Origin: Azospirillum sp. TSO22-1 | GTDB taxonomy: Bacteria > Pseudomonadota > Alphaproteobacteria > Azospirillales > Azospirillaceae | Assembly: GCF_003116015.1 (NCBI RefSeq) | Contig: NZ_LGQZ01000072.1 | Span: 1 to 64,000 of the forward strand | Reading direction: 5' to 3' | DNA: 64,000 nt | In this document: piece after piece, positions 1-64,000 of the stretch | How positions within the stretch are numbered: the stretch's first letter is position 1 | Layout of the letters: every line of letters begins with the position of its first letter | The notes under the pieces: model-generated | What the model was told of the DNA's origin: nothing | Database searches by the model: none | Seen by the model: only the letters and a program-made list of their open reading frames with translations | Made by a program: the position numbers and the translations under genes

Positions 1-2
1 CC

Positions 3-2564
3 ACCATCGCGCTGACCCAGACCGTCACCGCCGTGAACGACGCCCCCGTCGCCACCGGCAGCACGGCGACCCTCGACGCCATTGCCGAGGACGCGGCCAG
101 TCCGGCCGGCGCCACGGTGTCGTCGCTGTTCGGCGCGCTGTTCTCGGACGCCGCCGACGCGGTGTCCGGCGGCTCCTCGTCGCACGCCCTGGCTGGCGTC
201 GCCATCGTCGGCAACGCGGCGACCGCCGCGCAGGGCGTCTGGCAATATTGGGACGGGACGGGCTGGCGGGCAGTCGGCAGCGTTTCGGACGGCGCCGCGC
301 TAATCATGACGGCAACAGACATACTGCGCTTCGTCCCCGCAGCCGACTGGAACGGAACCGCGCCCGCGCTGACGGTGCGGCTGATCGATGGGTCCGGCGG
401 TGCCGTCGCCTCCGGGGTCGTCGTCGACCTGACCGCCACCGGCGTCGGCGGCGCCACCGCCTACAGCGCCGCGACGGTCGCGCTGACCCAGGAGGTTACC
501 CCCGTCAACGACGCGCCGGCCGTCGCAGCCACCACCGCCTCCCTGACGACCGTCAAGGGGGTAGCGGTCGCCGTGACCGGCCTGTCGGTGTCGGACATCG
601 ACGCTGGATCGGCGCCGGTCCTCGTCACCCTGACGGCCGGCCACGGCACGCTCACCCTGGCGGACGGCGGGACGGACGCCGTCATCACCGGCAATGGAAC
701 CGGCACCGTCACCGTCCGGGCGACCGTGGCGATCATCAACGGCCTGCTCGCCGCGACCGACGGGCTGCAGTACACGGCGGCCTCCTACACCGGCGCCGAC
801 ACGGTGACCGTGACAGTGGACGACCAGGGCGGCGGCGGGGCCGGCGGTGCGCTGACGGCGACCGCCACCGTCGCCATGACCGTCGTCCCGCCGAACGCGT
901 CGCCGGTGCTGCTGGACACCGCCCTGGCGATCTTCACGGCGGCGGAAGCGTCGGCCGCGCCCACCGCCGGCACCGCCGGGATCGCGGTGTCCGCGCTCGT
1001 CGGCCTGAACGGCGCCGGGGCGGCGAACGTCACCGACGGCGACAGCGGCGCCGTGACTGGTATCGCGCTGGTCGGCACCCACGAGACCTATGGTCGCTGG
1101 TGGTTCTCGACCGACGGCGGGGCGAACTGGGCGCTGGTCGGCACGGTCAACGACACGGACGCCGCCCTGCTGCTGCGCCCGGCCGACCGGCTGTACTTCC
1201 AACCCAACGCCGCGGTTCCCGAGACGGTGTCCGGTGCGCTGACCATCCGGGCTTGGGACCAGACCGACGGCGCCTACGGGACGAAGGCCGCCGTGAGCAC
1301 CGCCGCGGGCAGCGCCTTATCCGGCGAGACTGACACGGTGACGCTGCACCCCGCCGTGCTGGTGAGCAACGGGTCCTTCGACCATGGCCTGACCGGCTGG
1401 CTGTCCACCGGCGGGGCATCGGCCACCACCGGCGGCGACGGGCACCAGGGAACGCTGACCTCCATGGCCGGCAAGACGGCGGGCGAACTGGAAACCTACC
1501 TTGGCCTGTCCACCGGCGCCATCGCGGCGGCGGTGGGCGCCACCCCCTCAGCCGGCCACGCCATGAAGCTCGGCAGCGCCATCACGGTGACTCAGGACAC
1601 CACCCTGTCCTTCGACTGGAGCTTCGCGTTCAACGACACCGGCTATTTCGACTTCGGCTTCGTCAGCGTGAACGGCACGGTCACCCTGCTGGCCAAGGCG
1701 GCGAGCGCAAGCGGCACCTTCCATGTGGTCATTCCCGCCAACACCACCGTTTCACTGGGGTTCGGCGTCTCGGACACCACCGACAACAGCGTCAACCCGG
1801 TCCTGACCGTCGACAACATCCGCCTGACGACCGTCGCCAGCGACCCCATCGTGCTGGACATGACCGGCCACGGCCTGTCGCTGCGGCCGCTGTCCGACGG
1901 GGTGCGGTTCGACGTGACGGGCGACGGCGTCGCCGACCAGACCGGCTGGATCGGGTCCGGCAACGCGCTGCTGGCGCGCGACACCAACCACGACGGCCGC
2001 ATCGGCGACGCACGCGAGCTGGTGTCGGAAAAGTTCGGCACCGGCTTCAACAGCAGCCTGGAGGCGCTGGCCTCGCTGGACGGCAACCACGACGGGCGGA
2101 TCGACGCGGCGGACGCCGACTACGGCACGCTGCTGGCCTGGCAGGACGCCGACGGCGACGGCGTGAGCCGGCCGGACGAGCTGAAAACCCTGGCCCAGGC
2201 CGGCATCGCCTCCATCACGGCAACGGCCACGCCCGCCGAGGCCAGCGTGGCCGGCAACCGGGTGCTCGGCACCACCGGCATGACCATGGCCGACGGCGCC
2301 CGGCACGAGGTGGCCGGCGTGTCGTTCGACGTGAAGGCGGGGGTGGGCGGCGTGGTGCAGAGCCATCCCGCCATACCCGACACCGGGATCGGCGGTCCGG
2401 ACTTCGCGGCGATGCTGCGCACCACCTTGGGGACGCCGCACCCGGCCGCGCCCCCGCAGGATCCCGCAGGGGCGGAAGTTTCGGCGTGGATCGCCGATAC
2501 GCACGCCTCCACAGCGCATCCTCACCAATCCGATGGCTCTCCGATCGCGTATCTGTCCCATTGA
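3..2564 (+). CDS. Large repeat adhesin/RTX-like protein, C-terminal part (5' truncated)
   Basis: The reading frame is open to the left edge, so only the last ~853 residues are present. It holds tandem cadherin/VCBS-like repeats marked by the linker VNDAP (near positions 35 and 505) and rich in Ala, Thr, Val and Gly. Near the C-terminus is the segment IVLDMTGHG followed by calcium-loop-like stretches DTNHDGRIGD, DGNHDGRIDAADAD and DADGDGVSRPDE. This layout is typical of giant surface or secreted proteins exported by type I secretion systems. A TolC-ABC-HlyD set starts 140 bases downstream, so this is the likely cargo of that exporter (inference from position). The N-terminus and total length cannot be judged here. 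Confidence 0.8.
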   Translation, partial: TIALTQTVTAVNDAPVATGSTATLDAIAEDAASPAGATVSSLFGALFSDAADAVSGGSSSHALAGVAIVGNAATAAQGVWQYWDGTGWRAVGSVSDGAALIMTATDILRFVPAADWNGTAPALTVRLIDGSGGAVASGVVVDLTATGVGGATAYSAATVALTQEVTPVNDAPAVAATTASLTTVKGVAVAVTGLSVSDIDAGSAPVLVTLTAGHGTLTLADGGTDAVITGNGTGTVTVRATVAIINGLLAATDGLQYTAASYTGADTVTVTVDDQGGGGAGGALTATATVAMTVVPPNASPVLLDTALAIFTAAEASAAPTAGTAGIAVSALVGLNGAGAANVTDGDSGAVTGIALVGTHETYGRWWFSTDGGANWALVGTVNDTDAALLLRPADRLYFQPNAAVPETVSGALTIRAWDQTDGAYGTKAAVSTAAGSALSGETDTVTLHPAVLVSNGSFDHGLTGWLSTGGASATTGGDGHQGTLTSMAGKTAGELETYLGLSTGAIAAAVGATPSAGHAMKLGSAITVTQDTTLSFDWSFAFNDTGYFDFGFVSVNGTVTLLAKAASASGTFHVVIPANTTVSLGFGVSDTTDNSVNPVLTVDNIRLTTVASDPIVLDMTGHGLSLRPLSDGVRFDVTGDGVADQTGWIGSGNALLARDTNHDGRIGDARELVSEKFGTGFNSSLEALASLDGNHDGRIDAADADYGTLLAWQDADGDGVSRPDELKTLAQAGIASITATATPAEASVAGNRVLGTTGMTMADGARHEVAGVSFDVKAGVGGVVQSHPAIPDTGIGGPDFAAMLRTTLGTPHPAAPPQDPAGAEVSAWIADTHASTAHPHQSDGSPIAYLSH

Positions 2565-2704
2565 TCGACGAGTGGGGTGAGAATCATAGGAACGCCACCG
2601 GCCTGAATACCTAAAATGTCATCCTTCCGGCCTGCGCCATACGATACTGTTGGTTCGTTTCGATATAGAAACAGCCAAGCTTTAGAGAGTCCCGCAAGGT
2701 TTCA

Positions 2705-4099
2705 ATGAGTGGTTCCCTGCTCCAGTATGCTGTGCTTGTTCTTGGCTTTTCCTGCCTTGCACAACCTGTAATAGCATCTCCACGCAGTGATGTGGCAGGT
2801 TTGATTGCCAAAGCGGTGGAGACTCATGACCGGTTACGGGCGGCGGTGGCCGGTGCCGACGGCGCCCGCAACGCGCTGCGCGTCAGCTACGGCGGCTGGT
2901 ACCCGACGCTCAGCCTGTCCGTGAACGGCGGGCGCGAGAACACCGACAAGCCGCCCGGCAATCCGAGCACGGACATGGCCGCCAAGCAGCTGTCGCTGCG
3001 GGCGACGCAGCTCATCTGGGACTTCGACGCGACCAACGCCGACATCCGCCGCTCGCAGGTCTCCGTGGTGCGCGCCGACATCGCGGTGGAGCGCACCCGC
3101 CAGGAACTGCTGGTGGAAGGGCTGACGGCCTACGCCAACCTCGTCCGCGCGCACCGCCTGCTGGCTTACGCCAAGCAGTCGGAGGACAACATCCGCCGCC
3201 AGACCGGCCTGGAGGAGGTCCGCCTGCAGGAGGGCTTCGGCTTCACCACCGACGTGCTGCAAGCCAAGAGCCAGCTCGCCGGCGCGCAGGCCCGCCGGGT
3301 CGTGGCGCAGGAGGCGATGCAGAATGCGCTCAGCCGCTTCCAGGCCTTCTTCGGCCACGTCCCGTTCCAGCTGGACGGGGCGGAGGTGCTCGCCGCGGCG
3401 CGCACGCCGCTGCCGCCGACCGAGGCCGCCGTCGTGGACGAGGCGCGGCGGCACAACCCGCGCCTTCAGGAGCTGGCGCTGACCACCGCCGCCGCGCAGG
3501 AGTCGGTGTCGGCGACCCGCAGCCGCACCCTCTACCCACGCGTGGAGGGGTTCGTCGAGCGCAACGTCAAGCACGACGTCGCCGGCTTGCCGGGCCGGCA
3601 GGACGAGCTGCTGTTCAAGATCCAGGTCACCTATTCACTGAACACCGGACTGACCGCCATCAACACCATCCGGCTGGCCGAGGCCGACCTGCGCGCCGCC
3701 GATGCGACCTGGGCCGACCAGGAGCGCAGCACGCTGGAAGCCGTCCGCAACAGCTGGACGCGCCTGGAAAGCGCCCGCACGCAGGCGGCACTGCTGAACG
3801 ACCAAGCCAGCCTGGCCGCCGGCTTCCTCGACGTGGCGCGGGCGGAGCGCGAGCTGGGCAGCCGCTCGCTGATCGACATCCTGACGGGGGAGACCACGCT
3901 GATCAACGCGCGCAGCGACGCGCTGGCGGCAGAGACGGAGCTGGTGCTGGCCGGTTACCGCCTGCTGGCCACCACCGGCCGCCTGAGCAGCACCGATATC
4001 CAGCTGAAGCCGGCGCCCCGGCTCGACCCGATGGGACGGCGCTCGCTCGACGACCTGTCCAGGCCGGCGCCGCGGCGCGGCACGGGGCGGCAGCCATGA
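2705..4099 (+). CDS. TolC-family outer membrane efflux protein (T1SS outer membrane channel)
   Basis: 464 residues. A signal peptide (about 1-24, ending VIAS) is followed by two long alpha-helical/beta repeats typical of TolC trimers; GFGFTTDVLQAKSQLAGAQ and GSRSLIDILTGETTLINA are the characteristic helix-turn motifs of the two halves. It would form the outer membrane channel and periplasmic tunnel of a type I exporter. Its stop overlaps the start of the ABC exporter gene by 4 bases, so the three T1SS genes are translationally coupled. The C-terminal ~35 residues are a proline- and arginine-rich tail. The 140-base gap upstream carries a short GTTTC/GAAAC dyad (2657-2672) and may hold a promoter. 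Confidence 0.88.
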   Translation: MSGSLLQYAVLVLGFSCLAQPVIASPRSDVAGLIAKAVETHDRLRAAVAGADGARNALRVSYGGWYPTLSLSVNGGRENTDKPPGNPSTDMAAKQLSLRATQLIWDFDATNADIRRSQVSVVRADIAVERTRQELLVEGLTAYANLVRAHRLLAYAKQSEDNIRRQTGLEEVRLQEGFGFTTDVLQAKSQLAGAQARRVVAQEAMQNALSRFQAFFGHVPFQLDGAEVLAAARTPLPPTEAAVVDEARRHNPRLQELALTTAAAQESVSATRSRTLYPRVEGFVERNVKHDVAGLPGRQDELLFKIQVTYSLNTGLTAINTIRLAEADLRAADATWADQERSTLEAVRNSWTRLESARTQAALLNDQASLAAGFLDVARAERELGSRSLIDILTGETTLINARSDALAAETELVLAGYRLLATTGRLSSTDIQLKPAPRLDPMGRRSLDDLSRPAPRRGTGRQP

Positions 4100-5778
4100 T
4101 CGGCGGCGCGATGAACGGCCTGCTGGTCCGTCTGCGGTCCAACGGACGGCTGACCGCGCGCGTCGCGGCGGCGTCGCTGGCGGCCAATCTTCTGGGGCTG
4201 GCGTCCTCCTTCTACACGATGCTGGTGCTGAACCGGTACGTGGCGCATGGCGTGGATTCGACGCTGGTGGCGCTCACCGTCGGCGTCGTCCTGTCCATCG
4301 CCTTCGAGCACCTGTTCCGCCACGTCCGGCTGCGCATCGCCGGCCGCATCGGCCGCGTCGATCACGAGCGGACGGCGACCGGCGCGTTCGGCGTCCTGCT
4401 CACCGCCAAGGCCGGCGCGTCCTCCGCCCAGGCCGATTCCGCGCGGCGCGAGGCCCTGCGGGCGCCGGACCAGATCGACGCCGCCTTCGGCTCCGCCACG
4501 CTCGCCACCCTGTTCGACCTGCCCTTCGCGGCGGGGTTCATCCTCATCGTGGCGCTGATCAGCTGGCCGCTGGCCGTCATCTGCGTCGCCTTCACGCTGC
4601 TGTCCATCGGCGCCGGGCTGCTGGCGCAGGCCGACATGCGCGGAGTCGGGCGCGATCTGGCGCAGGCCGGGGCCGACGCCCAGGGACTGGTCACCGCCGC
4701 CATCGTCGGGCGCGATTCCATCGCCCTGTTCGGCGGCGCCAAGCCGCTGTTGACGGAGTGGCAGCGCGCCACGCACGCGCTGCGTGCACTGCGCGAGCGC
4801 ATGTCGATGCGCCAGGGCCGCGCCCAGTCGGCGGCGCAGAGCCTCCAGGCGCTGCAGGGTGTCGCAGTGACCGCGGTGGGCGCGGTGCTGGTGGTGCGCG
4901 GGGGGCTGGACGTCGGCTCGCTGATCGGCGTCAACCTGCTGGTCGGCCGCGCGCTCGCCCCGTTCTCGCGGCTGGCGCAGATCGGCGAGTCCGTCGCCAT
5001 GGCCCGGCAGGCGCAGGCCCGGCTGGAGCAGTTCGCCCGCACGCCGGTCGAGCCGCCGGGCGGCACCATGCTACCGCGCTACGCCGGCACCCTGGAGTTC
5101 CGCGAGCTGACCTACACGCCGCCCGGCGGCGTGACGCCGCTGCTGCGCCGGCTGTCGGCGACCGTGCCGGCCGGCAACATCCTGGTACTGAAGGGCCGCA
5201 ACGGCTCCGGCAAGACGACGCTGGCCCGGCTGATCGCCGGGTTGGCCGAACCGCAGGAGGGCGCGGTGCTGGCCGACGGCGTCGACATCCGCAAGTTCGC
5301 GCCGGCGTGGTGGCGGCAGCAGATCGGCTACCTGCCGCAGGAGCCGACCTTCCTCAACCTGACCATCCGCGAGAACCTGCTGCTCGCCAACCCGCGGCTG
5401 TCGGAGGGCGAACTGCACACCATCCTGCACCGCACGGGCGCCGACCGCACCGTCGCCGACTGCGCCCAGGGGCTGGACACGCCGCTGCGCAACTTCGGGC
5501 ACGAGCTGCCGATCGGCCACCGCCGCCGGCTGGCCCTGGCCCGCGCCCTGGCGGTGGGCGGGCGGCTGATGGTGCTGGACGAGCCGACCGACGGCCTGGA
5601 CGCCGAGGGCACCGCCGTCGTCTACCGCACCCTGATCGAGCTGGCGCGCACCGGCCACACGGTGGTCATCGCCTCGCACGACCCCCGCATCCTCCAGGGC
5701 GCCTCGCTGGTGCTCGACCTCGACGCGGCGCAGGATGGGGCGGTGCTGCGCGCTGGCGTGGGAGCCGCCGCGTCATGA
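4096..5778 (+). CDS. Type I secretion ABC transporter (fused membrane and ATPase domains)
   Basis: 560 residues with the PrtD/LapB-like layout: an N-terminal membrane domain (about 20-290) without an obvious C39 peptidase or C39-like domain, then an ATPase domain. Walker A is GRNGSGKT (367-374), the Q-loop is in LPQEP (413-417), Walker B is LMVLDEP (491-497) and the H-loop is ASHDP. The ABC signature is unusual: LPIGHRRRL at 471-479 in place of LSGGQRQRI, so the usual Ser-Gly-Gly-Gln is lost. It would energise export of a large substrate through HlyD and TolC. Both gene ends overlap neighbours by 4 bases. Confidence 0.87.
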   Translation: MIGGAMNGLLVRLRSNGRLTARVAAASLAANLLGLASSFYTMLVLNRYVAHGVDSTLVALTVGVVLSIAFEHLFRHVRLRIAGRIGRVDHERTATGAFGVLLTAKAGASSAQADSARREALRAPDQIDAAFGSATLATLFDLPFAAGFILIVALISWPLAVICVAFTLLSIGAGLLAQADMRGVGRDLAQAGADAQGLVTAAIVGRDSIALFGGAKPLLTEWQRATHALRALRERMSMRQGRAQSAAQSLQALQGVAVTAVGAVLVVRGGLDVGSLIGVNLLVGRALAPFSRLAQIGESVAMARQAQARLEQFARTPVEPPGGTMLPRYAGTLEFRELTYTPPGGVTPLLRRLSATVPAGNILVLKGRNGSGKTTLARLIAGLAEPQEGAVLADGVDIRKFAPAWWRQQIGYLPQEPTFLNLTIRENLLLANPRLSEGELHTILHRTGADRTVADCAQGLDTPLRNFGHELPIGHRRRLALARALAVGGRLMVLDEPTDGLDAEGTAVVYRTLIELARTGHTVVIASHDPRILQGASLVLDLDAAQDGAVLRAGVGAAAS

Positions 5779-7118
5779 AGGCCCTTCCCGATCTGCTGCG
5801 CAAGCCCGTCCCGCGCCCCGCCTCCGGCCCGGCGCCCGCCGCCGTGGAGGCCGACGCGGACGGCCGTTTCGGCGACGGCCTGTTCGCGCTGAGCTTCGCC
5901 GCCCTGGCCGCCGCCGTCGCCTGGGCCGCGGTGGCCGAGCTGAACGTCACCAGCAGCGCCCCCGGCGACGTGGTGCCGCTCGCCTACAACCAGAGCGTCC
6001 AGCATTTCGAGGGCGGGATCGTCAAAGAGATCCTGGTCCGCGAAGGCGACGCCGTGACCGCCGGCCAGGTGCTGGTCGAGCTGGACCAGACCAAGACCCG
6101 CGCCGACCTGGACGAGCTGGTCATCCGCCTCGATTCCCTCGCCGCCGACGTGGCCCGGCTCGACGCCGAGGTGGCGCGGCGGGAGACCATCGACTTCCCC
6201 GCCGACCTCGCCCGCAACAAACCGGACGTGGTGGCGCAGACGCGCGAGCTGTTCCGCGCCCGGCGCGACCGCCTCGCCTCCGACCTCGACATCCAGCGCC
6301 AGGACATCGCCCAGCGCGAGCAGCAGGCGGCGGCCGTCCGGGCGCGCATCGCCGGCTCCCAGGTCGCCCAGGGGCTGATCCGCGAGCAGCTCGGCATCAG
6401 CGAGACCCTGCTGCGGCGCGAGATCACCAACCGCATGAAGCATCTGGAGATTCTGCGCGACGACGCCCGGGTCAGCGGCGCCATCGCCGAGGACCGCGCC
6501 ACCCTGGCCCAGGCCGAGGCGGCGCTCGCCGAGGCGCGTGCCAAGCTGGTGTGGATCGGCCGCAAGTACGAGGAGGAGAGCCGCAGCGCCCTGGACGAGG
6601 CGCGCCGCAACCACCGCGAACTCTCGCAGCGCCTGACCCGCTTCCAGGACAGCCTGGACCGCGCCAGCCTGAAGGCCCCCATGGACGGGATCGTCAAGAC
6701 GCTGGCCGTGTCCACCAGGGGCGGCGTCGTCAAGGCGGGCGAGACCGTGGTGGAGCTGGTGCCGCGCGACAGCCGGCTGGTCATCGACGCGCGCCTGCCG
6801 GTGCAGGACATCGGCTACGTCCACGCCGGCCAGCCGGTGGCGGTGACGCTGGCCAGCGGCGACGCCGCGCGCTTCGGCCACATCGACGGGCGGGTGGTCA
6901 CCATCAGCCCCGACACGCTGTCCGACGCCAACAAGCAGCCCTACTACAAGGTCCGGGTCGAGCTTCCCGTCACCTCGTTCGAGCGGCACGGCAAGACCTA
7001 TGAGCTGTTCCCCGGCGTGCGCGTGACCTGCGGCATCGTGACCGGGCAGCGCACGATCCTCGACTACGTCTTCTCGCCCGTCCTCGGCGCCCTGCAGAAC
7101 GCGATGCAGGAGCGCTGA
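5775..7118 (+). CDS. HlyD-family periplasmic adaptor of the type I secretion system
   Basis: 447 residues from ATG 5775, chosen because it forms an ATGA overlap with the ABC gene stop. There is one N-terminal membrane helix (about 33-55), a biotinyl-lipoyl half-motif (GGIVKEILVREGDAVTAGQ), a long coiled-coil region (about 110-290), then the second lipoyl half and beta-barrel (APMDGIVKTLAVSTRGGVV). This is the standard membrane fusion protein that bridges the inner-membrane ABC protein and TolC. The C-terminus ILDYVFSPVL resembles the HlyD family end, where HlyD has the RSI-type terminal segment. Confidence 0.9.
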   Translation: MKALPDLLRKPVPRPASGPAPAAVEADADGRFGDGLFALSFAALAAAVAWAAVAELNVTSSAPGDVVPLAYNQSVQHFEGGIVKEILVREGDAVTAGQVLVELDQTKTRADLDELVIRLDSLAADVARLDAEVARRETIDFPADLARNKPDVVAQTRELFRARRDRLASDLDIQRQDIAQREQQAAAVRARIAGSQVAQGLIREQLGISETLLRREITNRMKHLEILRDDARVSGAIAEDRATLAQAEAALAEARAKLVWIGRKYEEESRSALDEARRNHRELSQRLTRFQDSLDRASLKAPMDGIVKTLAVSTRGGVVKAGETVVELVPRDSRLVIDARLPVQDIGYVHAGQPVAVTLASGDAARFGHIDGRVVTISPDTLSDANKQPYYKVRVELPVTSFERHGKTYELFPGVRVTCGIVTGQRTILDYVFSPVLGALQNAMQER

Positions 7119-7120
7119 GG

Positions 7121-7171
7121 ATGACCACGCCCCGCACCGCCCCCCCTCTGCACCGGACCCCCGCATGCTGA
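7121..7171 (+). CDS. Possible 16-residue leader ORF ahead of the MscS fusion gene
   Basis: ATG 7121 lies about 8 bases after an AGGAG sequence and encodes a short peptide (MTTPRTAPPLHRTPAC) whose TGA (7169-7171) overlaps the ATG of the next gene (7165). The next gene has no recognisable Shine-Dalgarno of its own (CACCGGACCCCCGC precedes it). This arrangement would couple its translation to the leader. It could also be chance in a GC-rich spacer; no homology can be claimed at this length. Confidence 0.3.
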   Translation: MTTPRTAPPLHRTPAC

Positions 7172-10100
7172 CGTCCCTGAAGCCCCGCTCCCGGCCGCCG
7201 CTGCGCTGGTCGACGCTGACCAAGAAGGCGCGCTTCGCGCTGATCCTGGCGGCGGCCATGGCCATCACGCTGCTGGTGTCGCTGGTGGTGCGCGCCGGCT
7301 TCCTCGGGGCGCAGGCGCGCGAACCGGTGGTCCTGGCCGTGGTCGGGCCGCTCAGCGGACCGGACGCGGCGCTCGGGCAGGCCATGCGCAAGGGCGCCGC
7401 GCTGCGCGCCGACACCCTCAACGCCGCCGGCGGCATCAACGGCCACCCGGTCGTCGTCAAGCCGTTCGACGACGAGGGCGACAAGGCGAAGTCGCTGGAG
7501 ATCGCGCGGCGCGTCGCCGCCGACCCGTCCGTCGTCGCCGCGCTGGGCCATCACCCGGACGCCGCGGAGGGCGCGGCGGTGATCTACGCCCAGAAGAAGA
7601 TCCCGCTGGTCGCCGCGCGCCCCGCCGTCCGCCCGGCCGAGGCGCCGGCGAACCCCTGGCTGTTCAGCATCAACCTGGAGCGCGCCAACGAGACGCGCTT
7701 CCTCGCCAACTACGTCCGCAACGTGGTGGGCGAGCCGACCATCGCCGTGGTCCGCGAGGACACCGAGCAGGGCGCGGCGCTGGCCGGGCAGTTCGACGCC
7801 ATCCTCCAGCGCTTCGGCACCAAGCTGGTCGCCCAGTGGACCTACGCGCCGGGTGCGGCCGGGACGGCCGAGATGGCGGCGCTGGGGCAGACGGTGAAGG
7901 AGAAGATGCCCACCGGCGCCATCGTGGTGCTGGGCTCGGCGGCGGACAGCGCGCGGGTGGTGGTGGCGCTGCGCAACGCCGGGGTGCGCAACCTGGTGGC
8001 CGGCACGTCGGAGATGGCGACCAGCGCCTTCCGCGCCGAGATCGTCGCCCAGGTCCGCAACCAGCCGAAGGCGCAGCCGCCGGAAGCCTATGGGCACGGA
8101 CTGCTGGTCTCCTCGCCGGTGCTGTTCGACACGGCGAACGAGCAGGCGCAGCGTTTCTACGGCCAGTACGTCAAGCGCTTCAACGCGGTGCCCGACTGGG
8201 CGGCGGCGATGGGCAACGACGGCGTCGGCCTGATCGCCGAGGCCGTCGCCAGGGCGGTTCCCGCCGACGGCAAGGTGGACGGCCACGGCGAGGCGGTCCG
8301 CCGCGCCATCGCCGACCACGACCGGGCCGAGACGGCCTTCCAGGGCAACGTCGGCACCTGGACCCTCGACGGGCGCGGGCGGGCGACGCTGCCGGTGATG
8401 ATGGCGACCTACAACGGCCTCAACCCGGTGGCGGCGCTGACCCAGTTGCAGCCCATCCGCGAGGCCGGGGTCTCCAACTACCTGGAGGAGGTGACGCGCG
8501 GCCGGGCGCTCTACGTCAACGACCGCTTCATGTACAAGACGAACGTCATCTACACCGGCGTCCAGCTGCACGAGGTGCGCGACCTCAACCCGGCCCAGAA
8601 CGAGGCGACGCTGAATCTGACCGTCTGGTTCCGCTACCGCGGCGCCTTCAACCCGGCCGACGTCGTCTTCGCCAACGCGGTCAAGCCGGTCGACCTCGGC
8701 AAGCCCTACCGCGAAGAGCGGGGCGAGGTGATGACCTACGCCGCCTATCGCATCGAGGGGCGGTTCGCGCTGGATTTCTCCGACCAGCGGCTGGCCTACG
8801 GCAGCCACCTGGCCGGCGTCAGCTTCCGCCACCGCACGCTCAACCGCAACAACGTGATGTTCGTCACCGACGTGCTGGGCATGGCGCTGGTGGACACCGG
8901 CGACTTCGTCGACAAGCTGAAGGCCATGGCGGCGGCCGAGAGCGCCTCCATCGCCGAGCCGGGCCTCGCCGACCGCCTACGCCGCGCGCTGGAGGGGGAG
9001 TCCGAGGGCTCCGCCCTGCTCGACCAGCTGCGCGCCGCGCGGGTGCTGGCCGCGGCGCCCGGCTGGCGGCTGGCGCGGGCCTCGATCTCGCAGGACGTGG
9101 CGTCGGTCAGCAGCGAGGGCGATCCCAACTACGTCGGCTTCGGCCGGCCGCAGCCGGACTTCTCGCGCGTCGATTTCGGCGTGGTGGTGGTGCCCGACGC
9201 GCTGGCGGCGCGCGACGTCATCAACCGCGACTTCTTCGTCTACATCGCCATCTTCAGCGCCGTGCTGGCGGTCTTCGCCGCCTTCATGGACCGGCGCGAC
9301 CGCGGGCAGTTCTGGCGCATCCAGACGCTGTTCATGCGCATCCTGTCCTGGCCGCTCCTGCTGATGTCGGCCGGCAACATCACGCTGGACTGGGCGGTGG
9401 CCGCCCTACCGCCGAGCGGCGTGGCGACGGTGGTCAACGGCTTCGCCGTGCTGTGGTGGATCGTGCCGGCGGTCCTGGTCAACCGGACCATGGAGCATTT
9501 CATCTGGACGCCGCTGGAGATCCGCACCCAGCGCAAGATCCCCGGCATCGTCCGCCGCTTCTCCACGCTGATCGTGTTCGGCTTCGCCGGCTGCGGCATC
9601 ATCGCCTTCGTGCTGAACCAGCCGATCACCAGCCTGCTGGCGGCCTCCGGCCTCGTCGGCATGGTCGTCGGCCTCGCCATCCAGGCGAACATCGCCAACG
9701 TCTTCTCCGGCATCGTCCTGAACATCGAGCGGCCGTTCAAGATCGGCGACAGCATCCAGATCACCGATGTGGTGCGCGGCGTCGTGGTCGATATGACGTG
9801 GCGCACGGTGCGGGTGCGCAACGCCGCCGGCTTCATCGTCGCCATGCCGAACGCCAAGGCGTCGGAGGCGACCGTCGTCAACTTCAGCGCGGTCGAGCGC
9901 GTCTGGATGCGGCTGGAGTATTTCGCCGACGGCCGCCACGAGCCGGGCGCCATGGCCGCCCTGCTGACCGCCGCGCTGCGCGCCACCGACCGGGTGATGC
10001 CCAGCGCCGCCGGCGCGCAGCCCTTCGTCCGCTACGACGGCTTCCACAGCGTCGGCGGGCAGTGGCTGTGCCGCTACAACCTGATCTTCTGGGTCAAGGA

Positions 10101-10257
10101 CCACGACGCCAGCTTCGCCGTGCCGGAGCTGGTGTGGCGGTCGGTCTACAAGACGCTGGCCGACGCCGGCATCGACCCAACCCCGCCCGACCTGACGGAT
10201 GCCGGCGCCATGCAGCTCGCCGCCTCCGCCGCCCCCCGTTCCCCGCTTCCGGCTTGA
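7165..10257 (+). CDS. Periplasmic-binding-domain / Cys-loop-like / MscS channel fusion protein
   Basis: 1030 residues. A membrane helix (about 22-44) is followed by a type I periplasmic binding fold of the branched-chain amino acid type (about 53-425; VVGPLSGPDAALGQAMRKGA, HGLLVSSPVLFDT, MGNDGVGLIAEAVA). Residues 440-680 form a beta-rich segment resembling the extracellular domain of pentameric ligand-gated channels (VIYTGVQLHEVRDLNPAQNEATLNLTVWFRYR spans 461-492). Helices follow at about 690-708, 722-745, 757-773 and 798-818. Residues 820-1000 are a clear MscS channel with the Gly/Ala-rich pore helix (ASGLVGMVVGLAIQANIANV) and NIERPFKIGDSI. I infer a ligand-gated MscS-type channel in the inner membrane with periplasmic sensors. 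The ends are certain; the ligand is unknown. Confidence 0.85.
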   Translation: MLTSLKPRSRPPLRWSTLTKKARFALILAAAMAITLLVSLVVRAGFLGAQAREPVVLAVVGPLSGPDAALGQAMRKGAALRADTLNAAGGINGHPVVVKPFDDEGDKAKSLEIARRVAADPSVVAALGHHPDAAEGAAVIYAQKKIPLVAARPAVRPAEAPANPWLFSINLERANETRFLANYVRNVVGEPTIAVVREDTEQGAALAGQFDAILQRFGTKLVAQWTYAPGAAGTAEMAALGQTVKEKMPTGAIVVLGSAADSARVVVALRNAGVRNLVAGTSEMATSAFRAEIVAQVRNQPKAQPPEAYGHGLLVSSPVLFDTANEQAQRFYGQYVKRFNAVPDWAAAMGNDGVGLIAEAVARAVPADGKVDGHGEAVRRAIADHDRAETAFQGNVGTWTLDGRGRATLPVMMATYNGLNPVAALTQLQPIREAGVSNYLEEVTRGRALYVNDRFMYKTNVIYTGVQLHEVRDLNPAQNEATLNLTVWFRYRGAFNPADVVFANAVKPVDLGKPYREERGEVMTYAAYRIEGRFALDFSDQRLAYGSHLAGVSFRHRTLNRNNVMFVTDVLGMALVDTGDFVDKLKAMAAAESASIAEPGLADRLRRALEGESEGSALLDQLRAARVLAAAPGWRLARASISQDVASVSSEGDPNYVGFGRPQPDFSRVDFGVVVVPDALAARDVINRDFFVYIAIFSAVLAVFAAFMDRRDRGQFWRIQTLFMRILSWPLLLMSAGNITLDWAVAALPPSGVATVVNGFAVLWWIVPAVLVNRTMEHFIWTPLEIRTQRKIPGIVRRFSTLIVFGFAGCGIIAFVLNQPITSLLAASGLVGMVVGLAIQANIANVFSGIVLNIERPFKIGDSIQITDVVRGVVVDMTWRTVRVRNAAGFIVAMPNAKASEATVVNFSAVERVWMRLEYFADGRHEPGAMAALLTAALRATDRVMPSAAGAQPFVRYDGFHSVGGQWLCRYNLIFWVKDHDASFAVPELVWRSVYKTLADAGIDPTPPDLTDAGAMQLAASAAPRSPLPA

Positions 10258-10259
10258 GC

Positions 10260-10631
10260 ATGAGGCCGCCCGTGATCCGAAACCTATACGTCCTGCTGGG
10301 CGCCCTGCCGGTCCTGCTGGCCAGCTCCGCCTGCGCCCCGCTGGGCGGCGGCTCCTCACCCGCCATCCTGGAGCGCATCGCCGACGGGGAGTACGACATC
10401 GGCATCCGCTACCCGTCGCGGCGCGCCCGCTACGTCATGATCGTCGACCAGGACGAGGACACCCTGACCGTCTCCAACCGCGCGGCGGTGGCGGAACCGG
10501 GCGCCCCAGAACCCGCCGTGGCGCAGCCCGCCGACCGGGTGCTGGCGCCCTGCGCCGAGGCGCTGGGCAACTGGTACCGCCACACGCCGGCCGGCTACGT
10601 CTGCGTCGGCGACGGCGCGCCGGGAGGCTGA
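10260..10631 (+). CDS. Small lipoprotein of unknown function
   Basis: 123 residues from ATG 10260, two bases after the preceding stop. The N-terminus has a lipoprotein signal with a lipobox (LASSAC, Cys about residue 25). The remainder is soluble with no family I recognise; it contains IADGEYDIGIRYPSRRARYVMIVDQ and two further cysteines (APCAEA, GYVCVG) that could form a disulfide. It sits directly before the TssJ-like lipoprotein, so it may be an outer membrane partner of the same assembly. Confidence 0.7.
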   Translation: MRPPVIRNLYVLLGALPVLLASSACAPLGGGSSPAILERIADGEYDIGIRYPSRRARYVMIVDQDEDTLTVSNRAAVAEPGAPEPAVAQPADRVLAPCAEALGNWYRHTPAGYVCVGDGAPGG

Positions 10632-10634
10632 ACG

Positions 10635-11072
10635 ATGCGGGGAGTGGTCATCGCGTTTCTCCTGCTCCAGGGATGCGCCGCCGCGGCACCGGCGCCGGGC
10701 GTGGACGCCCTGCACATCGAGGCGGACGCCGTGGCGAACGGCCGCCGGCCGGTCGCCGTCGATGTCGTGCGGGTCGGCGACGCCGCACTCGCCGAGCGTC
10801 TCGACGGGCTGGACGCGGCGGCGTGGTTCCGCACGCGGATCGCGCTCCGCCGCGAGGCGGGCGGGCGGATCGCCATCGCCTCGTGGGAGGTCGTGCCCGG
10901 CCAGACCATCGCCCTGCACAGCCTGCCACCCTACGCCGCGACGCCGGTCGCCACCTTCGTGTACGCGCGCTACGCCACGCCGGGCGCGCACCGGGCGCGG
11001 CTGGCGGGCGCGGCGCCGGTCCGCCTGCGGCTCGGCCCCGACGGGTTCGCCGCCGAAGGCGGTGCGCCGTGA
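10635..11072 (+). CDS. tssJ: TssJ-like lipoprotein (type VI secretion membrane complex type)
   Basis: 145 residues. The signal peptide ends in a lipobox (LLLQGC), so the mature protein would be anchored to the outer membrane by Cys14. The body matches the TssJ/SciN pattern in outline: NGRRPVAVDVVRVGD (pattern N..GR.PV.V.V..L.D), a following helix ALAERLDGLDAAAWF, then WEVVPGQTIAL and PVATFVYARYATPGAHRARL. In T6SS, TssJ binds the periplasmic end of TssM. The gene overlaps the TssL-like gene by 4 bases (GTGA). The divergence is high, and the identification rests partly on the TssL- and TssM-like neighbours. Confidence 0.65.
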   Translation: MRGVVIAFLLLQGCAAAAPAPGVDALHIEADAVANGRRPVAVDVVRVGDAALAERLDGLDAAAWFRTRIALRREAGGRIAIASWEVVPGQTIALHSLPPYAATPVATFVYARYATPGAHRARLAGAAPVRLRLGPDGFAAEGGAP

Positions 11073-11767
11073 CGGCCGTGCTCGACACCCTCCGTCCGGC
11101 CACCCGCGCCGGCACGCCGCCCGGCGCGATGGCGCTGTTCCGGCCGTTCGTCGCCGAGCTGACGGCCTGCTGCGCGGCGTCCACCCCCGCCGCCGACCGC
11201 CTGACCGACGCGCTGCGCGCGATGACGGACGCCGCCGCGGGGCACGGCCCCGGCGCCCACGGTGCGACCGTCAAGGCGGTCTTCGCCATGGCGATGCTGG
11301 CCGACCGCGCGCTCGCCCAGACCCGCCCGGCGGAGGCGGTCGTCGCCCAGCGCCTGTTCGGCGCCAACGGCACCCTGCAGATCCTCTTCGTCCAGGCCGA
11401 CGACCTGATCCGCCTGGGCGACAAGGCCGACCGCGATCTGGCCTCCGTCTACCTCGCCGTGCTGGCGCTCGGCTTCGCCGAGGACGCCGACGCGGCGGCG
11501 CGCCGCCCCTCGCTGCACCGCATCGCAGCCGGCGAGCGGAACGAGAGCAGCCGCCCCAGCCCGCGCGCCTACGAGCCGCCCGGCGGCGCCATTCCGGGGG
11601 AGGCCCGGCCGTCGGCCAAGCGCTGGTGGTGGGCGCTGGGCGCCGTCGCCGCCGCCTTCCTGCTTGCCAGTCATCTGCTGTGGACCGGCGCCACCGAGAA
11701 TCTGGCCGCCGACCTGCGCGGCGCCCGCGCCGCCATCGAGGACATGGGGCTCGCATGGTCCTACTGA
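11069..11767 (+). CDS. tssL: TssL/DotU-like protein (type VI secretion membrane complex type)
   Basis: 232 residues from GTG 11069. A cytosolic helical region with VVAQRLFGANG, FVQADDLIRLGD and LASVYLAVLALGFAEDADAA corresponds to the DotU/TssL pattern (W..PL...LFG, then L.VYYLCLALGF.G). A Pro-rich linker and one C-terminal membrane helix (about 187-206, WWWALGAVAAAFLLASHLLW) give the expected tail-anchored topology. No peptidoglycan-binding OmpA domain is attached. It overlaps the TssJ-like gene by 4 bases and the TssM-like gene by 1 or 13 bases. Confidence 0.65.
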   Translation: MTAVLDTLRPATRAGTPPGAMALFRPFVAELTACCAASTPAADRLTDALRAMTDAAAGHGPGAHGATVKAVFAMAMLADRALAQTRPAEAVVAQRLFGANGTLQILFVQADDLIRLGDKADRDLASVYLAVLALGFAEDADAAARRPSLHRIAAGERNESSRPSPRAYEPPGGAIPGEARPSAKRWWWALGAVAAAFLLASHLLWTGATENLAADLRGARAAIEDMGLAWSY

Positions 11768-14700
11768 TGGTCGCGCTGGAGATGCTGCTGTCCGCGATCG
11801 GGACGGCCGTCGCCACTCTTCTGCCCTACGCGCTGGTCGGCGTGCCGCTGTACGTGGCGTACCGCATCGCCCGCGCGGCATGGCCGCGGCTCGCCGCCGC
11901 CCTGCGCTCCCCCGCCAAGGCGAAGGTGAAGCCACGGCCGAAGGCTACGGCAGTCCGCAAGACGCCGACACCGTTGCGCATCCGCCGGGAGGCACCGGCC
12001 GCCGCACCCGCCGCGGCGTCCAGCCTCGCGCCGCTGGCCTGCGTCTATGGCGAGGGGCTGGACATCCTGAAGCGCCAGATGCGCGGCCCGCTGCGGCGCG
12101 GCGACATCCCCTGGTTCGTGGCCTTCGGCGTCGGCGGGCAGGCGCTGCTCGCCACCGACCCCACCCATGTCCGCTGGCCGGAGGACGGCAACGGCGAGTC
12201 CGGCGCGTGGTGGTTCTGCGAGGGCGCGGCGATCCTGCACGCCGGCACCGATTCCGCCGACGGCGCCCGCCTGGACGAGGCGTGGCCGGCGCTGATGGCG
12301 GCGATGCGCGCCCGGCCGATGCGCCGCCCGCTGGACGGCGTCCTGCTGATGGTCGGCGCCGACGAGCTGCGCGCCGCGGCGCAACGCGACGCCCCGCGCG
12401 ACGCCCTGCTCCGCCGCGCCGCCGCCCTGCGGGACCGCCTGTGCGCCGTGCAGAACGGCCTCGGCGTGGTCTGTCCCGTGCACGTCGTGGTGACCCGGGC
12501 GGAGGCGCTGGACGGCTTCGCCGACCTTTGCGCCACCGTCCCGGCCGGCCTGCTGGACGGCGCCCTCGGCTGGACCAGCCCGCACGACTGGGCGGACGTC
12601 TTCGACCCGCGCTGGGTGGATGAAGCGGTGGGCGCCCTGCGGGCCGACCTCGCGCGGCTGGAGGCCGACGCGCTGGCCGCCGGCACCGCCCGGCCAGGCC
12701 TGCTGCTGCTGCCGCTGGCGCTCGACGCGGTGCGCGACCCGCTGGCCCTGTTCCTGGAGGCGGCGCTGCGCCCGGCGGAGGGGGCCGAGCCGTTCCCGCT
12801 GCGCGGCATCACGCTGACCGGGGCCCACAGCACCGTGACCGGGGGGCGGCGCCCGGTCTTCGCGCGCGACCTCCTGCCCGGCCGCGCCCTGGCCGAGGCC
12901 GGCTACGGCCGGCCGTCCGACCGCGCCTTCCGGACGGCGCGCCGCCGCCGGCATCAGGCGCAGGGCGCGCTGGCGGCCTCGGTCGTCGCTCTGTCGGCGA
13001 TGGCGTGGCAGGGCGCCGTCCGCGTGGCCGAGCCGGTCCCGGCGGTCACCGCCGGCGTGGCGGACCTGCGCAAGGGCTTGGCCGGGCGCGACGGGGCCGG
13101 CGACCCGCAGGTGGTCGGCCGGATCCTGGCCGCCACCGCCCTGATGGAACACACCACCGTCGCCACGCCGCTGCTGCCGACGTCGCTGCTCAGCCGGCTG
13201 GACGAGGACAAGCGGCGGCTCGCCGCGGCGACGGTGCGACGGGCGGTGCTGCGACCGATCCGCGACGCGCTGCTGCCCAGGAACGGCTTCGCCGACATGC
13301 CGCCGGTGCCGGACCCGCGACGGGTGGAGGATCTGCCCGGCCTGCGCCGCCTCTCCGACCAGCTCGAGCGCGTCGCCGGACGGCGCGACGCGCTCGACCG
13401 CTACGAGCGGTTCCGGCGGCGCGGCCACTTCAGCGAGCTGGTCGAGCTGTCGGACAGCGTCTTCGGCCACGTCCGCCGGCCCGCCGTGCCGGCCAGCGAC
13501 GCCTTCACCACCCGCATCGCCGCGGGCGCCGACCTGCCCGACCTCGACGCCCGCGCCATCGCCGCCGCCGTGCGCGCCGAATCCGTCCGGCTCGCCGAGC
13601 CGCTGGCCGAGGAGCTCTATACCCGCTCGCCCCTGCACGTGCGCGCCGAGGCCCTGGCCAACCGGCTGCGCGCCCTGCCGGAGGTGCCCTTCGCCGAGGA
13701 CGCGGCCGAGGTCCGCCGCCTCGCCGAGCGCGTGACCGAGGCCGCCGTGTGGCCGATCTCCAGGGCCGTGCTGGAGCCGGCCTCCGGCCTGCCGGATGCG
13801 GTCAAGGCCCTGATCCAGCGCGCCGCTCTCAACGAGCTGCCGGGCCGGGACGCGGCGGAGCGGATCGCCGAGATGCTCTCCACCGCCGGGGCCGCGGCCC
13901 GCACCGACCTGCTCGCCCTGGAGGCGCCGCACATCGGGCGCCTGTTCGTACAGCCGGACGGCGGCCCGGCGCTGACGGTGTCGTCCGCCATCGCCGCGCT
14001 GCCCGACCGCTTGGCCGAGGCGGTGGCCAGCCGGCCGGAAGCCCCCGCACCGGCGCCCGCCTCGCCGCCGGAGCCGGAGCCCGTCCGGCCGGCGCCCGTG
14101 GCGAAGACCCCCGCTCCACCGTCACCGCCAGTCGAGGCGGCGCCAAAGCCCGATCCGGCCCCCGTTCCGGCCGCGACGGCGGTCATCGAAAAGCTGGAAG
14201 TGCCGCCGGTCGTCACCATGGCGGCCCCACGGCCCGCGCCGGAACGCCTTCCCGACGCTCCCGACGCAACGCTGATGAAGCTCGGCACGACCTTCTCGGA
14301 GACGCTGGCCGGGCGGTTCCCCTTCGTGCGGCCCGATCGCGCTCAGGGTGCGCCCGACGCCGATCCGGAGGACGTCCGGCAGTTCTACCGCCTTCTCGAC
14401 GCAGCGAAGGCGGCGTCCGGCCGCGGCCTGCCGCCCGAGCTGAAGGCCTTCGCCGACCGGATGGACGCCGCCCGCCCGCTGCTGGAAGCGGCACTCCGGC
14501 CGGCCGGCATGACCGTGGAGTTGACGTACGGCGTCAACCGGGCGGCCGAGGTCGGCGCGGAACACATCATCGACTGGTCGGTGCGCTCCGGCGCCTCCGC
14601 CATTGGCGCGGGGGGAGGCGGCAACCGCCTCGCCTGGGGCGTCGGGCAACCGATCCTGCTGAGCTTCCGTTGGGCCGCCGGTTCACCTTTTCGCCCGAAG

Positions 14701-14982
14701 AGCGCCGCGAGCGGCGGGGCGCCGGCCATGGCAGGTGACACCCTCACCGTGGTCGAGCACGGGCCATGGGCGCTGCTGCGTCTCCTCAAGGGGCGGGCCC
14801 AGCCCGGCGCGCCGCCGTCGGAGGCCGGTGCGCTCGTCCGCATGGTCCTGCCGACCGAAACCATCGCCGGCCTTCCGGCGCGCGACACGGTTCTGTTCCT
14901 GGCCGCCTCGGTGACGGCTAACGGCAAGGCGCCGGCCCCGTTGCGGCTGCCGGACCTGCCGGTCGCTTACCCGCATTGGTAG
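11755..14982 (+). CDS. tssM: TssM/IcmF-like inner membrane protein without Walker A
   Basis: 1075 residues from ATG 11755 (ATG 11767, forming a TGATG junction, is equally possible). Membrane helices lie near 5-38 and 403-422. The cytosolic part follows the IcmF/TssM order: IPWFVAFGVGG (118-128), WWFCEGAAILHAG, RPLDGVLLMVGADEL, CPVHVVVTRAEALDGF, ALGWTSP, FLEAALRP, PFPLRGITLTGA. The nucleotide-binding GxxGxGKT is replaced by FGVGGQALL, so NTP binding looks lost; some functional TssM proteins also lack it. The periplasmic part contains a Pro-rich linker (about 760-825) and a TssM-type C-terminal beta domain (EHGPWALLRLLKG). Together with the TssJ- and TssL-like neighbours it would make a trans-envelope complex. 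Confidence 0.75.
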   Translation: MVLLMVALEMLLSAIGTAVATLLPYALVGVPLYVAYRIARAAWPRLAAALRSPAKAKVKPRPKATAVRKTPTPLRIRREAPAAAPAAASSLAPLACVYGEGLDILKRQMRGPLRRGDIPWFVAFGVGGQALLATDPTHVRWPEDGNGESGAWWFCEGAAILHAGTDSADGARLDEAWPALMAAMRARPMRRPLDGVLLMVGADELRAAAQRDAPRDALLRRAAALRDRLCAVQNGLGVVCPVHVVVTRAEALDGFADLCATVPAGLLDGALGWTSPHDWADVFDPRWVDEAVGALRADLARLEADALAAGTARPGLLLLPLALDAVRDPLALFLEAALRPAEGAEPFPLRGITLTGAHSTVTGGRRPVFARDLLPGRALAEAGYGRPSDRAFRTARRRRHQAQGALAASVVALSAMAWQGAVRVAEPVPAVTAGVADLRKGLAGRDGAGDPQVVGRILAATALMEHTTVATPLLPTSLLSRLDEDKRRLAAATVRRAVLRPIRDALLPRNGFADMPPVPDPRRVEDLPGLRRLSDQLERVAGRRDALDRYERFRRRGHFSELVELSDSVFGHVRRPAVPASDAFTTRIAAGADLPDLDARAIAAAVRAESVRLAEPLAEELYTRSPLHVRAEALANRLRALPEVPFAEDAAEVRRLAERVTEAAVWPISRAVLEPASGLPDAVKALIQRAALNELPGRDAAERIAEMLSTAGAAARTDLLALEAPHIGRLFVQPDGGPALTVSSAIAALPDRLAEAVASRPEAPAPAPASPPEPEPVRPAPVAKTPAPPSPPVEAAPKPDPAPVPAATAVIEKLEVPPVVTMAAPRPAPERLPDAPDATLMKLGTTFSETLAGRFPFVRPDRAQGAPDADPEDVRQFYRLLDAAKAASGRGLPPELKAFADRMDAARPLLEAALRPAGMTVELTYGVNRAAEVGAEHIIDWSVRSGASAIGAGGGGNRLAWGVGQPILLSFRWAAGSPFRPKSAASGGAPAMAGDTLTVVEHGPWALLRLLKGRAQPGAPPSEAGALVRMVLPTETIAGLPARDTVLFLAASVTANGKAPAPLRLPDLPVAYPHW

Positions 14983-15334
14983 AGAATCTGTAACAAAATT
15001 CTTCTGTCGCAAATTGTCTGAATTCGACAGACGAAATCCGCGTAAACCCTTAATGGCATTAACTGATTTTTAAAAACGCCCCTCAAATAGTGAGATCACG
15101 TGACAACGTCTGCAATAGAAAGCCATATAAAAATAGAGAGTACTGTGTCATTACGCGAAGTGTGCATCATGACGCACCTCAACCTACGTATTATGTGTCG
15201 AAAAATAAGTGGTGGCCTTCTCTGGCGCGAAAATCCGGTCCCTGGCGCCTGAAAACCCCACCAATCCTGCGCGCGAGCGCCCCAATCCACCCGTTAAACG
15301 TGCAACTCACACCGCTCCCTGAAAGGCATGGTTC
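14983..15334. other. AT-rich intergenic gap splitting the large gene run
   Basis: These 352 bases hold no convincing gene and have markedly more A+T than the surroundings (for example TAACAAAATTCTTC, GATTTTTAAAAACG, CCATATAAAAATAGAGAG). Short dyads are GTCTG..CAGAC around 15017-15033 and GTGC..GCAC near 15163. The most likely content is a terminator or attenuation region for the upstream genes and a promoter for the DUF697 gene. No U-tract hairpin could be assigned with confidence. Confidence 0.6.
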
Positions 15335-15835
15335 ATGGAAGACCGTAACAAGCGCGCTCTCGCACTGGTCAAGTATCACAGCTACGCCTCCGGCGCGCTC
15401 GGCCTCATCCCGGTTCCGGGCGCCGACGTCGCCGCGGTCAGCGCCGCCCAGCTCAACATGATCCACAAGCTGGCCAAGCTGTACGGCGTCGAGTTCGCGC
15501 AGGAGCGCACCCGCGCCATCGTCGTCGCCCTCATCGGCGGCGTGATGCCCGGCGCGCTCAGCGGCAGCGTCCTCGGCTCCGCGGTGAAGGCCGTGCCGTT
15601 CCTCGGCACCGCGCTGGGCATGGCGGTGATGCCGGCCCTGTCGCTGGCGGCGACCCAGGCGCTCGGCCGCGTGTTCATCCAGCACTTCGAGACCGGCGGC
15701 ACCCTGCTGGACTTCGATACCGACGCGATGCGCGAGCACTTCCGCCGCGAGTTCGAGCAGGCCAAGGCCGAAAACCCCGAGGCGTCCGTGGACGCCCCGC
15801 AGATGGAAGAGCCGGCCGTCAAGAAGGCGGTCTGA
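15335..15835 (+). CDS. DUF697-like membrane-associated protein
   Basis: 166 residues. The pattern LIPVPGADVAAVSAAQLNMI-KLAKLYGVEFAQERTRAIV matches the DUF697 family, found alone or fused to GTPases. A central hydrophobic Gly/Ala region (about 66-112) probably makes two membrane hairpins, followed by an acidic C-terminal tail. GAAAGG precedes ATG 15335. It is the first gene after the AT-rich gap and probably heads a second transcript of the cluster. Its function is not established in the family. Confidence 0.65.
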   Translation: MEDRNKRALALVKYHSYASGALGLIPVPGADVAAVSAAQLNMIHKLAKLYGVEFAQERTRAIVVALIGGVMPGALSGSVLGSAVKAVPFLGTALGMAVMPALSLAATQALGRVFIQHFETGGTLLDFDTDAMREHFRREFEQAKAENPEASVDAPQMEEPAVKKAV

Positions 15836-15870
15836 CCTCCAGGCGCGCCGGGCGAAAGGAAAGCATCATC

Positions 15871-16047
15871 GTGTTCGAGCTGATCTACATCGGCCTCTGC
15901 CTGCTGGTCGGGTTTCTCGCGACCGGCCGGCGCGGCGGTTTTCTGCTCTACGCGTTCCTGGCGGTGATGCTGACCCCGCCCGGCGCCCTCCTGGTCCTGA
16001 TCCTGGTCACCGGCCGCCGCAAGAAGCCGGCGAAGGCCGAAGCATGA
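15871..16047 (+). CDS. 58-residue membrane protein
   Basis: GTG 15871, preceded by GGCGAAAGGAAAG, opens a frame ending at TGA 16045-16047. The product starts MFELIYIGLCLLVGFLATG and has two hydrophobic helices (about 2-18 and 22-47) and a basic tail (GRRKKPAKAEA). Its stop overlaps the ATG of the next gene by 4 bases (ATGA), the junction style used throughout this run, which is the main support. There is no recognisable family. Confidence 0.65.
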   Translation: MFELIYIGLCLLVGFLATGRRGGFLLYAFLAVMLTPPGALLVLILVTGRRKKPAKAEA

Positions 16048-16799
16048 CGCGGACGCGCATCCGACGCCGCACGGCCCTCGGCCTCTTGGCCGGCCTTGTG
16101 GCGGTACCCGCGCTGCCGGCGTCGGCGCAGGCCGACTACTGGACCATCGCGTCGGAAGACCATTTCCCGCCCTACAACTACTCGCTCAAGGGCAAGCGCA
16201 CGGGCGTCGACACGGAGATCGTCGAGGCCCTGCTGAAGGAGCTGGGAGTCACCCCAGTCCACCGGCCGCTGTCCTGGCGCGAGGTGGTCCAGTCGATGGA
16301 CGAGAACACCGCCGACGTCGCCTTCCAGTTCATCGCGTCGCCGACGCGGTTCGAGCAGTACAACATGATCGGCCCCTTCCGCACCGGCACCACGGTGTTC
16401 GTGGTGCGCAAGGACTCCGACATCACCTACGAGCGGCTGGAGGATCTGGCGCCCTACCGCATCGGCGTGGTGGACGGCTTCTCCTACGCACCGGACTTCG
16501 ACGCCGCGACCTTTCTGGAAAAGGTGCCGTCCAGCAGCAACGTGGTCAATTTCCGGCGCCTGATGTTGGGCCGGGTGGACGTCGTCGTCGGCGACCTGCA
16601 CGTGCTGAACCACGTGGCGAAGCAGGACGGCCGGCTGAAGGACGTGCGGGTGCTGCCGAAGCCGGTCGGCCTCGTGCCCCGCTACATCGCGCTGCCCAAG
16701 GCGCGCAAGGCCAAGGCCGAACAGCTGCAGGCCGCCTTCATCAAGCTGCGCGACGACGGCACCATCGCCCGCATCGTCGATTCATGGCTGACGCAATGA
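16044..16799 (+). CDS. Family 3 extracellular solute-binding protein
   Basis: 251 residues with an Arg-rich signal peptide (RTRIRRRTALGLLAGL, possibly Tat-type) cleaved near ASAQA. The mature part has the amino-acid-binding fold of family 3 periplasmic proteins: WTIASEDHFPPYNYSLKGKRTGVDTEIVEALLKELG and the second lobe beginning PYRIGVVDGFSYAPDF. No matching His/Glu-type importer genes are adjacent; the next gene encodes an exporter-type ABC protein. It may therefore act as a sensor or ligand carrier for the local system. TGA overlaps the next gene's likely start at 16796. Confidence 0.85.
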   Translation: MTRTRIRRRTALGLLAGLVAVPALPASAQADYWTIASEDHFPPYNYSLKGKRTGVDTEIVEALLKELGVTPVHRPLSWREVVQSMDENTADVAFQFIASPTRFEQYNMIGPFRTGTTVFVVRKDSDITYERLEDLAPYRIGVVDGFSYAPDFDAATFLEKVPSSSNVVNFRRLMLGRVDVVVGDLHVLNHVAKQDGRLKDVRVLPKPVGLVPRYIALPKARKAKAEQLQAAFIKLRDDGTIARIVDSWLTQ

Positions 16800-18481
16800 C
16801 GCGGGCCGCCCTCCCGCCCGGCCGGCCGTTCTCGGTGCTGCTGACGCTGACCGGGCTGGCCGACCGGCAGACGCTGACCCGGCTGGTGGTGACCGGCTGC
16901 GTGTCGGCCACCGCCAACCTCGTCAGCCTGATCAGCCTCAGCGCCGAGCTGTCGGGTTGGCTGCGCGGCGAGGTGCTGGACACCCCCTTCCTGGTCTTCT
17001 GCGCCTCGCTGCTGGTCGGCTACGTCGCGTCCAAGCGCTTCGTGTCGCTGCTGCTGACCACCGCGTTCAGCGCGCTCGCCGACCTGCGGCGGCGCCTGCT
17101 GCGCCACGCGACGCTGGGCGGGCACGCGCGCATCCTGTCCATGGAGGCGGCGCAGTCGTTCGACCACGCGCACTACCACCTGGAGCGGATCGCGACGCTG
17201 CTGCCCAACCTGTCCATCGCCGCCAACATGATGCTGGTGGCGGCGGTCGCCTACCTCTACCTGTGGACGCTGTCCACGCTGGGCGCCACGCTGCTGCTGG
17301 CCGCCGCCGTGCTGGTCGGGGCGTGGTACGTGCGCGAGGCGCAGCGCACCCGCGGCATCCTGGGCGACGCCAAGGATGCCGAGGTCCGGGTGCTGCACGG
17401 CTTCGGCGAGATCCTGGCCGGCAACGCCGAGATCAAGCTGGGCAAGACGCGCCGCGACGCGCTGAACGCCGCCATCGAGAGCGACATCGCCGCCTGGGAG
17501 GAGCTGAAGCGCCGCCACGGCCGCAGCCTGGGCGAGCTGTTCTCGTGGATCGCCGCGATCATCATCGGCTTCTCGGCGGTGTTCGTGTTCATCTTCCCGC
17601 GCGTCGGCGCCATGTCGGTGGCGGAGCTGCCGACGGTGACCTCGGTCATCCTGTTCCTGGCCCGCCCGCTGTCGAAGTTCCTCAACGCCGTGCCCGACTA
17701 CGTGGCGGCGGAGGACGCGGCGGCGCGGCTGACCGCCCTGCTGGCCGCCATGCCCGAGGCGGAGTACGAGCCGTCGCGCCTCGCCCGCGCGCCGCGTCGG
17801 TTCAGCAGCATCGAGCTGCGCGGCGTCGCCTTCGGCTATCCCGCCGGGATGCGCCCCATGCCCTTCATGATCGGCCCCATCGACCTGACCATCGCGGCGG
17901 GCAGCGTGGTCGGCATCGTCGGCGCCAACGGGTCGGGGAAGTCGACGCTGCTGCGGGTCATCCCGCTGCTGTTCCTGCCGGACGACGGGCAGGTGCTGCT
18001 CGACGGGCAGCCGGTCGAGGGCGACCGGCTGGAAGCCTACCGCGACCTGTTCTGCGCGGTGTTCCAGGACCACCACATCTTCACGCGGCTGCCGCGCGGG
18101 CCGGGCTTCGACGAGGCGCTGTTCCGCGAGATGCTGGCCTACCTGAAGATCGACCATCTGGTGCCGGCGACCGAAGACGGCGCACTGAACCGCGACCTGT
18201 CCAAGGGACAGCGGCGGCGGCTGGCGCTGGCCGTGGCGGTGGCCGAGGGGCGGCCGGTCCTCATCCTCGACGAGTGGACCTCCGACCAGGACAGCGAGTT
18301 CCGCACCCGCTTCACCGACGAGATCATCGGCAAGCTCCAGTCCCTGGGCCGCACGGTGATCTTCGTCTCGCACGACGGCGACATCGCGCCGGTCTGCGAC
18401 CTCACCATCCGCATGAGCAACGGGCAGATGAGTGGCGCCGTCCGTGCCGACGCGACGCTGTGTTTGCAGGAGACCGAGTGA
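16796..18481 (+). CDS. Cyclic-peptide-exporter-type ABC protein, first copy
   Basis: 561 residues from ATG 16796 (ATGA overlap; ATG 16784 is an alternative that adds four residues). The N-terminal half has about six membrane helices, and the C-terminal half is an ATPase with Walker A GANGSGKS (375-382), signature LSKGQRRRL (468-476) and Walker B LILDEW followed by TSDQD. The DEW..DQD motif and the LS.GQR.RL signature mark the SyrD/PvdE/cyclic-peptide exporter family, which moves siderophore or lipopeptide precursors across the inner membrane. A homologous gene lies at 19729, so the two may pair as a heterodimer. Confidence 0.85.
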   Translation: MTRAALPPGRPFSVLLTLTGLADRQTLTRLVVTGCVSATANLVSLISLSAELSGWLRGEVLDTPFLVFCASLLVGYVASKRFVSLLLTTAFSALADLRRRLLRHATLGGHARILSMEAAQSFDHAHYHLERIATLLPNLSIAANMMLVAAVAYLYLWTLSTLGATLLLAAAVLVGAWYVREAQRTRGILGDAKDAEVRVLHGFGEILAGNAEIKLGKTRRDALNAAIESDIAAWEELKRRHGRSLGELFSWIAAIIIGFSAVFVFIFPRVGAMSVAELPTVTSVILFLARPLSKFLNAVPDYVAAEDAAARLTALLAAMPEAEYEPSRLARAPRRFSSIELRGVAFGYPAGMRPMPFMIGPIDLTIAAGSVVGIVGANGSGKSTLLRVIPLLFLPDDGQVLLDGQPVEGDRLEAYRDLFCAVFQDHHIFTRLPRGPGFDEALFREMLAYLKIDHLVPATEDGALNRDLSKGQRRRLALAVAVAEGRPVLILDEWTSDQDSEFRTRFTDEIIGKLQSLGRTVIFVSHDGDIAPVCDLTIRMSNGQMSGAVRADATLCLQETE

Positions 18482-18482
18482 C

Positions 18483-19721
18483 ATGGCCGACCAAGCCTTT
18501 TCCACGATCGACGACGCGCCGGAGCCGGCGACGCGGCGGTCCCGCCTGCGCGGGCTGTTCGCGTTCTGGTACGAGGAGCACCGCCGGACGCTGCTGGTCG
18601 CCGCGCTGGTCGGCATGCTGATCTTCCTGTACTTCGCCCCGGCCATCGTCATCTTCATCCCGGCCGGCCACGGCGGCGTGCTGTGGAAGCGCTTCCACGA
18701 GGGCACCCAGTTGGGGCCGGCCCTGCCCGAGGGCGTCCACGTCGTCTTCCCCTGGGACCGGATCGAGGTCTACGACCTGCGCCTGCAGGAGGACACGCGC
18801 TCCTACGCCGCCATCGCCAACGACGGCCTGAACGTCAACATCGAGATCACGGTGCGCTACCGCCCGAACGCGGAGCGGCTGGCGGCCCTGCACAAGCACG
18901 TCGGCACCAACTACCTGGAGGTGCTGCTGGTGCCCGAGGTCGGCTCGGTGTCGCGCGAGATCGTGTCGCGCTCCAAGGCCGACGAGCTGTACGCCCACCG
19001 CCGCCTGCGCGTGCAGACCGAGGCGTACGAGCAGCTCGCCGACCGCGTCATGTACGCCCAGCTGATCGGCGCCGAGGCCGGCCCTAAGCCGGACGCCCAG
19101 ACCAAGACCGGCTACCTGCTGATCCAGGACATCCTGATCCGCAATGTCTCGCTGCCCGAGGCGATCATGACCTCCATCGAGCGCAAGATCCAGCAGGACC
19201 AGGCGGCGCAGGAGTACCAGTTCCGCCTGCAGCGCGAGCTGTTCGAGAGCCAGCGCAAGCAGATCGAAGGCCAGGGCATCCGCGCCTTCCAGGAGACCGT
19301 GCAGGCCAACCTGACCGAGAACTACCTGCGCTGGCGCGGCATCGAGGCGACGCTGGAGCTGGCCCATTCGCCCAACAGCAAGGTCGTGGTGATCGGCAAC
19401 GCCGCCAGCGGCGGCCTGCCGCTGATCCTCGACACGGCGGCGGACAAGACCGGCGCCGGTGCTGTGCCGGGTGCCCCGCCCGCGAACACCGTCTCCGCCG
19501 GGGTGCCCAGCGCGCCGGCCTCGCAGCTGCCCTCACTCGTCGGGGCGGCGCCGGTTGTCCAGGCGCCGTCTCCGCCGCCCGCATCGGCGGAAGCACCGGC
19601 GCCTGCTCCGGCCGAGAGCGCCGCCGGCGCGGCGAAGGGCGAGGCGGGAAAGGCCGCGGCGGCGCCCATCCTGTCGAAGCTGTCACCGTCCCGCCTGCTC
19701 GACGCCGTCAAGCCGAAGTGA
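18483..19721 (+). CDS. SPFH/band-7 (prohibitin-like) membrane protein
   Basis: 412 residues. One membrane helix (about 38-60, LLVAALVGMLIFLYFAPAIVIF) is followed directly by an SPFH domain (IPAGHGGVLWKRF, EGVHVVFPWDRIEVYDLRLQ, ALHKHVGTNYLEVLLVPEV, SREIVSRSKADELY). A coiled-coil region (about 235-290) and a Pro/Ala-rich tail (from about 325) end the protein. SPFH proteins form large rings that scaffold membrane microdomains or regulate proteases. The gene sits between two exporter genes, one base after the first and seven before the second, so it may organise or stabilise that transporter pair. Confidence 0.85.
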   Translation: MADQAFSTIDDAPEPATRRSRLRGLFAFWYEEHRRTLLVAALVGMLIFLYFAPAIVIFIPAGHGGVLWKRFHEGTQLGPALPEGVHVVFPWDRIEVYDLRLQEDTRSYAAIANDGLNVNIEITVRYRPNAERLAALHKHVGTNYLEVLLVPEVGSVSREIVSRSKADELYAHRRLRVQTEAYEQLADRVMYAQLIGAEAGPKPDAQTKTGYLLIQDILIRNVSLPEAIMTSIERKIQQDQAAQEYQFRLQRELFESQRKQIEGQGIRAFQETVQANLTENYLRWRGIEATLELAHSPNSKVVVIGNAASGGLPLILDTAADKTGAGAVPGAPPANTVSAGVPSAPASQLPSLVGAAPVVQAPSPPPASAEAPAPAPAESAAGAAKGEAGKAAAAPILSKLSPSRLLDAVKPK

Positions 19722-19728
19722 GGCGGGC

Positions 19729-21357
19729 ATGGATCTCTGGCGCCTCCTCAGACGCGACGCGCTCCGCCGCCTCAAGCCGCTCCTGCTGCTGGCGTTCCTG
19801 ACCGCGGCGGTCAACCTCACCCTGCTGACGTCGATCAACGGCGCGCTGCTCAGCCTGCAGGACGGGCCGACGCTGGAACGGCTGCTGCTGGTCTTCCTGC
19901 TGTCCGCCTTCCTCTGGCGGTTCGTGCAGAACTGGCTGATGAGCGTGGCGTCCAAGCGGATCCAGGCGGCGCTCGGCGCGCTGCGGATGGGGCTGCTGCG
20001 GCGCGCCCTGGCGGCCGAGCTGCCGGAGGTGATGGCGGTCGGCCCGGCGCGCATCGCCGCGGCGGCGGGCGCGGAGCTGCAGCTGCTGTCGCAGGCGGTG
20101 CCGACGCTGGTCATCAGCTTCCAGTCGGTGGCGGCGATCCTGCTGTGCCTGCTCTACCTCGCCTCGCTGTCCGGGTTGGCGGTGATGATCGTGCTGGGCG
20201 TGCTGATGCTCGGCGGTGTCGTGGTCGCCCGCTGCGCCATGCGCCTGGAGGCGCTGGCCGAGGAGATCCACGGCATCGAGACCGACCTGACCGAGCGCTC
20301 GGACCACATCCTGAAGACGCTGCGCGAGTGCAAGCTGAACCGGCGCCGCCGCGACGACGCGCTGGCCGACATCGCCGCCGGCACCGAGGGGCTGCGGCAG
20401 GACCGCCACGCCTTTGCCGTGCAGTACAGCCGCTACTTCATGGCCAACGAGCTGACCTACTACTTCGCGCTGGCCGGGATCGTCTTCCTGCTGCCGGCGC
20501 TGGCGGCGACCGACGTGGCGACGGTGGTGCTGGCGGCGCACGCCGCCGCATTCATCGCCTATCCGGTCATCACCATCGTCACCTCCTACCCCTCCTACCT
20601 CGGGGCGGAGACCGCGGCGCGCGCCTACCTCGCCATCGAGGAGCGGCTGGCCGACCCGCGCCGCGGCGCGGCGGTGGCCACCGACTTCTCCGGCTTCCAC
20701 ACCCTCGCGCTGGAGGACCTGACCTTCCGCCACGCCGGGCGGGGCGCCGCCGGGTCCTTCACGGTCGGGCCGGTCACCCTGGCGGTGGAGCGCGGCACCG
20801 TGGTCTTCGTCACCGGCCACAACGGTTCGGGCAAGAGCACGCTGATTCACATGCTGCTCGGCCTCTACCCGGCGCAGCGCGGCGCCCTGGCGGTGGACGG
20901 CGCGTCGGTGCCGCCGGAGGCCATGGCGTCCTACCGCGACCTGTTCTCCGTCGTGTTCTCCGACAGCCACGTCACCCGCCAGCTGCACGGCGTCGGCGAC
21001 CTGGAGGACGGCTTCGCCGAGGAACTGCTCGACCTGCTGGAGATCGGCGACAAGGTCGCCCTCGACGGCCGGGCCTTCACCACGGTGGACCTGTCGCAGG
21101 GCCAGAGGAAGCGCCTCGCCCTGATGGCCGCCCTCTTGGAGCGCAAGCCGGTGCTCGTGCTCGACGAGTGGGCGGCCGACCAGTCCCCCTATTTCCGCCG
21201 CAAGTTCTACCGGGAAATCCTGCCCTGGATGAAGGCGCGCGGGATCACCGTGATCGCGGTGACGCACGACGACGCCTATTTCGACGCGGCCGACGTCCAG
21301 CTCCAGGTCGAGCGGGGCAGCGTGCTGCGGCTTCCCAATCCCGTGCCCGTCGCCTGA
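19729..21357 (+). CDS. Cyclic-peptide-exporter-type ABC protein, second copy
   Basis: 542 residues with about six membrane helices, then an ATPase with Walker A GHNGSGKS (363-370), signature LSQGQRKRL (455-463) and Walker B LVLDEW followed by AADQSPYFRRKFY. This is closer to the SyrD/PvdE consensus (DEWAADQDP.FR..FY) than the first copy. The membrane domain differs from the product of 16796, suggesting an ancient duplication and a heterodimer rather than recent copying. No peptide synthetase lies in the window, so the cargo is unknown. Confidence 0.86.
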   Translation: MDLWRLLRRDALRRLKPLLLLAFLTAAVNLTLLTSINGALLSLQDGPTLERLLLVFLLSAFLWRFVQNWLMSVASKRIQAALGALRMGLLRRALAAELPEVMAVGPARIAAAAGAELQLLSQAVPTLVISFQSVAAILLCLLYLASLSGLAVMIVLGVLMLGGVVVARCAMRLEALAEEIHGIETDLTERSDHILKTLRECKLNRRRRDDALADIAAGTEGLRQDRHAFAVQYSRYFMANELTYYFALAGIVFLLPALAATDVATVVLAAHAAAFIAYPVITIVTSYPSYLGAETAARAYLAIEERLADPRRGAAVATDFSGFHTLALEDLTFRHAGRGAAGSFTVGPVTLAVERGTVVFVTGHNGSGKSTLIHMLLGLYPAQRGALAVDGASVPPEAMASYRDLFSVVFSDSHVTRQLHGVGDLEDGFAEELLDLLEIGDKVALDGRAFTTVDLSQGQRKRLALMAALLERKPVLVLDEWAADQSPYFRRKFYREILPWMKARGITVIAVTHDDAYFDAADVQLQVERGSVLRLPNPVPVA

Positions 21358-21396
21358 CGGCCGGTTTCCCCCATTCCAGCAACCCAGAGGCTCACC

Positions 21397-22554
21397 ATGC
21401 TCCTTCTCACCGGCGGAACCGGCTTCCTCGGCGGTTCCTTCTATCTGGACGCCGTCCGGAACGGGACCGCAGCGGACTGCCTGCTTCTGATCCGGGGCAC
21501 CGACGAGGCCGCCTGCCGCGCCCGCCTCGCTAAGAACCTCTCGCGCGCCATGGACCGCACCTCGGCGGAGGCCGCCGCCGGGCTGTGCGGCATCCTGCCG
21601 GGCGACCTGCAGTCGCTGGCCACCAGCACCGACCCGCGGCTGGACGCGGTGACGCACATCGCCCACATCGCCGCCGACACGTCGTTCGACAGCCGGGATT
21701 CGGTCTGGCAGATCAACGTGGACGGCACGCTGGCGCTCGCCGCCCGCGCGCGACGCATGCCGAAGCTGCAGCGCTTCCTGCACATCGGCACCGCCTTCTG
21801 CTGCGGCGAGGCCCCGCACCTGGAAATGGTGCACGAGGCCACGCCGCCGGGCCCCGAGGCGCCGCACATCGCCGAGTACACCCGCAGCAAGGCGGCGGCC
21901 GAGCACGCGCTGAAGGCCGCCTTCCCCGAGCTGCCGCTGGTCGTCGCCCGCCCGTCCATCGTGGTCGGCCACACCACGCTGGGTGTGCGGCCCAGCGCCA
22001 GCATCTTCTGGTTCTTCCGGCTGCTCGACCACACCGGCGTGCTGCCGGCCGACAAGGACGGCTTCATCGACATCGTGCCGGTGGACTGGGTCTCGGCCCG
22101 CCTGCACGAGCTGCTGCGCAAGCCGGACCTGAAGCACGCGCTCTACCACGTCTCGGCCGGCCTCGGCTCGCGCACCACCTGGGACGACTTCGCCGCCGCC
22201 TTCGCCGCCGAGGGCCATGACGGCGGCACGCGCCCCTACATCTGCTTCGACCCGAAGGGGCCGGAGGGCTGGCGGCCGTTCGACGCCGCGTTCAAGGCCA
22301 AGTTCCCGAAGCGCGACGTGCTGAACCGCACCATGGCGGTGGGCGCCCGCAAGTACCACCGCTTCGTCAACCAGGACATCGCCTTCGACAACGCGCGCCT
22401 GCTGGCCGAGGGCTTCGCCCCGCCGCCGGCCTTCAAGGACTACCTGAAGGTCTGCCTGGACAGCCAGCGCGCGACCATCGCCGAGCAGTTCGTGGACGAC
22501 GCCGCGGCCTTCGAGTTCGACGAGGCGCTGACCCCCTCCACCGTCGCCGCCTGA
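21397..22554 (+). CDS. Thioester-reductase-like extended SDR (NAD-binding_4)
   Basis: 385 residues. The N-terminal Rossmann motif is LLLTGGTGFLGGSF, the catalytic pair is the usual YxxxK (YTRSK, about 166-170) and the preceding strand is FLHIGTAFCCG. The order resembles the thioester-reductase (R) domains of peptide synthetases and fatty acyl-CoA reductases, which release carrier-bound or CoA-bound acyl groups as aldehydes or alcohols. Here the domain stands alone. Beside exporter genes of the cyclic peptide type, it may modify a small secreted or membrane lipid-like product (inference). Confidence 0.75.
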   Translation: MLLLTGGTGFLGGSFYLDAVRNGTAADCLLLIRGTDEAACRARLAKNLSRAMDRTSAEAAAGLCGILPGDLQSLATSTDPRLDAVTHIAHIAADTSFDSRDSVWQINVDGTLALAARARRMPKLQRFLHIGTAFCCGEAPHLEMVHEATPPGPEAPHIAEYTRSKAAAEHALKAAFPELPLVVARPSIVVGHTTLGVRPSASIFWFFRLLDHTGVLPADKDGFIDIVPVDWVSARLHELLRKPDLKHALYHVSAGLGSRTTWDDFAAAFAAEGHDGGTRPYICFDPKGPEGWRPFDAAFKAKFPKRDVLNRTMAVGARKYHRFVNQDIAFDNARLLAEGFAPPPAFKDYLKVCLDSQRATIAEQFVDDAAAFEFDEALTPSTVAA

Positions 22555-22573
22555 GCCCGGGAAACGCCCTGCC

Positions 22574-22990
22574 ATGCCGATGCTGATCCCCACCCGCCTC
22601 GCCCCCAGCCCGATCCACGGGCTGGGACTCTTCGCCGAGGAGCCCGTCGCCGCGGGCACGCCGATGTGGCGGTTCGACCCGCGCATCGACCGCATCATCG
22701 CCCCCGGCGATGCGGTGCTGACCGACTATCCGGGCGTCGCCCGGATGGCGGAGTCGCACGGCTGCGTCATCGACGAGGCCGGCAGCGTCCTGCTGCTGGG
22801 CGACGACGGCCGCTTCGTCAACCACGCCGACGAGCCGCTGATGGGCCGGGCGGAGTCCGACGACTGGCGGGTGTTCCGCGCCTTGCGGGACATCGCCGCC
22901 GGGGAGGAGCTGACCTGCAACTACGAGGACATCTGCGGGGACGTCCGCGACGCAGGCGCCGCGCGGTACCTCGCGGAGACGGCCGGATGA
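22574..22990 (+). CDS. SET-domain protein (putative protein lysine methyltransferase)
   Basis: 138 residues made almost wholly of a SET domain: SPIHGLGLFAEEPVAAGTPMWRF at the N-terminus, then RFVNHADEP (the NHS-type SAM-binding motif) and IAAGEELTCNYED. The post-SET cysteines are absent. Bacterial SET proteins methylate lysines on proteins; the substrate here is unknown. Its stop overlaps the next start by 4 bases. Confidence 0.8.
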   Translation: MPMLIPTRLAPSPIHGLGLFAEEPVAAGTPMWRFDPRIDRIIAPGDAVLTDYPGVARMAESHGCVIDEAGSVLLLGDDGRFVNHADEPLMGRAESDDWRVFRALRDIAAGEELTCNYEDICGDVRDAGAARYLAETAG

Positions 22991-23736
22991 GCCGGGTCCC
23001 GCTGCGGACCAGCATCGTCGGCGGCGCCGACCTCTCGCCGGCGCGGCGGGCGGTGATGTTCGACCTGCTCGGCGTCTGGTTCGAGGGCTACGGCGAGGAT
23101 TACTTCAACGAGGAGCTGGACGGCGTCGACCACTGCGTCCTGCAGGAGGAACCCGACACCGGCGCGCTGGTCGGCTTCGCCACCCTCTACCAGCGGGAGC
23201 CGGTGGTGGACAGCCGGGCGGTCGGCCTCTTCCACACCCTGCACTGCATCCTCGACCGCCGCCACTGGGGGTCGAACGCGCTGGTCCGGGCCATGGTGGC
23301 GTTCATGCTCGACCACGCCCGCGGCGAGGACGGCGGACGCCCGTGGTACTGGCACTACAGCGCGGTCGGCTACCGCTCCTACCGCTACATGCCCTCGCTG
23401 TTCCGCCGCCACGCGCCCAATCCCGAGCAGGCCCTCGATCCCTTCGACCGGGCGGTGCGGGACTGGGTCGGCTGGACCTGCTTCGAACAGTACTACGACG
23501 CGGCGAGCGGGCTGGTGGACTGGAACTGGCAGGGCTACGGCCTGACCGAGGCGGCCCGCGCCATCAGCGACGCCAAGCTGGACAGCCCCGGCGTCTCGCT
23601 GTTCCGCGCCGTCAACCCGCGCTGGGCCGACAGCGTGGAAGTCCTCTGCCAGGCCCGCTTGTCCGACGACAACCTCACCGATTTCGCCCGCCGCTGGTTT
23701 CCACCCTCCCCCGTCTCCACCCCTGTTTCCGGATGA
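22987..23736 (+). CDS. Unrecognised protein, possibly GNAT-like
   Basis: 249 residues from ATG 22987 with ATGA overlaps at both ends. It is soluble and rich in aromatic residues (WYWHYSAVGYRSYRYMPS, WNWQGYG). The N-terminal half has a strand-helix order (GALVGFATLYQ, GLFHTLHCILDRRHWGSNALVRAMVAFML) that could be an N-acetyltransferase fold, but the acetyl-CoA motif is not clear. Coupling with the SET gene suggests a shared role in protein or small-molecule modification. Confidence 0.6.
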   Translation: MSRVPLRTSIVGGADLSPARRAVMFDLLGVWFEGYGEDYFNEELDGVDHCVLQEEPDTGALVGFATLYQREPVVDSRAVGLFHTLHCILDRRHWGSNALVRAMVAFMLDHARGEDGGRPWYWHYSAVGYRSYRYMPSLFRRHAPNPEQALDPFDRAVRDWVGWTCFEQYYDAASGLVDWNWQGYGLTEAARAISDAKLDSPGVSLFRAVNPRWADSVEVLCQARLSDDNLTDFARRWFPPSPVSTPVSG

Positions 23737-24911
23737 GCCTCTTCATGCGCCTTGCCTCCACCCTCCGCGTCGCCGCGGCCGTCGCCGCCTGCGCCACGCC
23801 GGCCGCCGCCGAATCCAGCTTCGATCTGATTTTCGGCGGCGACGCCTATTTCCAGGGCGCCTACGTCAACCAGCGCAACGACGCCGGGCTGCGCTCGACC
23901 GAGTTCGCCAACCGCCTGCGCGTGACGATGACGCCGACGGCCAAGGCGGACAACGGGCTGGAGTACGGTGCGCGCCTGCGCATGGTCACCGACACCGGCG
24001 ACCCGTCCATCTCCAGCCGGACCCTGTTCAACGACCGGGCCTTCCTCTTCGCGAACGGCGCCTTCGGCACGGTGCAGGCGGGCACCATCAACGGCCTGTC
24101 CGACGAGTACGGCATCATCGGCCCCAACGTGGAGGGTGTCGCCGGCAGTCCGGACAGCAACGGCCTGCTGTTCCTGAACGGCTCGTCCACGCTCGGCGCG
24201 CTGCCGCTGACCGCGACCAGCCTGCGCACGCTGCTGGCCTACGACGTCGGCACCAAGCTGATCTACATCACCCCGTCCTTCGGCGGCGTCCAGGGAGCGG
24301 TGTCCTACACGCCGCGCACCAACGATTCCAACAACTCGGTCAACCGCCGCAAGGCCGACCCGCTCGGCGCCGCGCCCACCTTCCACGACGTCGTCGAGGC
24401 CGGCGCGGTGTACCAGGACACGTTCGGGGAGGTCGGGCTGAGCGCCAGCGCCTTCTACCAGACCGGCCGCGCCAACCGGCAGACCGACGGCGTCCTGGCG
24501 CAGTCCTTCGAGGATCTGCGGTCGTTCCACGTCGGCGCCAACCTGAGCTATGGCGACGCCAAGATCGGCGCCAGCTTCGCCAACAGCGGCAAGAGCGGCT
24601 ACGCCACCGACGCCACGGAAAAGCGCACGCAGACCACGCTCATCCTCGGCGCCCAGTACACGATGGGGCCGTTCCTCCTCGCCGCCAACTACGTGCGCGC
24701 GCAGGGCAACGACTCCGCGACGATGTCCACCCCGTCCAAAGCCGACATCTGGCAGGGTGGCATCACCTGGACGGTCGCTCCCGGCCTGACCACCGGGCTG
24801 GAGTACGACTACGTCCGCTCCGCCCTGTCGTCCGGCCCGCTGACCGCCGCCGGCGTCGCCCCGGACGACCGCGCCCACATCCTGATGCTGGACACCCGGC
24901 TGGCGTTTTAG
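23733..24911 (+). CDS. Gram-negative porin
   Basis: 392 residues. A signal peptide (cleavage near TPAAAES) is followed by amphipathic strands typical of trimeric general porins (FDLIFGGDAYFQGAYVNQ, NRLRVTMTPTAKADNGLEYGARLRM, NDRAFLFANGAFGTVQAGT) and a C-terminal Phe (LMLDTRLAF) as required for Bam recognition. It is the last gene of the plus-strand run, coupled by ATGA to the preceding gene, and could provide the outer membrane pore for the exporter or sensor system. Confidence 0.87.
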   Translation: MSLFMRLASTLRVAAAVAACATPAAAESSFDLIFGGDAYFQGAYVNQRNDAGLRSTEFANRLRVTMTPTAKADNGLEYGARLRMVTDTGDPSISSRTLFNDRAFLFANGAFGTVQAGTINGLSDEYGIIGPNVEGVAGSPDSNGLLFLNGSSTLGALPLTATSLRTLLAYDVGTKLIYITPSFGGVQGAVSYTPRTNDSNNSVNRRKADPLGAAPTFHDVVEAGAVYQDTFGEVGLSASAFYQTGRANRQTDGVLAQSFEDLRSFHVGANLSYGDAKIGASFANSGKSGYATDATEKRTQTTLILGAQYTMGPFLLAANYVRAQGNDSATMSTPSKADIWQGGITWTVAPGLTTGLEYDYVRSALSSGPLTAAGVAPDDRAHILMLDTRLAF

Positions 24912-24967
24912 CCGCAACCGCCGCAAACGCTGCGACAGAGGCTTCCCTGCGGTGTCTCGGATCCAGC

Positions 24968-26164
24968 TCAGCAGCCACCGCTGTCCGGAGCGCGCGGCGT
25001 GGATAGGAACGGCCAATACGCCTTCAACCAGACCAGGAAGGCCGCGGCCCACAGCGTCGCAGCCAGGGCGTGCGGCGGGCCGGGCGGGGAGGGAAGGGCA
25101 CCGAGGTCCGGCAGGGCGCGCGCCAGCGCCGCCAGGACCAGCAGCGCGAACGCCACCCGCGCGGCGCGCGGGAGGGGCAGCGGGCGGCCGGTGTGGAACA
25201 GGCCGGCGATGGCGAACACCGCCAGTACGCCGAGCCCCAGGCCGCCCATCAGCGACAGGTGCAGGGCGGCGGTCTCCGGAAACGGCGCGCCCAGGCGCGC
25301 CGCGCCGACCAGCAGCAGCCCCACCCCGGCCAGCAGGCTCGACCCGGACAGCGCCAGGATTTCCGCCCGCGCCGCCTCGCGGCCGACGAACCCTTCGGCG
25401 ACACGGTCGAGGAAGGCGGCGCCGGCGGCGATGGTCAGGTAGGCGGTTACCGCCGGCGACCAGCCCGCCAGGGATCCGGCGGTCACCAGTGCAACGAGCC
25501 CCGGCGCCAGGTTGCGCCGGCCGGGATGCGGCCGGTAGGGCGACGTCTCCTCGCTGGGATCGAGCACGAGGTTGGTCACCGGCACCCCAATGCGCGCCAG
25601 CACGAGGGCCAGCAGGCCGAGGAAGACCAGCGCGGCGAGGTGCAGCCCGGTGCGGGCGAGGTCGGCGTCGCCGGTGAGGAAACCGAGGCGCGCGGTGGCG
25701 CCAGTCAGCGCCAGGGCACTCAGCCAGCCGACCATGGCGGCCAGCCGCGTGGTCCGCTTGCGCCACGATACCGCGGCGACGTAGAGCGGCAGGGCGAACA
25801 GCCAGAGGAGATCGGCGATCCCGCCGGCCACCGCCAGCGCGTCGGCGCCAACGAACCCGGCGGTCCGCCCGGCGGCCCACAGGCCGACCAGTATGAACAG
25901 CGGGCGGCCGCGCAGGCGCTGCGTGTCGGACCATTCGGGGATCGCGGTGGTGATGAAGCCGATGAGCGCCGCGCCGTAGGACCCGAAGATCAGCTCGTGC
26001 GCGTGCCACAGGCCTGAGGGCAGCGCGCTCGCGCCCGGCAGCTGGAAGCCGTGGACCACCACCCACAGGAACGGCCACAGCGCCGCGTGCAGCGCTGCCA
26101 GCGGGAAGAACAGGCGCAGCCCCTCGTCGCCGAGCACCGCCGTCAGCGCCGGACGCGCGCTCAT
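24968..26164 (-). CDS. nnrS: NnrS family membrane protein
   Basis: 398 residues with about 12 hydrophobic helices. The N-terminal sequence FPLAALHAALWPFLWV and the motif WHAHELIFGSYGAALIGFITTAIPEW are hallmarks of NnrS, a heme- and copper-containing membrane protein linked to nitric oxide or nitrosative stress. It is the last gene of a minus-strand set and overlaps the ABC ATPase gene by 4 bases. It faces the porin gene tail to tail. Confidence 0.9.
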   Translation of the reverse strand: MSARPALTAVLGDEGLRLFFPLAALHAALWPFLWVVVHGFQLPGASALPSGLWHAHELIFGSYGAALIGFITTAIPEWSDTQRLRGRPLFILVGLWAAGRTAGFVGADALAVAGGIADLLWLFALPLYVAAVSWRKRTTRLAAMVGWLSALALTGATARLGFLTGDADLARTGLHLAALVFLGLLALVLARIGVPVTNLVLDPSEETSPYRPHPGRRNLAPGLVALVTAGSLAGWSPAVTAYLTIAAGAAFLDRVAEGFVGREAARAEILALSGSSLLAGVGLLLVGAARLGAPFPETAALHLSLMGGLGLGVLAVFAIAGLFHTGRPLPLPRAARVAFALLVLAALARALPDLGALPSPPGPPHALAATLWAAAFLVWLKAYWPFLSTPRAPDSGGC

Positions 26165-26913
26165 GAAGCCCGCCGTTCGTCGATGTCGTGGATATGGCGG
26201 AACAGCGGGTCGTCGGTCAGGAACGTCGCGACCAGCCGATAGAGGTCGCCGTCGCCGCGCTCGCCGGGCGTTCCCTCCACGGCGCGCTCCCCGGCGATGC
26301 CGCGGCCGTGGGCGTCCACGACGGCGATGCGGTGCGCGACGCGGGCCGCCTCCATCAGGTCGTGCGTGATGAACAGGGCGGCGAAGCGCAGGGCACGGGC
26401 GGCGCCGATGACCAAGTCCTGCATGCGGCGCTTCAGCGCCACGTCGAGCGCGGTGAACGGCTCGTCGAAATAGACGAAGTCCGGCTCGATCGCCAGCGCG
26501 CGGGCGATGGCGACGCGCTGGCGCATGCCGCCCGACAGCTCCACCGGGTATTTGCCGAGGTCAGCGGGCTCCAGCGCCGCGCGCGCGGCGGCGGCCTCGG
26601 CCCGCACCCGCCGCTCGCCGCGCGGCAGCCCCTGGAGGCGCAGCGGATAGGCGATGTTGTCGCGCGCCGTCGCCCAGGGCAGCAGGCGCGGCTCCTGGAA
26701 CACCATGCCATGACGGCGGTAGCCCCGCTCGACCCGGCCGCGCAGCGGCTCGACCACGCCAGCGGCGATGTGCGCCAGCGTGCTCTTGCCGCAGCCCGAG
26801 GGGCCGACCAGCGCCACCACCTCGCCCGCCGCCAGCGTCAGGTCCACGGCGTCGAGCACGGTGCGGCCGAGGTAGGCGTGGCCGAGGCCCTTCAGCGCCA
26901 GGACGGCCGCCAT
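26161..26913 (-). CDS. ABC transporter ATPase, NitT/TauT type
   Basis: 250 residues. Walker A is GPSGCGKST, the signature LSGGMRQRVAIARAL, and Walker B is FVYFDEP; the closest types are SsuB/TauB/NrtD import ATPases. It starts 3 bases after the TonB receptor stop and probably works with the permease (29960) and binding protein (30780) of the same locus, although the receptor and regulator genes separate them. The substrate is unknown. The neighbouring Fur-like sites suggest iron or an iron-chelate. Confidence 0.88.
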   Translation of the reverse strand: MAAVLALKGLGHAYLGRTVLDAVDLTLAAGEVVALVGPSGCGKSTLAHIAAGVVEPLRGRVERGYRRHGMVFQEPRLLPWATARDNIAYPLRLQGLPRGERRVRAEAAAARAALEPADLGKYPVELSGGMRQRVAIARALAIEPDFVYFDEPFTALDVALKRRMQDLVIGAARALRFAALFITHDLMEAARVAHRIAVVDAHGRGIAGERAVEGTPGERGDGDLYRLVATFLTDDPLFRHIHDIDERRAS

Positions 26914-26915
26914 GC

Positions 26916-29135
26916 TCAGAACTTCGCCTTCAGGCCGGCGTAGACGGCGCGGCCGTCGCCCGGCAGGTAGACCGCCTGGGTCGGGCTCGCCTGGTCGACG
27001 ATCAGCGTGGAGGAGGCGTAGGTCTTGTCGAACAGGTTGCGCACCTCGCCGTAGACGCTGACGTGCTCGTTGAGGTCGTAATTGACGCGCAGATTCACCG
27101 TGGCGAACGGGTCGGCGTAGACCGTGTTCATGTTGTCCACCGGCGTCTTGGCCGGCCGCCAGTCGACCTCCGCCTGCACGAAGAAGGCGGGGGTGACGTC
27201 GTAGCGGAGAGCCGCGTTGACGACGTGCGGCGGCGCCCCGGCCAGCCGGTTGTTGCCGCGCAGCGGGTCGCCCTGGAAGCGGAAGTCCTGGAAGGTGTAG
27301 GCGACGCGCCCGCTCAGCGCGTCGGTCAGGGCGGCGGACACCCCCAGATCCACGCCGAAGTGCCGCGTCCGGTCGGCGTTCACCGCGCCCAGCGGCGCCC
27401 CGGTCACGTCGCGCAGGCTGAGCAGCTCGTTCTTCACCCAGGAATAGTAGGTGCCGGCGTCCAGCGTCGCCGGGCCGAGCCGGCCGCGCCAGCCGGCCTC
27501 GACGGTGGTCGCGGTCTGCGCCTTGAGGTCGGGCGTGCGGTAGGCGGTGGACACCGTCGCCGGGCTGGCCGGGTTGGGGCGGCCGGGGCTGCTGTTCGGC
27601 GTGCCGTTCACCGTGGCGATCAGGTCGTCGTGGGTCGGCGGCTCGAAGCCGCGGCTGACCGCACCATAGAAGGTGTGGTCGGGCGCCGGCTTCCAAGTCA
27701 GGCCCAGGCTGGGGCTGATGCCGGTGTAGGAGCGCGAGTAGCTGGTGTCGCCCGCCGGGATCGAGCCGGCCGGCAGCGCCAGCGTCGGATTCATCGGGTT
27801 GTAGGCGATGGTCGGGCGCCGGGTGCCCGGGAAGGTGTCGTCGTTGTCGCGCGTCGCGTGCGCGACCGTCACGCCGGGGGAGACCGTGACGCCGCCGCCG
27901 AGCGGCACGTTCAGCCCGCTGTGCACCGACAGCGTGCTGGCGTCCAGCTTGCTCTGGCCGAGCAGCGGCCCCTGGGTGCCGGCGCGGTTGATGAAGTCCT
28001 GCCGGTCGGCCGAGCCGACCACGTAGCGCACGGTGGTCTCGAACAGCGGCAGCGGCTGGCTCTGGTCGGGGCTGTAGGCGTAGCGGCCGACCGCGGTGAA
28101 ATCCCCGCCCTCGGTCTTGCGAATGCCTGAGGAGATCGGAAAGCGGAAGGTGTCGTCGGTGTGGGTGTAGCCGACCGCGGCATCGAAGAGGTGCGCCCCG
28201 AAGGTGGCGGTGGTGCGGTTGCCGACGCGGAACTGGCGCGCGTCGCGCTGCGGCTGGTCGCGCACCACGTTCGGCCCCGCCTCCGTCGACACGCCGCCGA
28301 CGACGCGCGGGCCGGTGTGGACCCGCCGCGGGTCGCTCTCCAGCGCCTGCTTGGTCAGCGGCCCGGCGACGTCGAAGGACAGGTCGGTGTAGCCGGCGAA
28401 GAAGCGCGTGCTGACGTTGTCCGACAGCTGGGCGCCGGCGTTGGCGTCGACGCTCGTGCGTTCCGACTGATTGTGGTCGCGGTAGCCGTCGCGCCGGCCG
28501 CGCTGGATCTGCACCAGACCGTCCAGCGTCCCGGCGCGGCCGCCGGCCTGCGCGGTGGTGTTGAACTGGCCGAAGCTGCCGCCCTCGATGCCGAGGCGCA
28601 CGCCCGGCGCGGAGGAGCCGGTGGGCGAGACGAAGTTGACGGCGCCGCCCAGCACCGTGGCGCCCAGGCGGTTGCTGGTGTAGCCGCGGTAGATCTCGGT
28701 GCTCTCCGCCTGCCGCGGGTTCGCCAGCCCAACGATGTAGGAGCCGTCGGCGCGGTTGAGCGGCAACCCGTCCTGGAGAGCGAGGATGCCGCGCTCCACC
28801 GGGTTCTGCTGCAGGCCGGAGCCGCGGATCTGGATGCGCGGCTGGTCGTTGCCGCCGAAGAAGTTCTGCACGACCACGCCGGGCACGGTCGCCAGCACGT
28901 CGCCGATGGTCACGTTCGGCTTGCCGGCCTGCTCCTCTTCGGTGACCAGGGCGGTGCCGCCGGGGATCGCCTCCAGCCGCTTGCGCAGCGTCCCGTCGCT
29001 GCTCCCCTCGACGGTCACCGGATCGAGGACGACCGCCGCCCCGGGGGCGGCGGACTGGCCGTACGCGGTGCCGGCGGCGAGCGCCAGCACGGACGTGGCG
29101 GCGAGGAAGGCGCGGTGCTGTCTGCGAATGGTCAT
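26916..29135 (-). CDS. TonB-dependent outer membrane receptor
   Basis: 739 residues from ATG 29135, which begins MTIRRQHRAFLAATSVLALAAG, a good signal peptide. A start at 29189 would place the coding region inside a Fur-like palindrome. The plug domain contains DVLATVPGVVVQNFFGG and RIQIRGSGLQQNP; the C-terminal barrel ends in KAKF. It would import a large chelate energised by TonB. It lies between the Crp/Fnr gene and the ABC ATPase gene, so outer and inner membrane uptake seem co-encoded. Confidence 0.9.
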   Translation of the reverse strand: MTIRRQHRAFLAATSVLALAAGTAYGQSAAPGAAVVLDPVTVEGSSDGTLRKRLEAIPGGTALVTEEEQAGKPNVTIGDVLATVPGVVVQNFFGGNDQPRIQIRGSGLQQNPVERGILALQDGLPLNRADGSYIVGLANPRQAESTEIYRGYTSNRLGATVLGGAVNFVSPTGSSAPGVRLGIEGGSFGQFNTTAQAGGRAGTLDGLVQIQRGRRDGYRDHNQSERTSVDANAGAQLSDNVSTRFFAGYTDLSFDVAGPLTKQALESDPRRVHTGPRVVGGVSTEAGPNVVRDQPQRDARQFRVGNRTTATFGAHLFDAAVGYTHTDDTFRFPISSGIRKTEGGDFTAVGRYAYSPDQSQPLPLFETTVRYVVGSADRQDFINRAGTQGPLLGQSKLDASTLSVHSGLNVPLGGGVTVSPGVTVAHATRDNDDTFPGTRRPTIAYNPMNPTLALPAGSIPAGDTSYSRSYTGISPSLGLTWKPAPDHTFYGAVSRGFEPPTHDDLIATVNGTPNSSPGRPNPASPATVSTAYRTPDLKAQTATTVEAGWRGRLGPATLDAGTYYSWVKNELLSLRDVTGAPLGAVNADRTRHFGVDLGVSAALTDALSGRVAYTFQDFRFQGDPLRGNNRLAGAPPHVVNAALRYDVTPAFFVQAEVDWRPAKTPVDNMNTVYADPFATVNLRVNYDLNEHVSVYGEVRNLFDKTYASSTLIVDQASPTQAVYLPGDGRAVYAGLKAKF

Positions 29136-29173
29136 GGCGATGAGATCCCCTGGCCGGCGCCGCGTCCGGCAAC

Positions 29174-29194
29174 TACGAATGATTTGCATTCGCA
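29174..29194. promoter_or_regulatory. Fur-like operator upstream of the TonB receptor
   Basis: A 21-base imperfect palindrome; on the minus strand it reads TGCGAATGCAAAT then CATTCGTA. It lies 39 bases before the receptor ATG. A second site of the same pattern (31834-31854) precedes the binding-protein gene. The shared core (A/G)ATG.AAATCATTCG resembles Fur-family boxes of TonB receptor genes. Confidence 0.6.
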
Positions 29195-29261
29195 GTATAG
29201 GGACCAGGGGTCGGCACCCTCTTGTCCGCGGACAAGTCGGGGTGGGAAATCGTACGCCCGC

Positions 29262-29963
29262 TTACGACGCACCGCCGTCGTCCTCCTCCCCCTCGACGAA
29301 GCGGGCGAGGCGGGCGGGATCGTGCAGGGTGATGCGGCCGCGGTTGGCCTCGACGCCGAGCGCCGCCAGTTTGCGCAGCGTGCGCGACAGGGTCGGCGGG
29401 GTGATGGCGAGGCGGGCGGCAATCAGGTGCTGCTCGACGGGCAGGGTGAAGCTGCCGGCGTCCCGGCCGCCGCTCATCTGCAGCAGGACGGCGGCGACCC
29501 GGCGCTCGATCGACCAGCTCTTCAGGTGCTCGATCTGCTCGACCAGCTTCTGCATCTGGCGGAAGGTCGCGGCGACGATGGACAGGCCGAGGCCGGGGTT
29601 GCCGGCGACCAGCGCGCGCAGCGCCGCCGTCTCGAACCGCGCGAGGCGCAGCGGCGAGGCGGCGTCGGCGCTGACCGGGTAGCGCGCGCCCTCGGTGATC
29701 AGCGCCTCGGCGAAGGACTCGCCGGGGCCGATGATCTTGATGACGGTCCGGGTGCCGTCGCTGGTGTCGCGCGACAGCGCCGCCCAACCGTCCAGCACGA
29801 CGAAGAAGGCGTCCGCCGGGTCGCCCTGGAAGAACAGCGTCTGGCCTTCGCCGAGGACTTCGCAGCGCGGGCGGCCGACGATCAGGCGGAACTCCTCGTC
29901 GCCGAGCGAGGCGAAGACGCTCGCCCGGCGGATCCGTGCCCAGTCGTGCGGAGCGAGGGTCAC
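29262..29963 (-). CDS. Crp/Fnr family transcription regulator
   Basis: 233 residues from GTG 29963, which overlaps the permease stop by 4 bases. An N-terminal cyclic-nucleotide-binding-like domain (GQTLFFQGDPADAFFVVLDGW, GPGESFAEALI) precedes a C-terminal helix-turn-helix (EQHLIAARLAITPPTLSRTLRKL). It lacks the N-terminal cysteine cluster of FNR, so it resembles the DNR/NnrR branch, in keeping with the nnrS gene nearby. It probably controls this locus. Confidence 0.85.
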   Translation of the reverse strand: MTLAPHDWARIRRASVFASLGDEEFRLIVGRPRCEVLGEGQTLFFQGDPADAFFVVLDGWAALSRDTSDGTRTVIKIIGPGESFAEALITEGARYPVSADAASPLRLARFETAALRALVAGNPGLGLSIVAATFRQMQKLVEQIEHLKSWSIERRVAAVLLQMSGGRDAGSFTLPVEQHLIAARLAITPPTLSRTLRKLAALGVEANRGRITLHDPARLARFVEGEEDDGGAS

Positions 29964-30772
29964 CGTTTCACGCCCCAGGGGCGCGCCGCCTCGCGCCAGC
30001 GCTCGAATTCTGCGCGAACCGGGTGGACCAGCGCGTACTCCACCAGGATCAGCCCGCCGACGGCGATCAGCACCCAGGCCAGCGCCTCGGCGACGTCGAG
30101 GTTGGCGCGTGCCATCGCCAGGGCACCGCCGATGCCGCCGGTGTTGGCCAGCAGCTCGGCCATCACCGCGACCTTGAACGCGGAGCCCAGCGCCACCGTC
30201 AGCGCCGGGAACAGGAAGGCGGCGATGTGGCGCAGCCCCAGCGTGGTCAGCCGCGCCAGCGGACCGGCGCCGAAGGCGCGCGCCATGTCGTCCAGGCCGC
30301 GGTCGCGGGTCAGCGCGCCCTCGGCGACGCCGACGAACACCACTGGTGTCGAAGCGACCACGATAGAGGTGATGATGGTCCCGTTGGTCGAGCCGAACCA
30401 GATCATGGCGAGCACGATCCAGGCGATGGGCGGCACGCCCAGCAGCACCGTCAGGATCGGCCGCGCCAGCCGCATGGTTGCCGGCGAGTAGCCCGCCGCG
30501 ATGCCGCCGAGGGTCCCCGCCAGCCCGGCCAGGGCGAACCCCTCCAGCGCGCGCAGCGTGGTGGTGGCCGCCAGCGCCCAGGAGGCCGGGTCGCCGGCAA
30601 TGGTGCGGCCGGCGGCCAGCGTCGCCAGCGGCGCCGGCAGGATGAAGGCGCCGAAGCGCTCGTGGCCCGCCTGCCAGACTGCGGCGAACAGTGCCAGCCC
30701 GGCAAGGCCCGCCCAGCCCGACCACAGGAACCGGCCGAGCCGGCCCAACCGCTCCGCGACCGCCGCCGTCAT
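29960..30772 (-). CDS. ABC transporter permease, NitT/TauT type
   Basis: 270 residues with about six membrane helices and the EAA-type loop (ARAFGAGPLARLTTLGLRHIAAF), as in SsuC/TauC permeases. ATG 30772 is 7 bases after the binding-protein stop. It would form the inner membrane channel for the substrate delivered by the product of 30780. Confidence 0.88.
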   Translation of the reverse strand: MTAAVAERLGRLGRFLWSGWAGLAGLALFAAVWQAGHERFGAFILPAPLATLAAGRTIAGDPASWALAATTTLRALEGFALAGLAGTLGGIAAGYSPATMRLARPILTVLLGVPPIAWIVLAMIWFGSTNGTIITSIVVASTPVVFVGVAEGALTRDRGLDDMARAFGAGPLARLTTLGLRHIAAFLFPALTVALGSAFKVAVMAELLANTGGIGGALAMARANLDVAEALAWVLIAVGGLILVEYALVHPVRAEFERWREAARPWGVKR

Positions 30773-30779
30773 GCGCGGC

Positions 30780-31766
30780 CTACAGGTAGAACTCGGCGGC
30801 GGGGAGCTTGCCGCCGATGATCTTCGGGTCGGACTCCGCCACCGCGCGGAACACCGCCTCCAGCGCCGGGCGCGCCGCGCTGGCGCGGACGGCCACGAGG
30901 TTGGAGTGCGGGATCGCCGCCGCGACCACCGGCGCCGGCAGGCCGAGCGGCCCGGCCGCATCGCCGGCGGCGCGCGCCGGGTCGGCGTTCGCCGAAGCAG
31001 TCGCGGCGACCAACGCGTCGTGCAGCGCCTCGACCACCGGGGCATGCGCCTCCAGGAACGCGGCCGACACCCCCAGGCCGGCCTGCGGCAGCGTCGGCGG
31101 CAGGCCGGTGGCCTTGCTCCATGCCTGCTGGACGTCGATGACCCGCGCCAGTGACGTTCCGGCCATTCCGGCGCGCAGGATCGCGGCGGTGGCCACCGGT
31201 TCCGGCAGCAGCGCGGCGTCGGCGCGCCCGGTGAGCAGGAGCTGCACCGCCTCCATCGGGCTGCCGGTGAACTGGACGGCGACCCCGGTGTCGGGCGCCA
31301 GGCCTTCGGCCGCCAGCAGGCGCCGGAACAGCACGTCGGTGGTGTCGTTGCGGAAGGGAACGGCGACCGTCCGGCCCTTCAGCGCGGCGATCGAGGTCAG
31401 CGACGGGTCCGCCGCGACGAGGTAGAGCAGCCCGTTGGACATCACGTTGACCAGCCGGACGCCCAGCCCCTTGTTGAACAGGTTGGCGGCGGACTGGGTC
31501 GGCAGCACGAAGGTCCGCATGGTGCCCGAGGTGAGCCCGGCGCGCAGCTCGTCCGGGCTGCGCCACGCCTTGAACGTCACGTTGCCCGCCAGCTCGCGGA
31601 ACGCCCCCGAGGCGATGGCGTGCAGCAGGGTCACCGACGGCCCCGCCGGCGGTCCCCAGAGCACCAGCTCCTCCAAGGGCGCCATCGCCGGTGCGGAGAC
31701 GAGGGCGGGCGCCGACAAGGTCGTGGCCATGCCGACGAGCATGGTGCGGCGGGTGATCGGGGACAT
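30780..31766 (-). CDS. ABC transporter substrate-binding protein, NMT1/SsuA-like
   Basis: 328 residues from ATG 31766. The signal has a twin-arginine-like start (ITRRTMLVGMATTLSAPALV). The mature protein has the two-lobe NMT1/SsuA pattern: GPPAGPSVTLLHAIASGAF, ALKGRTVAVPFRNDTTDVLFRRLL and LLTGRADAALLPEPVATAAIL. It heads the minus-strand locus and follows a Fur-like palindrome 68 bases upstream. Confidence 0.85.
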   Translation of the reverse strand: MSPITRRTMLVGMATTLSAPALVSAPAMAPLEELVLWGPPAGPSVTLLHAIASGAFRELAGNVTFKAWRSPDELRAGLTSGTMRTFVLPTQSAANLFNKGLGVRLVNVMSNGLLYLVAADPSLTSIAALKGRTVAVPFRNDTTDVLFRRLLAAEGLAPDTGVAVQFTGSPMEAVQLLLTGRADAALLPEPVATAAILRAGMAGTSLARVIDVQQAWSKATGLPPTLPQAGLGVSAAFLEAHAPVVEALHDALVAATASANADPARAAGDAAGPLGLPAPVVAAAIPHSNLVAVRASAARPALEAVFRAVAESDPKIIGGKLPAAEFYL

Positions 31767-31805
31767 GGGCGGACCTGTGCAGCGATGCTGCCGTGCGCGG
31801 AATTC

Positions 31806-31937
31806 TTCACGGCCCGCAATCCGTATCATGATATGCGGATGAAAATCATTCGCAATATTAAGTGATGGTGCGGCGTGATGACGCATCGCCGCCCATTCCG
31901 GGGGCTTGCGACGCTTCGCCTCATTGCGGGCCGTGAA
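31806..31937. repeat. 15-base perfect inverted repeat flanking the Fur-like site
   Basis: TTCACGGCCCGCAAT at 31806-31820 is repeated as its exact reverse complement at 31923-31937, with 102 bases between. The Fur-like palindrome lies inside the interval. No mobile element is present between the arms. It may be a pair of operator half-elements or a remnant of an inversion. Confidence 0.6.
31834..31854. promoter_or_regulatory. Fur-like operator upstream of the binding-protein gene
   Basis: A 21-base near-perfect palindrome with arms TGCG.ATGA and TCAT.CGCA around a central AAA. It matches the site at 29174-29194. It lies between the divergent binding-protein gene (minus) and the HMA-like operon (plus), so it could control either or both. 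Confidence 0.6.
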
Positions 31938-32028
31938 CCCTCGCTTCATTATGGCTGCCCCCACACGGCGCGGCAGCAAACTGCCGGATTCCGCGCTCCC
32001 CACGCTCCTCAGCCCATGAGGTGAGCGC

Positions 32029-32478
32029 ATGAGCGCGCACACCAGCGCCATCGTCTCGGCGGTGCCCGGACGAATCCGTTTGCGCCACCCCACCTTGCGC
32101 CGGTCGGACCATCACCGCGACGTGGCGGACCGTCTGGCCGCCGTGGACGGCCTGCGCGTGGCCGAGAGCAACCCCGCGGTCGGCAGCCTGCTGGTGCTCT
32201 ACGACCCGGCGGCGCTGGATCCCGCCGAAGCCGAGGCCCGCGTCGCCGCCGTGGCGGGGCTGGATCCCGGCGCGGCGCCGGCCGCCACCCCCGCGTCGGC
32301 GATGCGGCCCATGGCATCGCGGATCAATCGCGCGGCGAAGATCGGCATGCTCGGCAGCATGGCGGCGACGCTGGCGGCGCTGACGGTCGGCCGGCGCGCG
32401 CACGCCGGGGCGGGGATGCTGTTCGTCGCGCTGATGCTCGTCCACATCGTCAACCATCGCCGGCGCCTGTTCCAATGA
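32029..32478 (+). CDS. HMA-like membrane protein with arginine motif (ferrosome FezC-like)
   Basis: 149 residues. The N-terminus has the fold pattern of a heavy-metal-associated domain, but the metal-binding CxxC is replaced by an arginine motif, PGRIRLR (13-19). Two membrane helices follow (about 103-122 and 127-142). The same arginine motif occurs in the next gene and in the P-type ATPase at 33816. As I recall, HMA-like domains with an R-x-x-R type motif are a described mark of ferrosome (fez) loci. Confidence 0.65.
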   Translation: MSAHTSAIVSAVPGRIRLRHPTLRRSDHHRDVADRLAAVDGLRVAESNPAVGSLLVLYDPAALDPAEAEARVAAVAGLDPGAAPAATPASAMRPMASRINRAAKIGMLGSMAATLAALTVGRRAHAGAGMLFVALMLVHIVNHRRRLFQ

Positions 32479-32795
32479 CGACCACCGACCTCGTGAGGCG
32501 GCTGGCCGCCTCGCTGCGCATCGCCCACCACATCCCAGGCCGCGTGCGGCTGAAGCTGGCCGCCGAGCCGGGGCCGGAGCTGGCCGCGGCGGCCGGCGAC
32601 GCCGCCGCGCTGGATCGCGCGCTGCGCGGGGTGGCGGGTGTCCGCTCGGTCGCGCTCAACCCGCTCGCCCGCTCCTGCACCGTGGAGTACGACCCCACAC
32701 TGATCCCGCCGTCGGCCTGGACGGACCTCCTCGCCGGCCGGACCAGCGCCGGCGCCGAGGCGCTGCTGCGCAGCGTCACGGCGGCGGCGCCATGA
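32475..32795 (+). CDS. Soluble HMA-like domain protein with arginine motif
   Basis: 106 residues, ATGA overlap with the preceding gene. It is a single HMA-like domain: HHIPGRVRLKL (18-28), then ALRGVAGVRSVALNPLARSCTVEYDP. No CxxC is present. It has no membrane helix and could be a cytosolic partner of the ATPase. Confidence 0.65.
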   Translation: MTTTDLVRRLAASLRIAHHIPGRVRLKLAAEPGPELAAAAGDAAALDRALRGVAGVRSVALNPLARSCTVEYDPTLIPPSAWTDLLAGRTSAGAEALLRSVTAAAP

Positions 32796-32814
32796 AGAAG
32801 GAAAGGAACGCCCC

Positions 32815-33147
32815 ATGTACCCGTTGCTCGTCTTCGCCTCGGGCCTGATCGCCGGCGCGGTCGGGGTCCGGCTGCTCAAGCGCGCCGACCTCCCGCAGAA
32901 CCTGAAGGCCGCCACCGCGTCGGGCAAGGTCGGCCTCGACCGCGCGCAGAGCGCGGTGCGTGAAGCCACGCTGTCCGGCCTGTCGGCGGTCGAGAGCACC
33001 TCCGCCCGCCTCCGCGCCAAGCTGGCGCCGGAGCCCGAGACCGCCGCGCCCGAAGCACCGGCGGCCGAGGAGCCTTCACCGCGCCCGCCGCGCCGCCGGC
33101 CGCGCAAGGCGAAGGCCGCCCGCCCGGCCGCCGACGGTGAGGCATGA
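32815..33147 (+). CDS. Small membrane protein with basic Pro/Ala-rich tail
   Basis: 110 residues. GAAGGAAAGG precedes the ATG. One N-terminal hydrophobic segment (about 2-18) is followed by an amphipathic region (AATASGKVGLDRAQSAVREATLSGL) and a Pro/Ala/Lys/Arg-rich tail (RPPRRRPRKAKAARP). I do not recognise a family. It lies within the HMA/P-type ATPase operon, and its amphipathic segment might coat a membrane or particle surface. Confidence 0.6.
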   Translation: MYPLLVFASGLIAGAVGVRLLKRADLPQNLKAATASGKVGLDRAQSAVREATLSGLSAVESTSARLRAKLAPEPETAAPEAPAAEEPSPRPPRRRPRKAKAARPAADGEA

Positions 33148-33485
33148 AGACCGGCAAGCGCCGCGCGGCAACCGCCCTGGCGCCGGGCGAGATCGCCGGC
33201 AACTTCACCCGCGGCGTGGTCGCCACCGCCCTGCTGACCGCCGTGCAGGAACGCTGGGCCGCCGGCACCGCGCCGCCGTCGCGCCGCAAGGTGGTGCGCT
33301 ACGCGCTGCAGGGCGGCACCGCGCTGGCCGCCGGCGCCGCCGCCGCCGACGCGCTGCGCGCCCGCGACTATGCCACGGCGCTGCTGGCGGTCGCCGCCGG
33401 CAGCGCGGGGGTGCTCGTCGTCGAGCACCTGCTGAATTCCCGGGGCGCCGACGCCCCCGACATCGAGGAGAGCCGCCTTGGCTAA
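33144..33485 (+). CDS. Small membrane protein of the HMA/ATPase operon
   Basis: 113 residues, ATGA overlap with the preceding gene. A basic N-terminus (MKTGKRRAATALAPGE) precedes a Gly/Ala-rich hydrophobic hairpin (about 57-98, GGTALAAGAAAADALRARDY then LLAVAAGSAGVLVVEHLL). Gly/Ala-rich hairpins of this type are seen in membrane proteins of mineral-containing organelles, a loose resemblance only. The function is unknown. Confidence 0.6.
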   Translation: MKTGKRRAATALAPGEIAGNFTRGVVATALLTAVQERWAAGTAPPSRRKVVRYALQGGTALAAGAAAADALRARDYATALLAVAAGSAGVLVVEHLLNSRGADAPDIEESRLG

Positions 33486-33819
33486 GAAGAACAAAGCGAA
33501 GAAATGGAAGAAGCGGCAGCGCCAGCTGGAGGCGATGATGGCCGCCAACGGCGCCGCAACCGCACAGCCGCAGCAGGGCCAGAGCCTGATGGCCGGGCTG
33601 TCGCGCCTGCTGCCCGGCCGCCCGTCGGAGCAGTTCCTGGTCGGCGCGCTGATTGGTGCTGCAGCCGCCTACGTGCTCTCCGATGAGGAACTGCGCGGCA
33701 AGCTGATCAAGTCGGGCCTGTCGCTGTACGGCACCCTTGCCGGCGGGCTGGCCGAGATGAAGGAACAGGTCGCCGACCTCCAGGCCGAGCTGCAGGCGGA
33801 GCAGGCCGCCGGGTTATGA
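33478..33819 (+). CDS. YtxH-like small protein of the HMA/ATPase operon
   Basis: 113 residues from TTG 33478, after a strong GAGGAGAG. A very basic N-terminus (AKKNKAKKWKKRQRQ) precedes one Gly/Ala-rich hydrophobic segment (about 51-66) and a coiled-coil tail (LAEMKEQVADLQAELQAEQ). It overlaps the preceding gene by 8 bases and the ATPase gene by 4. It resembles YtxH/Gvp-type small proteins in layout only. Confidence 0.6.
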   Translation: MAKKNKAKKWKKRQRQLEAMMAANGAATAQPQQGQSLMAGLSRLLPGRPSEQFLVGALIGAAAAYVLSDEELRGKLIKSGLSLYGTLAGGLAEMKEQVADLQAELQAEQAAGL

Positions 33820-35882
33820 CCGCGGCGCCCTGGTTCCACCAGCTCGCCCCCGTCCACCGGGTACCCGGCCGGCTGCGGCTGCGCTACGCCTGCCGGCCCG
33901 GAACGCCCGCGGACGAGGCGACGCTCCGCCGTGCGGTGGAGCGCCTGGATGGGGTGGAGGCGGTGCGGGTGAACGCCGCCGCGCGCTCGCTGGTCGTCCA
34001 TCACGACCGCAGTGCCGACGACGCGGCGCTGGCCGCCGCCATCGCCGCGCTGCCCGCGCCGGCCGAGACGGGCAAGGCCGGCGATGCCCCGGACGGCGCG
34101 CAGCTGGTGCGCAGCCTCGCCACGCTGCTGGGCGGCTTTCTGCTGCCGATGCCGCTGCGCCTGCCGGTGTCGCTGGCCGCGGCGCTGCCGCTGCTGCGGC
34201 AGGCGGCGGGGATCTACCGGCGCGAGGGCGTCACCTCGCACGTGCTGGAGGCGATGGCGGTGTCCATCTCGCTGGCGCGCAGCGACTTCATTGCCGCCAA
34301 CACCACCACCTTCATGCTCGCCCTCGGCGAGTACCTGGAGGAGTCCATCGCCCGCCGGTCCGACGAGCTGCTGAAGCACCTGCTGCGCCCGGCGAGCGAC
34401 GAGGTGTGGGTATTGCGCGATGGCGTGGAGGTGCTGGTGCCCGCCGCCTCGGTGGCGGTGGGCGACTCCGTCGTGGTCGGGGCGGGCGCGGTGATTCCGG
34501 TGGACGGCACCGTGCTGAGCGGCAGCGCCACCGTCAACCAGGCGGCGATGACCGGGGAGAGCGTGTCGGCGGCCAAGGAGCGCGGCGACACCGTGCTGTC
34601 CGGCACGCTGATGGAGGACGGCCGGCTGGTCGTCTACGCCGAGCAGGTCGGCAGCCACACCGCCGCCGCCCGCATCGCCGACTACGTCGAGCAGTCGCTG
34701 ACCGCCAAGAGCGAGGCGCAGCTGGAGGCCGCCCGCCTCGCCGACCGGCTGGTGCCGACGGTGCTGAAGCTGGCCGGAGCGTCGGCGGTGCTGACCGGCG
34801 ACTGGCGCAGCGCCGCCTCGGTGCTGCAGGCGGACTATTCCTGCGCGCTGAAGCTGGCCACGCCGGTCGCCTTCAAGTCGGCCATGTACGGCGCCGGCAA
34901 GGCCGGCATCCTGGTCAAGGGCGCCAGCGCGCTGGAGCGGCTGGCCCAGGCCGATACCTTCATCTTCGACAAGACCGGCACGCTGACCACCGGCGTGCTG
35001 GACGTGACGGACTCCATCACCTTCGACAAGGCCTACAGCCCGGAGGATCTGATCTGCCTGGCCGCCTCGGTGGAGGAGCACTACTTCCACCCGCTCGCCA
35101 TGGCGGTGGTGGCGGCGGCGCGGGAGACCACCCTCAACCGCCATTTCGACCACCAGGAGGTGCAGTTCATCGTCGCCCACGGAGTCGCCAGCGTCATCGA
35201 CGGCCAGCGCATCGTCGTCGGCTCGCGCCACTTCGTCGAGGAGGACGAGGCCATCGACTGCCGAGCGCACGACGCGACGGTCGCCCGCCTGTACCAGGAG
35301 GGCAAGACGCTGCTGTTCATCGGCTTCGGCGGCCGGCTGGTCGGCATCCTGGCGCTGAAGGACAGCGTGCGCGCCGCCAGCGCTGCCACCATCGCCCGCC
35401 TGCGCCGCGCCGGGGCCAAGCGGATCCTGCTGCTGACCGGCGACCACCGCGAGCGCGCCGCCGAGATGGCCGACCTCCTCGACCTCGACGACGTCCACGC
35501 CGAGCTGCTGCCCGAGGACAAGGCGCGCATCGTCGAGCGGCTGGCCGGCGAGGGCGCGCGCATCGCCTTCGTCGGCGACGGCATCAACGACGCTCCGGCG
35601 CTGGCCGGCGCGCACGTCGGCATCGCCATGCAGAAGGGCGCCGACATCGCCCGCCTGACCGCCGACATCGCGCTGCTGGAGGACCGTATCGAGCGGGTCG
35701 CCGACGCCAAGGAGGCCGCCAACGCCGCCATGGCGCTGATCGCCACCAATTACCGCCTGACGGTGGGCCTGAACACGGCGATCCTCGGCGCGGCCGCGCT
35801 CAACCTGCTGTCGCCGGTCGCCACGGCGGTCCTGCACAACGGCACCACCATCGGCATCCTGCTGAACGCGCTCCGGCGCTGA
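33816..35882 (+). CDS. fezB: P1B-type ATPase with SCALKLATP motif (ferrosome FezB-like)
   Basis: 688 residues. The N-terminal HMA-like domain has PGRLRLR (17-23) in place of CxxC. The core motifs are complete: TGES (246-249), DKTGT (385-389), an HP motif in HYFHPLA, and GDGINDAPAL. The transport motif is SCALKLATP (342-350) where copper and zinc pumps have CPC and CPx types, so the metal differs. This matches what I know of the P1B-6 group, whose members in ferrosome loci are named FezB and load iron into storage compartments. It ends the six-gene operon. The symbol is a proposal; the ATPase family is certain. Confidence 0.75.
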   Translation: MTAAPWFHQLAPVHRVPGRLRLRYACRPGTPADEATLRRAVERLDGVEAVRVNAAARSLVVHHDRSADDAALAAAIAALPAPAETGKAGDAPDGAQLVRSLATLLGGFLLPMPLRLPVSLAAALPLLRQAAGIYRREGVTSHVLEAMAVSISLARSDFIAANTTTFMLALGEYLEESIARRSDELLKHLLRPASDEVWVLRDGVEVLVPAASVAVGDSVVVGAGAVIPVDGTVLSGSATVNQAAMTGESVSAAKERGDTVLSGTLMEDGRLVVYAEQVGSHTAAARIADYVEQSLTAKSEAQLEAARLADRLVPTVLKLAGASAVLTGDWRSAASVLQADYSCALKLATPVAFKSAMYGAGKAGILVKGASALERLAQADTFIFDKTGTLTTGVLDVTDSITFDKAYSPEDLICLAASVEEHYFHPLAMAVVAAARETTLNRHFDHQEVQFIVAHGVASVIDGQRIVVGSRHFVEEDEAIDCRAHDATVARLYQEGKTLLFIGFGGRLVGILALKDSVRAASAATIARLRRAGAKRILLLTGDHRERAAEMADLLDLDDVHAELLPEDKARIVERLAGEGARIAFVGDGINDAPALAGAHVGIAMQKGADIARLTADIALLEDRIERVADAKEAANAAMALIATNYRLTVGLNTAILGAAALNLLSPVATAVLHNGTTIGILLNALRR

Positions 35883-36593
35883 CTATCGCCGCAGGGTCAC
35901 GACGAGGACGTCGCGATGGGCCGGCCGTGTCGGGTCCACCGGAACCACCGGCGTCACGCCGTGAAAGACACGCCCGTCATCGACGACGGCCACATCCATG
36001 GGCGACGTGAGGGTGAAACTTCCAAGCGTACGTCCGGCCGCATCCAGAATCGTCGTCGTGCCGCGCGCAACGTTCTCACGCTGAACGAGCATGACGAGAA
36101 CCCAATCCACGCCGTCCCGATGCATGCCTTCCGGTGTGGGGCAGCCTGGCTGGGCGGGACTGGCCTCGATCCGGAACTGGTGGACTTCCGCGTGCCATGC
36201 CGGCGGGCGAATCTCCACAGGGGTGAGGGGATCGAAGAGTTCGAAGCCGGTTCGCAGGACCGCCTGCATGACCGCATGACCGGCCATGGCCTCGTCGACC
36301 GGGTCGAACCACCGCTCGATGCCGCCGTTCAGCCGGTTGTAGTCCCGGCTCTGGTAATGCGGCTGGTGCGGCTTTCGCACGGCCCCGTGCCGCGACAGCG
36401 AAAAACAGGCATGGCGCCTCCGGCGGTAACGCCCGCCGTCGGCCATGTAGGTGTCCAACCCGAGATCGTCCCAACTGCGGCTGAACCCTTCCCAATCCCG
36501 CGAACCCGCCGCGGCGAGCAAACCCTCCACAGTGGACGCGGGCACGAAGGAAAAGCCGTCGGCGGTGATCGCTTGCTGAATGCGGTGGAGCAT
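35883..36593 (-). CDS. 2OG-Fe dioxygenase family protein (2OG-Fe_Oxy_2)
   Basis: 236 residues from ATG 36593; GTG 36602 is an alternative. The iron-binding pattern is HRDG (HxD) with a distal His in VFHGVTPV and the 2-oxoglutarate Arg in RDVLVVTL, as in the BsmA/isoleucine-hydroxylase family. These enzymes use iron, oxygen and 2-oxoglutarate to hydroxylate amino acids or related compounds. The stop is next to the ATPase stop, tail to tail. The substrate is unknown. Confidence 0.85.
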   Translation of the reverse strand: MLHRIQQAITADGFSFVPASTVEGLLAAAGSRDWEGFSRSWDDLGLDTYMADGGRYRRRRHACFSLSRHGAVRKPHQPHYQSRDYNRLNGGIERWFDPVDEAMAGHAVMQAVLRTGFELFDPLTPVEIRPPAWHAEVHQFRIEASPAQPGCPTPEGMHRDGVDWVLVMLVQRENVARGTTTILDAAGRTLGSFTLTSPMDVAVVDDGRVFHGVTPVVPVDPTRPAHRDVLVVTLRR

Positions 36594-36684
36594 ACTCACC
36601 ACGACAACCTTACTTGGGCCGATGGCGATCGGCGCCGTCGGCCGAGGTTAAGGCAAAGCGGCGCCGATGCACAATCCCACAAGG

Positions 36685-37083
36685 CTAACGCACACTCTCC
36701 ACCTTCAGTCGGCGCCACGCTCCCATGCGGGTCTTCCAGCCGATGCTCTGGCCGGTGTGAAGGCCGACCAGCGCCGCACCCACCGGCGTCATAATGGACA
36801 GCCGGTAACGCATTGCATCTTCCTCCACGGGCCACACCAGGGTGACGGTGTGCCGCTGTCTGGTGTCGCAGTCCACGAACGTGACGCGCGAGCCGATGGT
36901 AACGGTCGACGGCGGCAAGGCATCGTCCGGCACCACGCAGGCGCGGTCCAGCTCACGTTCCAGGAATTCGGCCAGTTCGGGCAGCCGATCCCCGGCGGCG
37001 GCGGCAAGTTCCGACAGCCGCTCCTGAACGGTGTCCGTCAAGGTGATGGCCGGCAATTGGCCCTGGCTCGGCGTCGTGTTCAT
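36685..37083 (-). CDS. Rnk/GreA-like RNA polymerase-binding protein, copy 1
   Basis: 132 residues from ATG 37083. The C-terminal GreA/GreB-type FKBP-like domain is clear (TIGSRVTFVDCDTRQRHTVTLVWP, IMTPVGAALVGLHTGQSIGW). The N-terminal helical part is short, as in Rnk, rather than the full Gre coiled coil. Rnk-type proteins bind RNA polymerase and affect nucleotide metabolism. A paralogue lies just upstream (37120), 36 bases away. Confidence 0.85.
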   Translation of the reverse strand: MNTTPSQGQLPAITLTDTVQERLSELAAAAGDRLPELAEFLERELDRACVVPDDALPPSTVTIGSRVTFVDCDTRQRHTVTLVWPVEEDAMRYRLSIMTPVGAALVGLHTGQSIGWKTRMGAWRRLKVESVR

Positions 37084-37119
37084 GATCCAATCCTGTGGAG
37101 GCAAACAGGGAGAAGCGGC

Positions 37120-37512
37120 TCAGGCCGGCAGGACGCGCTCGACCGAGAGCCAGCGCCGGGTCCCATCCGCATCGACGTAGGGCATCCGGGCTCCTTCGCG
37201 CAGGCCGAGCAGGGCTACGCCCAGAGGCGAGGCGACGGTGACCCGCCCGTCCCCGGGCGGCTGGTCCGGATACGCCAGTTCGCCCCACTCCAGCGGCATG
37301 CCGTCGGCACGGCGGAACAGCACACGGCTGCTCATGCGTACGAGCATCGGGGGCAGATCGCCATCGGAGCGGACGATTGCACGGACCAGCTCCCCGGACA
37401 GGAGCGCCGATACCTCGGGAGCCCGCGCGGCCAACCACTCCGCAGCCCGCAGCAAGCGTCCGTAGTCCGAACGCCCGATCCAGATCAGCGGTCTGTCAGC
37501 TCCCTCGGTCAT
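37120..37512 (-). CDS. Rnk/GreA-like RNA polymerase-binding protein, copy 2
   Basis: 130 residues from ATG 37512. It has the same fold pattern as its neighbour: MSSRVLFRRADGMPLEWGELAYP then VASPLGVALLGLREGARMPYV. The two proteins share little identity outside the SP.G.ALLGL motif, so this is an old tandem duplication. It is transcribed away from the glutamate dehydrogenase gene. Confidence 0.83.
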   Translation of the reverse strand: MTEGADRPLIWIGRSDYGRLLRAAEWLAARAPEVSALLSGELVRAIVRSDGDLPPMLVRMSSRVLFRRADGMPLEWGELAYPDQPPGDGRVTVASPLGVALLGLREGARMPYVDADGTRRWLSVERVLPA

Positions 37513-37589
37513 GGATACATCCTCGAATGCGCGGCGGCTGCGGTGCAGGCCACAATGAAGTCTCGTCCACATGCGCCGCCGGACGCCAT

Positions 37590-37603
37590 CCGTATGATTA
37601 CGG
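37590..37603. promoter_or_regulatory. CCGTA...TACGG dyad, site 1
   Basis: The palindrome CCGTATGATTACGG lies in the 293-base region between the divergent Rnk-like gene and the glutamate dehydrogenase gene. A second, tighter dyad of the same half-site is at 37666-37679. Confidence 0.4.
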
Positions 37604-37665
37604 AAAACATGACACAAGCATTCCTGGCGAAAAATATCGTGCAAATCCAAGAACTTGCGCCGGCT

Positions 37666-37679
37666 CCGTAATGTTACGG
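37666..37679. promoter_or_regulatory. CCGTAA..TTACGG dyad, site 2
   Basis: The perfect palindrome CCGTAATGTTACGG is followed by a further TTACGG half-site (37685). It is 127 bases upstream of the dehydrogenase ATG and probably binds a dimeric regulator. Confidence 0.45.
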
Positions 37680-37805
37680 ATATTACGGTCCGGGTTTTTC
37701 CCGATTACAAGAACAGTCCTATGCCTGAGAGGCGGCAAGCGGAACCTTCCCCATGCTTGCAGCCCGCCTTCGGCGCTCCTGACCGAGACGACAAGGGACG
37801 AAACG

Positions 37806-39065
37806 ATGGACGATCTGCTTTCGGGGGCACTGAGCCGCCTGGACGAGGCCGCGAAGCACGTGGACGTGGATTCCGAGGTCCTTGAGAAGCTGAAATACCC
37901 AAAGGAAACCCTGAGCGTCCGCCTGTCCGTGCGCATGGACGATGGATCGCGCCGCTCGTTCCCCGCCTGGCGCTGCCGCTATGACGACACCCGCGGCCCG
38001 ACCAAGGGCGGCATCCGCTTCCATCCGAGTTCCAACGTGGAGGAGGTGACCACGCTGGCGTTCTGGATGACGTTCAAGTGCGCGGTGATGAACCTGCCCT
38101 ATGGCGGCGGCAAGGGCGCGGTGAAGGTGGACCCGCACAGCCTCTCCAAGTCCGAGCTGGAGCGCCTGTCGCGGTCCTACGTGCAGGCCTTCGCCGGCAT
38201 GATCGGACCCGACCGCGACATCCCGGCCCCGGACGTCTACACCAATGCCATGATCATGGGATGGATGGCCGACGAGTACAGTTCCATCGTCCGCCAGCCG
38301 AGCCCGGCCGTCATCACCGGCAAGCCCCTGCCGCTCGGCGGCTCCCTGGGGCGCGACGATGCGACGGCGCGCGGTGGCTTCTACCTGCTCAAGCATCTGG
38401 AAACGGATCTGGGCTTGGCCGGCACGGCCAAGCGCGTGGTGGTCCAGGGCTACGGCAACGCGGGATTCCACATCGCCCGCCTGCTGCACGCGGACGGCTA
38501 TCGCATCGTCGGCCTGTCGGATTCGCGGGGAGCCATCGTCTGCGAGCACGGGCTGGATCCGCACGCGGTGCAGGCGGCGAAGGAGCGCGGCGGCTCCGTG
38601 ACCGCCTACACCGAGGGCGGCGTGCACGCCGTGACCGAGACGGATCTGCTGGGCATGCCCTGCGACGTGCTGGTCCCCGCGGCCCTGGAGGACCAGATCC
38701 ACAAGGGCAACGCCGGCCACATCAAGGCCCGCATCGTCCTCGAACTCGCCAACGGCCCGATCACCCCCGAGGCCGACCGCATCCTGGAGAAGGCGGGCGT
38801 CATCGTCCTGCCCGACATCCTGGCGAACGCCGGCGGCGTGACGGTCTCCTACTTCGAGTGGGTGCAGAACCGCCAGGGCTACTACTGGAACCTGGAGGAG
38901 ATCCACGACCGCCTCCGCGCGATCATGGAGACCGAGGGCCGCCGGGTGTGGAGCATGCGCACGGGCAAGGGCATCTCCATGCGCACGGCGGCCTACGCCC
39001 ACGCGCTGGAGAGGCTGTCGAGCGCCATCGCCGCGCACGGCACGCAGCCGTTCTTCATCGGTTGA
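37806..39065 (+). CDS. Glu/Leu/Phe/Val-type glutamate dehydrogenase
   Basis: 419 residues from ATG 37806. Catalytic and substrate motifs are present: KGGIRFHP, FKCAVMNLPYGGGKGAVKVDP, and DIPAPDVYTNAMIMGWM. The cofactor fold begins VVVQGYGNAG. It interconverts glutamate and 2-oxoglutarate plus ammonia; the ~420-residue length matches the NAD-dependent hexameric class. The upstream region carries two palindromic sites, so expression is probably regulated by nutrient or redox state. Confidence 0.93.
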   Translation: MDDLLSGALSRLDEAAKHVDVDSEVLEKLKYPKETLSVRLSVRMDDGSRRSFPAWRCRYDDTRGPTKGGIRFHPSSNVEEVTTLAFWMTFKCAVMNLPYGGGKGAVKVDPHSLSKSELERLSRSYVQAFAGMIGPDRDIPAPDVYTNAMIMGWMADEYSSIVRQPSPAVITGKPLPLGGSLGRDDATARGGFYLLKHLETDLGLAGTAKRVVVQGYGNAGFHIARLLHADGYRIVGLSDSRGAIVCEHGLDPHAVQAAKERGGSVTAYTEGGVHAVTETDLLGMPCDVLVPAALEDQIHKGNAGHIKARIVLELANGPITPEADRILEKAGVIVLPDILANAGGVTVSYFEWVQNRQGYYWNLEEIHDRLRAIMETEGRRVWSMRTGKGISMRTAAYAHALERLSSAIAAHGTQPFFIG

Positions 39066-39182
39066 GCGGAACCGCTCAGGGAAGGGGGCCGCCGGGCTCC
39101 CTTCCGTGCAGTGGGCGAGCATCCCGCGCAGCGGTATAGTCCGGGCCTGCCCACCCGTCCCGTCCGAAAGACTGTCCTGGAA

Positions 39183-40832
39183 ATGCCTTTCCCGTCCGCC
39201 AGCAGGGCCCTGGATGCGCCGCTCCCGGCCATGCCGACCGGCCGCGACATGCTCGTGCTGTCGCTCGCCTTCCTGGCGGCCTACCTGCCCATCGACTGGC
39301 TGACCTTCATCCACGCGCGGCCGAGCCTGAACATCACCCCGTGGAATCCGCCGGCCGGCCTGTACGTGGCCCTGCTGCTGTGGACCGGGGTGCGCGGTGC
39401 GCCGATGGTCTTCGCCATGCTGGTGCTGGCCGACCTGGTGGTGCGCGGGCATCCGGCGTCGACCGCGTCGCTGCTGCTCTCGAACCTCGTCATCGTCGCG
39501 GGGTACGGCGGCGCCGCCCAGATCCTGCGCCGCCGGGTGTCGATCGATCTGGCCCTGAACCGGGTGCGCGACGTCGGCAGGCTGGTCGGCGTCACCTTCC
39601 TGAGCGCCGCCGTGGTGGCGCCCGCCTTCGTCGGCGTGTTCGTCCTGGATGGCGCCCTCGCGGCGGCCGACCTTCCGATGCTGGCCTTCCAGTACTGGCT
39701 GGGCGATGTGATCGGCATCGCCGTGGTCACGCCGTTCCTGCTCCTCCTCTACGGGCCGGAACGCACACCCGCCTGGAGTCTGCCGACGGTGCCCTCCGCG
39801 GTTCAGACGGCGGCCATCACAGCGGCCCTGGTGATCGTCTTCCTGCCCATCGGCAACGACCAGTTCAACCTGTTCTACGTCCTGTTCCTGCCGTTGGTCT
39901 GGGTCGCCGTATCGCACGGCCTGTCGGGAGCGGTTCTGGCTGCCCTGACCATCCAGATCGGCCTGATTGCCGGCCTGCAGGTCATCGGGTTCCCCCTGCA
40001 CGCCGTCGTCTATCACCAGACCCTGATGCTGGCGCTGGCGATCACCGCCCTGTTCCTCGGCGCTCTGGTCAGCGAGCGGCGCGAGGTCGAGGCGCGGCTG
40101 CGCGAGCACGAGGCCGAACTGGCCCACGCCGCCCGGCTGGCGGTGACCGGCGAGATGGCGTCCGCCCTGGCCCACGAATTGAACCAGCCGCTGCTGGCGG
40201 CCATCAGCTACGCACGCGCCGCTCAGCGGGTTCTGGACAGCAGCGACACCCCACCACGCGCCCAGGACCTCATCGACAAGGCGGTGCGCCAGGCGGAGCG
40301 GGCCGGCGAGGTCATCCGCGGCCTGCGCACCTTCCTGCGCAAGGGCACGCCGCAGCTGGCGCCGGAACCGGCTGCCGACGTGGTGCGCGAGACCCTGGCG
40401 CTGGTGCGGGCGGATGCCTCTTACAACCGGGTCGTTTTGCGGGTGGACATGGCCGAACCGCTGCCGCCGGTGCTGTGTGACCGCGTCCAAATCGAGCAAG
40501 TGCTCCTCAATCTCGTGCACAACAGCATCGAAGCCATCGCGGCGGCCGGCAGCCCGGTCCGCGAGGTCATCCTCCGCGTCCGTGCCGAGGCGCACGATGG
40601 CCTGATCTTCGACGTCGAGGACACCGGCCCCGGTGTCGCCGCCGACATGGTCGAGCGCCTGTATTCGCCGTTCGCAACCACGAAGTCGGCGGGCATGGGG
40701 CTCGGCCTGCCGATTTGCCGCTCCATCGTCGAAGGCCATGGCGGCTGGCTGCGGCTGGCCCGCACCTCGGCGGCTGGCTCCGTCTTCCAGGTGTTCCTCC
40801 CCGCGGCACCGGAAAGTCCGTCCGCCCCATGA
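39183..40832 (+). CDS. MASE1-domain sensor histidine kinase
   Basis: 549 residues from ATG 39183. About eight membrane helices with the MASE1 pattern (NITPWNPPAGLYVALLLW, YWLGDVIGIAVVTPFLLLL) occupy residues 20-295. The kinase part has the phosphoacceptor ALAHELNQPLLA, the N-box LVHNSIEAI, the G1 box DTGPGV and the G2 box GMGLGLPICRSI, and is of the FixL/DctB class. It is translationally coupled (ATGA) to the FixJ-type regulator gene and forms a two-component pair with it. Confidence 0.92.
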   Translation: MPFPSASRALDAPLPAMPTGRDMLVLSLAFLAAYLPIDWLTFIHARPSLNITPWNPPAGLYVALLLWTGVRGAPMVFAMLVLADLVVRGHPASTASLLLSNLVIVAGYGGAAQILRRRVSIDLALNRVRDVGRLVGVTFLSAAVVAPAFVGVFVLDGALAAADLPMLAFQYWLGDVIGIAVVTPFLLLLYGPERTPAWSLPTVPSAVQTAAITAALVIVFLPIGNDQFNLFYVLFLPLVWVAVSHGLSGAVLAALTIQIGLIAGLQVIGFPLHAVVYHQTLMLALAITALFLGALVSERREVEARLREHEAELAHAARLAVTGEMASALAHELNQPLLAAISYARAAQRVLDSSDTPPRAQDLIDKAVRQAERAGEVIRGLRTFLRKGTPQLAPEPAADVVRETLALVRADASYNRVVLRVDMAEPLPPVLCDRVQIEQVLLNLVHNSIEAIAAAGSPVREVILRVRAEAHDGLIFDVEDTGPGVAADMVERLYSPFATTKSAGMGLGLPICRSIVEGHGGWLRLARTSAAGSVFQVFLPAAPESPSAP

Positions 40833-41455
40833 CCGAAGCCCCCGATCCCGCTGCCGTGGAACCCGTCGTCTTCATCATCGACGACGACGAGGCCGTGCGC
40901 GACGCCTTGGCCGCCCTGATCGAGGTGGCCGGCCTGTCCGCCCGCACCTTCGCCAGTGCGCTGGAGTTCCTGCACCGCTACAGCCCGGAGCAGCCGGGCT
41001 GCGTCGTGGCCGATCTGCGCATGCCCTTCATGGACGGCCTCGAGCTTCAGGAAGAGCTGTCGCGGCGTGGCGGCAGCCTTCCGCTCATCATCATCACCGC
41101 CCACGGCGAAGTGAGCTCCGCCGTCACCGCCCTGCGGGCCGGCGCGGTCGACTTCCTGGAAAAACCCTTCGATGACGACGTCTTCCTGCGCCGCGTGCAC
41201 GAGGCCCTGCAGCGCGACTTTACCCAGCGCCGCGACCGCTCCGCCGCGGCCTCCGCCCTGGCGAAGCTGGCGCGCCTGAGCCCCCGTGAACGCGACGTCG
41301 CCGGACTGATGGTCGAAGGCTGCTCCAACAAGGCGATCGCGAACCGTTTGGGCATCGGCGTCCGCACGGTGGAAACCCACCGCGCGAACATCCTCGGCAA
41401 ACTTGACATACGCACGGTCCCGGAACTTTTGCGCCTCTGGATGCACGCGCCGTAA
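40829..41455 (+). CDS. FixJ/NodW-type response regulator
   Basis: 208 residues. The receiver domain has the acidic pocket IIDDDEAV, the phosphoacceptor Asp in VVADLRMPFMDG and the Lys in LEKPF. The C-terminal LuxR-type helix-turn-helix is LSPRERDVAGLMVEGCSNKAIANRL. It is coupled to the MASE1 kinase by a 4-base overlap. Targets are unknown; the downstream DUF983 and CcoG genes are candidates by position. Confidence 0.93.
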   Translation: MTEAPDPAAVEPVVFIIDDDEAVRDALAALIEVAGLSARTFASALEFLHRYSPEQPGCVVADLRMPFMDGLELQEELSRRGGSLPLIIITAHGEVSSAVTALRAGAVDFLEKPFDDDVFLRRVHEALQRDFTQRRDRSAAASALAKLARLSPRERDVAGLMVEGCSNKAIANRLGIGVRTVETHRANILGKLDIRTVPELLRLWMHAP

Positions 41456-41528
41456 ACGCCCGCCGCCCCATCGCGTGCATCGTCCTTCCTGCCGTCTGTG
41501 GAGGACGCGCTGTATCTCAGGCAATGGA

Positions 41529-41918
41529 CTACTCGCCGTCCGTTGCGGCAAGGCGCCCTTCTTCAGCCTTGTTGATGTACTGCGAGCACACGAGCCAGCC
41601 CTTCAGAGGGCGCAGCAAGGCGCAGCAGACCCCAATGATGAGCACGGACGTCAGGACTATGTTGATCAGCAGTGGCACGTGCAGCGCGAGCTCCAGCCAA
41701 GCGGCGAAGCCGACGATCGGAAAACTCGCGATGGACATCGCAAAGAACGCCGGGCCATCGGCCGGATCAGCGAACGAGTAGTCGAGCCCGCACACCTCAC
41801 AGCGCGAGGCCAGCTTCAAAAAGCCATCGAAGATGCGCCCCTTGTGGCAGCGTGGACAACGCCCCTTCGTTCCCAGCTCGAAAGACGTCTTCGCGAGGGG
41901 CTGCGGCTCCGTCGTCAT
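41529..41918 (-). CDS. DUF983 membrane protein with zinc-ribbon-like N-terminus
   Basis: 129 residues from ATG 41918. The N-terminus has two CxxC pairs (CPRCHKGRIFDGFLKLASRCEVCGLDY), then two membrane helices (about 55-100). DUF983 proteins often lie near cytochrome oxidase genes, and CcoG is the next gene upstream on the same strand. A role in oxidase assembly is inference. Confidence 0.87.
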   Translation of the reverse strand: MTTEPQPLAKTSFELGTKGRCPRCHKGRIFDGFLKLASRCEVCGLDYSFADPADGPAFFAMSIASFPIVGFAAWLELALHVPLLINIVLTSVLIIGVCCALLRPLKGWLVCSQYINKAEEGRLAATDGE

Positions 41919-41964
41919 GCCATCCTCCAGATTGCCTGCATCATAACCGTCAAACAATGTATGT

Positions 41965-41992
41965 ATTGATTGTGTCGATCGGCACAGTCAAT
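41965..41992. promoter_or_regulatory. 28-base near-perfect palindrome upstream of the DUF983 gene
   Basis: 24 of 28 positions are symmetric: arms ATTGA.TGTG.CGA and TCG.CACA.TCAAT. It lies 46 bases upstream of the DUF983 ATG and 140 bases after the CcoG stop. It has no following T-run and is AT-closed, so it looks like an operator rather than a terminator. Confidence 0.55.
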
Positions 41993-42131
41993 CGGCATGG
42001 CTGCCATCCGGTTTTCACAGGCGATCCAATGCCCAGAGCCGCTTCCTGGCCAGCCTGTCGAGCAGTCCCCGCACGGGGCGCATCGCCTCGGAAGAATTCT
42101 TCATGGCACGAGCTCCTCGTTTCGGGGCGCT

Positions 42132-43622
42132 TCAGGGGGCCAGGAACACCGTGCCGACGTGCAGCGACGTGCCGTCGGTCGTGCCGGTCAGGGTGAAGCT
42201 CAACGGTGTGGACGGGGCGCTGACCGCCGTGGCCGGGGACCGGACGTGGATGCGGTAGGTCTGCACGCTGTCCGCTTCGGCCGAAAGGGCCAGCGCTCCA
42301 CCCGGCAGCGCGTCCGTCCCCGGTCCCGTCACCGTGACGCCGTCGATGCCGGACACGGCCAGCCGATAGGTCTGCGGCCGGTGGCTCATGTTGGAGATCT
42401 TGACGACATAGCTGTTCTGGACGCTAGCGTCGGCGAGCGTCACGAACAGCGGCGCGCGGTCGCGCAGGACGGCGACATCGACGGTCGGCTTCAGCACGAG
42501 CCCCGTCGCCATCATGCCGGCGACAATGACCAGGAGCAGCGTGTAGACGATGGTGCGCGGGCGCACCAAACGGTACGGCGCTGGCGTGCGGGATTCCGCC
42601 TTGGCGGCCTGGGCCGCCTCGGTGTCGTAGCGGATCAGCCCGCCCGGCCGGCCGATGCGCCGCATCACGTCGTCGCACGCGTCGACGCACAGGCCGCAAC
42701 TGATGCAGTCCATCTGCAGCCCGTCGCGAATGTCGATCCCGGTCGGGCAAACATGCACGCACGCCCCGCAATCGATGCAATCACCCAAGCCCGAGAGGTG
42801 GCGCGCCTCCCAGCTCCGGTCCTTGCGCAGCGGCGCCCGCCCCTCGCCCCGCCAGTCCTGATAGGTGACGACGAGGCTTTCGTCGTCGAGCATGGCGGCC
42901 TGGAAGCGCGGCCAGGGGCAGACATAGCGGCACATCTGCTCGCGCATGAAACCGGCCATGGCGTAGGTGCAGGCCGCCATGAACAGCATCCAGCCAAGCG
43001 CCAGCGGCGATGCCTCAAGCCGTGCCAGATCGGCCAGAAAGCCGTGCGCGTCGATGAAGTAGAGGATGGCCGTGCCGCCGGTGACCGCCGCGATCAGCAT
43101 CCAGACCGCGTGCTTGGCCGCCTTCCTGGCAAACCAGGCGGCGGTGCGCGGCCCGTTGTCGAGCCGGATGCGGGCGCCGCGGTCCCCCTCGATCCACTCC
43201 TCGACCAGGACGAACAGGTCCGTCCACACGGTCTGCGGGCAGGCGTAGCCGCACCAGACCCGGCCGGCCAGCGCGGTCGCCAGGAACAGCCCGACCGCCG
43301 CCAGGATCATGGCGCCGGTGACGTAGTAGATGTGCTGTGGCCACAGCTCGATGCCGAACAGGTGAAAGCGCTGGGCGTCGAGGTCGAGCAGCACCGCCTG
43401 GTCCGGCAGGCCCGGGCCGCGGTCCCAGCTCAGCCAGGGCAGGGCCGAGTAGGTCGCCAGGAGCACGGCGGCGAGGACCCATTTGACCCGCCGAAACCGC
43501 CCCCGGACGGCCTTCGGATAGATCTTCCTGTGGGACGCGTAGAGCGGGGCGGGAGCCGGCGCCGCCGGGGTGGGCGCGGCGTTCCGGTGATCCCCGCGCA
43601 GGGACCGGGCGAGTTTCTGCAT
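42132..43622 (-). CDS. ccoG: Cytochrome c oxidase accessory protein CcoG (FixG/RdxA)
   Basis: 496 residues from ATG 43622; an upstream ATG (43724) would add 34 residues but lies inside the dyad region. Membrane helices flank WCGYACPQ (123-130) and two [4Fe-4S] motifs CIDCGACVHVCPTG (282-295) and CISCGLCVDAC (306-316). The C-terminal Ig-like FixG domain ends the protein. CcoG reduces copper during cbb3 oxidase assembly. No ccoNOPQ or ccoIS genes are in the window. Confidence 0.92.
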   Translation of the reverse strand: MQKLARSLRGDHRNAAPTPAAPAPAPLYASHRKIYPKAVRGRFRRVKWVLAAVLLATYSALPWLSWDRGPGLPDQAVLLDLDAQRFHLFGIELWPQHIYYVTGAMILAAVGLFLATALAGRVWCGYACPQTVWTDLFVLVEEWIEGDRGARIRLDNGPRTAAWFARKAAKHAVWMLIAAVTGGTAILYFIDAHGFLADLARLEASPLALGWMLFMAACTYAMAGFMREQMCRYVCPWPRFQAAMLDDESLVVTYQDWRGEGRAPLRKDRSWEARHLSGLGDCIDCGACVHVCPTGIDIRDGLQMDCISCGLCVDACDDVMRRIGRPGGLIRYDTEAAQAAKAESRTPAPYRLVRPRTIVYTLLLVIVAGMMATGLVLKPTVDVAVLRDRAPLFVTLADASVQNSYVVKISNMSHRPQTYRLAVSGIDGVTVTGPGTDALPGGALALSAEADSVQTYRIHVRSPATAVSAPSTPLSFTLTGTTDGTSLHVGTVFLAP

Positions 43623-43724
43623 AGGATGCCTTCGTGGCTGTGTTTTTTGCGAAGGCGCAGCCGGTCCGGCCGTCATCCGGCGATCACGCGGGTCCTTCGT
43701 CACGTTCCACGTATTTGTATGCAT

Positions 43725-43752
43725 TCAATTCTGGCGCATCAAGCGGAATTGA
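43725..43752. promoter_or_regulatory. TCAATTC...GAATTGA inverted repeat upstream of ccoG
   Basis: Perfect 7-base arms (43725-43731 and 43746-43752) with a 14-base spacer, 103 bases upstream of the chosen ccoG start and downstream of the MocR gene. It is a candidate operator for ccoG. Confidence 0.4.
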
Positions 43753-43803
43753 TAGCATTGCGGCGAGGTGCCGCAGCCCATGCACACCCGCCCCGGACCG
43801 GCG

Positions 43804-45216
43804 TCAGATGATGACGCCGGCGGACGACGGCAGCTGATCGAGGGCATCGGCGACGATGCCCAGGACCTGCCGGGTCGCCTCCCGATCCGCCGCGGCGCCC
43901 AGACAGATGCGGAGCGCGTCCGGCGTGTCCGGTGTGGTCGCGAAGGCGTCGCTGCCCACCGCGGCGATGCCCCGCATGCGCAGGTGCGCCGTGAATTCCC
44001 CACGCGACCAACTCTCCGGCAGGCGCAGCCAGAGATGGAACGCCTCCGGCTTGGTGTCGATGCGGTCCACCGGCAGGATGGACTCGGCAAGCGCGCGCCG
44101 GGCCATGGCCTCGGCACGGATGGCGTCCAGGACGGCTCCGGCGGTGCCGTCTTCGATCCAGCGGCGCGCGATCGCGGCGCTGAGCGGTGACGCCATCAGC
44201 GTCGTGCCGCGCTGCGCCGCCGCCACCCGCAGGGTCTGCCGCGCGTCGGGCGAGACCACGTAGGCGATCCGCAGCATCGGCGACAGGCACTTCGCGAGGC
44301 CCGCGATGTGGTAGACCCCCTCCGGGGCGAGCGCCGCCAGGGGCGGCGGCGGGTTGGCCGGCAAAGGGCCGTAGACATCGTCCTCAATGATCGGCACGCC
44401 ATGCTCTTGCGCTGCCGCGACGACGGCGTGGCGACGCTCCAACGGCAGCGTTGCGGTTGTCGGGTTGTGGAAGGTCGGGATGCAGTAGAGCGCCTTGGGG
44501 CGATGCCGGGCCAGGGCGTGCCGCAGGGCAACCGGGTCGAGCCCCTCGCCGTCCATGGGCACGCCGACGACCCGCAGCCCGAGCTGCCCGGCGATCGCCT
44601 TGAAGCCGGGATAGGTCAACGCTTCGGCGCAGACGGTGTCTCCGGGACGGGTCAGCGCGGTCAGGAGCGCCAGCAGGGCTCCCTGCGTACCCGGTGTGAC
44701 CAGGAGTCGCTCGACGGGAACGTTCGGCAGCCGCGCGGCAAGCCACGCCGTTCCCGCCGCACGGTCCTCCTGCGCGTCGCCGACGCCTGGATAGTGCAGC
44801 ATGTCCCGCGGTTCCAGGCGCTTGACGACCGCCGCCATCCCTTCGCGAAGACGACCGAGCAACACCGGCGAGGCGGGCAAAGGGGGCTGGTTCATCGTCA
44901 TGTCGATGACGCGCGTCGCCGCTGCGAGGCTCCGCCCTTCACCGCCGCGATCCGTCGCGGAGGGCGCCCGGACAAAGGTCCCCTGGCCCACACGTGCGTC
45001 GACCAACCCGCGGTGGCGCGCCTCGACGTAGGCGCGGGACACCGTCGTGAAGTCGATGCCCATGCGCTCGGCAAGCTGGCGTTGTGGCGGCAGGCGCTGT
45101 CCGGGGACAAGCCGGCCGGCCCGGACGTCGTCGGCGATGGCGTCGGCGATGGCCAGATAGACAGGCTTGTCCCGGTTCCCGATCTGCGGAACCCAGCTGC
45201 TCCGCTCCGGGGACAT
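43804..45216 (-). CDS. MocR-type GntR regulator with aminotransferase domain
   Basis: 470 residues from ATG 45216. An N-terminal GntR winged helix (YLAIADAIADDVRAGRLVPGQRLPPQRQLAERM, FTTVSRAYVEAR) is joined to a type I aminotransferase fold with the PLP region IEDDVYG and the lysine in GLAKCLSPMLRIAYV. These proteins regulate vitamin B6 or amino acid genes in response to PLP ligands. It diverges from the DUF2817 gene, its likely target. Confidence 0.9.
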   Translation of the reverse strand: MSPERSSWVPQIGNRDKPVYLAIADAIADDVRAGRLVPGQRLPPQRQLAERMGIDFTTVSRAYVEARHRGLVDARVGQGTFVRAPSATDRGGEGRSLAAATRVIDMTMNQPPLPASPVLLGRLREGMAAVVKRLEPRDMLHYPGVGDAQEDRAAGTAWLAARLPNVPVERLLVTPGTQGALLALLTALTRPGDTVCAEALTYPGFKAIAGQLGLRVVGVPMDGEGLDPVALRHALARHRPKALYCIPTFHNPTTATLPLERRHAVVAAAQEHGVPIIEDDVYGPLPANPPPPLAALAPEGVYHIAGLAKCLSPMLRIAYVVSPDARQTLRVAAAQRGTTLMASPLSAAIARRWIEDGTAGAVLDAIRAEAMARRALAESILPVDRIDTKPEAFHLWLRLPESWSRGEFTAHLRMRGIAAVGSDAFATTPDTPDALRICLGAAADREATRQVLGIVADALDQLPSSAGVII

Positions 45217-45457
45217 CCGGCCGCTTGCGCCCTTTACGCTGCTCAATCCATTCACTCCGGGCGAAACGAGGTACCGCCACGGGCGGGCACCCCGACTTGC
45301 ATGATAGGGGATATTGTATGGATCCGCACGACAGCCTGTCCAATCCTGCATGCCCATACCGCCGTGCGCTGATGTCCGGCATCTTACGTTGGCGGTCGAA
45401 ACCGTCACATATCCGCTCCAGACTGTCTGCGCCCGGAAACGATCGAAAGAGTGGACG

Positions 45458-46546
45458 ATGGAAAGGGTGGGCTGTTTCGGCTCCAGCTACGCAAAAGCGC
45501 GCGCCAAGTTCCGCGACGCGGCCACGACGGCCAAAGCGGAGATTGCCTGCTTCGAGAACCCGAACCGCGGGCCCGCCGGCGAAATCCTGGCAACCGACGT
45601 TGCCTGGGTCGGGGCAGGCGATGCCGAGCGGGTCCTGGTGCTGGTCTCGGGGGTTCACGGCGTCGAGGGCTATTGCGGGTCCGGCGTCCAGGTCGACTGG
45701 CTGCGCAGCGGCGAGGCCCGTTGCCTGCCCGACGGCACCGCCGTCCTGCTCATCCACGCCGCCAATCCCCATGGATTCGCCTGGTCCCGCCGCGTGACCG
45801 AGGAGAACGTCGATCTGAACCGCAACTGGGTGGATTTCGGCGGAACGCTTCCGGACAACCCGGGCTACTCGGAGCTGTCCGAGGCGCTGCTGCCACGGGA
45901 ATGGAACGCCCGGTCCCGTGCGGCGAGCGCCGCGGTGTTCGGCGGGTACATCGCCTCCCATGGGGTGCGCGGTTTCCAAGACGTCGTCTCGCGCGGGCAG
46001 TACGGCGACCGGCAGGGGCTGTTCTACGGCGGCTGCGAACCGACCTGGGCGCGGCGCACGCTCTCCGCCATCCTGACCGGGAAGTTGGCCGCCGCCCGCC
46101 GGGTGGCCATCGTCGACCACCACACCGGCCTGGGGCCATGGGGAGTTGCCGAAGAAATGGTGAGCGAGGCCCGCGGCACGCCGGTCTTCGCTCGCGCCGC
46201 GCGGTGGTTTGGCGCGGCCGTTACCTCCACGGCCGGCGGCGGCGCGCTTTCCGCCGACCTTACGGGGGACGGCATGGTCGGCATGCCGCGCCTGCTGCCG
46301 CAGGCTGAAGTGACGGCGATCACGCTGGAGTTCGGAGTCCGCCCGATCGAGGAGACGTTCGACGCCTTGCGGGCCGATGCTTGGCTGCACCGCTACGGCG
46401 CACCCGAGTCCCGCAAGGGGCAGCGGATCCGTGCGCGGATGCTGGCCACGTTCCATGATCCTTCGGCGGCCTGGAAAGGCATGGTCCTCGGCCAGTCGCG
46501 GGCCGCCATCCGGCGCGCTTTGGCGGGCCTGAACCATCCGGAATAG
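45458..46546 (+). CDS. DUF2817 family, M14-like zinc carboxypeptidase
   Basis: 362 residues from ATG 45458. Zinc-site motifs are VSGVHGVEGYCGS (HxxE type) and IVDHHTGLGPWG; the region NRNWVDF and ITLEFG (catalytic Glu) fit the M14/DUF2817 fold. No signal peptide is evident, so it is probably cytosolic. The divergent MocR gene likely controls it. Confidence 0.85.
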   Translation: MERVGCFGSSYAKARAKFRDAATTAKAEIACFENPNRGPAGEILATDVAWVGAGDAERVLVLVSGVHGVEGYCGSGVQVDWLRSGEARCLPDGTAVLLIHAANPHGFAWSRRVTEENVDLNRNWVDFGGTLPDNPGYSELSEALLPREWNARSRAASAAVFGGYIASHGVRGFQDVVSRGQYGDRQGLFYGGCEPTWARRTLSAILTGKLAAARRVAIVDHHTGLGPWGVAEEMVSEARGTPVFARAARWFGAAVTSTAGGGALSADLTGDGMVGMPRLLPQAEVTAITLEFGVRPIEETFDALRADAWLHRYGAPESRKGQRIRARMLATFHDPSAAWKGMVLGQSRAAIRRALAGLNHPE

Positions 46547-46655
46547 ATCGATCCCATCCGTACCCGCCGCATGACAAGACCCGAGGATCAGAGCCGATGA
46601 GCCCAGTCGAGCAGTCCAAAGGATCCGGCGCGAGGCGCGCGCGGGGGCACCGCGG

Positions 46656-47543
46656 CTATCCCATCATCGGCAGGAAAGCGCGTGCCGCCGCCCCAAGCCG
46701 GCGTTCCTTGTGCCAGAGCGCGACGAAACGGCGCGGCGGAAGCGCAAAGGCGACGACGGCCAGACGACCCGACGCCACCAGCGCCTCGACCACATGCTCC
46801 GAGATGGCGGTGGCGCCACCGCCGGCCGCCACGGCGGAACGGACGGCCTCGTTCGACGGCAGTTCCAGCACCACGCGCGCGGCCGGGATCTCGATCCCGT
46901 GCCGGAGCAGAGCGGCCTCGAACACCGATCGCGTGCCGGAGCCGGGCTCGCGCAGCACCCAGTCGCCCTCCGCCAGCGCCGCGGCATCCGCGGGAGGCAC
47001 CCGGGCCCACGGGTGGTCCGGCGCCACGACGATCACCATCCGGTCGTGCGCGACCGTCCGGCCCGTCAGGGCCGGCGCATCGACCTCGCCTTCGACGATG
47101 CCGAGATCCGCGCTCCCTTCGAGCACCCGGCCGACGACCTCGGCCGTGTTGCCGACGTGGAGCACCGTCGCGATCCCCGGATGGTCGGCACGGAACCGCA
47201 CCAGCCGTTGCGGCAACCAGTAGTTGGACACCGTCTGGCTCGCCGCGACCGGCAGGGTGCCGCGGACGAGCGCGCCCAGATCATCGAGCAGCCGCTCCGC
47301 AGCCCGGGCGCGAGCCAGTACCGCCGCCGCCTCCCCGCGGAAGAGCCGGCCCGCCTCCGTCAGTTCGATACGCCGGCCGACGCGGTGAAACAGCGCGACG
47401 CCGTGCCGGTCCTCGATGGCGCGGATCGCGGCGCTGACCGCCGATTGGGTCAGGTGCAGCGCCTCGGCGGCGCGGCGGATATGCTCGCGCTCGGCGACGG
47501 CGACGAAGATCCGCAGCTGCTCCAGCGTCAATGGCCCCTCCAC
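46656..47543 (-). CDS. LysR-type transcription regulator
   Basis: 295 residues with an N-terminal helix-turn-helix (LEQLRIFVAVAEREHIRRAAEALHLTQSAVSAAIRAIE) and a two-lobe effector domain. It is divergent from the YeiH-type gene, a common pairing in which the LysR protein controls the exporter. The intergenic region has a perfect dyad at 47553-47586. Confidence 0.92.
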   Translation of the reverse strand: MEGPLTLEQLRIFVAVAEREHIRRAAEALHLTQSAVSAAIRAIEDRHGVALFHRVGRRIELTEAGRLFRGEAAAVLARARAAERLLDDLGALVRGTLPVAASQTVSNYWLPQRLVRFRADHPGIATVLHVGNTAEVVGRVLEGSADLGIVEGEVDAPALTGRTVAHDRMVIVVAPDHPWARVPPADAAALAEGDWVLREPGSGTRSVFEAALLRHGIEIPAARVVLELPSNEAVRSAVAAGGGATAISEHVVEALVASGRLAVVAFALPPRRFVALWHKERRLGAAARAFLPMMG

Positions 47544-47552
47544 GCTCAGGCA

Positions 47553-47586
47553 TTTTGTTCGATTTTACCGAACGGATTGAACAAAA
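47553..47586. promoter_or_regulatory. LysR-type operator between lysR and the YeiH-type gene
   Basis: The arms TTTTGTTC (47553-47560) and GAACAAAA (47579-47586) are perfect inverted repeats. A nested GTTCG/CGAAC dyad (47557-47573) shares the left arm. The region immediately precedes the lysR ATG (47543), fitting autoregulation plus activation of the divergent gene. Confidence 0.6.
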
Positions 47587-47655
47587 CAATGCGTTTGAGT
47601 GAACGGTACTGAGCGTCCAGGATCCGCCCGATCCCCGGATGCGGAGCGATGGACG

Positions 47656-48687
47656 ATGGCGGACATTCCGGAAACGACACCGGCCCTGCGCAAGGTGGCC
47701 ACCCTGCTGCCCGGACTGGCGGCCTGCACGGCCGTCGCGGCGGGCGCGTCGGCGCTCGAGGCCGTGGAGACGGCGTGGTTCGGGCGGGCCTGGCTGGAGG
47801 GGGTGGTCCTGGCGATCCTTCTGGGGGCGGTCGCCCGGACCGCCTGGACGCCGCCGCCCGCCCTGCGGCCGGGGCTGCGGTTCGCGGCCAAGCCGCTTCT
47901 CGAGGCCGCCATCGTGCTGCTCGGCGCGTCCTTCGGGTTTCGAGCGGTTCTGGACGCCGGGCCGGTCCTGATCCCCGGGATCGCCGGCGTGGTGGCGGCG
48001 TCGCTCGTGGCGAGCTACGCGATCGGCCGGACGGTCGGGCTGCCGCATCGCCTGGCGCTGCTGGTCGCCTGCGGCAACTCGATCTGCGGCAACTCGGCCA
48101 TCGTCGCGGCGGCGCCGGCCGTCCGCGCCGAGGGCGAGGAGGTCGCCCTGTCGATCGCCTTCACCGCCGCGCTTGGCGTTCCCGTGGTGCTCGGCCTGCC
48201 GCTGCTGGTCGAGCCGCTCGGCCTCTCACAGGCCCAGTACGGGGTGCTGGCCGGGCTCACCGTCTATGCGGTGCCGCAGGTGCTGGCCGCCACGATCCCG
48301 GTCGGCGCCCTCAGCGCCCAGGTCGGGACGTTGGTCAAGCTCGTCCGGGTCCTGATGCTCGGGCCCGTGGTGTTCGCCCTGTCCGCCGCCGGCCGCGGCA
48401 AAGGGGGAGCCCGCCCGCGGGTGGGCGAGATGGTGCCCTGGTTCATCCTGGGCTTTCTCGGGCTGGGGGCGCTGCGGTCGCTCGACGCGATGCCGGAGGC
48501 GCTCACAGCGTTCCTCGGATCGGCGGCAAGCCACCTCACGCTTCTGTCGATGGCAGCGCTGGGCCTGGAGGTCGACCTGCGCATGATGGGGCGCTCGGGA
48601 GGACGCGTCACTGTCGCGGCGCTGCTGTCCCTGATGGCGCTCGCCGCCGCCAGCCTTCTCCTCATCCGCCTGTCGGGCATCGGGTGA
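47656..48687 (+). CDS. YeiH/PSE family putative sulfate exporter
   Basis: 343 residues from ATG 47656 with about 10 membrane helices. The family marks ALLVACGNSICGNSAIVAAAPAV and the preceding LLEAAIVLLGASFGF are clear. YeiH proteins are annotated as sulfate or sulfite-related exporters; direct evidence is limited. It ends 16 bases from hcrB, tail to tail. Confidence 0.9.
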   Translation: MADIPETTPALRKVATLLPGLAACTAVAAGASALEAVETAWFGRAWLEGVVLAILLGAVARTAWTPPPALRPGLRFAAKPLLEAAIVLLGASFGFRAVLDAGPVLIPGIAGVVAASLVASYAIGRTVGLPHRLALLVACGNSICGNSAIVAAAPAVRAEGEEVALSIAFTAALGVPVVLGLPLLVEPLGLSQAQYGVLAGLTVYAVPQVLAATIPVGALSAQVGTLVKLVRVLMLGPVVFALSAAGRGKGGARPRVGEMVPWFILGFLGLGALRSLDAMPEALTAFLGSAASHLTLLSMAALGLEVDLRMMGRSGGRVTVAALLSLMALAAASLLLIRLSGIG

Positions 48688-48703
48688 TGCACCGCCCCCG
48701 GGT

Positions 48704-49699
48704 TCAGGAGGGTTGACCGGTGGCGCAGGAGTCCCACAGCGCCCCCGCCAGCCGCACCGCCGAGGCGGCGGCGACGCGGCGGCGGTACTTCGGCGTCACG
48801 AGGGTGGTCTTGACGGCGTTGCACGCCTTGCGGACCGCCTCGGCGAGGACGGTCGCCGCTGTCTCCGACCAGGGTTGCCCCTTCAGGCCGTCGAGGCCGG
48901 CCACGGCCACCGGCGCCGAAGCGACGCCGGTCACCGCCGCCCGCAGCCCGGTCAACCGGCCGCCCTCGCGGCGCAGGGCGACGGCGACGCCGGCCAGCGG
49001 GAAATCGACGGCGTCCCGGATCCGCACCTTGGCGTAGCCGGCGACGAACCCGGCCGGCGGCGGCACGCGGATGGCGGTGACGATCTCTCCCGGACGCAGC
49101 GTCAGATGCGTGCGTCCCTCCTCGCGGTAGAGGTCGGCCAGCGGCAGGAGGCGCGCGCCCCCGGCTCCCTGCACCTCCACCTCGGCGCCGAGCACCATCA
49201 GGGCCGGCGCCACGTCGCCAGCGTACACGGCGTAGCAGCGCTCGCTCTTCTTGACGACGTGGCAGACCTCTCCGTTGAGCTTCAGGCAGTAGCCGTTGGC
49301 GGCGCGCCACCAGTCGCTCTGGTTGACGAACACGCAGCGGGTCTCCTGGCACAGATTGCCGGCCAGCGTCGCCGCCACGCGGTGCGTCGGCCCGGCGACC
49401 GACGCCGCGGCCTGCGCCAGCGCCGGCCAGCCGTCCCGGACCCGCGGATCCTCGGCGATCCGCGCCAGGCTGACGGTGGCGCCGAGCCGCAGGCCGTCGT
49501 CGCCGGCCTCCAGCCGGTCGAGCCCGGCCACCGCCGTCAGGTCGACCAGCGCCGGTGGCTCGCCCATGCCGCGGCGCAGGTTGGGCAGCAGATCGGTGCC
49601 GCCGCCCAGCGGCCGGCCGCCCGGCGCCGCAGCCAACACGGCCAGCGCGTCGGCGACGGAGGCCGAGCGGTGCAGGCGGAACGAAGGCATCAGCGTCAT
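48704..49699 (-). CDS. hcrB: 4-hydroxybenzoyl-CoA reductase beta subunit (FAD, [4Fe-4S])
   Basis: 331 residues from ATG 49699, ATGA overlap with hcrA. The FAD domain of the xanthine oxidase family begins [13 protein letters not shown] with [11 protein letters not shown] diagnostic insertion carries four cysteines at 122, 138, 146 and 155 (spacing 16, 8, 9), as described for the extra [4Fe-4S] cluster of 4-hydroxybenzoyl-CoA reductase. The enzyme removes the ring hydroxyl of 4-hydroxybenzoyl-CoA to give benzoyl-CoA in anaerobic aromatic degradation. Confidence 0.87.
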
Positions 49700-51999
49700 G
49701 ACTCGGTCTCCTTGGCGTCCAGCAGATCGGCGACGCGGTCCGGCGTCAGCGGCACGGCGTGGGCGCGCACGCCGACGGCGTCGTGCACGGCGTTCATCAG
49801 CGCGCCGATGCACCCGGCCAGCGGCCCCTCGCTGGCCTCCTTGGCGCCGAAGGGGCCGTTGGGGTCGATGCTCTCGACAATGTGCACCTCGATGTCGGGG
49901 CTTTCGGCCATGGTCGGCACGCGGTAGTCGAGCAGGTTGACGGCGAGCCCCCGCCCCTCGTCCCAGCGCGTTTCCTCCGACAGCGCCTGCCCCAGGCCCA
50001 TCCACACCGCCCCCTGGGTCTGTCCCTCGACCGCCAGCGGGTTGAGGGCGCGGCCGACGTCGCTGGCCACCCACACCTTGTGCACGCTCACCTTGGCCGT
50101 CACCGGATCGACCGAGCATTCCACCACCTGCGCGGCGTAGGAGAAGCCCATGGAAGCCCCGATGGCGCTGCCGCGGATGGCCTTGTCGCCCTGGAACTCC
50201 TTGGGGCAGGTGAAGGTGCCCTTGACGGTGATCGTGCCGGTGTCGATCAGCGCCTCCTTCACCACCTCCGAGAAGGACAGCCCCGGATCATGACCGCCGG
50301 CGGCGCGGAAGGACTCGCCCAGGCACTCGACCTCCTCCGGCCGGACACCGAGCCGGCGGGCGGCGGCGGCGGCGAGGATCGCCTTCAGTTCCTCCGCCGC
50401 CTGGATGGCGGCGTTGCCGACCATGAAGGTGACGCGCGAGGAGTAGCTGCCGTTGTCCTTGGGCGTCAGCGCGCTGTCGGTGCTGACCACGCGCAGCCGG
50501 GACCAGTCGCAGCCCAGCACCTCGCCCACCACCTGGGTGACGATGGTCGAGGACCCCTGGCCGATGTCGGAAGCGCCGGTCAGGATGGTGACGCCGCCGT
50601 CGAAGTCGAGCTTGAGGTTGATCACCGCGTGCGGCTCGCCGGTCCAGTGTTTGGGCGTCGAGGTGCCGGAGACGAAGTGCGAGCAGGCCATGCCCAGCCC
50701 GCGCCCCGGCGGCAGGCGGCCGCGGCGCTCCTTCCACCCCGATGCCGCCTCGACGTGGTCCAGGCACGCGGGCAGGCCGTAGCTCAGCACCTTCTGCGCC
50801 ATCGCCGTCGTCGTCGGCGCGTCCAGCAGGTTCGCGCGCCGCACGGCGAAGGGGTCGAGCCCCAGTTCGCCGGCCATCTCGTCGAGCAGCGCCTCGAAGG
50901 CGGCGCGCATGTCCACGGTGCCGTGGCCGCGCATCGCCCCGCAGGGCGGCAGGTTGGTGTAGACCCGCCAGCCGTCGTACTTCACCGCCGGGATGTCGTA
51001 GAGCCCGTGCAGCAGCGCGCCGGCGTAGAGGATGGTGATGATGCCGTAGCCGGCGTAGGCGCCGCCGCGCTGCGTGCACTCGGCGGCGCAGGCGGTGAGG
51101 CGCCCGGCGCGGGTCATGCCCAGCTTGAGCGTGATCTCCGCCTGCGGCCGGCCGCGGTGGGTGAGGAACGTCTCCTCCCGCGAGAGCAGGAGGCGCACCG
51201 TGCCGCCCGCCTTGCGGGCGAGCAGGGCGGCGATCACCTCGAACCCCAGCGCCTCGGTGCGGGCGCCGAAGCCGCCGCCCAGGAACGGCTTCACGACGCG
51301 GATGCGGGCGGTGTCCATCTCCAGGCATTGGGCGACGATCAGGTGCACGTAGTAGGGCACCTGCGTGGTGGAGTGCAGCGTCAGCCAGCCGCGTCCGGGG
51401 TCGTACTCGGCGAGCGTGGCGTTCGGTTCCAGGTGCGCGTGGTTGACCTCGGCGAAGGTGAAGCGGCGCTCGCGCACCAGGGCGGCGGCGGCAAAGCCCG
51501 ATGCCACATCGCCGAACTCGTTGTGCACCTCGCGCTCAACGTTGCCGGGCTTGTTGTCATGCAGGAGGACGGCGCCCGGCGCGCGCGCCTTCGCGCTCTC
51601 GAAGCAGGCCGGCAGCGGCTCGAGGTCGAGGCGGATCAGTTTCAACGCCCGGGCGGCGGTCTCCTCGTCCACGGCAGCCACCGCCACCACCGGCTCCCCC
51701 CGGTAGCGCACCTTGTCGCGGGCGAGCGGGTACTCGTTCTGGGCGATCGGCAGCACGCCGAAGGGAACGGCGCAGTCGGCGCCGGTGACGACGGCGACGA
51801 CGCCGGGCAGCCGTTCCGCCTCGGCGGTGTCGATGCCGCGGATGATCCCATGCGGGATGGGACTGCGCAGGATACGCCCGGCCAGTGCGCCCGGCGCCGG
51901 CAAGTCGGCGGTGTACTTGGCGCGACCGGTGACCTTCTCGAAGCCATCGACCAGCGGGGTCGGCGTGCCGATGCGCGGGGGCTTGACGAGGGTGGTCAT
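49696..51999 (-). CDS. hcrA: 4-hydroxybenzoyl-CoA reductase alpha subunit (molybdenum)
   Basis: 767 residues from ATG 51999, close to the ~769 of known HcrA. The molybdopterin motifs [34 protein letters not shown] and [14 protein letters not shown] are present; the terminal Glu is the usual catalytic base of the family. It overlaps hcrB and hcrC by 4 bases each, so the three subunits are coupled. Confidence 0.87.
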
Positions 52000-52469
52000 G
52001 CCGCGGCCTCCGGCACGATGGCGGCCTGCACCGACTCGACGATCTTCACGTAGCCGGTGCAGCGGCACAGGTTGCCGGCCAGCGCCTCGCGGATGCGCTC
52101 GGCCGTGGGATCGGGATCGCGGCGCAGCAGGGCCTCCGCGGCCATGATCATTCCGGGCGTGCAGAAGCCGCACTGCGCCCCGAGCTTCTCGTGGAACGCC
52201 TGCTGCAGACGGCTCATGCGCCCCTGGCGCGCCAGTCCCTCGATGGTCTCGACACGACGGCCGGCCACCTGATGAGCCAGCGTCGAGCAGGCGAGCCGCG
52301 GCTGGTCGTCGACCAGCACGGTGCAGGCGCCGCATTCGCCGCCGTCGCACCCCTGTTTGGTGCCGGTCAGCCCGGCAACCTCGCGCAGATAGTCCACGAG
52401 CAGCATGGCGTCGGCCACCAGGTCCTGCCTGGGGCGACCGTTGAGGGTAAGGTCGAGAACCGATTTCAC
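51996..52469 (-). CDS. hcrC: 4-hydroxybenzoyl-CoA reductase gamma subunit ([2Fe-2S])
   Basis: 157 residues from GTG 52469, chosen because GGGGAGGACAG precedes it; a longer frame from 52523 would begin inside the operator-like palindrome. Two [2Fe-2S] motifs are complete: Cys41, 46, 49 and 61 ([12 protein letters not shown]) and Cys100, 103, 135 and 137 ([17 protein letters not shown]). It is the first gene of the operon and passes electrons between the FAD subunit and molybdenum. Confidence 0.88.
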
Positions 52470-52503
52470 GCGCTGTCCTCCCCGGTGGATCCGGACGAGG
52501 CTT

Positions 52504-52524
52504 ATTGTTGGCCATACCAACAAT
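52504..52524. promoter_or_regulatory. Perfect 8+8 palindrome upstream of the hcr operon
   Basis: The arms ATTGTTGG (52504-52511) and CCAACAAT (52517-52524) flank CCATA, 35 bases before the hcrC start. Such TTGG...CCAA dyads are typical of GntR (FadR-like) operators. No GntR gene of that class is adjacent, so the regulator would act from elsewhere. Confidence 0.6.
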
Positions 52525-52724
52525 CAGTGCAATGGTATTTTGGTGCCGGAATGCCGGTTATGCCGACGACGCGCACCTCTGCCCGCAGTCCTCCCGACAA
52601 GGACTTCCCACATTCGTGCCGGAGCGTCCGGGAAAAGCATGCGACTGCCGGCCCCCCGTGGTGCGCCGGCGCGGGGGCGACGGCCGAAAAAGCAAGTGGG
52701 CCGGTATCCTTACACCGCCTCGCC

Positions 52725-54017
52725 CTATGCGCTTTCGAACGTCACGTCGCCGATCAGCCCGTTGGTCAGCGAGGCCAGCGCCGACTTGAAGGTCGGCCAG
52801 TGGCTGCGGCTGGCGGTGTCGGCCACCGCGGCGCTGCCGGCGCGCAGCACCAGACGCCGCACGCCCTGTGGCGCGTCCTCGACGCGCACCGGCTCCAGCG
52901 CCGCCAGCAGCGGGGCCGGCACCTTGCCCTTCAGCGCGTGAAGTGCCGCCGCCCACAGCGCGTTCACGTCGTCGGCGTCCGGCAGCGGACCGGGGCCGGC
53001 GTCGGGGGCATCCGCGGCGGGCGCGAGCTGCTCCACCTTGCCGGAGCGGCGCGCGCGGCGGCCGGCGCTGTGGCGTTCGCGCTCCAGGAAGGTCTCGGCC
53101 GCGTCGTCCTCGTCCTTGGGGGCGAACTCCAGCGTCACCGCCTCCACCTTGCGGCCGCGGCGCTTCATGCGCTCCTCCGGCATGGCGACACGGAAGGGGG
53201 CGAGTTGGTTCACCTCGGCGATGGCGCGGTCGATGGTGCGGGTGCGCAGGATGCCGAAGTCCTTGTACGCCCCCTCCGGCACGTTCAGCAGCTTGCGCAG
53301 CGTGTCGATGTCCAGTTCCAGCGACGGATAGTCCATCTGGTAGCGCTGCATGCCGATCTCGTAGAGCTTCAGCGCGTAGGTGCTGGTCACCTTCACCATC
53401 GCCGGGCCGGACAGCTTGGCCCACAGCTGCGAGGTGCGCTGGATCTCCAGGAAGGCGTCGGTGAACTGGAAGTGGATGTCGGCGGCATCGCTGTCCTCCT
53501 CCTCCTCCGGCCGGACGTAGCTGGAGAGGATGCGCAGCTCGGCCCGCGACCGCCGGCCGCGGAACGGGCCGATCACCACAAGGCTGGAATCGAAGATCTC
53601 CTTCAGTGCGTCGAAGATGCGCTCGTTGCCCTTGTGATTGCCGCGCACCACGCGCTTCGGCAGCCGGTAGAGCTTGTTGGCGAAGTTCTGGCTGCCGGCC
53701 AGATGGATCATGAAGTTCAGCATCTTCTGCGCCGGCAGTGACAACCGCGCGCCGTTCGCCGGATAGCTGTAGACCGCTTCGGCAGCCTTGATGAGGTGCT
53801 TGTAGCCTTCGCGCTCGAAGGTGGCGCTGGCGACCCGCGCGGTGAGGCCGAGGGCCGCCTCCCCCGACGTCGCCGGCAGCGATGGCGTGGCGATGCCGTC
53901 GGGCGAGGCGTCGATGATCGAGACCTCGCGCACCTCGTCAGGGGCGAGCACGACGATGTTGCCGGAGGCCTCGCCGTCCGTGACCTCTGGAGCCTTCTTG
54001 CGCCGCCCACCCGGCAT
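52725..54017 (-). CDS. Plasmid replication initiator, Rep_3/RepA-like
   Basis: 430 residues. The central part shows an initiator winged-helix pattern (LSLPAQKMLNFMIHLAGS, FQFTDAFLEIQRTSQLWAKLSGPAMVKVTSTYALKLYEIGMQRY, ELDIDTLRKLLNVPEGAYKDFGILRTRTIDRAIAEVNQ). The tail after about 320 is variable and Ala-rich. The iteron block directly upstream (54106-54665) is the expected binding site. It marks the replicon as a plasmid or chromid. Confidence 0.85.
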   Translation of the reverse strand: MPGGRRKKAPEVTDGEASGNIVVLAPDEVREVSIIDASPDGIATPSLPATSGEAALGLTARVASATFEREGYKHLIKAAEAVYSYPANGARLSLPAQKMLNFMIHLAGSQNFANKLYRLPKRVVRGNHKGNERIFDALKEIFDSSLVVIGPFRGRRSRAELRILSSYVRPEEEEDSDAADIHFQFTDAFLEIQRTSQLWAKLSGPAMVKVTSTYALKLYEIGMQRYQMDYPSLELDIDTLRKLLNVPEGAYKDFGILRTRTIDRAIAEVNQLAPFRVAMPEERMKRRGRKVEAVTLEFAPKDEDDAAETFLERERHSAGRRARRSGKVEQLAPAADAPDAGPGPLPDADDVNALWAAALHALKGKVPAPLLAALEPVRVEDAPQGVRRLVLRAGSAAVADTASRSHWPTFKSALASLTNGLIGDVTFESA

Positions 54018-54355
54018 CAGCCATCCTCCGCCTCGATCGCGCGAGGCTAAATCAATCCTTACACCGAAAACAAGTAAGGAAAGGGTTTTGTGCCGTGGGG
54101 CGGGGCATCCTTACCTCCCGGGGGCGGGGCCTTACGCCCTGGGGCGTGGGGATTCTACCCCCACCCGGTAAGCGATCCGCCCCCGGCATGTAAGGAAGAT
54201 TCGCCGCGACTCGTTGGACTCCCGCGGTTTTGCGGAGGATGAATCCTTTTAAACCTGGAACAGACTCAAAACCGGGGTTTTCGAGGGTGTCCTTTGAGCG
54301 TTCTCCGTCGCAAAAGCAGCGGGATACAGAGCGTTCGGCGACTCGGATGCGTGCC

Positions 54356-54436
54356 ATCCTTACCGCTTGGGGGAGAGATAGCCCCTCCACACAGCCTTGA
54401 GCGCCACCAAGCACCTTATCCTTACCGCTTGGGGGA
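54356..54436 (-). repeat. Two inverted-orientation iterons
   Basis: ATCCTTACCGCTTGGGGGA at 54356-54374 and ATCCTTACCGCTTGGGGGA at 54418-54436, spaced 62 bases start to start. They face the direct block that follows. Confidence 0.8.
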
Positions 54437-54454
54437 CAGGAAACCGGTACGCCG

Positions 54455-54618
54455 CCCCCAAGCGGTAAGGAAAGCCGGCTGCGGCGAATCGCCCAGCCCG
54501 AATCGCCCCCAGGCGGTAAGGGTTCATCCTCCCCCAAGCCGTAAGGATGCCCTTTCCACAACGGTTTCAGCACCCCCAGGCGGTAAGGATGTGTATTTCC
54601 CCCAAGCGGTAAGGATGG
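54455..54618 (+). repeat. Block of five direct iterons
   Basis: Copies start at 54455, 54506, 54531, 54573 and 54599 with start-to-start spacings of 51, 25, 42 and 26 bases. Variation is confined to AAGCGG, AGGCGG and AAGCCG in the middle; CCCCC and TAAGG are constant. Irregular spacing distinguishes this from a CRISPR array. Confidence 0.8.
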
Positions 54619-54670
54619 CAGCCGTCACCCCTCGTGCCATATCATCCCCATCCTTACCTGGGGCCCTGCG

Positions 54671-55309
54671 ATGACCGGTCCGCATCTCGTCTACGTTGCC
54701 GATCCCATGTGCTCGTGGTGCTGGGGGTTCTCGCCCGTCGTCGCGGCGATCCGCGCCCGCTTCGGCGATTCGCTGCCGATCCGCCCGATGATGGGCGGCC
54801 TGCGCCCGCAGACTACCAAGCCGATGGACGCCGCCGCCAAGCGGACCATCCGGACCCATTGGGAGCATGTGCACGAGGCCACCGGCCAGCCGTTCGACTG
54901 GGCGTTCTTCGACCGTGAGGGCTTCGTCTACGACACCGATCCCGCCGCCCGTGCCGTGGTGATCGTCCGCCGGGACGGAGACGGACCGGCGCTCGACATG
55001 CTGCGCGCGGTCCAGGCCGCGTTCTACGCCGGGAACCGCGACGTTACCGATGCGGCGGTGCTGGCCGACCTCGCCGCGGCCCAGGGCGTCGATCGCGACG
55101 GCTTCCTCGCTGCTTTCGAGACGGAAGACGCCAAGCAGGAGACGTGGCGCGACTACGGCATCAGCCATCAGGCGGGAATCGCCGGCTTCCCGACGCTGCT
55201 GGCGGGGGAGGGGGACGGCGCGCCGTACGCCCCGGTCACCCGCGGCTACCAACCGGCGGACGCGATTATTCCGGCGCTGGAGCGCTGGCGGACGGCCGTT
55301 GCGGGATGA
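54671..55309 (+). CDS. DsbA-family oxidoreductase, FrnE-like
   Basis: 212 residues. The active-site motif is MCSWCW in DPMCSWCWGFSP; the thioredoxin cis-Pro region is GIAGFPTLL. No signal peptide is seen, so it is cytosolic, as for FrnE. It begins only 6 bases after the last iteron and its 3' end overlaps the convergent kinase gene by 44 bases. Confidence 0.88.
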   Translation: MTGPHLVYVADPMCSWCWGFSPVVAAIRARFGDSLPIRPMMGGLRPQTTKPMDAAAKRTIRTHWEHVHEATGQPFDWAFFDREGFVYDTDPAARAVVIVRRDGDGPALDMLRAVQAAFYAGNRDVTDAAVLADLAAAQGVDRDGFLAAFETEDAKQETWRDYGISHQAGIAGFPTLLAGEGDGAPYAPVTRGYQPADAIIPALERWRTAVAG

Positions 55310-56459
55310 CGAGCGTGACGGTGGTGCCGCCGCCCGGCCCGGACTCCACGGTGAAGGAGCCGCCGAGCGGCCCGGTCGCCGCGTTGTAGGCGATGGTCAG
55401 CCCGAGGCCCTTGTGGCCGCGCCTGCGCGCCGTGGTGAAGAACGGGTCGGTGAGCCGCGGCAGGTCGCCCGGCGCGACGCCGGCGCCGCGGTCGCGCACG
55501 GCGAGGCGATAGGCCGGGCGGCCGTCCAGCTGATCCGGCGCCAGCGCCACCTCGACCGGCCCACCGCCGGCCGGATAGGCGTGCGCGGCGGCGTTGGCCA
55601 GCAGCTCGGCCAGCACCCGGTGCAGCGTGGCGCGGTGGCCGCGCCAGGGCGACGGTTCGCCGGTGATGGTGACGCTCAACGCCGGTTCCGGCCGTTGCGC
55701 CGTGAACAGCCAGCAGCCCTCCTCGACCGCCGTGCGCAGGTCGATGAACGTCACGGCCTCGGCGTGGTGGTCGGCGGCGAGCGCGTGGAAGGTCTGGGTC
55801 AGCGTCACCACGCGGGCGAGGTTGTCGGCGATCAGCTCCACGGGCTCGCGCAGTTCGGCCGCTGTGGGGGCCGGCGCCTTGGCCAGCCAGCCCTGCAGCG
55901 CGCTCGCCATCGATACGCAGACGCCGAGCGGCGTGTTCATCTCGTGCGCCAGCCCGGTGACCGCCTGGGTGATGGTGCGCTGGCGGCGCAGGTCGGCCTC
56001 CGCCGCGCGCACGCGCGCCTCCAGCTCGGCCCGCGCCAGCCGGCGCGAGGTGTCGCGCATCTTGGCGCTGAGCTCGGCCAGCAGCTTGCGCAGCAGGGCG
56101 GGGGAGGGGGCGATCAGCGCCCAGAAGGCGTCGTGCTGCATGGTGAAGTAGCGGCACGCCGTGGCGGCGACGATGGTCGCCGAGCGTTGCTCGCCGTCCA
56201 GCAGAGCCATCTCGCCGAAGCAGTCGCCGGGCGCCAGCGTGGCGATGGCCACGTCGGTGCCACCCTGCTCGGCGCGCGACACCCGCGCGGTGCCGTCGAG
56301 CAGCGCGAACATGGCGTCCGCCCGGTCGCCTTCGCGGATTAGCAGGGTGCCGGCGGGCACCTCGTGCACCGCGCCGTGCGCGGCGATGGCGTCGCGCTCC
56401 GCCGCGGTCAGGCCGGCGAACAGCGGAACGCTGGCCAGGAGGGGTCCGGAAGACGGCAT
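55266..56459 (-). CDS. Histidine kinase with N-terminal cyclic-nucleotide-binding domain
   Basis: 397 residues from ATG 56459. A cNMP-type domain (about 8-122; AGTLLIREGDRADAMFALLDG, PGDCFGEMALLDGEQRSATI) is followed by a coiled coil, the phosphoacceptor GLAHEMNTPLGV, and an ATPase domain with ELLANAAAHAYP and GLGLTIAYNA. The RSA.I in the phosphate-binding cassette suggests real nucleotide binding. It is soluble; no cognate regulator is adjacent. Confidence 0.9.
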   Translation of the reverse strand: MPSSGPLLASVPLFAGLTAAERDAIAAHGAVHEVPAGTLLIREGDRADAMFALLDGTARVSRAEQGGTDVAIATLAPGDCFGEMALLDGEQRSATIVAATACRYFTMQHDAFWALIAPSPALLRKLLAELSAKMRDTSRRLARAELEARVRAAEADLRRQRTITQAVTGLAHEMNTPLGVCVSMASALQGWLAKAPAPTAAELREPVELIADNLARVVTLTQTFHALAADHHAEAVTFIDLRTAVEEGCWLFTAQRPEPALSVTITGEPSPWRGHRATLHRVLAELLANAAAHAYPAGGGPVEVALAPDQLDGRPAYRLAVRDRGAGVAPGDLPRLTDPFFTTARRRGHKGLGLTIAYNAATGPLGGSFTVESGPGGGTTVTLVIPQRPSASAPAPE

Positions 56460-56530
56460 GCGGCACCTCACCTAAAGGGTGAAGACGCCACTCTAGCAAA
56501 ACCGGAGGTTCCCGACAGGCTTTCCGGCGC

Positions 56531-56848
56531 TCAGACGACGACGGCCGCGGGCTGGGGGCCGCTGCTCTTGCTGACGGCGGCCTGGCGGTAGGCTTTCAGC
56601 TGCTGCTCATCGGGGAAGCGGCGCTCGATCTCGCCGGTGCGGGCGCTGCGAAACTCCATGACGAAGACGCCGGCCTCCGAATCGAAGTGGCTGCGCGGGT
56701 TGAACACCACGACGGGGGGCTTCTGGGCTTCTGCCTGCGGAGCGGCGGCGCGCGCGCCGGTGTCGGACGCGGCCGAGGTTCCCGAACGCTTGGCGGCTTC
56801 GGTGGCGTGGGTGGTCGCGGGAGCGTAGCTCGTAGCGGCAATCATCAT
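56531..56848 (-). CDS. Small FlaG-like protein
   Basis: 105 residues from ATG 56848 (ATG 56845 also possible). The C-terminal half HFDSEAGVFVMEFRSARTGEIERRFP-DEQQLKAYRQ resembles the FlaG pattern (strand, strand, TGE.IR.IP.EE.L), while the N-terminus is Ala/Thr-rich and disordered. FlaG affects flagellar filament length in some species. The assignment is weak. Confidence 0.55.
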   Translation of the reverse strand: MMIAATSYAPATTHATEAAKRSGTSAASDTGARAAAPQAEAQKPPVVVFNPRSHFDSEAGVFVMEFRSARTGEIERRFPDEQQLKAYRQAAVSKSSGPQPAAVVV

Positions 56849-57104
56849 GGCGGCACCTGTGCCCTGCGGTGGCACGACGATTCCTCATCCTGGAATCGCT
56901 GAAAAGAAGAGTCAAATTAAATCTATTGTCCCGATACCCGGTGTTTCCGAAATGTCAAGCCCGCTGGCGCGAACTCTGACCGGAGCTTGCTATTTTTCGT
57001 CCACAGCCGTCATCGCCTAGGCTCGTAAGTAAAAGAAGGTTACAGTGGTCGCCGTGCGCGCAACTTTTGCAATAGGTCGCCAGTCATAGCCGGGCGGGGA
57101 TCGC

Positions 57105-58850
57105 ATGCGTCTGCAGATGAAAGTCACGTTGGCCATGCTGCTTGCCGTGGCCTTGATCACTTTCACGAACTCCGCTGTGCTCTGGTACGCGATCTACCCC
57201 AGCTACCTGGCGCTGGAGGAGGACGAGGCGGAACGCAACATCGCGCGCGTGCACTCCGTGCTGGATGAGGACGTCGCGACGCTGGCGCGCATCGTGACGG
57301 ACTGGGCAGCTTGGGACGACACCTACCTGTTCGTTGCTGGCCGCAAGCCCTCGTTCGTGCAGGACAACCTCACCGCGACATCGCTGGCGAACCTGTCGGT
57401 CAGCCTGCTGTACGCCGAGGACACGGCGCACCGGCCCGTCCTCACCACAACCTTCGACCGCGCCGAGGGCAGCGTCGACATCGCCGCGCTCGACGCCGCT
57501 CGGGGCTTCGCCGCGGCGGCGCGCCCGCTCATCGACCGGGCCTGGGCGGCGGGGGAGGCCAGCGGGCTGGTGCTGGCCGATGGCGGGCTGTTCATGGCCG
57601 CCGCCCGCGGCATCCAGCCCAGCGACCGCGGCGCTCCGGCCAACGGCGTCCTGGTGTTCGCGCGCGCCGTCGATGACGAGGTCGCGGAGTCGCTGCGCCG
57701 CCGCGTCCGGCTGCCGGTCGCCTTCGACGCGCCGTTGCCGGCCGGTGCGCCCGCCGAGGACTTGGCGTTGAGGCGCACCGCCGACACCATCGTCGCGGCG
57801 TCGGTGCTGCGCGGCATCGACCGGAAGCCGCTTCTGACCTTCCACGCCGAGATGCCGCGCAGCATCGAGCTGCTGGGCGGCCGGACGCTGCTGGTGGCGG
57901 CGCTGTCGCTGGTGCTGTCGGCGGTGCTGATCCTGTTCCTGCTGTGGATGGCGCTGCGGCGGATCATCGTCCGCCCGATCCAGGGCCTGACGGCGCGCTT
58001 CGCCCCGGTCGGGGATGCCGGCCAAGTCCGCGGAACCGACGAGATCGGCACCCTGGCCGCCGCGCTGGCGCGCCACGTCGAGCTGCAGCGCGCCCTGGTC
58101 GAGGCCGACGCCGCCCGCCGCGTGGCCGAGGCGGCCAACCGCACCAAGTCGATGTTCCTGGCGCAGATGAGCCACGAGCTGCGCACCCCGCTGCACGCCG
58201 TCCTCGGTTTCGCCGAGATCATGGAGCAGCAGCTGTTCGGCCCGCTCAGCGACCGCTACCGCGACAGCGCGGGCCGCATCCGCACGAGTGGCACGCACCT
58301 GCTGAACCTGATCAACGACATCCTCGACCTGTCCAAGGTGGAGGCGGGCGAGTTTAAGGTGGTGGCGGAACCGGTCGACGTGGCCGTCGTGCTGGAGGAG
58401 AGCGTCCAACTCGCCCGCGAGCTGCCGGGAAGCGGCGCGCTGACCTTCGATGCCGCGATTCCCTCCGGGCTGCCGTGGCTCACCGCCGATGCCCGGCGGC
58501 TGCGGCAGGTGGTGCTGAACCTGCTGTCGAACGCCGTGAAGTTCACGCCGGAGGGCGGCCGGGTGGCATTGCGGGTCATGGCCGATTCCGCCGGGCTGGT
58601 GGTGTCGGTGCAGGACACCGGCGTCGGCATCGCGCCGGAGCACCTGGAAACCGTGCTGCGCCCCTTCGGGCAGATCGACAACAGCCACACGCGCAAGCAC
58701 AACGGCGCCGGCCTGGGCCTGCCGCTGGCCCGGGAGTTCACCCGGCTGATGGGCGGCACGCTGAGCATCGCCAGCACCCCGGGCGCCGGCACCACGGTGA
58801 CGGTCGCCTTCCCGTGCGACCGGCTGCTGGCGCAGCGGAAGTCGGCGTGA
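57105..58850 (+). CDS. CHASE4-domain sensor histidine kinase
   Basis: 581 residues. Membrane helices at about 8-30 and 262-285 flank a periplasmic CHASE4-type domain (DWAAWDDTYLFVAG, near residues 66-79). A HAMP-like linker, the phosphoacceptor MSHELRTPLHAV and an ATPase domain with LLSNAVKFTPEGG, DTGVGI and GAGLGLPLARE follow. It has no receiver and no adjacent partner, though the winged-helix gene at 58873 is convergent. Confidence 0.92.
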   Translation: MRLQMKVTLAMLLAVALITFTNSAVLWYAIYPSYLALEEDEAERNIARVHSVLDEDVATLARIVTDWAAWDDTYLFVAGRKPSFVQDNLTATSLANLSVSLLYAEDTAHRPVLTTTFDRAEGSVDIAALDAARGFAAAARPLIDRAWAAGEASGLVLADGGLFMAAARGIQPSDRGAPANGVLVFARAVDDEVAESLRRRVRLPVAFDAPLPAGAPAEDLALRRTADTIVAASVLRGIDRKPLLTFHAEMPRSIELLGGRTLLVAALSLVLSAVLILFLLWMALRRIIVRPIQGLTARFAPVGDAGQVRGTDEIGTLAAALARHVELQRALVEADAARRVAEAANRTKSMFLAQMSHELRTPLHAVLGFAEIMEQQLFGPLSDRYRDSAGRIRTSGTHLLNLINDILDLSKVEAGEFKVVAEPVDVAVVLEESVQLARELPGSGALTFDAAIPSGLPWLTADARRLRQVVLNLLSNAVKFTPEGGRVALRVMADSAGLVVSVQDTGVGIAPEHLETVLRPFGQIDNSHTRKHNGAGLGLPLAREFTRLMGGTLSIASTPGAGTTVTVAFPCDRLLAQRKSA

Positions 58851-58872
58851 CCTCCCATCCTCCCACCGGCTC

Positions 58873-59520
58873 TCACCCCACCGGACGGTGCAGCACGTAG
58901 CCGCCGTCGTGCAGGGCGAGCCAGCCGTCCTCGCCGGTGGCTGCGGCCATGATGGAACGCAGCATGCACAGGTACGTGTTGACGGTCTTCGACGGCGGCG
59001 GGTCGTCGCCGTAAAGCGCCGTGGCGATGCGCGGCAGCGGCACCGGGTGGCGCGCGGCGGCGACGATGCCCAGCACCTTGGCGCAGTTTGGGCTGACCTT
59101 CAGGGGCTTGCCGTCGACCAGCGGGTCGCTGCCGTCGCGGCCGATCTCCAGCCGGCCGCAGCGCACCCGCGTGCGCAAAGGCGGCGCCGCGCGGCGGCGG
59201 ATGGCGGCGATGCGCGCCGCCAGTTCGCGCGGGTGCAGTGGGAAGGCCTGGGCGTCGTCGCAGCCGTGCGCCAGGGCGGCGGCGATGGCGTCGACGTTGT
59301 GTCCGTCCAATGCCGCGATCAGCGGCCCGCCATAGCCGGCGCCACGCACCCGCCGCGCTGCGGCCGGCGCCTGCCCGTCCCAGCCGAGCAAAAAGGCGGC
59401 GACGGGGGCCGCCGCCGCCTGGTCGGGTGACACGTCGAGAAGTTCGAATGCCCCGGCCCGCACCGCCTCCAACTGGCGATGCGGCAGCCCGAAGACGCCG
59501 AGGCTCAGAACTCCTTCCAT
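58873..59520 (-). CDS. Winged-helix protein with degenerate receiver-like N-terminus
   Basis: 215 residues. The C-terminal OmpR/PhoB-type winged helix is clear ([27 protein letters not shown] then [18 protein letters not shown]). The N-terminal ~110 residues have a receiver-like order, but the acidic pocket and phosphoacceptor Asp are missing. Its start overlaps the chemoreceptor stop by 16 bases, so it is co-transcribed with that gene. Confidence 0.75.
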
Positions 59521-61949
59521 TCTTCGTCCTCCGCGGCGTCGGCGTGCTTCAGCACCGCCTTCGCCGTGGAGGCGTGCGCCGCCGGCTTGGCCGCGTGGTG
59601 CGGCTGCGGCCGTTTCGCCGCCGGCTTCGCTGCGGTGGGCTTGGCCGCCGTCGGCTTGGCGGCGGAGACCGGGGCCCGGTGGGCCGGCGCCGGTGCGGCG
59701 GCCATGGTGCGGCGGTCGAGCTTGAAGAAGCCGACCAACGCCTTGAGGTCGGAGGCTTGCCCGGACATCGCCTGCGCCGCCGCGGTGGTCTCCTCGACCA
59801 GCGCGGCGTTCTTTTGCGTCATCTCGTCCATGGAGGCGACGGTGGCGTTGATCTCGTCCAGCGCGGTGGCCTGCTCGCTCGACGCCGACGCCATCTCGGA
59901 GATCAGCGCCGCCACCTCGTGCACGCCCTTGACGATGCCGCCCAGCGCGTCGCCAGCCTTGGCCACCAGCTCGACGCCGTCCTTCACCTGCCCGTCGCTG
60001 TCGAGGATCAGCGACTTGATCTCCTTCGACGCCTGGGCGGAACGCTGCGCCAAGTTGCGCACCTCCTGCGCCACGACCGCGAAGCCGCGCCCGGCGTCGC
60101 CGGCCCGGGCCGCCTCCACCGCCGCGTTGAGCGCCAACAGGTTGGTCTGGAAGGCGATCTCGTCGATCACCCCGATGATGTCGGTGATCGAGTGGGACGC
60201 CGTCTCGATCCGCTTCATCGCCTGGATGGCCGAGCCGGCGACCGCGCCGCCGCCCTCCGCCGCCTGCCGGGCGTCGTGCGCCATACGGTTGGCGCGCTGC
60301 GCGTTGTCGGCGTTGGAGCGCACGGTGGCGCCCAGTTCCTCCATGCTCGCTGCCGTCTCCTCCAGGCTCGAAGCCTGCTGCTCGGTGCGCTCGGCCAGGT
60401 CGGCGCTGCCGGTGGAGACCTCGGCGGCGGCGCTGGCGATGGCGTCGGCGGCGGTGGTGATCTGCCCGACGATCTCCGCCAGCTTGCTCGAGGTGGCGTT
60501 GACATCGGTCTTCAGCTTCTGGAAGGCGCCCTGGTAGTCGCGCTCGACCCGCTTGGTCAGGTCGCCCTCGGCCAGCGCGCCCATGACGCCGGCGAGGTCG
60601 GCAATGACGCCCTCGACGGTGTCGGTCAGGCGGTTGATGCCCTCCGACATGGTCCTGTAGAAGCCCTCCTTGCCGGCGAGATCGAGGCGCCGCGACAGGT
60701 CGCCCTTCGAGATGCCGTCGATGAGCGTGGCGATCTCCTCGCCGATGGCCTTCTCGTGCAGCCGCTGCGCCTCGTCGGCGCGGCGTTCGGCCTCCAGGCG
60801 CTCGCGCTCGGCCTCGTCCATGCGCGTCTTCTCGATGGCGTTGTCCTTGAAGACCTGCACGGCCTTGGCCATGGCGCCGATCTCGTCCCGGTTGCCGAGC
60901 GCCGGGATGGCGACGGCGAGGTCGCCGCCGGCCAGCGCGGTCATCGAGCTGGTCATCTCGGTGACCGGGCGTACGATGGAGCGCGCCACCAGCCACGCCA
61001 GCAGCAGCCCCAACGCCACCGCGCTGCCGCCCATCAGCAGCGACGTCGACTGCGTGGCGGTCATGTCGCTCTTGCTGTCCTTCAAGATCTCGTCGCGCGC
61101 CTTGCTCTGCGCATCGACCACCTTGTCGGTCAGGTCGGCGAACTCCGCGCCTTCCTTGGCCATGGTGCCGAAGGCGAGGCCCTGGATCTCCAGCGACGCT
61201 TTGGTGATGGCCGTGAACGCCTCGACGTAGTCGTCGGAGATGCGGTCGGCCTCCTGCGCCAGCCGCTTGCGCTCGGGGTGTTTCAGGCGCTCGGACAACG
61301 GCTTGATGAGGGCCTCGAACTCGGCGTTGCGCGTCTTGACCTCGTCGACGAACTTCTGCTCGGGGTTGGCGAGGAAGCGCAGGCCGCTGAGGCGGAACAG
61401 CATCAGCATCTCCTGCGCCTGGCCGGCCAGGGCGGCCGCTTCCATGTCGCCATCGGCCATGGCCGAGGCGATGATCTTCGTCAGGTTCTCGCGCGCCCGG
61501 GCGCCCAGCGGGTTCATCCGCTCATCGACCAGTCGGTCGCGCTGGCGGCGCGCCTCCACCAGCTTGCCGAAGTTGGCGCCGTAGGCCTCGAACAGCGCGG
61601 CCATACGCTCCAGCCCGCGGCGGCGCTCGGCGTTGCCGGTGGCGTCGACGGCTGTGCGCAGCGCGGCGCGCAGTTTGCCCTGCACCTCTTGCACCTGCTG
61701 CGCCGCCGCGGGATCGCCGGACAGCGAATACGTGACGACGTTTCGCCGCATCTGCCCGACGTCCACCGCGATATCGAGGACGTGCGCCGAGTTGTCGGCG
61801 ATCGAGGCGTAGCGATCGAAGCCCCCCTCGGCCGCGCCGAGCGAGCGGTAGCCCACGGCCACGATGGCGCCCAGCAGCGCCAGGATCACCAGGAAACCGA
61901 AATAGACACGGGTTCCGACCCGGAAGCGACTGGCGAAGCTGCTGTTCAT
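59505..61949 (-). CDS. Methyl-accepting chemotaxis protein
   Basis: 814 residues. Two membrane helices (about 15-37 and 304-326) flank a long helical periplasmic domain. HAMP and linker regions follow, then the signalling hairpin tip [33 protein letters not shown] is complete. A long Ala/Lys/Pro linker ends in DEEWKEF, similar to the C-terminal NWETF-type tether that recruits CheR and CheB. The gene overlaps the winged-helix gene. Confidence 0.94.
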
Positions 61950-62405
61950 TGGGGAACCTCGGGATCGTATGCGATTGTGTGCACATGAGAACGCCCGCCG
62001 GAGCCCGGCCGCGGAAGACGGGGCGCAAGACTCCGCACCAGGCGGGCCTGTGCCGAATACTCACACGTCTTATGAAGGAATTCCCTTAATAATATATGAT
62101 AAACAGGCCGAAAGGGGTATTCCTCCGTATTACGGACGTCCCGCCGACCGCCCTACACAAAAGTCGGACTGACCGTCCGACTTCGGTCAGGCGTGCCGGC
62201 CGGTCTTGGCGGGGGGCTCCGTCAGCCGCGGGCTGTTCCTGATGGAACGCCGGAAAGCCTGCCGACACGCTGCTTGAGGCGATGGAGGTCGCAGCGCCGG
62301 CTGGATATCACGACCGGCATCCGGATGCGAAAAGGGCCGCCCGAAGGCGACCCGTTCCGGAAGTGTTGCGCGTGGACGCCCGTCCGGATCGTCACGCTGG
62401 ACCGG
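61950..62405. other. Intergenic region between the chemoreceptor and LamG genes
   Basis: 456 bases with no convincing gene. It holds an AT-rich part (62086-62105, AATAATATATGATAAAC), a perfect TCCGTATTACGGA dyad (62124-62136) and the overlapping hairpins at 62161-62189. The chemoreceptor promoter is probably in the AT-rich part. Confidence 0.6.
62161..62189. repeat. Two overlapping, mutually exclusive hairpins
   Basis: AAGTCGGAC/GTCCGACTT (62161-62169 and 62175-62183) is a perfect 9-base dyad. TGACCG/CGGTCA (62170-62175 and 62184-62189) shares bases with it, so both cannot form at once. There is no T-run to make it a simple terminator. Confidence 0.5.
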
Positions 62406-64000
62406 CTATGAGACGACGTCGAAGACGTGGTTGGCGTTGCCGGCCTTGACGCGGGTGAAGACCAGCGTCTGCACGCCGTTCGCCTTCTTGCGCCTGACGG
62501 TGTAGTCGGCGACCGGCTGGAGCATCTGGTACTCGTCCATGGTCACCGTGATGTTGTCGAGCGCCGGGGTGAAGGCCGGGTTGGAGGTCTTCAGGCTGGC
62601 CGCCACGTCGATGGTGGTGCCGAGCGCGGGGCTCCAGGCCAGAAGGCCGGTCTTGAGGTCGGTGCTGGTGTTGCCGACCGTTTCAATGTTCCCCAGCGCT
62701 GCGCTAACCCAGGCCGAGCCGTTCCAGGACTTCCAGGTCGTCCGCCCATCGAAGGACGTAAGGTACTTGATCGTGGTGCCCGGGTTGATCGTCTCGGCCA
62801 CCGTAACGTTGTCGATGGACGAGAACGCCGACAGGTCGATGTGGCTGGTGTTCGATGTGGTGACGTAGTACGGGCCGGTGACGTACTGCTGGCCGTAGGC
62901 CATGGTCGGAACCGTGATGGTCGAGCCGGTCCAGCCACGGTCGGTGCCCATCGAAATGCGCATTTCGTCGATGCGGGTGTCCGCGCCAGCACCAGCCACA
63001 CCAATTCGCATGACCGATGTACCGGCAACGTAGTTGATCGTGGACGACGTCCCACTACCGATCAATGTACCATTCACAAAGAACCGGGTCGTTCCGTCCG
63101 CTGAACGGTTGACTGCAACATGAGACCATGCCCCAGCCGTGAGGTTGGCCGGTGATGGACCGGTTATGCTCCCTGTAGAGTTCGTTTGCCAGGACAGTCC
63201 GCAACTCCTCACGCCTCCAGTTATTGGATTAATCTGGAAGAACATAACATTGTCGGCGTTATTGCCAGTTCCCCAATAGAATGGAAAGTCGTACGTGTTG
63301 GTGCTGCCGGGGCGCACCCAGAAGTCGATAGCCCATGCCTGCAATGGTGTTCCAAGCGCGCTGATCGGCATTTTGACGCAAGCGGTGATGCCGCCCTGCA
63401 TGTGCATGCCGCCGGTTCCGAACTTGAGCTGGTCGGTCTTAACAACCGGCATGTTGGCCGAGCCATCGTTGACACTGGTCAGCCACACGCCATCCTTCAC
63501 CGTCCGGGCGTTCGTCGCCTGGATCAGCGCCGTGTTCTTCGACAACTCCTTGACCCACCTCTGGCCTACCGACCCATCGAACACCCACAGCAGCGCGGTA
63601 TCGTCGTCCTGGGTCAGGTTGCCCGGCGTGAAGTTGGTCTGATAACGCGGCTTTCCGTGCGTGATGCGGAAACTGTCGATGGCCCCGCTGATGAACCCGT
63701 TCAGTGCGAAATTGGTCCCCAGCCACAGAGTATGCGCCTCGGACGCGTGTGTGAAGTAGGTGGCCGGGTTGGCGGGCGTCCCGGCGACGCCGTTGGAGTA
63801 GACCACCCATCCGCGCCCTTCACGCACGGCGGCGATGTGGTTCCAGCCGGTCGATACCGATGGGCCGGTCGCCAAGTTGCCGGAGCCGTTTCCGTAAACC
63901 AGGGTTGGAACTCCGCTGACGAAGTCAAGCCGGAGATAGGCGGCACTGGCGGTGTTGACTGCACCGCCGTATGTGAACAGAGTAACACTCGTGACAGCGC
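62406..64000 (-). CDS. LamG-domain (phage tail-like) protein, N-terminus beyond right edge
   Basis: The frame stays open to position 64000, so at least 531 residues are present and the start lies outside. Two concanavalin-like LamG domains are recognisable (WNHIAAVREGRGWVVYSNGV, then WSHVAVNRSADGTTRFFVNG). The C-terminal part (FDGRTTWKSWNGSAW) resembles modules of phage tail proteins. Stretches around 63050-63300 have lower GC and rarer codons than neighbours, so part of the gene may be acquired. Binding of surface glycans is inference. Confidence 0.75.
   Translation of the reverse strand, partial: AVTSVTLFTYGGAVNTASAAYLRLDFVSGVPTLVYGNGSGNLATGPSVSTGWNHIAAVREGRGWVVYSNGVAGTPANPATYFTHASEAHTLWLGTNFALNGFISGAIDSFRITHGKPRYQTNFTPGNLTQDDDTALLWVFDGSVGQRWVKELSKNTALIQATNARTVKDGVWLTSVNDGSANMPVVKTDQLKFGTGGMHMQGGITACVKMPISALGTPLQAWAIDFWVRPGSTNTYDFPFYWGTGNNADNVMFFQINPITGGVRSCGLSWQTNSTGSITGPSPANLTAGAWSHVAVNRSADGTTRFFVNGTLIGSGTSSTINYVAGTSVMRIGVAGAGADTRIDEMRISMGTDRGWTGSTITVPTMAYGQQYVTGPYYVTTSNTSHIDLSAFSSIDNVTVAETINPGTTIKYLTSFDGRTTWKSWNGSAWVSAALGNIETVGNTSTDLKTGLLAWSPALGTTIDVAASLKTSNPAFTPALDNITVTMDEYQMLQPVADYTVRRKKANGVQTLVFTRVKAGNANHVFDVVS

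Follow-up and report, generated by a model that had tools for sequence, protein, structure and literature searches.

An ORF in the 64,000-nucleotide stretch of Azospirillum sp. TSO22-1 DNA analyzed here (the window) raises the question of whether a periplasmic binding domain, a ligand-binding domain (LBD) of the neurotransmitter-receptor type and an MscS pore can be joined in one channel, as the initial annotation had supposed, and what such a channel would sense. The ORF, located at 7165-10257 on the + strand as annotated, encodes a product of 1030 aa, and its GC values at the three codon positions (.69/.48/.97) are a strong coding signature. Computation showed that the product is an inner-membrane protein with a large periplasmic part, in which a type I periplasmic binding domain (PBP-I) is followed by a Cys-loop-receptor-type domain, and with an MscS channel as the membrane part (Table 1). 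All three domains were supported, the PBP and the MscS part by Pfam and the LBD by AlphaFold2 (AF2) with Foldseek and by a profile bridge, and we consider this anatomy almost certain. The residues quoted earlier for the middle domain were found in place, V461 starting VIYTGVQLHEV and TVWFRYR being T486-R492. A search for the same domain order in other genomes had been advised; species genomes yielded 79 relatives (from the best 80 of 85 found), and in 72 of them the match extended from residue 57 or before to residue 978 or beyond. Of the other seven, six were truncated where a contig or locus ended, and the match of one (L083) began at residue 109.

Table 1. Features of the channel gene and of its neighbors in the window
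Feature	Position	Strand	Evidence or remark
Giant surface protein, C-terminal part	33..2564	+	Pfam, Cadherin_4 E 2e-4 (below cut-off)
TolC-family outer-membrane protein, type I secretion	2705..4099	+	
Type I secretion ABC transporter, LssB/PrtD-like	4096..5778	+	
HlyD-family adaptor	5757..7118	+	382 bits vs cut-off 209; start approximate
Three-part channel gene (PBP-I, Cys-loop-receptor-type LBD, MscS pore; 1030 aa)	7165..10257	+	Pfam, relatives, AF2, Foldseek
Hydrophobic N-terminal helix, residues 20-47	7222..7305	+	Hydropathy, AF2 helix
Type I periplasmic binding domain, residues 54-413	7324..8403	+	Pfam, PDB matches, motif check; amino-acid motif absent
pLGIC-type extracellular/ligand-binding domain, residues 440-684	8482..9216	+	AF2, Foldseek, profile bridge; W488 invariant, PFD Pro-loop absent
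Four membrane helices ahead of the pore helix, residues 688-816	9226..9612	+	AF2, hydropathy
MscS pore helix, residues 821-855	9625..9729	+	AF2, gate residues M833/L837
MscS beta domain, residues 843-908	9691..9888	+	Pfam MS_channel_2nd
MscS-type cytoplasmic alpha/beta domain, residues 913-1003	9901..10173	+	AF2, conservation (poor)
Small putative lipoprotein, no family	10260..10631	+	Signal judged by eye; 2 bp past channel gene
Putative lipoprotein, no family	10635..11072	+	By eye; TssJ-like position
DotU/TssL-like protein	11069..11767	+	E 3e-5, below Pfam cut-off
IcmF/TssM-like protein, divergent orphan	11755..14982	+	Start approximate

Periplasmic domains and pore

The AF2 model of the full-length protein had a pLDDT of 81.5, and its N-terminal hydrophobic helix is probably an uncleaved membrane anchor. 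The next domain matched Peripla_BP_6 (E 1e-34, 121 bits versus a cut-off of 31.7), fold and Pfam match both identifying it as a LIV-type type I periplasmic binding protein. The amino-acid-binding motif known from LivJ (S..[ST] ... [ST][AS]T) was found in 0/52 MscS-type rows versus 18/20 rows of 4-TM PBP-pLGIC proteins, and the earlier suggestion of an amino acid as the ligand is not supported for the PBP. The pore was identified by MS_channel_2nd (E 2e-15, 57.4 bits versus a curated cut-off of 20.2), and the hydrophobic gate positions were kept in most of the 52 members, M833 as M in 46 and L837 as L in 44; we take these two positions to be those of L105 and L109 in E. coli MscS. No 4-TM Neur_chan_memb pore was present, an MscS pore standing in its place. 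The protein shares the pore helix, the beta domain and the cytoplasmic alpha/beta domain with the MscS superfamily, but differs from it in having a periplasmic pLGIC-type LBD and a PBP. The bCNG channels, which are ligand-modulated members of that superfamily, sense with a cytoplasmic nucleotide domain.

Searches of the middle domain by sequence alone gave nothing significant against PDB and Pfam: the segment of the window protein had no Pfam match at E<=1, and the 15 families to which at least one of the 52 aligned middle domains matched did not include Neur_chan_LBD, so that tests by fold and by profile bridge were needed. When an AF2 model of the domain (about residues 440-684) was compared with PDB by Foldseek, all 50 matches listed were extracellular domains of Cys-loop receptors or AChBPs, the best E being 6.5e-9, with TM-scores that were moderate (by query 0.42-0.48 and by target 0.33-0.60) and an rmsd that was high (4.9-14.4). 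A pLGIC-like fold is supported in residues 440-680, where its absence had been named as the outcome that would speak against the initial annotation. In the first step of the bridge, the profile of the middle domain (A2) matched PBP-pLGIC proteins with E about 1e-12; three of ten such matches checked also matched Neur_chan_LBD together with Neur_chan_memb, at scores under the Pfam cut-offs, and hhalign of A2 against 24 4TM-type segments gave Prob 99.3 over 191 columns. In the second step, the 4TM-type profile matched solved pLGICs in PDB with E down to 8e-28. A true bacterial pLGIC (L088) was missed by the A2 profile alone, yet recognized by the 4TM-type profile. Through this bridge the LBD is homologous in sequence to those of pLGICs. 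In a search of 289 genomes of the same class, Neur_chan_LBD gave 2 matches, one of them above the cut-off.

Examination of the aligned LBDs revealed that W488, in the loop D strand, was invariant (52/52) and that loop C carried a GDP..VGFG motif. The PFD Pro-loop, a coupling motif, occurred in 0/52 MscS-type versus 17/19 4TM-type rows, and the MscS type thus lacks both this loop and the PBP motif that the 4TM type keeps. Cysteine was present in the LBD of three of the 52 members, one in each, and a Cys loop was likewise absent.

In the LBD tree, the MscS-type proteins formed one clade (98/92) beside the 4-TM relatives. Since the PBP and LBD are both homologous, detectably by sequence, to the pair in the PBP-4TM proteins found here, the pore would have been exchanged, and the single clade makes one exchange between the two channel superfamilies the simplest reading. 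Channels with PBP-I and a Cys-loop-type domain (ART-LGIC) have been described in Magnetospirillum and Bradyrhizobium (Tasneem et al., PMC549065); they resemble the present protein in the order of PBP-I and LBD, whereas their pore is that of a 4-TM pLGIC. Among the matches listed in the openly licensed literature, none described a channel of PBP, LBD and MscS pore or its link to an adhesin or type I secretion system (T1SS).

Giant surface proteins at the channel loci

Genes for giant surface proteins, accompanied by T1SS or two-partner secretion genes, are often neighbors of the channel gene. Of 34 dereplicated MscS-type loci (>=12 kb), 20 contained TolC, HlyD and ABC genes together, versus 0/20 loci that surround 4TM or plain pLGIC genes, a comparison in which the T1SS models, built from these same loci, favor finding T1SS there. 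Some channel loci had TPS and/or ShlB partners. The T1SS itself was rejected as the partner because some loci carry two-partner secretion genes instead. A giant lay directly upstream of the channel gene in 16/37 loci, a count that leaves out L039 and L056 (masked stretches). Candidate upstream giants in the window and in L032 were rejected, their matches being shadow frames. An N-terminal half of a giant with the repeat module described below was located on another contig (C215) of the window's own genome.

At T1SS loci the giants carry an unnamed N-terminal helical-repeat module, which was recovered in 8/8 giants left out of the construction of its matrix. Among 398 genomes the module was detected in 16, and the channel was present in 15 of these (Fisher p 4.6e-21, not corrected for kinship). 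The channel genomes numbered 22, two of them (G320 and G453) with the channel gene cut before the pore. The module was not found at E<=1e-5 in seven of the 22, among them G642, a single contig with neither T1SS nor giant near the channel gene, and G299, in which an upstream giant was without the module at this threshold. With a plain HMM the repeat had no match in seven full-length two-partner giants and matched weakly in one of the seven when just the last 450 residues were searched (L068, E 0.49). In the C-termini of two-partner or presumed two-partner giants, a composition-aware matrix detected it in 3/7 at a strict p<0.05 and in 4/7 at a looser cut, and a Desulfamplus-only matrix in 1/7. 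This gene context makes a functional link between the channel and a giant surface protein likely, a link that the initial annotation had not proposed.

Possible mechanism and alternatives

The best explanation as a whole, to which we assign a probability of about 0.45, is that the PBP-LBD-MscS channel senses either the anchor of an adhesin, retained in the periplasm, or a ligand. The channel would work together with an exported giant surface protein (adhesin), at T1SS loci one with the N-terminal repeat module, which may be exported last and stay in the periplasm. To judge from gene context, the PBP/LBD might bind this module, or else a ligand that is indicative of attachment. Binding would shift the LBD, whose last strand is directly continuous with the first membrane helix, a movement that would open or close the hydrophobic gate at M833/L837; the resulting flux of ions or osmolytes could signal an anchored or loaded adhesin, or tune the membrane during attachment. 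Gating by the anchor is in itself a rather doubtful step. On a par with it in likelihood, and put forward tentatively, is the wider proposal of a new channel class together with a new adhesin-control system, in which the LBD gates the MscS pore, the ligand is the periplasm-retained repeat anchor, and anchoring or tension leads to ion flux independently of c-di-GMP/LapG. The LBD of Cys-loop receptors is normally a pentamer and the MscS pore normally a heptamer; this mismatch of symmetry counts against the best explanation, the conflict, which the initial annotation had not raised, being built into the fusion.

Large adhesins of T1SS and of type Vb both retain a module in the periplasm (PMC13090378). 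By analogy with LapA/LapD/LapG and the P. aeruginosa type Vb adhesin as presented there, the loci combine a giant adhesin of T1SS or type Vb, a module presumably retained in the periplasm, and a receptor in the inner membrane that has a periplasmic domain. They differ in that the module is a helical-repeat array, whereas theirs is a beta-strand retention domain, in that the window's own genome gave no match to LapG (Peptidase_C93) at E<=0.001, and in that the membrane partner is a channel.

An unlikely alternative is a conventional channel gated by a small ligand, whose LBD (perhaps with the PBP) would bind a periplasmic solute or ion (such as Ca2+ or an amine) and gate the MscS pore, the adhesin neighborhood reflecting co-regulation for surface life with no contact. 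The conservation of the LBD (mean majority-residue frequency of 0.60 versus 0.46 for the PBP), the invariant W488 and the loop C motif are in its favor, as is the proposal (PMC549065) that the PBP-pLGIC cousins are small-molecule sensors; however, the PBP lacks its amino-acid motif, and a tight link to one repeat module would not be required. It is still less probable that membrane tension, or a pull via the anchored adhesin, opens the pore while the periplasmic domains serve passively as a tether or collar: the kept gate residues, the missing Pro-loop and the giants adjoining the gene in many loci agree with such a mechanosensor, but the LBD, ligand-loop positions included, is conserved beyond what a tether would seem to require. 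A non-conducting role, as a scaffold or assembly factor for the adhesin export machine, is very improbable. It might be suggested by the place of the gene in Azospirillum and its close relatives, where HlyD and an IcmF/DotU-like membrane operon flank it, but conservation within the protein is highest in the pore helix and beta domain (0.66), the gate positions are kept and the channel occurs with two different export systems.

These results suggest an unrecognized kind of channel tied to bacterial attachment. If the adhesin-sensing explanation is true, the neurotransmitter-receptor LBD would be a portable module able to drive an unrelated pore, and coupling of LBD and pore without the Pro-loop contact, as well as the symmetry of the fusion (5 or 7), would become directly testable. 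An adhesin-linked channel would also be indicated for nitrogen-fixing Azospirillum, for magnetotactic lineages and for others, and there would be a candidate partner for the unnamed repeat module of the adhesins.

It was also noticed that TssJLM-like genes follow the channel gene in the window. They were rejected as a conserved partner, the IcmF-like gene being found in 22 of 80 loci (79 and the window). Besides the window itself, these comprised 20 loci from Azospirillum and its close relatives (L009, L011-L029) and a single locus from a gammaproteobacterial MAG (L071).

Domain architecture and spread of the channel

The channel ORF is a complete, real coding gene, and the full fusion is present as a single copy in the window's own genome. 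Among PDB sequences, phmmer matched the channel to binding proteins of the LivJ type and to E. coli MscS. The initial annotation had placed a periplasmic binding domain (PBP), a Cys-loop-like domain (LBD) and an MscS pore in one protein; this was borne out by Pfam for the PBP and the MscS pore, both well over cut-off, and by AlphaFold2/Foldseek and a profile bridge for the LBD. The same domain order, which it proposed to seek elsewhere, was found in other genomes: a species-genome scan (best 80 of 85 stretches) gave 79 loci encoding relatives (30-82% identity), which record titles place in taxa including Azospirillum, Skermanella, Arenibaculum, Magnetospirillum, Magnetococcales, Desulfamplus, Acetobacteraceae and some beta- and gammaproteobacterial MAGs, and 72 of these 79 matched nearly full length, from residue 57 or earlier to at least residue 978. 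Six of the remaining seven were truncated at an end, and the match of L083 began at residue 109. Magnetotactic lineages (Magnetococcales, Magnetospirillum, Desulfamplus) supply many of the relatives (L030-L087), which may be sampling bias. A locus labelled Mesoflavibacter (L080) has a gene order close to that of Pacificispira L082, and its label may be wrong. One genome (G393) carries two different channels of this MscS type (PBP, LBD and MscS pore), lying on opposite strands about 11 kb from each other, with TolC and HlyD genes between them.

Coordinates of the channel, its domains and associated features
Feature	Located in	Coordinates	Strand
Channel gene, 1,030 aa	window	7165-10257	+
PBP domain (Peripla_BP_6)	channel	residues 54-413	
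Middle domain (LBD)	channel	residues 440-684	
MscS domain (MS_channel_2nd)	channel	residues 843-908	
Orphan TssJLM-like operon	window	10260-14982	
Last part of a giant (presumed)	window	33-2564	
ORF with repeat module, cut by contig end	contig C215, window's genome	L183:3-2750	
First MscS-type channel	genome G393	L181:46-3111	
Second MscS-type channel	genome G393	L181:13858-17271	
PBP-LBD-4TM gene L167	locus L111	L111:1138-3432	

Middle domain and its relation to pLGICs

Of 80 available members (79 loci and the window), 52 were aligned, many near-duplicates and broken or cut sequences being excluded. The profile of their middle domain (A2) gave a single match to PDB sequences, at E 1, and Neur_chan_LBD of Pfam matched none of the 52. 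In the AlphaFold2 model of the channel, the middle domain is a beta sandwich, its last strand closely followed by the first membrane helix; pLDDT was 81.5 for the full-length channel and 76.5 for the middle domain alone, with most strand blocks at 83-95. Foldseek of the middle-domain model against PDB gave 1,100 matches at E<=0.001, and the best 50 were all nicotinic receptor ECDs/chains or acetylcholine-binding proteins (best E 6.5e-9), at moderate TM-scores (0.42-0.48 by query, 0.33-0.60 by target) and rmsd 4.9-14.4. The pLGIC-like fold predicted for this domain by the initial annotation is thereby upheld.

Among 398 genomes in the phylum, A2 matched 41. The MscS type accounts for 22 of them, including G320 and G453, which were counted by LBD similarity with the gene cut before the pore in both, and 19 have only 4TM types. 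Besides long MscS-type proteins, it matched shorter ORFs, mostly in the ranges of about 707-780 aa (domain E down to 4e-17) and 337-372 aa, and the matches sorted into three architectures, namely PBP + LBD + MscS, PBP + LBD + 4TM and LBD + 4TM. Ten were checked against Pfam, all Neur_chan scores being below cut-offs: L113, L116 and L126 had Peripla_BP_6, Neur_chan_memb (E 1e-4 to 0.02) and Neur_chan_LBD (E 0.007-0.02), L115 had Peripla_BP_6 and Neur_chan_memb, L120 had Neur_chan_LBD (E 6e-5), and L110 had Peripla_BP_6 and MS_channel_2nd; among these four families L123 and L125 had the PBP alone, and L121 and L122 matched no PBP, Neur_chan or MS_channel_2nd family. By hhalign, A2 aligned with 24 4TM-type LBD+pore segments at a probability of 99.3 over 191 columns with 17% identity, the E-value being that of a single comparison. 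A4, a profile built from 19 segments of this kind, matched solved pLGICs at E 8e-28 to 4e-21, including GLIC, its glycine-/GABA-A-receptor chimeras, and GABA-A, glycine and GluCl chains (best 60 of 314 matches). Counting against the bridge, A2 missed L088, a pLGIC over the Neur_chan_LBD cut-off, giving it a score below zero; the 24-segment profile found it at E 1e-22.

Probable pore exchange and the ligand

In the LBD tree (60 rows), 42 MscS-type rows formed one clade (support 98/92), and L111, a PBP-LBD-4TM locus with an intact PFD loop, was the next branch, weakly placed (89/31), the outer nodes being unsure owing to several long branches. In the PBP tree (46 rows), L111 fell with the MscS-type rows (85/84). 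On these placements, the PBP-LBD pair moves as a unit and the pore is the part that varies; the pore was probably exchanged, in one direction or the other. The protein of L111 (L167), with PBP and LBD close to the MscS type, is a candidate intermediate of such an exchange. The PFD Pro-loop contacts the pore domain in pLGICs. It was present in 17 of 19 4TM-type rows (18 by a looser pattern) and in none of the 52 MscS-type rows, as expected if this contact is gone. Because it has neither a 4TM pore nor a Pro-loop, the channel is, on its sequence, classed as an MscS superfamily member carrying a new sensor rather than as a pLGIC. A conflict of five- with seven-fold symmetry would follow from the known pLGIC and MscS assemblies.

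Proteins with PBP-I, a Cys-loop LBD and a 4TM pore, in place of the MscS pore here, have already been described (PMC549065); "MscS" and "mechanosensitive" do not occur in that paper, nor "MscS" and "periplasmic" in a later pLGIC inventory (PMC4795631). No paper on the PBP + LBD + MscS combination was among those listed by literature searches of openly licensed papers.

Mean majority-residue frequency was 0.46 in the PBP, 0.60 in the LBD, 0.59 in the four membrane helices, 0.66 in the pore helix and beta domain, and 0.37 in the C-terminal domain. The most conserved PBP stretches were RFLANYxRN and LFDTA, and residues ~153-164, the end of the LivJ-type motif, were among the most variable. The motif (S..[ST], spacer, [ST][AS]T) occurred in 18 of 20 4TM-type rows versus none of 52 MscS-type rows, 8 of which had the [ST][AS]T triplet alone somewhere in the PBP segment; an amino acid, put forward as a possible ligand in the initial annotation, is therefore unsupported for the PBP. 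W488 is invariant in the 52 aligned members, and a G[DN]P motif is common to the MscS type and several 4TM rows; we take these, from the alignment, to lie in loops D and C, respectively. Both are compatible with a working LBD site, without pointing to any ligand.

Secretion genes, giants and the repeat module

In the window, TolC, ABC and HlyD genes are followed by the channel, two putative lipoprotein genes and DotU/IcmF-like genes; HlyD scored 382 bits (cut-off 209), and TolC and ABC were below curated cut-offs. At L030 and L060, HlyD was likewise over the NCBIfam cut-off; the best matches of TolC and ABC were to type I families, below cut-off. The 80 loci were reduced to 47 at 75% identity. 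Of the 34 representatives spanning 12 kb or more, 20 had TolC, HlyD and ABC and 22 had TolC or HlyD, versus 0 with all three, 1 with TolC and HlyD and 2 with either at 20 loci (10.9-19.9 kb) of 4TM or plain pLGIC genes, as scored with models derived from the MscS-type loci themselves. Very large adhesin-like surface proteins (giants) were encoded directly upstream of the channel in 16 of 37 usable representatives; the four first scanned contained cadherin, laminin-G, Big_9, nidogen, FG-GAP or CshA repeats. Other loci pointed to two-partner secretion, with TPS domains (L059, L061), ShlB/FhaC (L059, L061, L079) and MBG or YDG repeats (L059, L064, L083); L068 and L070 were grouped with them solely by BLAST cluster.

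Giants at T1SS loci start with a repeat array, helical as judged by eye, of consensus LLTALASGENVAEAL. A matrix built on seven giants was applied to another eight (L171-L178), with 300 composition shuffles for comparison; it was significant in the first 600 residues of all eight, no shuffle reaching the score, and in none of seven at residues 600-1200; a Desulfamplus-only matrix found the repeat in 4/4 alphaproteobacterial giants. In the C-terminal 450 residues of (presumed) two-partner giants, the repeat was found in 4/7 by the full matrix (3/7 at a strict cut) and in 1/7 by the Desulfamplus-only matrix, which is only suggestive of a module there. Pfam gave the module no name; its matches were scattered, none reaching more than 2 of the 13 members.

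The module occurred in 16 of the 398 genomes. All but one of these, G446 (76% complete), belong to the 22 genomes that have an MscS-type channel (15 genomes; Fisher p 4.6e-21 without correction for phylogeny), and none to the 19 with only 4TM types. Within family f185, it was present in 8 of 11 matching genomes of genus g298 (MscS type) and 0 of 6 of genus g311 (4TM only), as counted by eye. Seven channel genomes lacked it; one (G299) has a 2,799-aa ORF directly upstream, and at the very divergent channel of another (G642, single contig, L179) no giant or T1SS was found in 19.9 kb. In the window's genome, contig C215 carries the module in an ORF that presumably encodes the first half of a giant; the last part of that giant would be the one at the start of the window, and the gene thus appears split over two contigs.

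In large adhesins of T1SS and type Vb, a retention module is kept in the periplasm, and in known systems an inner-membrane receptor acts on this step via a protease, as described in PMC13090378. The window's genome gave no LapG-family match. The periplasmic domains of the channel may meet the repeat module, presumably the retained part here, or an attachment-related ligand, and this contact would gate the MscS pore.

The operon directly after the channel comprises two small putative lipoproteins, a DotU-like and a divergent IcmF-like gene. An IcmF-like gene was present at 22 of the 80 loci, 21 from Azospirillum or close relatives (window included) and one from a gammaproteobacterial MAG (L071). 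A different contig (C1) of the window's genome holds VipB together with another IcmF, so this genome likely encodes a separate T6SS.
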